Virus record (IMG/VR): IMGVR_UViG_3300030389_000384
Coordinates: 1-23,077 of that record
Direction: 5' to 3' (one strand)
DNA length: 23,077 bases
From: a virus
In this document: positions 1 to 23,077 of the stretch, one piece after another
Numbering within the stretch: the stretch's first letter is position 1
Layout of the letters: each line of letters starts with the position of its first letter
Program-made: the position numbers and the translations under genes
The notes under the pieces: model-generated
Told to the model about the DNA's origin: nothing
Databases searched by the model: none
The model's input: only the letters and a program-made list of their open reading frames with translations

Positions 1-196
1 GCCAGTATTTTACAACTAAGATTGCAAGGAATATTTAAGCAGCACCCCCAAAAATCCTGCAAGGATCCCCTGCTTATCGGGTCAAATTGCGCGGTTCGCG
101 GCTGTCGTTCTGGCGTCCAAAAATCGCGGCACGGGCGTTGTGTGGCACAAGGTCAAGGACCATGTTCCAAACAAATATTTACGTGAAAAATGATAT

Positions 197-216
197 GATG
201 TTTCACGTGAAACATC
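197..216. promoter_or_regulatory. parS: parS-like ParB-binding palindrome
   Basis: Bases 199-214 read TGTTTCACGTGAAACA. This matches the bacterial chromosomal parS consensus TGTTNCACGTGAAACA at every position, and the flanking bases extend the perfect palindrome to 20 bp. ParB dimers bind such sites and load as CTP-dependent sliding clamps, and SMC is recruited there. The site lies 56 bp before the terminase start. By simple arithmetic, a given 16-mer is expected about 0.000005 times in a window of this size at equal base frequencies. It differs from the Noc site (ATTTCCCGGGAAAT). No ParB gene is present in the window, so the binding partner would be a host ParB or one encoded elsewhere in the phage. 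An unrelated regulator with a similar palindrome remains possible. Confidence 0.8.
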
Positions 217-221
217 TTTTC

Positions 222-250
222 TTGTTAACTGATAAAAAAACGGGCATATT
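222..250 (+). promoter_or_regulatory. Possible sigma70-type promoter before terL
   Basis: TTGTTA at 222-227 and CATATT at 245-250 are separated by 17 bases, and each matches the -35 and -10 consensus at four of six positions. The pair sits between the parS-like palindrome and the terminase start. In AT-rich sequence such matches arise easily, so this is a weak candidate. Confidence 0.25.
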
Positions 251-271
251 TAAGGTCGAAAGGGACCCCTA

Positions 272-1714
272 ATGGATCTTACAGATCGTGAGCTAAAATT
301 AAAACTTCGTCTTGCTCAGATAGAAAAAAACGAAGCGTGTCGCAAGGACTTTTTAACTTTTGTAAAAAGTATGTGGCCTGATTTCATCACGGGCCGTCAC
401 CATAAAATCATAGCAGATAAGTTTCAGCGCGTTGCAAGCGGAGAGTTGAAACGTCTGATTATAAACATGGCACCGCGGCACACGAAGTCTGAGTTTGCTT
501 CCTTCCTGTTTCCCGCGTGGATGATGGGCAATAATCCGCGAATGAAGATCATTCAGGCTACGCATACGACAGAGCTTGCTGTTAACTTTGGACGTAAGAC
601 AAAAAACCTGATTGACACGGATGAGTACAAAGAGGTTTTCCCTGAAGTAAAATTAGCGGCGGACAGCAAAGCCTCTGGTCGGTGGGACACGGACTCTGGT
701 GGGATGTACTATGCCGTGGGCGTTGGATCGAACCTCGCAGGCCGTGGTGGGGACCTCGTAATTATTGATGATCCTCATTCGGAGCAAACGGCGATGTCGT
801 CAAATGGTTTTGATGATGCGTGGGACTGGTACACTGGGGGACCCCGCCAACGTCTTCAGCCGGGCGGCAGTATTGTTCTTGTTCAAACGCGATGGTCTGA
901 AAAGGACATGACGGGACAGCTTGTTCGTGCAATGGCTAAAGACCCGCTTGCAGATCAGTGGGAGATTGTTGAGCTTCCGGCGATGTTTGATGACAATACA
1001 CCGTGCTGGCCTGAGTTTTGGAGCTTGGAAGATTTGATCTCGGTCCGCGCATCAATACCTCCAAGTAAATGGAACGCGCAGTATCAGCAGAACCCGACAA
1101 GTGAAGAGAATGCGATTATACCGCGGGAGTGGTGGAAGCGTTGGGAAAAACCCTCTGTTCCTAATTTACAGTTTGTTATCCAGAGTTATGACACGGCGTT
1201 TAGTAAGAGGGAGACTGCGGACTATTCTGCGATTACAACGTGGGGTGTTTTTTATCCGGAGGAGTCTGGGGTCCCCGGAATTATGTTACTGGACAGTAAG
1301 AAAGGTCGTTGGGATTTTCCTGAGTTGAAGGATATAGCGTATGAGCAATATCGGTACTGGGACCCCGACACAATAATTGTGGAAGCTAAGGCGAGCGGGA
1401 TGCCCTTGACCCACGAACTACGGAACATGGGTATACCTGTTGTTAACTTCACACCAAGTAAAGGAAATGATAAGCTAACGCGGGTGCATTCGGTTTCACC
1501 TTTATTTGAGGCGGGAATGGTCTGGGTCCCTGACGAAGTATTTGCAGATGAGATGATAGAAGAGGTTGCAGCTTTTCCAAACGGGGAGCATGATGATTTA
1601 GTGGATAGCATGACGCAGGCGCTTATGCGGTATCGTCAGGGGAACTTTGTGCAGTTACCTTCTGATGGATGGGATGAAGAGGATAGTTCAACACGCTTGC
1701 GGGTTTATTATTAA
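272..1714 (+). CDS. terL: Terminase large subunit (packaging ATPase-nuclease)
   Basis: This is the motor that pumps phage DNA through the portal into the prohead and cuts it. The 480-aa protein has the expected two domains. The N-terminal ATPase has an atypical Walker A, MAPRHTKSE at residues 67-74, a Walker B DLVIIDDPH at 161-169 and a coupling motif QTRW at 205-208. The C-terminal RNase H-like nuclease has acidic residues in SYDTAF (D307), VEAKASG (E371) and EHDDLVDS (D441/D442). Length fits the family. The ATG sits in a TAATG context close behind an AAAGGG sequence, and the portal gene follows 35 bp downstream. All motifs are present, so it should be functional. Family-level identification is very secure; the packaging strategy (cos or headful) cannot be read from it. 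Confidence 0.97.
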   Translation: MDLTDRELKLKLRLAQIEKNEACRKDFLTFVKSMWPDFITGRHHKIIADKFQRVASGELKRLIINMAPRHTKSEFASFLFPAWMMGNNPRMKIIQATHTTELAVNFGRKTKNLIDTDEYKEVFPEVKLAADSKASGRWDTDSGGMYYAVGVGSNLAGRGGDLVIIDDPHSEQTAMSSNGFDDAWDWYTGGPRQRLQPGGSIVLVQTRWSEKDMTGQLVRAMAKDPLADQWEIVELPAMFDDNTPCWPEFWSLEDLISVRASIPPSKWNAQYQQNPTSEENAIIPREWWKRWEKPSVPNLQFVIQSYDTAFSKRETADYSAITTWGVFYPEESGVPGIMLLDSKKGRWDFPELKDIAYEQYRYWDPDTIIVEAKASGMPLTHELRNMGIPVVNFTPSKGNDKLTRVHSVSPLFEAGMVWVPDEVFADEMIEEVAAFPNGEHDDLVDSMTQALMRYRQGNFVQLPSDGWDEEDSSTRLRVYY

Positions 1715-1749
1715 GAATGGTATAAGGTTATGTCGTAAGGAGATATTTT

Positions 1750-4152
1750 ATGGCGAGAGAACCCATAGCAGGCATGGTTGAACGTAATGTTCCGTCTCAA
1801 CTGGAGCAAGAAGATCTGGAAGCAGAGATTGAACTCGAACTTCCCGGCAGCATGGATGACGATAATATTGTATCGTTTGAGGGTGTTGCTCAAGGCATGG
1901 ACGTTGAAGTCATCCCGGAGGAGGATGGTGGGGTTACTATAGATTTTGAGCCGTCAGACGAAAAAGAGTTTGGTGATGATTTTTATAGTAATCTTGCAGA
2001 GGGTCTTTCAGACGGGGAGCTTGGAAGAATATCAGGGGACTTGCTGGAGCAGTATGATGCTAATAAAGCGAGCCGCCAAGAATGGGAGGATGCTTATGCG
2101 GATGGTTTGGACCTTCTTGGATTTAATTACGAAGAGCGGACGCAGCCGTTTCAGGGTGCCTCTGGCGTAACCCATCCTTTGTTAGCGGAGGCGGCGACGC
2201 AGTTTCAGGCACAGGCGTTTAACGAACTGTTGCCCGCGGGCGGTCCTGTACGAACCGCGATCCTCGGATCAGAGTCCCCGCAAAAACAGGCACAGGCACA
2301 GCGCGTCAGGCAGTTTATGAATTATTACATTACGGATGTAATGGAGGAGTATACTCCTGAACTGGATCAGATGTTGTTTTATCTACCGTTGGCGGGAAGC
2401 ACGTTTAAGAAAGTATACTACGATGACACGTTAGGTCGTGCGGTAAGTAAGTTTATACCTGCGGAACATCTTGTTGTGCCGTATGAAACGTCAGATCTGG
2501 AGACTTGCCCGAATATCACGCAAGTTATGCGAATGAGCCTGAATGACCTCAGAAAGAGGCAAATATCGGGTTTTTACAGGGATATTCCTGTTATTCCGAC
2601 ACAACAGGAGACCGATTCTGTTACGGAAGAGATTAATAATATTGACGGGGTATCGCCGTCGCAGATTGATTATGACTGCACGATACTGGAGTGTCATGTT
2701 GATCTCGACATAGAGGGCTTTGAAGACCTCGATGATAACGGCGAGCCGACGGGTATCAAGGTTCCTTACGTTGTAACGATCAGTTATGACAACGGGCAGA
2801 TATTGTCGATACGTCGTAACTACATGGAAGACGATGAAGACCGACGCAAGATGCAATATTTTGTGCATTACAAGTTTTTACCGGGCTTCGGGTTTTATGG
2901 TTTGGGTTTGATACACACGATTGGCGGTTTGAGCAGAACAGCAACCGCAGCGCTGAGACAGTTGATTGATGCAGGGACGTTAGCGAACCTGCCCGCAGGC
3001 TTCAAGGCCCGCGGACTACGGATCAGGGACGACGATGATCCGTTACAGCCCGGTGAATTTAGGGATGTGGATGCGCCTAGCGGAGCTTTGCGGGATAGTT
3101 TGATGTTGCTGCCGTTTAAAGGTGCGGACCAGACTTTATTTACGCTATTGGGTTTTGTAGTTGATGCGGGCCGACGCTTTGCGACGATTACTGATATGAA
3201 GGTAGGGGATGGAAACCAGCAGGCGGCTGTTGGTACGACGATGGCTTTGTTGGAGCAGGGCTCGCGGATTATGAGTGCTATACATAAGCGCTTGCACTAT
3301 GCGATGCGACTGGAGTTTAAAATACTGTCGCGTGTAATGGCGGAGAGTTTGCCGCAAGAGTATCCGTATTCGGTGGAGGGCGCGGATAGTAATATAATGG
3401 CGACGGATTTTGACAGCCGGATTGATGTAATCCCTGTATCTGATCCTAATGTATTTAGTCAGGCGCAAAGAATTGTGTTGGCTCAGACTAAGTTGGAGCT
3501 TGCAACAGCGGCACCTGATCTACATAACATGTATGAAGTATATAGAGACATGTACGAGGCTTTGGGTGTTCGTGATGTTGACCGTTTGATGAAGCGGTTG
3601 CCGGATGAAGAACCGAAGCCCACGGACCCTGCACAGGAGAACATAGACTCTTTGGATATGATAACCCTGAAAGCGTTTGAAGGTCAGGATCACCAAGCGC
3701 ATATCATGTCGCATTTGGTTTTTGGCGCGTCACCGATGGTGGCGGCGTTACCGCCTGTAGCTATCGCTTTGCAGAAACATGTCTTGGAGCATGTTAAGTT
3801 GCAGGCGATGGAGCAGGCAATGGCGCAACGTCCGCAAAACGAGTTGCAGTATGAGGCTCTTGTGGCTCAGGGTGTTGCGGCGGGTATGCAACAGGTTCGT
3901 GAGTTGTCGTCTCAAATATCTGGTGCTAATCAACCAGATCCGTTGGTGCAGCTTAAAGAACAAGAGTTACAGATCAGGGCACAGTCTGAGCAGGCAGATA
4001 CCGCATTGGATCAGGCTAAATTGCAACTGGATGCTCAGAACCAAGAGCAGAGGCAGCGTCAGTTTAACGAGCGGATTGCCAGTCAGGAGAGACAGACCGC
4101 GGCGCGTATTGATGCCGGAATACAACGTGAACTATTGAAAAGGGAAAGATAA
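1750..4152 (+). CDS. Portal protein, P22-like
   Basis: This protein forms the dodecameric ring at the capsid vertex through which DNA is packaged and ejected and to which the tail attaches. It is 800 aa; P22 portal is 725 aa. The N-terminal about 80 residues are highly acidic. The core includes a region around residues 375-410 with HYKFLPGFGFYGLGLIHTIG followed by segments typical of marine-phage portals, such as an LIDAGTLANLPAGF stretch and an AVGTTMALLEQGSRIMSAIH helix. The C-terminal about 100 residues are Gln/Arg-rich and predicted helical or coiled coil, like the barrel of long P22-type portals. A strong Shine-Dalgarno (AAGGAG) precedes the ATG. Its place directly after terL is the canonical packaging order. 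Identification as portal is strong; the P22-like assignment is by length and recalled similarity. Confidence 0.93.
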   Translation: MAREPIAGMVERNVPSQLEQEDLEAEIELELPGSMDDDNIVSFEGVAQGMDVEVIPEEDGGVTIDFEPSDEKEFGDDFYSNLAEGLSDGELGRISGDLLEQYDANKASRQEWEDAYADGLDLLGFNYEERTQPFQGASGVTHPLLAEAATQFQAQAFNELLPAGGPVRTAILGSESPQKQAQAQRVRQFMNYYITDVMEEYTPELDQMLFYLPLAGSTFKKVYYDDTLGRAVSKFIPAEHLVVPYETSDLETCPNITQVMRMSLNDLRKRQISGFYRDIPVIPTQQETDSVTEEINNIDGVSPSQIDYDCTILECHVDLDIEGFEDLDDNGEPTGIKVPYVVTISYDNGQILSIRRNYMEDDEDRRKMQYFVHYKFLPGFGFYGLGLIHTIGGLSRTATAALRQLIDAGTLANLPAGFKARGLRIRDDDDPLQPGEFRDVDAPSGALRDSLMLLPFKGADQTLFTLLGFVVDAGRRFATITDMKVGDGNQQAAVGTTMALLEQGSRIMSAIHKRLHYAMRLEFKILSRVMAESLPQEYPYSVEGADSNIMATDFDSRIDVIPVSDPNVFSQAQRIVLAQTKLELATAAPDLHNMYEVYRDMYEALGVRDVDRLMKRLPDEEPKPTDPAQENIDSLDMITLKAFEGQDHQAHIMSHLVFGASPMVAALPPVAIALQKHVLEHVKLQAMEQAMAQRPQNELQYEALVAQGVAAGMQQVRELSSQISGANQPDPLVQLKEQELQIRAQSEQADTALDQAKLQLDAQNQEQRQRQFNERIASQERQTAARIDAGIQRELLKRER

Positions 4153-4346
4153 TGTCAAGAGTTAAGATTGTAACAAACACACCAGAAACACCGAAGAAGG
4201 CAGTAGAGTTTGCACAGATTGACGATCAGGGTCGTATACCTTACGGCAAAACAGCAGAGGTAAAAGTTCCGACCACCATGAAGAAGATGACTGTTCGTGG
4301 CATGGGAGCAGCCGTAAAAGGCGGGAGCTATATTGGGTGTGAGTGA
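4152..4346 (+). CDS. Small conserved protein with C-terminal RG-x-G module
   Basis: A 64-aa basic protein of unknown function. It starts inside the stop codon of the portal gene (TAATG), so it is probably translated by coupling. It has no membrane segment or signal peptide. The C-terminus reads [17 protein letters not shown], a Gly/Arg/Lys pattern that recurs in variant form in the next gene and in two proteins further on (13008-13325 and 13878-14069). Small proteins ending this way are, from memory, common in uncultured marine phages. Its position next to the portal suggests a head-associated or assembly role, but nothing in the sequence proves it. Confidence 0.75.
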
Positions 4347-4552
4347 TGCCTTTAAAGAAAGGTAGTAGTCAGAAGACGATTAGTTCTAACATTAGTAAGA
4401 TGCGGAAAGAGGGGGTTCCGTCAAAACAGGCTATTGCGATAGCGTTAAACAAAGCGGGAAAGACTAAACCTGTAAGAAAGAAAACGGGAGGGGTGGTGGT
4501 TCGCGGTTATAGCAAAATTGCTAGACCGCAAAAGTTTAAAGGAATATTTTAA
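4346..4552 (+). CDS. Small basic protein, IAIALNKAG-type
   Basis: A 68-aa, Lys-rich protein of unknown function. I chose the ATG in TGATG overlapping the previous stop over the GTG three bases upstream. The N-terminal half carries [23 protein letters not shown], a short motif I recall from a widespread family of small phage and bacterial proteins that may correspond to a DUF6496-type domain; I cannot confirm that. The C-terminal half, [21 protein letters not shown], carries the variant RG module shared with neighbours and with the protein at 13008. The high positive charge would allow nucleic-acid or membrane contact, which is inference only. Confidence 0.75.
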
Positions 4553-4554
4553 AT

Positions 4555-5037
4555 ATGGACCCTTTAACAATTACTGGTGCGATTGCTGGCATTAAAATGG
4601 CTAACTCCGCTTTTGGAGTTATTAAACAAGCGATACAAAATGGCCGTGAAGTTACTGATTGTGCTTCAGCGTTGTCGAAATGGGTGGCGGGGTGTGCGGC
4701 TGTTCAAAAAGAACATTCAGAAAAAACATCACGATTAGGGGGAAGTGCAAGTGAGAGGGCTGTGGAGACCCTTGTCCATATTCAAACCATTCAAAGACAG
4801 CGTGATGAGCTAAGAGAGTTTTTGCAGCTATATGGTCGTCCCGGATCTTGGGATCATTTTATTCAACTTGAAAGAGAGTATCGACTCCAAGCAAAGAAGG
4901 AACGAGAAGACGTTGAGAAGAAACAAAAGAAAAAACGAGATATAATTATAGCAGGCTTGATTGTTTTATTTATAGCAGGAGTGTTTTCCTTTATTGGTTT
5001 TATGCTTTATTTGGTTATAACGGAGGGAAACGTATGA
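4555..5037 (+). CDS. C-terminally membrane-anchored protein of the lysis cassette
   Basis: A 160-aa protein of unknown function. The N-terminal about 30 residues are moderately hydrophobic (ITGAIAGIKMANSAFGVIKQA). The middle is charged and helical, with a Lys/Glu-rich coiled coil from about residue 88 to 128. A single transmembrane helix, IIIAGLIVLFIAGVFSFIGF, lies at about 130-152 with a very short tail. The lysine cluster before the helix predicts the bulk of the protein in the cytoplasm. That topology is opposite to a canonical Rz inner-membrane spanin, so I do not call it one. It is followed by an ATGA overlap into the secreted peptide at 5034 and lies upstream of the holin and endolysin, suggesting a membrane, lysis or exclusion role. 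Confidence 0.8.
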   Translation: MDPLTITGAIAGIKMANSAFGVIKQAIQNGREVTDCASALSKWVAGCAAVQKEHSEKTSRLGGSASERAVETLVHIQTIQRQRDELREFLQLYGRPGSWDHFIQLEREYRLQAKKEREDVEKKQKKKRDIIIAGLIVLFIAGVFSFIGFMLYLVITEGNV

Positions 5038-5276
5038 AATTTTTTTTAGTAATCACGTTTCTTTTTGTTACTCCAATACCTCCAGATTCCACTAATGCCA
5101 TTAAAGTTATGTCTTTAGACGGCGAACCTTTATTTTTTGAGGTGGTTCAAGATTGTTTCGATCACGCGAATAATCATTACGGGGCGCTTCATCAACTTAT
5201 AGGGGACGTTTATCCCGGAAGTAAGGGTATTATAACAGAAATATCCTGCATACCTGTAAAAGAGTTAGATACGTGA
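5034..5276 (+). CDS. Small secreted Cys-pair protein A
   Basis: An 80-aa protein with a hydrophobic N-terminus (MKFFLVITFLFVTPIPP) resembling a Sec signal peptide, followed by a polar region with only two cysteines, in VVQDCFDHAN and ITEISCIPVKE. After export these could form a disulphide in the periplasm. It starts by ATGA overlap with the upstream membrane-protein gene and ends by GTGA overlap with a second, smaller gene that has the same 'DC ... SCIP' pattern. No lipobox is evident, so it is not a clear outer-membrane spanin. Function unknown; its place in the lysis and membrane cassette suggests an envelope role. Confidence 0.75.
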   Translation: MKFFLVITFLFVTPIPPDSTNAIKVMSLDGEPLFFEVVQDCFDHANNHYGALHQLIGDVYPGSKGIITEISCIPVKELDT

Positions 5277-5440
5277 AATTGGTGTATATGTTAGTGGTTG
5301 TTACATCCTTTAATCATACTTTAAGCACAGTTCCTTATGCTAAAATGAATGACTGTAGAGAGGTCGCTAGGCTTATTGCTTTACCTTACATTGCTTCTTG
5401 TATTCCGAAATTAGTGAGTAAAGAAACAAAAACATTTTAG
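5273..5440 (+). CDS. Small secreted Cys-pair protein B (55 aa)
   Basis: A short gene read from GTG at 5273, overlapping the previous stop as GTGA, to TAG at 5440. The 55-aa product begins MKLVYMLVVVTSFNHTLSTV, a plausible short signal sequence, and continues KMNDCREVARLIALPYIASCIPKLV. The two cysteines lie in the same 'DC ... SCIP' setting as in the preceding gene, so the two are probably paralogues or variants of one family. The spacing between the cysteines is shorter here. The strong Shine-Dalgarno of the next gene (AGGAGG) begins at its stop codon. Support comes from coupling, the shared motif and the lack of any other gene in this stretch. Function unknown. Confidence 0.65.
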   Translation: MKLVYMLVVVTSFNHTLSTVPYAKMNDCREVARLIALPYIASCIPKLVSKETKTF

Positions 5441-5449
5441 GAGGTTTTT

Positions 5450-5755
5450 ATGGCACCAAAGAAGTTTGAAGAGAAATCACAATTCAATGATTTAGATGTT
5501 GACGGAGATGGGACGGTATCAGATCATGAACTTTCTATCGTGCAAGCTCATGATGCTCACAGAAAGTATAAAACTCAAGAACGGATAACCATTGGAACGG
5601 CTATATCAATGCTGGTTTTTACAGTTGCTATGTTTTTATTGCCAGAGTCTCGTATATCTGTTTTGACTGATCTCAGTAATTTATTTTATATTTCAGGCGC
5701 AGGAATTATTAGTGCTTTTTTTGGATTTCAGGCTATGGGAGCTTCAAGAAAATGA
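5450..5755 (+). CDS. EF-hand plus two-TM membrane protein
   Basis: A 101-aa protein that joins a calcium-binding loop to a membrane hairpin. Residues 16-27 read DVDGDGTVSDHE, a complete 12-residue EF-hand loop (Asp at 1, 3 and 5, Gly at 6, Val at 8, Glu at 12). Two hydrophobic helices follow, at about 46-64 (TIGTAISMLVFTVAMFLLP) and 78-96 (LFYISGAGIISAFFGFQAM). A strong AGGAGG precedes the ATG. The two-helix form and the location a few hundred bases upstream of the holin suggest a holin, antiholin or other membrane regulator. Calcium binding is predicted from the loop alone; single EF loops also occur in dockerin-like and structural contexts. Confidence 0.8.
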   Translation: MAPKKFEEKSQFNDLDVDGDGTVSDHELSIVQAHDAHRKYKTQERITIGTAISMLVFTVAMFLLPESRISVLTDLSNLFYISGAGIISAFFGFQAMGASRK

Positions 5756-5952
5756 TGTCAAGCATTGGTTTCAATAAAGTCGGTATTCTTAAAGATGAGA
5801 TTGAAATATTAAAAGCAAGGGCAGAGAAAGAGGGTGGCGGCATGGGTCACTTCTGGACAACAATAAGTGTCTTGGAGGGTCGCATTAAAGAAATCGAAGA
5901 AGAGTTTGATAATACTCTGGAGGGCACACGTTACTCATATAGGAACGTATAA
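5752..5952 (+). CDS. Small charged coiled-coil protein
   Basis: A 66-aa protein of unknown function, coupled to the EF-hand gene by ATGA overlap. The next in-frame ATG, three bases later, is an alternative start. The sequence alternates hydrophobic and charged residues (ILKDEIEILKARAEKEG, then VLEGRIKEIEEEF), which predicts two short amphipathic helices able to pair as a coiled coil. There is no signal peptide or membrane helix. It is coupled by TAATG to the holin gene, so it could be a cytoplasmic partner of the membrane proteins on either side; this is contextual inference only. Confidence 0.7.
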   Translation: MMSSIGFNKVGILKDEIEILKARAEKEGGGMGHFWTTISVLEGRIKEIEEEFDNTLEGTRYSYRNV

Positions 5953-6359
5953 TGATACAGGCACTTTTACCTTCAATACTACCTACAGTTACTAATGTCA
6001 TTGGTCGGTTCTTACCAGAGGATAAGGAGAAAAGAGCGGCGGCTGAAAGAGAAATAGAGAAACAGCTTGCAACGCACCTCGCTCAAATTGATATTGCTCA
6101 ACTTGAAATCAACAAACAGGAAGCGGCTCACAGAAATATTTTTGTTGCGGGCTGGCGACCCTTCATTGGATGGTCGTGCGGATTTGCCATGTGCTATGCG
6201 TACATAATTCAACCAATCACTGTTTTTATACTGGCACAAACAGGTAATCTTGTAGACTTGCCGACACTGGATCTATCTGAAATGATGCCCGTGTTACTCG
6301 GTATGCTCGGATTGGGGGGCTTACGTTCCTTCGAAAAGTATAAGAAAGTATCAAAATGA
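5952..6359 (+). CDS. Holin, GTA-type three-TM family
   Basis: A probable holin, the small membrane protein that permeabilises the inner membrane and releases the endolysin. The 135-aa protein has a hydrophobic N-terminus, a helical Glu/Gln-rich linker (about 24-60), then AGWRPFIGWSCGFAMCYAYI and a following hydrophobic stretch to about residue 95. A third hydrophobic segment lies at about 111-125 and the tail is basic (RSFEKYKKVSK). The 'GWRPFIGW' signature and layout are typical of the gene-transfer-agent holin family (3TM, PF11351 from memory). It is coupled by ATGA overlap to the endolysin gene, the expected partner. Confidence 0.87.
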   Translation: MIQALLPSILPTVTNVIGRFLPEDKEKRAAAEREIEKQLATHLAQIDIAQLEINKQEAAHRNIFVAGWRPFIGWSCGFAMCYAYIIQPITVFILAQTGNLVDLPTLDLSEMMPVLLGMLGLGGLRSFEKYKKVSK

Positions 6360-6865
6360 GGGATAATTTTGTAGAATCTTTACACCATGTTCTTAAATCG
6401 GAAGGTGGTTTTGTGAACCACCCTGACGATCCGGGGGGCATTACTAATAAAGGAATTACTGCACGTACTTATACTAATTTTTTAGGGAGACCTGTTGATG
6501 AACAGATGATGCGGGATATTCCTGACAACCATGTTGAAGAAATTTATAAAGAATTATATTGGGAAGTAATTCAAGGGGATGATTTACCCTCTGGGATTGA
6601 CCTATGTGTTTTTGATTTTGGAGTAAATGCCGGTCCTGTCCGCTCTGCTAAAATGCTTCAGTCGTGTGTTAGCGCTACGGAGGACGGTGTTATTGGACCT
6701 AAAACGCTTGCACTTGTTGCAGATCAGGACACGCAGGACTTAATTAAATTGTTTTCTGTTAAAAGAGAAGAATATTACAAATCCTTGTCTCATTTTAAAA
6801 CTTTTGGAAAAGGCTGGTTGAATAGAAACGAAAATGTACGTGACACGGCAATAGATATGGTATAA
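6356..6865 (+). CDS. Endolysin, GH108 N-acetylmuramidase
   Basis: A peptidoglycan-cleaving lysis enzyme. The 169-aa protein matches the GH108 (DUF847/ZliS) architecture. The N-terminal catalytic domain has the SEGGFVNHPDDPGGITNKGI signature at residues 15-34, with E16 as the expected catalytic acid and the conserved D25-P-G-G-T-N-K-G block. The central FDFGVNAG (86-93) and the C-terminal peptidoglycan-binding-3-like part with DGVIGPKT (110-117) and FGKGWLNR (150-157) follow. There is no N-terminal signal or anchor, so release would depend on the holin encoded just upstream with ATGA overlap. All key residues are intact. It is the last gene of the lysis cassette. Confidence 0.95.
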   Translation: MRDNFVESLHHVLKSEGGFVNHPDDPGGITNKGITARTYTNFLGRPVDEQMMRDIPDNHVEEIYKELYWEVIQGDDLPSGIDLCVFDFGVNAGPVRSAKMLQSCVSATEDGVIGPKTLALVADQDTQDLIKLFSVKREEYYKSLSHFKTFGKGWLNRNENVRDTAIDMV

Positions 6866-6900
6866 AGAAGTATCAGATTTAATGTGGGAGTATAAGTTAG

Positions 6901-7095
6901 GTGCAGATTTCTCTTGCGGAAGCAGTTTTTCGCATTATAAATATACGACGTAGCGAAATTTCTGACATGTTGATGTATGGAAATGTTCGCAACATGGAAC
7001 AATATCGTGAACTCATGGGCGTATTAGACGGTCTGGGTCATGTGGAACAGGAACTCAAGGGCCTGCTAGAAAAACAGGAGCAAAATGATGACTAG
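6901..7095 (+). CDS. Small conserved phage protein (GTG start)
   Basis: A 64-aa protein of unknown function starting at a GTG with GGAG ten bases upstream. It contains RSEISDMLMYGNVRNMEQYRELMGVLDGL followed by an acidic helical end. I recall this motif from many small proteins encoded near structural genes of marine phages, which supports it being real. No membrane segment is present. It overlaps the groES-like gene by several bases, suggesting coupled expression and perhaps a head-assembly role. The helix-rich, amphipathic pattern fits a small protein-protein interaction module. Confidence 0.8.
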   Translation: MQISLAEAVFRIINIRRSEISDMLMYGNVRNMEQYRELMGVLDGLGHVEQELKGLLEKQEQNDD

Positions 7096-7540
7096 CGTTG
7101 ACGCTGTAGATTTAAAAGCAGCAGAAGAGGGGACCGCATCCCTTAAAGAAGTATACAAAGAACCCGGAGATAGGGTTCTTGATCCTAGTATAATAGGTAA
7201 GTCCTTATTGGAAAGAATACCTACTCCAACAGGATGGCGCATTCTTATTTTACCATATCGCGGAAAAGGTAAAACAGAGGGTGGAATTTACCTACCAGAC
7301 AAAATTGTTGAGGAGCACACTGTATCTACACAAGTTGGATACGTGTTGAAAGTTGGGAATTTAGCATATAAGGACCCGGAAAAATTTCCAGACGGCCCTT
7401 GGTGTAAGAAAGGTGATTGGGTGATGTTCGCTCGGTACTCCGGTTCTCGATTTAAAATAGATGGCGGAGAGGTTCGTATTTTAAATGATGATGAAATACT
7501 GGCTTGTGTGCTTGATCCTGAAGACGTTTTGCATGGTTAG
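7088..7540 (+). CDS. groES: Phage co-chaperonin, GroES-like
   Basis: A probable Cpn10-family lid for the GroEL folding chamber. After a divergent N-terminal extension of about 48 residues, the GroES core runs from PTGWRILILPYRGKG through the mobile-loop region (EGGIYLPDKI, then STQVGYVLKVGNLAY) to KKGDWVMFARYSGSRFKIDG and RILNDDEILACV. The roof segment carries an insertion (KDPEKFPDGPW) not found in short bacterial GroES. Two tandem ATGs are possible starts (7085 and 7088). I prefer the second because its spacing from AGGAG is 7 rather than 4 bases. No groEL lies in the window, so it would act with host GroEL, as T4 gp31 does for its capsid protein. It sits directly before the scaffold and capsid genes. 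Confidence 0.9.
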   Translation: MTSVDAVDLKAAEEGTASLKEVYKEPGDRVLDPSIIGKSLLERIPTPTGWRILILPYRGKGKTEGGIYLPDKIVEEHTVSTQVGYVLKVGNLAYKDPEKFPDGPWCKKGDWVMFARYSGSRFKIDGGEVRILNDDEILACVLDPEDVLHG

Positions 7541-7550
7541 GAGATTTTAA

Positions 7551-8408
7551 ATGGCAGAAGAAGACGTTGTTGAAGAAACAGAAGTAGAAACAGAGGTAGT
7601 CGTTCCAGATGAACCCCAAGGGGAGCTAAATTTGGAATCCTCTAGTGAAGATAATTTTGAGAAAGCGGAAAACACTGTTCAAAAACGCATAAATCGTCTT
7701 ACAAAGAAGATGAGAGACGCAGAAAGGGACCGTGAAGAGGCTATTCAATACGCAAAACAGATTCACCAAGAGGCTGAAAACCTCAAAACCCGTCTTTCCG
7801 CTATGGACACAGGTTATTTAAACGAATCAAGTGCCCGTGTTTCTAGTGAGTTACAGGGTGCAGAGGCAAATCTTAAAGCTGCAATGGAAATAGGTGACAC
7901 TGAAGCAGCGGTAGCGGCTCAAAAACAAATAACACAGCTTGCTATACAAAATGATCGAGTAGAACAAGCAAAAATGCAACAGGCTCGGTATCAGCAACAG
8001 ATGCAGGCACAGCCTCAAGCACAGCCTCAAGCACAACAACCTGTTCAACCCCCAAAAGTTGATCGAAAAGCTCAAGATTGGGCTCAAGATAACGATTGGT
8101 TTGGAGAAGATGAGGCCATGACATATGCGGCTTTTGGTATTCACAAAAAATTAGTTGAACAAGAAGGGTTTGACCCTTCGTCAGATGATTACTATACTGA
8201 ACTTGACCAACGTATGAAAAAAGAGTTTCCTCATAAGTTGGGCAACTCCGGTGGAGGCAAGCGACCCGCTCAGACGGTTGCCTCTGTTAACCGCTCTAGC
8301 TCTGGGCGCACCAGTGGGAAGAAAGTCAGGCTTAGTCAACGTCAAGTCGATATGGCTAGAAGGTTGAATGTTCCTGTCGAAGAGTACGCTAAATACGTGA
8401 AAGGGTGA
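7551..8408 (+). CDS. Capsid scaffolding protein
   Basis: A 285-aa internal assembly scaffold for the prohead. The N-terminus is very acidic (residues 1-35 rich in Glu, Val and Asp). A long charged helical or coiled-coil region spans about 37-150 (QKRINRLTKKMRDAERDREEA and onward). A Gln/Pro/Ala linker follows near 150-168, with short imperfect repeats of QAQPQAQ. The C-terminus is basic (RTSGKKVRLSQRQVDMARRLN), as in scaffolds that touch the capsid shell through a basic helix. AGGAGA precedes the ATG. Position upstream of the capsid gene and composition make the call; scaffolds are poorly conserved, so family assignment is not possible. Confidence 0.85.
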   Translation: MAEEDVVEETEVETEVVVPDEPQGELNLESSSEDNFEKAENTVQKRINRLTKKMRDAERDREEAIQYAKQIHQEAENLKTRLSAMDTGYLNESSARVSSELQGAEANLKAAMEIGDTEAAVAAQKQITQLAIQNDRVEQAKMQQARYQQQMQAQPQAQPQAQQPVQPPKVDRKAQDWAQDNDWFGEDEAMTYAAFGIHKKLVEQEGFDPSSDDYYTELDQRMKKEFPHKLGNSGGGKRPAQTVASVNRSSSGRTSGKKVRLSQRQVDMARRLNVPVEEYAKYVKG

Positions 8409-8414
8409 TTTGAT

Positions 8415-8897
8415 ATGACGCAAGACAACAAAATTGAAGGCGGTATAGCTCGCGCCCCTCGCGCAAACAAGACAAGGGAGAAAACGGCTAGGCGTAAGCC
8501 GTGGGCTCCTCCATCTATGTTAGATGCACCACCCGCGCCGGATGGCTACGTTCATCGTTGGATACGGGCTGAAACCCGTGGTTTTGACGACACAAAGAAC
8601 ATCAGCGCACGGTTGCGAGAAGGATGGGAACTGGTTCGTAAGGATGAGTTTCCTGACTTTGAAGCACCTGTTGTTGAATCGGGTAAGTATGAAGGTGTGT
8701 TTGGTATTGGTGGTCTTATGCTCGCCAGAATACCTGAAGAGACGGTTGAAGAACGGACAGAGTACTTCCGTAATAGAACCTCTGACCAGATGTTGGCTGT
8801 TGACTCAGATATGATGCGCGAGAACGCACACTCTACTATGACGATTAGTAACCCTGATCGTCAATCTCGTGTAACCTTTGGCGGCACTACGAAATAG
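8415..8897 (+). CDS. Conserved head-module protein
   Basis: A 160-aa protein of unknown function between scaffold and capsid genes. The N-terminus is basic and Pro/Arg-rich (residues 10-40). The core has GYVHRWIRAETRGFDDTKNI, then LREGWELVRKDEFPDFEAPV and a Gly-rich KYEGVFGIGGLMLARIPEET. The acidic DSDMMRENAHSTMTIS precedes a basic end with SRVTFGG. I recall this organisation from marine phage head modules, where it is listed as a virion-associated or hypothetical protein. No membrane segment is present. It lies 6 bp after the scaffold gene and 18 bp before the next head gene, so it is presumably a head-assembly or minor head protein. Confidence 0.8.
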   Translation: MTQDNKIEGGIARAPRANKTREKTARRKPWAPPSMLDAPPAPDGYVHRWIRAETRGFDDTKNISARLREGWELVRKDEFPDFEAPVVESGKYEGVFGIGGLMLARIPEETVEERTEYFRNRTSDQMLAVDSDMMRENAHSTMTISNPDRQSRVTFGGTTK

Positions 8898-8915
8898 TGC
8901 CAAGGAGATAGATAA

Positions 8916-9563
8916 ATGGCAAACCAAGATACTGCCTTCGGTCTTCGTCCTATAGGTCTCAATGGTGCAGGAGCTAATACCACTGGTGTAACTCAATATG
9001 AGATTGCAAGCGATAACACTAACCCTATCTTTCAAAACTCCCCAGTAATTCCTCTGGCGGCTGGTGTAATTGATATTGTTGGTGCAGCAAACGGTGGCAC
9101 GGTTCCCGCTCTTGGTGTCCTTATGGGCGTTGAATATGTAGATAGTTCCTCTAAGAAGACTGTCTTCAAAAACTTCTGGCCCGGTTCAAACAACGTAAGC
9201 GTTGATACGAATTTCCCTGTCAAGGCTTTTGTTGCGGACAACCCAAACCAGTTGTTCATGGTTGCGGCAGACGAGTCTGTTACAAACCGTGCTACAGCTT
9301 TAGCTGACGTTTTCTCAAACTGTTCGTTGGCTAACGGCACATCTGGTTCAACCAATACTGGAAGATCCACGGCTGAACTAGATATTTCCACCGCCGCTAC
9401 CACGGCAACGCTCTTTATGCGAATTGTTGGATTGTCCACTGATGAGGCCAATCTTGACTTTGATGCTGCGGGCGTAAACTTCGTGGTTCGGTTTAATTTC
9501 CACTTTAACTCGCCAGCATCCGCCTCTGCTTCGCAGACGACGGCTGACTCAACTGGTATTTAA
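8916..9563 (+). CDS. Probable head decoration / structural protein
   Basis: A 215-aa, Ala/Thr/Ser/Asn-rich, beta-type protein without Lys/Arg clusters. It starts MANQDTAFGLRPIGLNGAGA, an opening I recall from structural proteins encoded next to the capsid gene in marine phages. The middle contains VIPLAAGVIDIVGAANGG and ALGVLMGVEYVDSSSKK, and the end is Ser/Ala/Thr-rich. A strong AGGAG precedes the ATG, consistent with high expression. Position immediately upstream of the major capsid gene points to a decoration or shell-stabilising role. The family is not named with confidence. Confidence 0.8.
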   Translation: MANQDTAFGLRPIGLNGAGANTTGVTQYEIASDNTNPIFQNSPVIPLAAGVIDIVGAANGGTVPALGVLMGVEYVDSSSKKTVFKNFWPGSNNVSVDTNFPVKAFVADNPNQLFMVAADESVTNRATALADVFSNCSLANGTSGSTNTGRSTAELDISTAATTATLFMRIVGLSTDEANLDFDAAGVNFVVRFNFHFNSPASASASQTTADSTGI

Positions 9564-9577
9564 GGAGGGTATAGATA

Positions 9578-10483
9578 ATGGCTATTTCTCGCGCACAACT
9601 GGCGAAAGAGCTTGAGCCCGGCCTTAATGCCTTGTTCGGTCTTGAGTATGATCGCTACGAAAATGAACATGCGGAGATCTTTGAAGAAGAGACTTCGGAT
9701 CGTGCATTTGAAGAGGAGGTAATGCTTGGTGGTTTCACCTCGGCACCTGTTAAAGAAGAAGGCACTGCCATCACCTTTGACGATGCTCAGGAGACATACA
9801 CCGCACGTTACACGCATGAGACAATCGCTCTTGCGTTTTCGATCACTGAAGAGGCGATTGAAGATAATCTTTATGATCGTCTTGCCGCTCGATACACCAA
9901 GGCTTTGGCTCGCTCAATGGCTCAGACCAAGCAAATCAAAGCTGCGGCTATCTTGAACAACGCTTTCGATACCACTGCACCGATAGGTGATGGTGCCTCG
10001 CTTTGTTCTTCGGCACACCCCTCTTTGTCTGGTAACCAAAGAAACCAGCTATCAGTAGCAGCAGACCTCAATGAGACCTCTCTTGAGCAAATGCTTATTG
10101 ATATTGCGGGTATCACTGACGAACGTGGCCTTAAGGTTGCTATTCGTGGTGTTAAACTGGTTATTCCGAAAGAGCTTCAGTTCATTGCGGAGCGTTTGTT
10201 AAACTCAGACCTTCGTCCGGGAACAGCAGACAACGACACTAACGCTAATAGAAGCATGGGTATGCTTCCAGAAGGTGCCGTTGTAAACCACTTCCTGACA
10301 GATACTGATGCTTATTTCATCCTGACAGATGCGCCAAACGGTTTTAAAATGTTTAACCGTTCGCCCATCAAGACGGCAATGGAAGGTGACTTCGACACAG
10401 GAAACATGAGATTCAAAGCTCGTGAGCGTTACAGCTTTGGTGTTTCTGACTGGAGATCAGTTTTCGGCACTGCCGGAGCATAG
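9578..10483 (+). CDS. Major capsid protein, Mu gpT-like
   Basis: The main shell protein of the head. At 301 aa it is close to Mu gpT (about 305 aa). Diagnostic stretches include FGLEYDRYENEHAEIFEEET near residue 20, SITEEAIEDNLYDRLAARYT, LCSSAHPSLSGNQRN (a loop seen in Mu-like capsid proteins), LVIPKELQFIAERLL and a C-terminal RFKARERYSFGVSDWRSVFG. The fold expected is HK97-like. AGGAGGG gives a strong ribosome site and the gene is followed closely by a strong intrinsic terminator, both consistent with very high expression. No N-terminal delta domain or protease gene is seen. The capsid call is very secure, the gpT family somewhat less. Confidence 0.94.
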   Translation: MAISRAQLAKELEPGLNALFGLEYDRYENEHAEIFEEETSDRAFEEEVMLGGFTSAPVKEEGTAITFDDAQETYTARYTHETIALAFSITEEAIEDNLYDRLAARYTKALARSMAQTKQIKAAAILNNAFDTTAPIGDGASLCSSAHPSLSGNQRNQLSVAADLNETSLEQMLIDIAGITDERGLKVAIRGVKLVIPKELQFIAERLLNSDLRPGTADNDTNANRSMGMLPEGAVVNHFLTDTDAYFILTDAPNGFKMFNRSPIKTAMEGDFDTGNMRFKARERYSFGVSDWRSVFGTAGA

Positions 10484-10503
10484 TCTCCTTTTATAACGAT
10501 AAG

Positions 10504-10533
10504 AGAAGACGGCCTTGCGCCGTCTTCTTTTTT
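10504..10533 (+). terminator. Intrinsic terminator after the major capsid gene
   Basis: A perfect 10-bp stem, AGAAGACGGC (10504-10513) pairing with GCCGTCTTCT (10519-10528), with a 5-base loop CTTGC and a run of six T at 10528-10533. It starts 21 bases after the capsid stop codon and is the clearest terminator in the window. The downstream genes therefore need readthrough or their own promoter. I see no convincing promoter between 10534 and 10600. Confidence 0.95.
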
Positions 10534-10600
10534 ACGTTACGTTAAAACATTCCTGACGATTGCATTGTGTGATCGACATTAGCCAAGACAGGAGAATAAC

Positions 10601-11317
10601 ATGGCTGTTCATTTTACTGGTCCCGTATTGTTTGCTGGCAAGGACGGCCAGCGTAAATGGTTTGAAAACCTACCCGTTGATAAAAACCCTGATTACTTAG
10701 TCTACATGGATGACTTTACAGGTGTATCTCTTGATGACACGGACGACTGGACTGTTATTAAAGATAGCAGTGCCTCCGCCGATATTGCTGCAGACGTAGT
10801 AAACGGCGCGATAACACTAAGCTCACAGGCAACCACCGATAACGATGGTGCTTCTATTCAAGGTAATGAGATTTTTGCATTATCATCAAGTCGTGACGTT
10901 TGGTTTGAAACAAAGCTGACCCCAACTGATGCGGAGGGTGATGCGATAGAGATATGTGTCGGTCTTACCGTGAATTTTGCCACCAATCCTGAAGCAATGC
11001 TTACAGCAGCAGATCGCATTGTTTTCCAAGTAGATGATGGGGACAGCAATATTGACTGCGTAACCGAAAAAGATGGTACAGCAACAACCACTGACAGCGG
11101 TGTAGATATTGCTAGTGGAACTGCCGTGACTTTAGGTTTTCATGTCAAAGGCACTGGTTCTGTTGAGTTCTTTGTTAATAGGAATTTAGTTGCTACACAT
11201 ACCACTAATCTTCCTGATGATGAGAACTTAGCGATAGGAGCTATGGAGTTGTCTGGTTCCGCTACCGGAACTAAATCAATTAACATTGATTACCTCTTCG
11301 CCGCACAAAATCGTTAA
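10601..11317 (+). CDS. Putative virion protein with lectin-like (ConA/LamG) fold
   Basis: A 238-aa beta-rich, acidic protein. The N-terminus (MAVHFTGPVLFAGKDGQRKWFENLPV) precedes a region YMDDFTGVSLDDTDDWTVIK. Alternating strands follow, such as RDVWFETKLTPTDAEGDAIEICVGLT and GFHVKGTGSVEFFVNRNLVATHTTNLP. The pattern 'FVN..LVATHTT.LP' near the end is typical of concanavalin A-like lectin/glucanase folds seen in phage surface proteins. A good ribosome site (AGGAGA) precedes the ATG. Coming right after the capsid gene and terminator, it could decorate the head or the neck. The fold is a judgement from strand pattern, not a confirmed match. Confidence 0.75.
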   Translation: MAVHFTGPVLFAGKDGQRKWFENLPVDKNPDYLVYMDDFTGVSLDDTDDWTVIKDSSASADIAADVVNGAITLSSQATTDNDGASIQGNEIFALSSSRDVWFETKLTPTDAEGDAIEICVGLTVNFATNPEAMLTAADRIVFQVDDGDSNIDCVTEKDGTATTTDSGVDIASGTAVTLGFHVKGTGSVEFFVNRNLVATHTTNLPDDENLAIGAMELSGSATGTKSINIDYLFAAQNR

Positions 11318-11327
11318 GGAGTAAAGT

Positions 11328-11465
11328 ATGGCTACTTCCTCTAAAACTAAACCCAAAGCTGCCGCGAAGAAGGCTACTGCTAAGAAAGTTTCTAAAAAGG
11401 ATTTACCTCCCGTTGGAAGCGCGAAGCGTAAAGCACTTATTCTGCGGGGTGAAATAAAGGAGTAG
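11328..11465 (+). CDS. Lys/Ala-rich basic mini-protein (45 aa)
   Basis: A short gene with a clear AAGGAG 6-11 bases before its ATG. The product is almost entirely Lys, Ala, Ser and Thr in its first half (KTKPKAAAKKATAKKVSKKD), then PPVGSAKRKALILRGEIKE. This composition resembles histone H1-like tails and suggests nucleic-acid binding, perhaps DNA condensation in the head, but there is no defined domain. It is followed after 3 bases by the next structural gene. It is the first of a series of very basic small proteins in this region. Confidence 0.7.
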   Translation: MATSSKTKPKAAAKKATAKKVSKKDLPPVGSAKRKALILRGEIKE

Positions 11466-11468
11466 ATT

Positions 11469-12083
11469 ATGTCAGGATCTGATGTAAAAGCTGTATTTTT
11501 AACCGCTGATACTAACGCCGCTGATAATGCTTCTATTTCTGCCAACGAGCGTCCCGACACCGATTTTACAATAGGGGGTACGGATGCTTCTGGCGGAGTT
11601 GCAACTTTTGCCGCAGGAAGAATTGTTACAGCGACAACCGCAGGCACTGGTGATAACGGTAAGACCGTTACCATCACAGGCACGGATGTTAACGGGGACG
11701 CTCAAACAGAAACAATAACTCTTCCGGGATCTGCTACAACTACGTCTGGAACTAAGTTTTTTAAGACAGTTACCGCAGCGAGTGCTAGTGCACAACCCGC
11801 GGCTAATGTTTCGTTGGGTCACGCGGCGGATGCAGCGGATGTTGTTTTTGCGGGCAGGTCTCGTTTGCAGGGTCTTAATATAGTGTGTTCTGCAACTGCG
11901 GGAACCTTGGATTTTAGAACTACTTCTGCTACTGGCTCAAGTATTTTTAAAGTTGGAACTGTCGCTTCTGCAACGGCCACAAGAGACATTACAATTCCTG
12001 ACGAGGGTTTACTGTTTACTGATGGTATATATATTCAGTACACCGTTTCTACATTTGGGACACTTACAGCGTTCCATGCGTAA
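11469..12083 (+). CDS. Putative beta-rich virion structural protein
   Basis: A 204-aa, Thr/Ala/Gly-rich acidic protein with no helical or membrane segments. It has DFTIGGTDASGGVATFAAGR, a strand-turn-strand segment GKTVTITGTDVNGDAQTETI, and LPGSATTTSGTKFFKTVTAA, with IPDEGLLFTDGIYIQYTVST near the end. This layout is common in marine-phage structural proteins of unknown exact role (decoration, neck or fibre base). It is coupled by TAATG to the next gene. No specific family is claimed. Confidence 0.75.
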   Translation: MSGSDVKAVFLTADTNAADNASISANERPDTDFTIGGTDASGGVATFAAGRIVTATTAGTGDNGKTVTITGTDVNGDAQTETITLPGSATTTSGTKFFKTVTAASASAQPAANVSLGHAADAADVVFAGRSRLQGLNIVCSATAGTLDFRTTSATGSSIFKVGTVASATATRDITIPDEGLLFTDGIYIQYTVSTFGTLTAFHA

Positions 12084-12403
12084 TGGCTCCGCGCAAACGT
12101 AAAACTGCTGGTAAAAGCAAGTCTCCTCGCAAGAGAGACAAACAACCTCCGAAAACGAAAAAGTATTTTCGTTCTACGAAGTCGGGGGCTGGAATGACTA
12201 AGGCTGGGGTAGCACGTTATAGACGAGAAAACCCCGGAAGTAAGTTAAAAACAGCCGTTACAGAAAAGAAACCTACGGGGAAAAGAGCGGCTAGAAGAAA
12301 ATCCTTTTGTGCAAGGTCTGCGGGTCAAATGAAAAAGTTTCCTAAAGCAGCTAAAAATCCTAATAGCCGTCTTCGACAAGCGCGTAGGAGATGGAGATGT
12401 TAG
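12083..12403 (+). CDS. Very basic small protein, DUF6321-like
   Basis: A 106-aa protein, extremely Lys/Arg-rich. The first about 35 residues are a low-complexity basic tail. The conserved core reads GMTKAGVARYRRENPGSKLK, then KSFCARSAGQMKKFPKAAK and NPNSRLRQARRRWRC. I recognise this as a widespread domain of viral and environmental proteins that I believe is DUF6321. Function is unknown; the charge suggests DNA or RNA contact. It starts by TAATG overlap with the preceding gene, so it is co-translated with a virion-type protein and could itself be packaged. Confidence 0.85.
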   Translation: MAPRKRKTAGKSKSPRKRDKQPPKTKKYFRSTKSGAGMTKAGVARYRRENPGSKLKTAVTEKKPTGKRAARRKSFCARSAGQMKKFPKAAKNPNSRLRQARRRWRC

Positions 12404-12642
12404 ATAAAAAGCAGTGGGCTACAGGTGTGAGTATAGCTCTATCTGTGGGAGCGATTGTTTGGATATGCTCAACACTTGTTGATCTTGATAAAAGAACCGC
12501 TATCATAGCTATTAAAGTAGAGGAAAGTAATAAGCAGATTAAAAAAAACCAGAAATACATTAATTTAGTTTTAAAAAATATTGTGAATGAAAACAACATA
12601 ACTTGGGATTATTCTGGAGATAAGTATGACAACAAAAAATAA
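12397..12642 (+). CDS. Small single-TM protein with helical tail
   Basis: An 81-aa protein of unknown function. Two in-frame ATGs exist (12391 and 12397). AGGAG lies immediately before the first and six bases before the second, so the second is preferred. The N-terminal helix ATGVSIALSVGAIVWICSTLV (about residues 8-27) is hydrophobic and would span the membrane. It is followed by a Lys/Glu/Asn-rich helical region of about 50 residues. It overlaps the end of the DUF6321-like gene and the start of the next small basic gene. Its presence among basic proteins in a structural region is unexplained. Confidence 0.65.
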   Translation: MLDKKQWATGVSIALSVGAIVWICSTLVDLDKRTAIIAIKVEESNKQIKKNQKYINLVLKNIVNENNITWDYSGDKYDNKK

Positions 12643-12766
12643 TAATAAAAAAATTAGGAAGGTTATTACAGGGTTAGAAAACGCTTCTAAACTACATAAA
12701 AAACAAGCTAAGACTTTAAAAAGTGTTATAAAGAAAAAAAGAAAAGTTAAACGCGCAGCAGCTTAA
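12626..12766 (+). CDS. Lys-rich mini-protein (46 aa)
   Basis: A short gene, from ATG at 12626 with GGAG six bases upstream, overlapping the end of the previous gene in another frame. The product is strongly basic: NNNKKIRKVITGLENASKLH, then LKSVIKKKRKVKRAAA at the end. A helical segment with basic clusters is predicted. No domain is recognised. Support is the ribosome site, tight packing with neighbours on both sides, and similarity in composition to the other basic mini-proteins of this region. Nucleic-acid binding is a reasonable guess only. Confidence 0.6.
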   Translation: MTTKNNNKKIRKVITGLENASKLHKKQAKTLKSVIKKKRKVKRAAA

Positions 12767-12776
12767 AGGTGTAAAG

Positions 12777-13007
12777 ATGCCAAATAAATCAAGAGTAAAT
12801 TTGGGTTTTGGTACGTCCCAAGTTGTTCGCATGAAAAAGGGTGGAAAAGTAAAGAGCAAGGGAAAGATTTGTCCAGAGGGAAAAGCGTGGGCAAAAAGAA
12901 CTTTTGATACATATCCAAGTGCTTATGCAAATCTGGCAGCATCAAAATATTGTAAAGACCCCAATTATGCTAAAAAAGCTAAAGGCGGCAAACGTAAGGG
13001 TCGTTAG
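12777..13007 (+). CDS. Small basic Cys-containing conserved protein
   Basis: A 76-aa protein with a basic N-terminus (VVRMKKGGKVKSKGK) and a compact conserved core, ICPEGKAWAKRTFDTYPSAY, followed by NLAASKYCKDPNYAKKAKGG. I recall this core from many marine phages and from eukaryotic giant viruses; function is unknown. Two cysteines flank the core and might pair or bind metal. AAGGTG precedes the ATG. The stop codon directly abuts the ATG of the next gene, which carries another small conserved domain of the same type of distribution, so the two may act together. Confidence 0.8.
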   Translation: MPNKSRVNLGFGTSQVVRMKKGGKVKSKGKICPEGKAWAKRTFDTYPSAYANLAASKYCKDPNYAKKAKGGKRKGR

Positions 13008-13325
13008 ATGGGTCAATTAAAGAATTGGTTGAAACAAGATTGGGTGAGGATTGGAACCGATGGTAAAATTAAAGGTCCTTGCGGCACTTCAAAAGATAAA
13101 AAAAACCCTGATAGATGCTTACCAAGAGCTAAAGCTCAAAGTTTGTCGAAAAGCGAGAGGGCTAAAACTGCTCGTAAAAAGAAAGCTGCGGGTGCTAAAG
13201 GCAAAACGGTTGTTGCGAATACTAAAAAAGCAAAAGTAAGAATGGCCACTGGAGGTGTTGTTCCTCGTGGATGCGGTGTAATGATGGCTAGTAAAAAAAG
13301 AAGGGTTAAAGGTGCGGTAGCCTGA
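13008..13325 (+). CDS. Small basic protein, DUF5872-like, with RG module
   Basis: A 105-aa protein. The core, KNWLKQDWVRIGTDGKIKGP, then CGTSKDKKNPDRCLPRAKAQ and LSKSERAKTARKKKAAG, matches my memory of a small viral and environmental domain (DUF5872; the name is uncertain). The two cysteines C25 and C37 bracket a basic loop. The C-terminus, MATGGVVPRGCGVMMASKKR followed by RVKGAVA, repeats the 'TGGVVxRG' module found at the end of the protein encoded at 4346-4552. Function unknown; basic charge suggests nucleic-acid contact. It begins right after the preceding stop and is coupled to the next gene by TGATG. Confidence 0.82.
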   Translation: MGQLKNWLKQDWVRIGTDGKIKGPCGTSKDKKNPDRCLPRAKAQSLSKSERAKTARKKKAAGAKGKTVVANTKKAKVRMATGGVVPRGCGVMMASKKRRVKGAVA

Positions 13326-13897
13326 TGTGCTTAAATCTTGAGAAAGATATTGTTAATGAGATCAGGTCTTGGTCTGAGTACGCTTTAGAAAAACCTAATC
13401 CTTATTTTAATAATCTTCCTCCTTGTCCTTATGCGAGGGCGGCTTGGAAAGATGAAAAAGTTAGTTTTATGTTCAAATATTCGGCTCACAAACAAGATCT
13501 TTATACTGCTGTATCCTGTTTTGATGATACTTACGATTTAGTAATCATAGTTGACTTTGCATTTGAAGAGAACCCTCAAGAGTTTGATGATTATTTAAGT
13601 GGTATGAATCAGGCAATTTCTGAGGGAATTTTCATAAATAGAGATATTTGGTTAATGGGTTTTCACCCCTTAGATGACGCCAACGAATTTATTGATGACG
13701 GAACTTTTGAATCAGATATTGAAGACCCATACGCTTTGATATTTGTTCAGCGTTTATCAAAAATACAAGAAAGCGCAGACAAGATAAAAGAAAAAGGTTA
13801 TTATAACTCTTATCTTGAAGATTTTAACGCTTCTGAGATTTATCAACAACGTCGCAACTTATATAGGAGATTACAACATGGCGATGAAACCTCGTAA
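13325..13897 (+). CDS. Acidic conserved protein of unknown function
   Basis: A 190-aa acidic protein, a contrast to its basic neighbours. It contains NNLPPCPYARAAWKDEKVSF near residue 30, then DLYTAVSCFDDTYDLVIIVD, a hydrophobic strand region, and DIWLMGFHPLDDANEFIDDG around residue 115. It ends with a helical, Arg-rich stretch YQQRRNLYRRLQHGD. The 'LPPCPYARxAW' signature I associate with a widespread family of environmental and phage proteins of unknown function. The fold looks mixed alpha/beta. It starts by TGATG overlap with the preceding gene. No catalytic motif is evident. Confidence 0.75.
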   Translation: MCLNLEKDIVNEIRSWSEYALEKPNPYFNNLPPCPYARAAWKDEKVSFMFKYSAHKQDLYTAVSCFDDTYDLVIIVDFAFEENPQEFDDYLSGMNQAISEGIFINRDIWLMGFHPLDDANEFIDDGTFESDIEDPYALIFVQRLSKIQESADKIKEKGYYNSYLEDFNASEIYQQRRNLYRRLQHGDETS

Positions 13898-14069
13898 AAG
13901 ACCCGTAAAGATGCGTGGTGGTGGAATGGCTAAAAAGCCTGTAGGAATGCGTGGTGGTGGAATGGCTAAAAAGCCTGATATGATGAAAAAGGGCGGAAAA
14001 GCTATGACCTTGGCGCAGATCCGCAAAGCAGCCAACGCAAAAGGTTTTAAGCTAGTTAAGATGGCGTAA
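13878..14069 (+). CDS. Gly/Lys/Met-rich repeat protein (63 aa)
   Basis: A 63-aa protein starting at ATG 13878, with AGGAGA seven bases upstream. I prefer this to an in-frame ATG further upstream that would overlap the preceding gene heavily and has no ribosome site. It carries two copies of MRGGGMAKKP in a 12-residue period, then MMKKGGKAMTLAQIRKAANA, which looks like a small helical domain, ending KGFKLVKMA. The repeat belongs to the same RG-x-G-x-A-x-K pattern seen in other small proteins here. It is coupled by TAATG to the connector gene. Function unknown. Confidence 0.7.
   Translation: MAMKPRKRPVKMRGGGMAKKPVGMRGGGMAKKPDMMKKGGKAMTLAQIRKAANAKGFKLVKMA
13911..13977 (+). repeat. Two-copy 36-bp period tandem repeat
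   Basis: A 31-bp unit at 13911-13941 recurs exactly at 13947-13977 (36-bp period, 12 codons) and encodes MRGGGMAKKP twice. The exact DNA identity implies a recent duplication within the gene, or replication slippage. Confidence 0.95.
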
Positions 14070-14737
14070 TGACCACTTCAGGAAGCACAGATTTTGAGCT
14101 AAACGTCGCTGATTATGTAGAAGAGGCGTTTGAACGGTGCGGTTTGGAGGTTCGTACAGGTTACGACCTCCAGACTACGCGCCGTTCTCTTAATATTCTG
14201 TTTGCGGACTGGGCTAATCGTGGTCTTAATCAATGGACTATCGAACAACGAACACAGGCTCTTACTGCTGCTGACGGAGAATATTCTATAGGAACAGATG
14301 TTATAGATATTCTGTCCGCCGTGGTTCGTCGCAGTAACACCGACTTTGCTTTAGACCGACTTAGCAGGAGTGAGTTTTTAAATATTCCTACTAAAACAAC
14401 TCAGGGACGCCCTAATCAATTTTTTTTAGATAGGCAGATAACGCCTAACCTTAAAATATGGCCTGTTCCTGAAAACAGCACTGACACTGTTATCTATGAT
14501 GCTTTAACGAGGATACAAGACGCGGATACCCCGACAAATACGGTTGAGGTTCCCTTCAGGTTTTACCCATGTCTTGCTGCGGGATTAGCTTATTATCTTT
14601 CTATGAAAAGAGCACCCGACAGGGTTCAACTTTTAAAAGCTGTTTACGAAGAAGAGTTTGAGCGAGCCGCCACAGAGGATAGAGACAGGGCTTCGTATAA
14701 TGTTGTTCCACAGTATCAATATTTTAAGACAAACTAA
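14069..14737 (+). CDS. Head-to-tail connector, P22 gp4-like
   Basis: A 222-aa probable connector that seals the portal after packaging and starts the tail. The N-terminal helical part, DYVEEAFERCGLEVRTGYDL followed by RRSLNILFADWANRGLNQWT, resembles the helical fold of P22 gp4-type tail accessory factors, where a bundle of helices binds beneath the portal. A beta region with DIL and KIWPVPENSTDTVIYDALTR follows, then the helical VPFRFYPCLAAGLAYYLSMK and an Arg/Glu-rich C-terminal helix. TAATG coupling links it to both neighbours. The functional class is inferred from helix pattern, gene order and memory of similar genes; sequence similarity to P22 gp4 itself is weak. Confidence 0.78.
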   Translation: MTTSGSTDFELNVADYVEEAFERCGLEVRTGYDLQTTRRSLNILFADWANRGLNQWTIEQRTQALTAADGEYSIGTDVIDILSAVVRRSNTDFALDRLSRSEFLNIPTKTTQGRPNQFFLDRQITPNLKIWPVPENSTDTVIYDALTRIQDADTPTNTVEVPFRFYPCLAAGLAYYLSMKRAPDRVQLLKAVYEEEFERAATEDRDRASYNVVPQYQYFKTN

Positions 14738-15036
14738 TGGGTAAATTTGCTTCTGGAAAAAACGCATACGCAATATCGGACCGCTCTGGTTTTCGGTATA
14801 GATATAAAAATATGCGTAAAGAGTGGAACGGAGCTTTGGTTGGTAAAGATGAATTTGAGCCTAAACAGCCTCAACTAGGTCCTTTTCATACAGTAGCAGA
14901 TGCTCAGGCACTTAAAGATGCTCGCCCTGACCGTAAGGAACCTTTTGTCCTTCTTGTAGGGGTAGCCCCTCTTGGAAAAGATTTAATTCCAATCAAAGCC
15001 TCTGGTCAGGTAGGTAAAGTAACGGTGGTGGTGTAG
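14737..15036 (+). CDS. Conserved small virion-module protein
   Basis: A 99-aa basic protein beginning GKFASGKNAYAISDRSGFRY RYK. This pattern, with MRKEWNGALVGKDEFEPKQP a little later, is one I recall as strongly conserved among marine phages between the connector and adaptor genes. The C-terminal part (LLVGVAPLGKDLIPIKASGQ) is hydrophobic-rich but has no membrane helix. Function unknown; its constant position suggests a small neck or head-closure component. It is joined by TAATG to the gene before it and lies 3 bases from the next gene. Confidence 0.8.
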   Translation: MGKFASGKNAYAISDRSGFRYRYKNMRKEWNGALVGKDEFEPKQPQLGPFHTVADAQALKDARPDRKEPFVLLVGVAPLGKDLIPIKASGQVGKVTVVV

Positions 15037-15039
15037 ACG

Positions 15040-15687
15040 ATGAGCTTTACATTTGCACAGCTAAAAACAGCCATACAGGATTTTACTGAGAATACAGAAA
15101 CATCCTTTGTGAACAATCTTCCTGTTTTTATACGAGCAGCAGAAGATAGGATTTTAGGTCTTGTAGACTTAGAGTATTTTAGAAAAAACGTCACAGGTGT
15201 TATGAGTAGTGGTGATAAGTTTCTAAACGCTCCAGATGATTATTTAGCTTCCTTTTCTCTCTCCATAGAAGTATCTAGTAGCAAAGTTTTTTTGTTGCAA
15301 AAAGATGTAAACTTTATTCAAGAGTATAACCCAAACGGCTCTACTACAGGACAACCTGTATATTATGCGTTGTTTGACGTAGATAATTTTATTATAGCTC
15401 CCACACCAGACGCAAATTATTCCAGTGAACTTCATTATTTTTTTAGACCCGCTAGTCTAACCGCAGGAGCGGATAGTGGGACTACTTGGATAAGTACAAA
15501 TGCCCCAAACACTATTTTATACGCCTCTTTAGTAGAGGCATATACCTACATGAAAGGCGAGCCGGATCTTTTAACCCTTTATAATAATAGGTTTACGGAG
15601 GCTTTACAGAGGCTTAAAGATTTGGCCGAAGCTCGTGAAAACAGTGACGCTTATCGTGATGGTTTACCAAGAAGGCCCAGAACATAA
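15040..15687 (+). CDS. Head-tail adaptor protein (SU10 adaptor-like)
   Basis: A 215-aa probable neck adaptor. It opens with the helix MSFTFAQLKTAIQDFTENTE, then NNLPVFIRAAEDRILGLVDL, a pattern I recognise from the adaptor family of short-tailed phages such as SU10 (DUF/PF name from memory: SU10_adaptor). A beta domain with NAPDDYLASFSLSIE and QPVYYALFDVDNFIIAPTPD follows. The helical end is SLVEAYTYMKGEPDLLTLYN, and the final Arg-rich segment is DGLPRRPRT. Such adaptors form a 12-fold ring below the portal. It is coupled by TAATG to the next gene. Confidence 0.85.
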   Translation: MSFTFAQLKTAIQDFTENTETSFVNNLPVFIRAAEDRILGLVDLEYFRKNVTGVMSSGDKFLNAPDDYLASFSLSIEVSSSKVFLLQKDVNFIQEYNPNGSTTGQPVYYALFDVDNFIIAPTPDANYSSELHYFFRPASLTAGADSGTTWISTNAPNTILYASLVEAYTYMKGEPDLLTLYNNRFTEALQRLKDLAEARENSDAYRDGLPRRPRT

Positions 15688-15980
15688 TGTTTGATGTTAA
15701 TATAAGTATGCCAGAGGATTTTCATGTTAATGTAGGAACCACTTCAGACAGGGGTTGGACTCCTGAAGAAGTTGCGCATAGATGTGCTAATAAATTAATG
15801 TCGGTTTCTAAAAATGCTCCACCTGTCATAAAAGATCAGGCGGAGGCTTTTAAAAAAGATATTGAAACTGTTGTAACTTTATATATGAAAGAAGCTATAA
15901 AATCAGATAGAACTACAGTATATAACGCTATAAAGGAAGCGGGATATGGTGATTTAGCAGAGATGATTAGGAGGTTATGA
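15687..15980 (+). CDS. Small conserved helical phage protein
   Basis: A 97-aa protein. It contains DRGWTPEEVAHRCANKLMSV, then PPVIKDQAEAFKKDIETVVT and MKEAIKSDRTTVYNAIKEAG. The protein looks almost all-helical. I recall the motif 'RG[WF]TPEE[VI]A' with 'HPVI..QA.AFK' in small proteins encoded beside tail genes in many marine phages. No signal, membrane helix or enzyme motif is present. It is coupled by TAATG with the adaptor gene upstream and followed one base later by the next ORF, so it is probably co-expressed with the tail module. Confidence 0.82.
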   Translation: MFDVNISMPEDFHVNVGTTSDRGWTPEEVAHRCANKLMSVSKNAPPVIKDQAEAFKKDIETVVTLYMKEAIKSDRTTVYNAIKEAGYGDLAEMIRRL

Positions 15981-15981
15981 A

Positions 15982-16413
15982 ATGTCTATCACTCAAGCAA
16001 TGTGTACAAGTTTTAAAAAGGAACTGCTTGAAGCCAAGCATAATTTTCTTAATTCTGGTGGGAGCACTTTTAAACTAGCCTTATACACTAGCAGTGCTAG
16101 TTTAGATGCAGCTACTACAGCTTACACAACAAGTAACGAGGTGTCGGGCACTGGGTACACGGCTAAAGGGAACACGCTTACAAGAGTAAATCCCTCTACC
16201 AGTGGAACCACGGCATTAACTGATTTTGCAGACACCACATTTAGTAGTTCGACCATAACAGCTAGAGGTGCTTTAATATTTAATGAGGATACGTCGGGGG
16301 ACACTTCTGTATGTGTGCTTGATTTTGGTGCGGATAAATCAAGCTCATCTGGAGATTTTACAATTACTTTTCCGACGGCTGATGCGTCGTCCGCGATAAT
16401 TAGAATAGCTTAA
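15982..16413 (+). CDS. Putative beta-rich tail/virion protein
   Basis: A 143-aa Ser/Thr/Ala-rich protein. The N-terminal helical stretch AMCTSFKKELLEAKHNFLNS is followed by STFKLALYTSSASLDAATTA and a long beta-rich part ending FTITFPTADASSAIIRIA. The opening 'MCTSFKKELLEAKHNF' is, as I recall, a conserved start of short virion proteins next to the fibre genes of marine phages. Function unknown; the strand pattern fits a surface or tail component. It is coupled by TAATG to the repeat protein at 16413. Confidence 0.78.
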   Translation: MSITQAMCTSFKKELLEAKHNFLNSGGSTFKLALYTSSASLDAATTAYTTSNEVSGTGYTAKGNTLTRVNPSTSGTTALTDFADTTFSSSTITARGALIFNEDTSGDTSVCVLDFGADKSSSSGDFTITFPTADASSAIIRIA

Positions 16414-17066
16414 TGACTGATGTAATTGTAGCATTTGAGGGATGGAACTCCTCTACCCAATCATGGGGAGAAGCGGGTTGGGGGCAGGATGTTTCTGTTC
16501 CCGGTGCTACAGCAGGGTTAGGAAGCGTTACAGTATCGGCTGATGCTAATGTTTCTGCTACAGGGGTAGAGGGAACTGGTTCCCTTGGTTCTGTCACAGT
16601 ATTAACGGGTGTTAATATTACCGTTACAGGGGTGGCAGGCACAACTTCTTTGGGAACAGTTGCTGTTACAGGTGATGCTAATATTTCTGCTACAGGGGTA
16701 GCAGGCACTTCTGAGCTAGGTTCTGTTACAATAGTAATTGACGCTAGTACCGCTGCTACAGGGGTAGCAGGCACTGGCACTGTTGGGTCTGTTACCGTAG
16801 TTGAAGGGCAAGGTGTAGTTGTTGAGGCTACTGGTGTTTCTGCTACAGGAGAAACGTCAAGTGTAAATATCTGGGGGTTAATAACACCAAGTCAAGAACC
16901 CAGTTGGTCTGTAATAAGTCCTGACCAGACGCCCAGTTGGTCTGTAATAAGTCCTGACCAGACGCCCAGTTGGTCTGTAATAAGTCCTGACCAGACGCCC
17001 AGTTGGTCCGGTATAACACCAAGTCAAACACCTAATTGGCAAGAAACAAGGCGTGAGGCTGCTTAA
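16413..17066 (+). CDS. Two-repeat-type virion protein (tail/fibre-associated)
   Basis: A 217-aa protein made of two different repeats. After an N-terminal Trp-rich part (WNSSTQSWGEAGWGQDVSVP), residues 35-146 hold about five copies of a 22-residue unit of the form LGSVTV..DANVSATGVAGT. Residues 157-209 hold five copies of an 11-residue unit of the form SVISPDQTPSW, three of them identical in DNA. Repeated short beta strands suggest an extended, probably surface-exposed, solenoid-like or adhesive element. Position before the fibre gene and marine-phage parallels in memory support a tail component. The exact role is unknown, and repeat number could vary between relatives. Confidence 0.85.
   Translation: MTDVIVAFEGWNSSTQSWGEAGWGQDVSVPGATAGLGSVTVSADANVSATGVEGTGSLGSVTVLTGVNITVTGVAGTTSLGTVAVTGDANISATGVAGTSELGSVTIVIDASTAATGVAGTGTVGSVTVVEGQGVVVEATGVSATGETSSVNIWGLITPSQEPSWSVISPDQTPSWSVISPDQTPSWSVISPDQTPSWSGITPSQTPNWQETRREAA
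16515..16850 (+). repeat. Degenerate 66-bp repeats encoding 22-aa units
   Basis: Four full units of 22 residues (residues 35-56, 57-78, 79-100 and 101-122 of the host gene) and a fifth longer unit share 'LG[ST]V[TA]V ... ATGVAGT'. Short DNA runs such as 'gctacaggggtagcaggcac' recur, but the copies are otherwise diverged, in contrast to the exact repeats further down the gene. Confidence 0.9.
16899..17008 (+). repeat. Three exact 33-bp tandem repeats
   Basis: Units at 16899-16931, 16932-16964 and 16965-16997 are identical and are followed by a partial fourth copy to 17008. They encode repeats of PSWSVISPDQT. Two more diverged 11-aa units flank them, so five occur in the protein. Exact identity points to recent expansion by slippage or recombination. 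Confidence 0.95.
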
Positions 17067-17082
17067 TTAAGGATATAATGAG

Positions 17083-19017
17083 ATGACTAGCACATATGTA
17101 AATGATCTTAGACTTAATGAACTCGCAACTGGAGACGGCTCTGGTACTTGGGGTGATACGACAAACACTAATCTTGAACTTATCGGAGAGGCTTTATCAT
17201 TTGGTACTGAGGCGATTACCACAAATGCAGATACTCATACATCCACGGTAGCAGATGGAGCGACAGATCCTGCTCGGTCTATGTTTATTAAATATACAGG
17301 AACTTTAGATTCAGCTTGTACTATTACTATAGCTCCTAACACATTATCGAGAGTTCATTTTATTGAAAACGCAACTAGTGGATCTCAAAATATAATTATA
17401 AAACAAGGATCTGGGGCAACAGTTACTATAGCTCCCGGAGATGTTAAAGCTGTTTATCTTGATGGGGCAGGATCTGGGGCGGCTGTTGTAGATGCTTTTG
17501 CATCTTTATCTGTTGTTGATCTTAAAGTTGGCGATGATTTAACTCTTAACAGCGATAGTGCGATTTTAGGGTTTGGTGCAGATACAGACACAACCCTTAC
17601 ACATACAGATGGTACTGGATTAACTCTTAACTCTACTAACAAACTAACTTTTGGCGATGTAGCTAGTTTCGTACAGCAAAGCAGTGATGGTGTTTTAAGG
17701 ATTGATGGTGAAGCAACCATAGACCTTAATGCCTCAACAGCAGTTACTGTTAGTAATGATTTAAAACTAGATTCGGATTCTTCCGTGTTAGGTTTTGGTG
17801 CAGACAATGACACCACTCTCACGCACACAGATGGTACAGGTCTTACACTTAACTCCACTAATAAATTAACCTTTGGTGATGCAGCTAGTTTCGTACAGCA
17901 AAGTAGTGATGGTGTTCTTCGTATAGATGGAGAGGCTACTATTGATCTTAATGCGTCTACCGCTGTTACAGTCAGCAATGATCTTAAATTAGACTCTGAT
18001 AGTGCAGTCTTAGGGTTTGGCGCAGATAACGACATAACTATTACACATGATCCTGATGATGGTTTGTTCTTTAAATCAGCAGCAACAGCAGATGATAACC
18101 CATTTGTTCTTACACTTCAAACAGGTGAAACAGATATTGCTGCTGATGATAAATTAGGGGTAATTGATTTTCAAGCTCCTGATGAAGGTGCAGGAACAGA
18201 TGCTATATTAGTGGCTGCTGGTATAGAAGCAATATCAGAAGGAGATTTTTCAGCTAGTTCTAATGCCACATCTTTAGTTTTTAAAACTGGTGCTTCAGAG
18301 GCGGCCACAGAAAAAGTTAGAATTAAATCAAACGGGCGAGTGGGTATTGGTGTAGATCCTAGTAATGATCTTCACATCAAGTCCTCAAACCCTGTCATTA
18401 GACTTGAAGATTCTGATGGTTCATCCAGTATCTATGCTCAAATGTTTAGTGATGCAAGTGGTAAACTTACATTTCGAGCAGACCCCGGAAATGCAGCAGG
18501 TTCAAGTAAAATAAATTTTGAAATTGATGGTTCAGAAGTTCAAAGTATTGATGCAAGTGGTCATATTTTAAAACCACTTAACTCAGCTTTCTCAGCAGTA
18601 TTGGCCGCAGATCTTGATAATAAAACAGGCGATGGAACAACATTCACTATTGACAGTACCTTGGGGGCTTCTTTTACAGAAATTTATGACAAGAACAGTG
18701 ATTTTAGTAATGGAATATTTACTGCACCTGTAACCGGTCGGTATCTTTTACATTGTGCAATATTTATGGATGGTTTCACTGCCAATCATAATTCTGGTAT
18801 ATTAAGGTTTACAACATCTAATAGGAATTATGATTTCTTTTATAATCCTAGAAACTATGCAAATGTTGGAACAAATCTTCATGCCCATGCTACAGTAATT
18901 GCAGATATGGATTCTACCGATACAGCTAGAATTTCAGTGTTTGTAGGTAGCACAGATAAAACGGTAGATATTAAAACAGCGTCAATCACTAGATTTGCTG
19001 GAGAACTTTTAGGATAA
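17083..19017 (+). CDS. Tail fibre with C1q-like C-terminal head
   Basis: A 644-aa probable receptor-binding fibre. The N-terminal domain (1-150), opening TYVNDLRLNELATGDGSGTW, is the tail-attachment type common in marine phages. Residues 155-302 consist of two 74-aa repeats, LxSDSxxLGFGAD through AVTVSNDLK, and the start of a third lies at 303-322. Residues 323-497 are beta-rich with GRVGIGVDPSNDLHIK, the spacer pattern that often precedes fibre heads. The C-terminus (about 498-644) has the C1q/TNF-like signature FSAVLAADLDN, then YDKNSDFSNGIFTAPVTGRY and a late GRYLLHC strand. It carries no endosialidase-like autocleavage motif I can see. Shine-Dalgarno AAGGATAT precedes the ATG. Confidence 0.9.
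   Translation: MTSTYVNDLRLNELATGDGSGTWGDTTNTNLELIGEALSFGTEAITTNADTHTSTVADGATDPARSMFIKYTGTLDSACTITIAPNTLSRVHFIENATSGSQNIIIKQGSGATVTIAPGDVKAVYLDGAGSGAAVVDAFASLSVVDLKVGDDLTLNSDSAILGFGADTDTTLTHTDGTGLTLNSTNKLTFGDVASFVQQSSDGVLRIDGEATIDLNASTAVTVSNDLKLDSDSSVLGFGADNDTTLTHTDGTGLTLNSTNKLTFGDAASFVQQSSDGVLRIDGEATIDLNASTAVTVSNDLKLDSDSAVLGFGADNDITITHDPDDGLFFKSAATADDNPFVLTLQTGETDIAADDKLGVIDFQAPDEGAGTDAILVAAGIEAISEGDFSASSNATSLVFKTGASEAATEKVRIKSNGRVGIGVDPSNDLHIKSSNPVIRLEDSDGSSSIYAQMFSDASGKLTFRADPGNAAGSSKINFEIDGSEVQSIDASGHILKPLNSAFSAVLAADLDNKTGDGTTFTIDSTLGASFTEIYDKNSDFSNGIFTAPVTGRYLLHCAIFMDGFTANHNSGILRFTTSNRNYDFFYNPRNYANVGTNLHAHATVIADMDSTDTARISVFVGSTDKTVDIKTASITRFAGELLG
17545..18048 (+). repeat. 222-bp (74-aa) repeats in the fibre gene
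   Basis: Copies begin at 17545 and 17767, and a partial copy begins at 17989 (222-bp spacing). The two complete copies differ at 5 of 74 residues but at many synonymous sites. For example, over the 53 codons 17608-17766 against 17830-17988 I count 27 synonymous codon differences and 1 amino-acid change. Confidence 0.95.
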
Positions 19018-19028
19018 AGGAGAATATT

Positions 19029-19289
19029 ATGGCTATTACATTAAACATCACAGTAAGTGATGAAGATGAAAAGATTTTAAAAAACGATCTTCTTAATCCA
19101 GAAGATTGGATAAAAGATGCAGTACAACAAAAAATTGAAAACTGTTATTCACGATTTCAAAGCGAGTGGACAGTTAAATTAATGAATGATGCAAGTTTTT
19201 CTGACCCAATACCATCTAATAAATCAGGTTTCATTACTTTGGTAACAGGACGTTCAGATTATAAAAATCGCGCCGAAAGAGATTCATAA
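19029..19289 (+). CDS. Small protein of unknown function after the fibre
   Basis: An 86-aa protein with AAGGAG 7-12 bases before its ATG. It has NITVSDEDEKILKNDLLNPE, then WIKDAVQQKIENCYSRFQSE, predicted helices, and a short C-terminal tail GRSDYKNRAERDS. No domain is recognised with confidence, though I recall similar opening phrases from proteins beside marine phage fibres. A chaperone or fibre-assembly partner would fit the location, but there is no direct evidence. Confidence 0.75.
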   Translation: MAITLNITVSDEDEKILKNDLLNPEDWIKDAVQQKIENCYSRFQSEWTVKLMNDASFSDPIPSNKSGFITLVTGRSDYKNRAERDS

Positions 19290-19306
19290 TAATAAAAGGC
19301 AAATAA

Positions 19307-19501
19307 ATGGAAAACAACGTAATCACCATAAATAATGTTGAGTATAAAGAAGAAGAACTTCAAGATCAAAGCAAGTATTTGATTGCTCAGATTAAAGATC
19401 TTCAAACACAAAGATCACAAATAAAATTTAAACTAGATCAAATTGATGCCGCTTTGTCTACAATGACAAATCGTTTAATTGAAAGTGTAAAAAAAGATTA
19501 A
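19307..19501 (+). CDS. Short coiled-coil protein, DUF6447-like
   Basis: A 64-aa protein beginning MENNVITINNVEYKEEELQD, followed by SKYLIAQIKDLQTQRSQIKF and KLDQIDAALSTMTNRLIESV, a heptad-like helix. The opening 'ITINxxEYxEEEL' and the 'IAQIxDLxxxxxxxxFKLDQ' helix match a small marine-phage family I recall as DUF6447. It sits just after the fibre and is joined by TAATG to the large nozzle-like gene. It may be a fibre or nozzle assembly factor, by context only. Confidence 0.8.
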   Translation: MENNVITINNVEYKEEELQDQSKYLIAQIKDLQTQRSQIKFKLDQIDAALSTMTNRLIESVKKD

Positions 19502-21315
19502 TGCCTTTATCCAGTTTTAAATTTAAACCCGGAGTTAACACAGAGCTTACCTCTTATGCTAATGAAGGGGGTTGGAACGATTGCGACAAAATTAGATTTA
19601 GGTTTGGGTTTCCCGAAAAGTTAGGCGGTTGGGTTAAAAAGTCTTTAAACTCTTTTTTGGGTACTTGTAGATCATTACACGCTTGGGTTGCGTTAGACGG
19701 TTCAAAGTTTTTAGGTGTAGGCACACACAAGAAGTTTTACATTGAAGAGGGTGGTGCTTTCAATGATGTAACTCCGCTTCGTAAAACAACAACTAATGCC
19801 GCTACTTTTGCCGCTACAAATGGATCAACCACCGTTACTGTCACAGATAGTGGACACGAAGCTATCGTAGGAGACTTTGTAACTTTTAGCGGTGCTGCTA
19901 CGTTAGGTGGTAACATAACTGCTGCTGTTCTAAACATAGAGTACGAGGTAGTTACAGTTCCAACGGCAAACACTTATACGATAACAACGTCTGTTGCCGC
20001 TAATTCTTCTGATTCAGGTAATGGTGGAGGAAGCGTTGTTGCAAAGTATCAAATTAATGTGGGTATAGACACTGTTGTTCCGGGCACAGGTTGGGGCGCA
20101 GGCACTTGGGGTCGTGGCACTTGGGGTTCGGCGGCAACCACTGTTGCGGGCGGTGGTAGCATACGTATCTTTAGTCAAGACAACTTTGGTGAAGATTTAA
20201 TATTTAATATTCGTGATGGATCTATTTATTATTGGGATAAAACAAACGGTCTTTCAACCAGAGCAGTCGAACTCTCCACTTTAGATACTAATGCCCCTAC
20301 TATAGCTCGTGCTGTTTTGGTCTCAGACAGAGACAGGCATGTGATTGCTTTCGGTTGTAACCCTTTAGGTTCTTCTACGCAGGATAAACTTCTTATACGT
20401 TTTTCCTCGCAAGAAAACGCTACAGATTGGCTTGCCACTGCAACAAATACCGCAGGGGATTTGGTAGTTGGATCAGGTTCACAAATAATATCGGTAACGG
20501 AAACACGACGAGAGGTGTTTGTTCTTACTGATAATTCGGCTCATTCTCTACAGTTCATAGGGCCTCCTTTTACTTTTGGGCTTACGCAAATATCTACAGG
20601 GATCACGGTTCTCGGTCCAAACGCCGCGGTTGCCGCAGGTGATGCTGTATTTTGGATGGGAGACGGTCGATTTTATCTTTATGACGGCACCGTAAAACCG
20701 TTGCCTTGCACAGTTCGTGATACTGTTTTTGATAATTTTAACTTTACCCAAGCAGAACAGGTATATGCAGGTTTAAACTCTGAGTTTGGGGAGGTGTTTT
20801 GGTTTTATCCCTCAGCCGATTCTTCTTTTAACGACAAATATGTTATTTATAATTATGACGAACAGGTTTGGTATTTTGGTTCTCTAGCGCGGAGCGCGTG
20901 GCTAGACAGAGGAATTAATCAATTCCCTATTGCCGCAGAGGGCGGGTTTTTGTTTAACCACGAAGAGGGTGCAGATGACGACGGGTCTGCGCTTTCTGCT
21001 TTTATAGAGAGCAGTCCTGTAGATATAGGGGATGGAGAAAACTTCGCTTTTGTTCGTAGGTTAATACCAGACATTAGCTTTTTGGATTCTGGGGTGGGAG
21101 CTACAAAAACGGCTAAGTTTACTTTAAAAGCAGAGGATTTTCCCGGAACAGGTTATACTAAATCGTTTGAAACAGATGTGACCGGAACGGCCACTCTTAA
21201 CCATGTCAGACTCCGCGGCAGAGCAGTCGGCGTTAGAGTTGAGACAGATGGGTTAGGAGTAACTTGGCGACTTGGCTCGACCAGAATAGACATTAAACAG
21301 GATGGACGACGATGA
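19501..21315 (+). CDS. Tail nozzle / DNA-stabilising protein, P22 gp10-like
   Basis: A 604-aa probable beta-propeller component of the short tail that plugs or extends the neck. It opens MPLSSFKFKPGVNTELTSYA, then WNDCDKIRFRFGFPEKLGGW. Residues about 95-180 form a beta insertion with TVTVTDSGHEAIVGDFVTFS. The later part has blocks such as VLVSDRDRHVIAFGCNPLGS, VTETRREVFVLTDNSAHSLQ, GDGRFYLYDG and YVIYNYDEQVWYFGSLARSA, repeated 'read-out' strands like those of P22 gp10 and T7 gp12-type nozzle proteins. P22 gp10 is shorter (about 470 aa). The family call is by overall pattern. ATGA overlap joins it to the next gene. Confidence 0.82.
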   Translation: MPLSSFKFKPGVNTELTSYANEGGWNDCDKIRFRFGFPEKLGGWVKKSLNSFLGTCRSLHAWVALDGSKFLGVGTHKKFYIEEGGAFNDVTPLRKTTTNAATFAATNGSTTVTVTDSGHEAIVGDFVTFSGAATLGGNITAAVLNIEYEVVTVPTANTYTITTSVAANSSDSGNGGGSVVAKYQINVGIDTVVPGTGWGAGTWGRGTWGSAATTVAGGGSIRIFSQDNFGEDLIFNIRDGSIYYWDKTNGLSTRAVELSTLDTNAPTIARAVLVSDRDRHVIAFGCNPLGSSTQDKLLIRFSSQENATDWLATATNTAGDLVVGSGSQIISVTETRREVFVLTDNSAHSLQFIGPPFTFGLTQISTGITVLGPNAAVAAGDAVFWMGDGRFYLYDGTVKPLPCTVRDTVFDNFNFTQAEQVYAGLNSEFGEVFWFYPSADSSFNDKYVIYNYDEQVWYFGSLARSAWLDRGINQFPIAAEGGFLFNHEEGADDDGSALSAFIESSPVDIGDGENFAFVRRLIPDISFLDSGVGATKTAKFTLKAEDFPGTGYTKSFETDVTGTATLNHVRLRGRAVGVRVETDGLGVTWRLGSTRIDIKQDGRR

Positions 21316-21611
21316 GCGGAAGATCTCTGGTTCCCCCCACATTTTCTGTTCCTCCTCGGACTTACTCCCCTGTTTATTTTGATGATCTGGTTAGAGCCTT
21401 GTCGCTCTTTTTATTACAAACACAGCAGCCCGGAGAGGGGCGGCACACAACAATGGTTTTTACGGATTTACCTAACAACGATGTAGGTCTTGAGGTAGGT
21501 TCAGTAATGGATGTGGATGGGTTTCTAAAAATATCTAGGTTAAACAACCCACATATCGCAGGAAGTGCAGGAACGGGTGCAGTGGGAACAGTTTCTGTTA
21601 CTACAGGTTAA
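21312..21611 (+). CDS. Small conserved protein after the nozzle gene
   Basis: A 99-aa protein coupled to the nozzle gene by ATGA overlap. It has a Pro/Ser-rich N-terminus (PTFSVPPRTYSPVYFDDLVR), a short amphipathic helix (RALSLFLLQTQQPG), and then LPNNDVGLEVGSVMDVDGFL and a Gly/Ala/Thr-rich end. Marine-phage relatives in memory occupy the same location. The YSPVYFDDLVRALSLFL segment might mediate binding. It has no membrane helix or enzyme motif. A minor tail or virion protein is the best guess. Confidence 0.78.
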   Translation: MSGRSLVPPTFSVPPRTYSPVYFDDLVRALSLFLLQTQQPGEGRHTTMVFTDLPNNDVGLEVGSVMDVDGFLKISRLNNPHIAGSAGTGAVGTVSVTTG

Positions 21612-21668
21612 ATGTAGACCAGCTTATATGTTTTATGTAAGATGGCACAGCTTTAGATGGTGTAAGAC
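21612..21668. other. Short intergenic spacer
   Basis: 57 bases separate the small protein at 21312 from the large ORF at 21669. I see no terminator hairpin and no clear promoter. The only ribosome-site candidate for the next gene is a weak GGTG near the ATG. Confidence 0.5.
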
Positions 21669-23077
21669 ATGACACAGAACGCAGCTTTACAAGAAGAAAT
21701 AATTCCCGCTGGCGGCATTGCTGAATTTATAATGAGCGATGCGGAGATAGAGGCTCTTGAAAAACAAGAGGCTTCAGAGGCATTTGGTAATCAGGGTATT
21801 GCTAATTTTGATAGCGTTGCGCGGCGCATGGCGTCTTATGGGCGATACGGGGATGATACGGTAGCGCACGTTGAGACGGGTGAATTGGTTATACCGAAGG
21901 CTCTTATTCAAGGTAACGATAAACTTAAAGAATCTATATTCGATCATCTTAGGGATCTGGGTGTTGAAGACCCAGAAAGATATGTCGTTGGATCAGGAGA
22001 AAACTCTATAAACCCAGATACAGGTTTACCGGAGTTTTTCTTTAAAAGGATAGCACGAGCCGTGTCCCGTGTGGGTCGTAGCGTGGGCCGCGCCCTTAAA
22101 AAAGTCGGTAAGGTTGTTAAGAAAGCAGCACCTATTTTACTTACAATAGGTCTTACTCCTTTTGTCGGACCTGTTTATGCGGGTGCAATTAGTGGCGGTA
22201 TTGGCAGTCTTTTAAACGGTGGTAATTTAAGGGATGCCCTTAAAACCGCTGCTCTTGGTGGTGTAACAGGCGCAATCGGTGCGGGCATTAGTGGTGGTAT
22301 ATCTGGCGCAAAAGCGGGAACAGGGTTCCTTGCGGGTGCTCTTGATAATATAAAAGGAGCCGTTGATCCTAGTATGCTTACCTCTGGGTTTAGCAGATTA
22401 GGCGGAGTATTAACGGGACAAGAGGCTTTTTCGGCAAACGAATTTTTACCTAAGTTTTTACAAGATGAAGCTGCTGTTACCAAGCCTGCTGTTTCTGTTC
22501 CCGACCCTGCTGTTTCTGTTACCGACGCTGCTGCTTACGGCCCAAGTGGAGCAGGGCAGGAGGCGTATGGTCTCGTTCCAACACCCGACTCACCTATTGA
22601 GTTTGGAACTTCTGCTGATTTGGTTCAAACTTCGCGCGTACCTCCGCCCGTACCTTTTCGAAAACCTCCTGCTCCCTTCGACCCAGTTTTACAGGCGGAC
22701 CAAGGATTTATAGGGTTGGATGCGAGCAATGTAGAACAGCCGGGCTTCGCGGGTAAATTTCTTAAAGAAAAATTTAAACAGGACCAACTTTTAAAAGAAA
22801 TAATACCGAAGGGTGGTATTGAAACGCGGTTTCCCGGTGGCGTTCAGGTTGCGAGCAGAGATCCACGACAAGCCTTTGAGTTGGGGGCGGGGACTGGCCC
22901 AAGACTAGAAGACACAGGTACTTTGAATAAGTTTTTTGAAGGCTATACTAAAGGTATGACAGATTTTAATGTCGGCTCAGATCTTGGCGGTGCGGGCGTT
23001 ACTTTGCCCGGCGAAACTGTTAGTGAAGCTATAACTAAATTAGAGGCTGCTGCGAGACCGCTAACAGCAACACAGCA
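21669..23077 (+). CDS. Internal virion/ejection protein (3' end beyond window)
   Basis: An open frame from ATG 21669 to the right edge with no stop, so at least 469 residues. Residues about 50-130 contain ARRMASYGRYGDDTVAHVET, then GELVIPKALIQGNDKLKESI, and RYVVGSGENSINPDTGLPEF. This 'TVAHVxxGELVIPK' motif recurs in large virion or ejection proteins of phages, and the whole block is common in marine phages from memory. Then come a basic helical stretch (RIARAVSRVGRSVGRALKKV), hydrophobic Gly/Ala-rich segments (about 155-220: LTIGLTPFVGPVYAGAISGG and similar) and a Pro/Ala-rich low-complexity region. A membrane-active, ejected internal protein fits. No lytic transglycosylase motif lies in the visible part. 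Confidence 0.83.
   Translation, partial: MTQNAALQEEIIPAGGIAEFIMSDAEIEALEKQEASEAFGNQGIANFDSVARRMASYGRYGDDTVAHVETGELVIPKALIQGNDKLKESIFDHLRDLGVEDPERYVVGSGENSINPDTGLPEFFFKRIARAVSRVGRSVGRALKKVGKVVKKAAPILLTIGLTPFVGPVYAGAISGGIGSLLNGGNLRDALKTAALGGVTGAIGAGISGGISGAKAGTGFLAGALDNIKGAVDPSMLTSGFSRLGGVLTGQEAFSANEFLPKFLQDEAAVTKPAVSVPDPAVSVTDAAAYGPSGAGQEAYGLVPTPDSPIEFGTSADLVQTSRVPPPVPFRKPPAPFDPVLQADQGFIGLDASNVEQPGFAGKFLKEKFKQDQLLKEIIPKGGIETRFPGGVQVASRDPRQAFELGAGTGPRLEDTGTLNKFFEGYTKGMTDFNVGSDLGGAGVTLPGETVSEAITKLEAAARPLTATQ

Follow-up and report, generated by a model that had tools for sequence, protein, structure and literature searches.

A co-chaperonin of the GroES family that accompanies the major capsid gene in HTVC023P-type phages and their relatives

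Phages T4 and RB49 encode co-chaperonins, gp31 and CocO, that replace GroES on the GroEL of the host (PMC3012670, PMC6318259), and folding of the T4 capsid protein gp23 requires gp31 on host GroEL (PMC3012670). The accessible text of PMC6318259 gives the length of the gp31 mobile loop as 22 residues, compared with 16 in GroES, and describes a cage that is 8% larger. Phages EL and OBP also carry their own folding aid, but in the form of Cpn60 chambers, which the accessible part of PMC5934643 describes as needing no co-chaperonin.

GroES genes are already known and annotated in phages closer to the locus described here. GroES is listed among the 13 core genes of 82 HTVC023P-type pelagiphages (accessible text of PMC9599517), and is marked in a figure legend of the paper on CRP-901 and CRP-902 (PMC10149686). 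PMC6487183 counts it with the structural proteins encoded in viral genomic islands. PMC4490671 and PMC11053796 contain no mention of it. Several relatives have a co-chaperonin GroES annotated in GenBank. The GroES proteins of HTVC023P, HTVC027P and DSL-LC04 belong to the same family as the one studied here and share its place in the head cassette, an N-terminal extension, a mobile loop with four additional residues and a similar roof motif, but differ from it in sequence, being 44-59% identical within the tblastn alignments (HTVC023P, 44% over 99% of the query; HTVC027P, 59% over 72% of the query). The gene is therefore ordinary in kind and belongs to the HTVC023P-type group.

The DNA analysed, referred to as the window, is the whole of a 23,077-nucleotide stretch of viral DNA (IMG/VR record IMGVR_UViG_3300030389_000384). 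Whereas groES of E. coli adjoins groEL, groES of the window sits in the head cassette, where the order is terminase, portal, small genes, holin, endolysin, a 64-aa ORF, groES, a scaffold-like ORF, two conserved ORFs and the major capsid gene. The features from the 64-aa ORF onwards are as follows.

6901-7095, plus strand: ORF of 64 aa that overlaps the start of groES (phrog_32603, no function given)
7076-7080, plus strand: AGGAG, the ribosome-binding site of groES as read from the sequence, lying within the last part of the small gene that precedes groES
7088-7540, plus strand: groES/Cpn10 gene, co-chaperonin of 150 aa (Pfam PF00166, 7.3e-12; PHROG 3188, 2.2e-18; fold Z 10.8)
7551-8408, plus strand: scaffold-like ORF of 285 aa, directly downstream of groES (phrog_28737, no function given)
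8415-8897, plus strand: conserved head-cassette ORF of 160 aa (phrog_36003, no function given)
8916-9563, plus strand: conserved head-cassette ORF of 215 aa (phrog_37556, no function given)
9578-10483, plus strand: major capsid protein of 301 aa and 33.1 kDa, the proposed client (Pfam Phage_capsid_4, 2.3e-15)

The ORF at 7088-7540 is intact, with 150 codons, and is a genuine member of the Cpn10/GroES family. Its match to the Pfam Cpn10 profile reached 45.6 bits (cut-off 21.1) and covered positions 3-92 of 93, and PHROG 3188, which it also matched, is the co-chaperonin GroES group. Both the AGGAG motif and the alignment of relatives favour 7088 as the start, as most close relatives begin in the same column and have a similar motif. 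A single-chain AlphaFold model (mean pLDDT 76, pTM 0.64), made from 38 aligned sequences, contained the GroES beta-barrel fold. The core GroES elements recognised in an initial annotation made from the sequence are thus confirmed, as is its placement of the gene upstream of the scaffold and capsid genes; groES adjoins the scaffold-like ORF (7551), a name that reflects a role suggested by position, and lies four genes before the capsid gene (9578).

When the model was compared with known structures using VIA-align, the highest score was to the bacterial GroES 8wuc_a (Z 10.8, rmsd 3.0, 92 residues aligned). E. coli GroES 1aon_O (Z 8.7, rmsd 4.1, 94 aligned) and T4 gp31 (2cgt, Z 8.3, rmsd 1.8, 71 aligned; 1g31, Z 7.7, rmsd 4.7, 83 aligned) were tied to within 1 in Z, both below 8wuc. 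While these Z values do not decide between gp31 and E. coli GroES, sequence identity in one alignment was 21% to gp31 and 34% to E. coli GroES, which does not indicate closer kinship to gp31 than to bacterial GroES. In the structural alignment, identity to gp31 was 11%.

The sequence sets used for comparison were assembled as follows. A total of 54 non-redundant phage Cpn10 were collected, with that of Caulobacter phage RW falling out because it had no start under the rule used. Ten were removed by hand to leave a family alignment of 44, and this alignment minus six sequences (two with non-ATG starts and four excluded records) was the input to the structure model. Length and identity counts were made on 42 of the 44, the window included, after Pag-Yong1 and CRP-902 had been dropped. 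The host set comprised 34 bacterial GroES, of which 31 belong to the same class as one Pelagibacteraceae genome and three come from other bacteria, and addition of E. coli GroES brought the bacterial sequences to 35. These bacterial proteins share the fold, the Pfam family and a roof stretch of nearly equal length with the window protein, but have no N-terminal extension and a mobile loop that is four residues shorter. The parts of the protein that need to be distinguished are listed below.

7088-7213, plus strand: N-terminal extension of about 42 residues, mostly of low confidence in the model and loosely constrained
7262-7336, plus strand: residues 59-83, the mobile loop and the turn after it, containing the tripeptide I-Y-L (67-69) and four extra residues
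7358-7414, plus strand: roof segment, residues 91-109, with a GPWC motif, in place of the GroES roof hairpin at near-equal length
7511-7537, plus strand: C-terminal extension with a conserved P-E-D-hydrophobic motif, identified from the alignment with E. coli GroES and from family length and identity

The initial annotation had described KDPEKFPDGPW as an insertion in the roof loop. However, the window has 21 residues from G90 through D110, and the corresponding count is 20 for E. coli GroES and for all but one of the 34 hosts. In the phage set it is 21 residues in 33 of 42 members, with a range of 20-29. Length across the 42 phage and 34 host sequences rules out an insertion, and the roof hairpin has been substituted instead. 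Within the substituted tract, Y94, W105, C106 and W111 are invariant in all 42 members of the window lineage, the last three lying within the motif GPWCKKGDW. In the 34 hosts, column 106 is always V, column 105 is always a gap, W111 never occurs and Y94 occurs once. The roof of the model has no regular secondary structure, although block pLDDT is 92-93. In the window lineage, the core, roof and mobile loop had mean pairwise identities of 0.64, 0.62 and 0.46, respectively, compared with 0.68, 0.53 and 0.73 in the hosts. We read the roof of the window lineage as a constrained, substituted tract. Its length differs in other lineages, being 24 in RW and 12-17 in 53 of 54 members of the MW202796 lineage, with 5 in the remaining one. 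T4 gp31 has 13 residues here and is reported, in the accessible text of PMC6318259, to be without the roof loop, whereas the window retains the full stretch.

The N-terminal extension claimed in the initial annotation is real, but its size, given as about 48 residues, had been slightly over-counted. P47 is preceded by 46 residues in the window protein, by 33-74 across the phage set (n=42) and by 3-6 among the hosts (n=34), so that about 42 residues are extra. The extension is a loosely held and variable tail. Mean pairwise identity was 0.18 for residues 1-17 and 0.35 for residues 18-43, block pLDDT for residues 1-30 of the model was 51-59, and pN/pS, pooled over 11 hand-picked close pairs with one sequence used twice, was 0.29 in the extension against 0.05 in the core. 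In Alcaligenes phage QDWS535, MW202796, MW202785 and Pag-Yong1 the extension is short or missing, yet the position of groES is unchanged. A tail that varies, is poorly constrained and is reduced or lacking in several capsid-linked relatives is not what a shared function needs, and enlargement of the chamber by this route can be ruled out as that function.

Two further departures from E. coli GroES had gone unmentioned in the initial annotation. The C-terminus is about seven residues longer and carries a PEDVLH motif, and the mobile loop has four additional residues in its C-terminal half. From G65 to V86, the stretch that runs from the mobile-loop glycines through the next strand, there are 22 residues in all 42 phage sequences and 18 in all 34 hosts and in E. 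coli. Across lineages, 231 of 232 phage sequences could be measured, the remaining one being gapped at an anchor. The stretch was 22 residues in the window lineage (59/59), 22-23 in the RW lineage (77/77), 23 in the MW202796 lineage (54/54) and 21-24 in the Alcaligenes lineage (41/41). Hence all 231 measured capsid-linked phage Cpn10 have 21-24 residues, compared with 18 in each of the 35 bacterial sequences. Elsewhere the value was 18 for vir526, 26 for MW202601 and 19 for T4 gp31. The shared departure from host GroES is thus the long mobile loop, and not the roof or the extension.

A lengthened mobile loop is also a trait of gp31, and the window has it (22 residues against 18 in host GroES). 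The likeness is one of length rather than place, because the extra residues of gp31 lie before the glycines and leave it with 19 in the measured stretch. The longer loop is the one feature that parallels the enlarged cage of gp31. Within the loop, I67-Y68-L69 aligns with I-V-L of E. coli GroES, a tripeptide that we take to be the contact with GroEL. Its first and third positions are hydrophobic in 59/60, 77/77, 54/54 and 38/41 relatives and in 12 of 14 named proteins. To judge from the sequences, the mobile loop drifts, perhaps following the GroEL of the hosts. No earlier description of the long loop, or of the linkage to the capsid gene set out below, was found in the mostly open-access literature searched.

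The succession in which a small ORF precedes groES and three further ORFs separate groES from the capsid gene was also found in DSL-LC04, HTVC027P, Pag-Yong1, CRP-902, RW, HTVC023P, MW202796, MW202785 and MW202545. The last three and MW202675, which has extra small ORFs between groES and the capsid gene, are Manatee Spring genomes. In Caulobacter phage RW, Roseobacter phage CRP-902, Planktothrix phage Pag-Yong1 and Alcaligenes phage QDWS535, a Cpn10 with a long mobile loop likewise lies three ORFs before the capsid gene, but the N-terminal extension is shorter than in the window or lacking and the roof length is 18-24. The scaffold-like ORF was the next gene after groES in 55/55 capsid loci and was detected by phmmer in four of five named phages, as sequence similarity among the neighbours is weaker than the conservation of their order. 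The 64-aa ORF was found beside groES by phmmer in 70/76 IMG/VR loci, 26/29 GTDB contigs and 2/5 named phages, and may belong to the lid module. An ORF of 55-77 aa with weak sequence similarity occupies its place in ten named relatives, and a small, unannotated ORF does so in QDWS535.

Several other features of the window were recorded. Holin and endolysin genes (5952-6865) lie between portal and groES. Matches to the SU10 adaptor family came from two nearby ORFs, at 14069-14737 and 15040-15687, which hints that the adaptor is duplicated, and in the ORF at 16413-17066 an ISPDQTPSWSV-like motif is repeated C-terminally and GVAGT-type units are repeated in the middle. A small ORF at 5450-5755 has hydrophobic stretches (by eye) and an EF-hand-like start, DVDGDGTVS, that scores below the Pfam cut-off.

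The link between groES and the capsid gene is strong. Starting from GroES, the capsid gene was found approximately 2.0-2.3 kb downstream in 54/54 IMG/VR loci (those of 80 GroES loci with at least 3.2 kb downstream), 23/23 GTDB contigs and 5/5 named phages, each counted where the sequence was long enough. Over the same sets, the gap between portal and GroES varied from about 200 to 4,700 bp, and this interval therefore looks like a cargo slot in the head operon. The reverse search used four capsid queries from separate lineages, three of the scans being limited to the best 80 matches, and was restricted to contigs that extend 3.5 kb or more upstream of it (53 of 80, 33 of 50, 73 of 80 and 42 of 80). 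A Cpn10 was present less than 4 kb upstream in 53/53, 33/33, 73/73 and 42/42 of these (201/201), and an HMM made from bacterial GroES alone recovered 52, 29, 66 and 42 of them. The contigs are related and were not dereplicated, representing perhaps a dozen lineages by eye, and the counts thus describe a stable rule within a clade and not hundreds of independent events. In a control, no Cpn10 was found in eight unrelated phages, while T4 gp31 was detected as the positive. A query with E. coli GroES matched 89 of 50,697 phage records, a rough figure that misses divergent proteins and includes some host DNA.

Among annotated phages, tblastn with the window capsid protein yielded 21 records, with identity down to 29%. 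All 21 contain a Cpn10; 17 are in the GroES match list, MW202675 and MW202604 have it annotated, and in BK063670 and MW202601 it was detected by profile. In BK063670, MW202601 and MW202604, the most distant of the capsid records, the Cpn10 is located away from the capsid gene, and the annotated cpn10 of MW202604 is at the same place as that of MW202601. In viruses with such a distant capsid protein, one of them assigned to Methanomicrobiales, the Cpn10 (locus L218, 827-1183, minus strand; locus L219, 2200-2664, plus strand) lies away from the capsid gene, has different loop lengths and was possibly acquired separately. In the vir526-type capsid clade (17 of 20 contigs with at least 3.5 kb upstream), there was no adjacent Cpn10 in any of the 17, and one was found further upstream in three, including one weak match. 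As the vir526 Cpn10 also has a loop of ordinary length, the capsid fold alone does not demand an adjacent lid.

No Cpn60 was found in the 13 related capsid-bearing genomes searched, most of which had been chosen for having GroES. These genomes thus encode the lid only, unlike EL and OBP, and would have to borrow the chaperonin of the host. Two Pelagibacteraceae genomes (G002 and G003; loci L220, L221, L228 and L229) contain an ordinary host GroES together with a phage-type GroES on another contig, as expected for infected cells or a co-binned phage.

We consider it probable, at roughly 0.7, that the phage Cpn10 caps host GroEL with the 33-kDa major capsid protein as its main client. As the gene travels with the capsid gene in related phages, its product probably helps the capsid protein to fold. 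In the proposed scheme, a Cpn10 of the GroES family would be made from within the head-assembly gene cluster, and seven copies, assuming the usual heptamer, would assemble into a lid. Its mobile loops would hold on to host GroEL by means of I67-Y68-L69, by analogy with gp31. The main client would most likely be the capsid protein encoded 2 kb downstream, and the lid of the host would be what limits the folding or yield of that protein. The cage may be tuned to this client by the longer mobile loop and the lineage-specific roof, while the N-terminal extension would be a lineage-specific addition.

The initial annotation had proposed a capsid-specific co-chaperonin like T4 gp31. The linkage (201/201), the presence of Cpn10 in 21/21 capsid records and the lack of Cpn60 in 13 genomes favour the proposal, but the structural reasoning behind it does not stand, as there is no roof insertion. 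Both proteins would be phage lids for host GroEL with a longer mobile loop and a capsid client (accessible text of PMC3012670 and PMC6318259 for gp31 and CocO). T4 gene 23 is absent from the 6.5 kb around gene 31, whereas the window capsid gene is 2 kb downstream of groES. A protein that is gp31-like in role is the best reading, and orthology to gp31 is not implied. No data on GroEL binding or clients of the capsid-linked Cpn10 family were found in the literature searched, part of which was accessible only in part.

Alternatively, the protein may be a general takeover lid, adding GroEL/GroES capacity or favouring many late phage proteins with no special fit to the capsid protein. This appears unlikely. 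The GroES fold and the GroEL tripeptide are retained, and gp31 is reported to stand in for GroES in essential E. coli folding (accessible text of PMC3012670 and PMC6318259), but the location is fixed to the head cassette, where groES keeps a nearly constant spacing from the capsid gene and a variable one from the portal. In addition, the roof is approximately as conserved as the core within the phage lineage and less so in the hosts. Such a pattern is expected if something phage-specific touches the roof, though relatedness could also produce it.

Shared inheritance of a conserved head operon, in which the client may be the scaffold, the portal, one of the two conserved head-cassette ORFs or a tail protein, is less likely again. 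The immediate neighbour of groES is the scaffold-like ORF, and tblastn with the portal yielded 18 records, all within the list of 21 capsid records. As every portal record holds a capsid relative, linkage leaves the capsid protein indistinguishable from a different head protein as the client, and does not set either apart from common ancestry. However, purifying selection on the core is strong (pN/pS 0.05), and Cpn10 accompanies the capsid protein in all 21 records, even in the three where it is encoded elsewhere. It is very improbable that the protein is a structural or assembly component with the Cpn10 fold, anchored in the head by its N-terminal extension and without GroEL function; the long variable extensions and unusual conserved roof would suit such a role, but the hydrophobic first and third positions of the tripeptide and the length of the mobile loop are conserved.

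With the capsid protein as the preferred client, its size bears on the idea, raised in the initial annotation, of a chamber enlarged for a capsid subunit. At 33.1 kDa it is well below gp23 (approximately 56 kDa; accessible text of PMC6318259), and a bigger chamber is not obviously needed. Together with the lack of a roof insertion and the variable, poorly constrained and sometimes absent extension, this leaves enlargement by the roof or the extension unsupported. As a client of this size does not obviously need an enlarged cage, surface fit or the dynamics of the lid would be the source of any specificity.

More tentatively, and at somewhat less than even odds, these capsid-bound co-chaperonins may constitute a broad family of old standing, distinct from gp31 and marked by a mobile loop that is 3-6 residues longer and by residence beside the capsid gene. 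The lid-capsid pair is present in about 200 contigs, and the named phages that carry it include Caulobacter phage RW, Pelagibacter phage HTVC023P and Roseobacter phage CRP-902. T4 gp31 raised the question of client-specific co-chaperonins, and it is complicated by the report that gp31 homologs of similar size prefer their own gp23 (PMC3012670). Here the capsid protein is small enough that cage size should not limit its folding, so size could be separated from surface fit. If the family is as broad as this suggests, it would represent a second route to a capsid-specific lid, one in which the roof was not deleted. The roof would be tuned to a single viral client while the mobile loop drifts with the GroEL of the host, and the family would provide naturally occurring variants with which to study how the choice of client depends on the lid.
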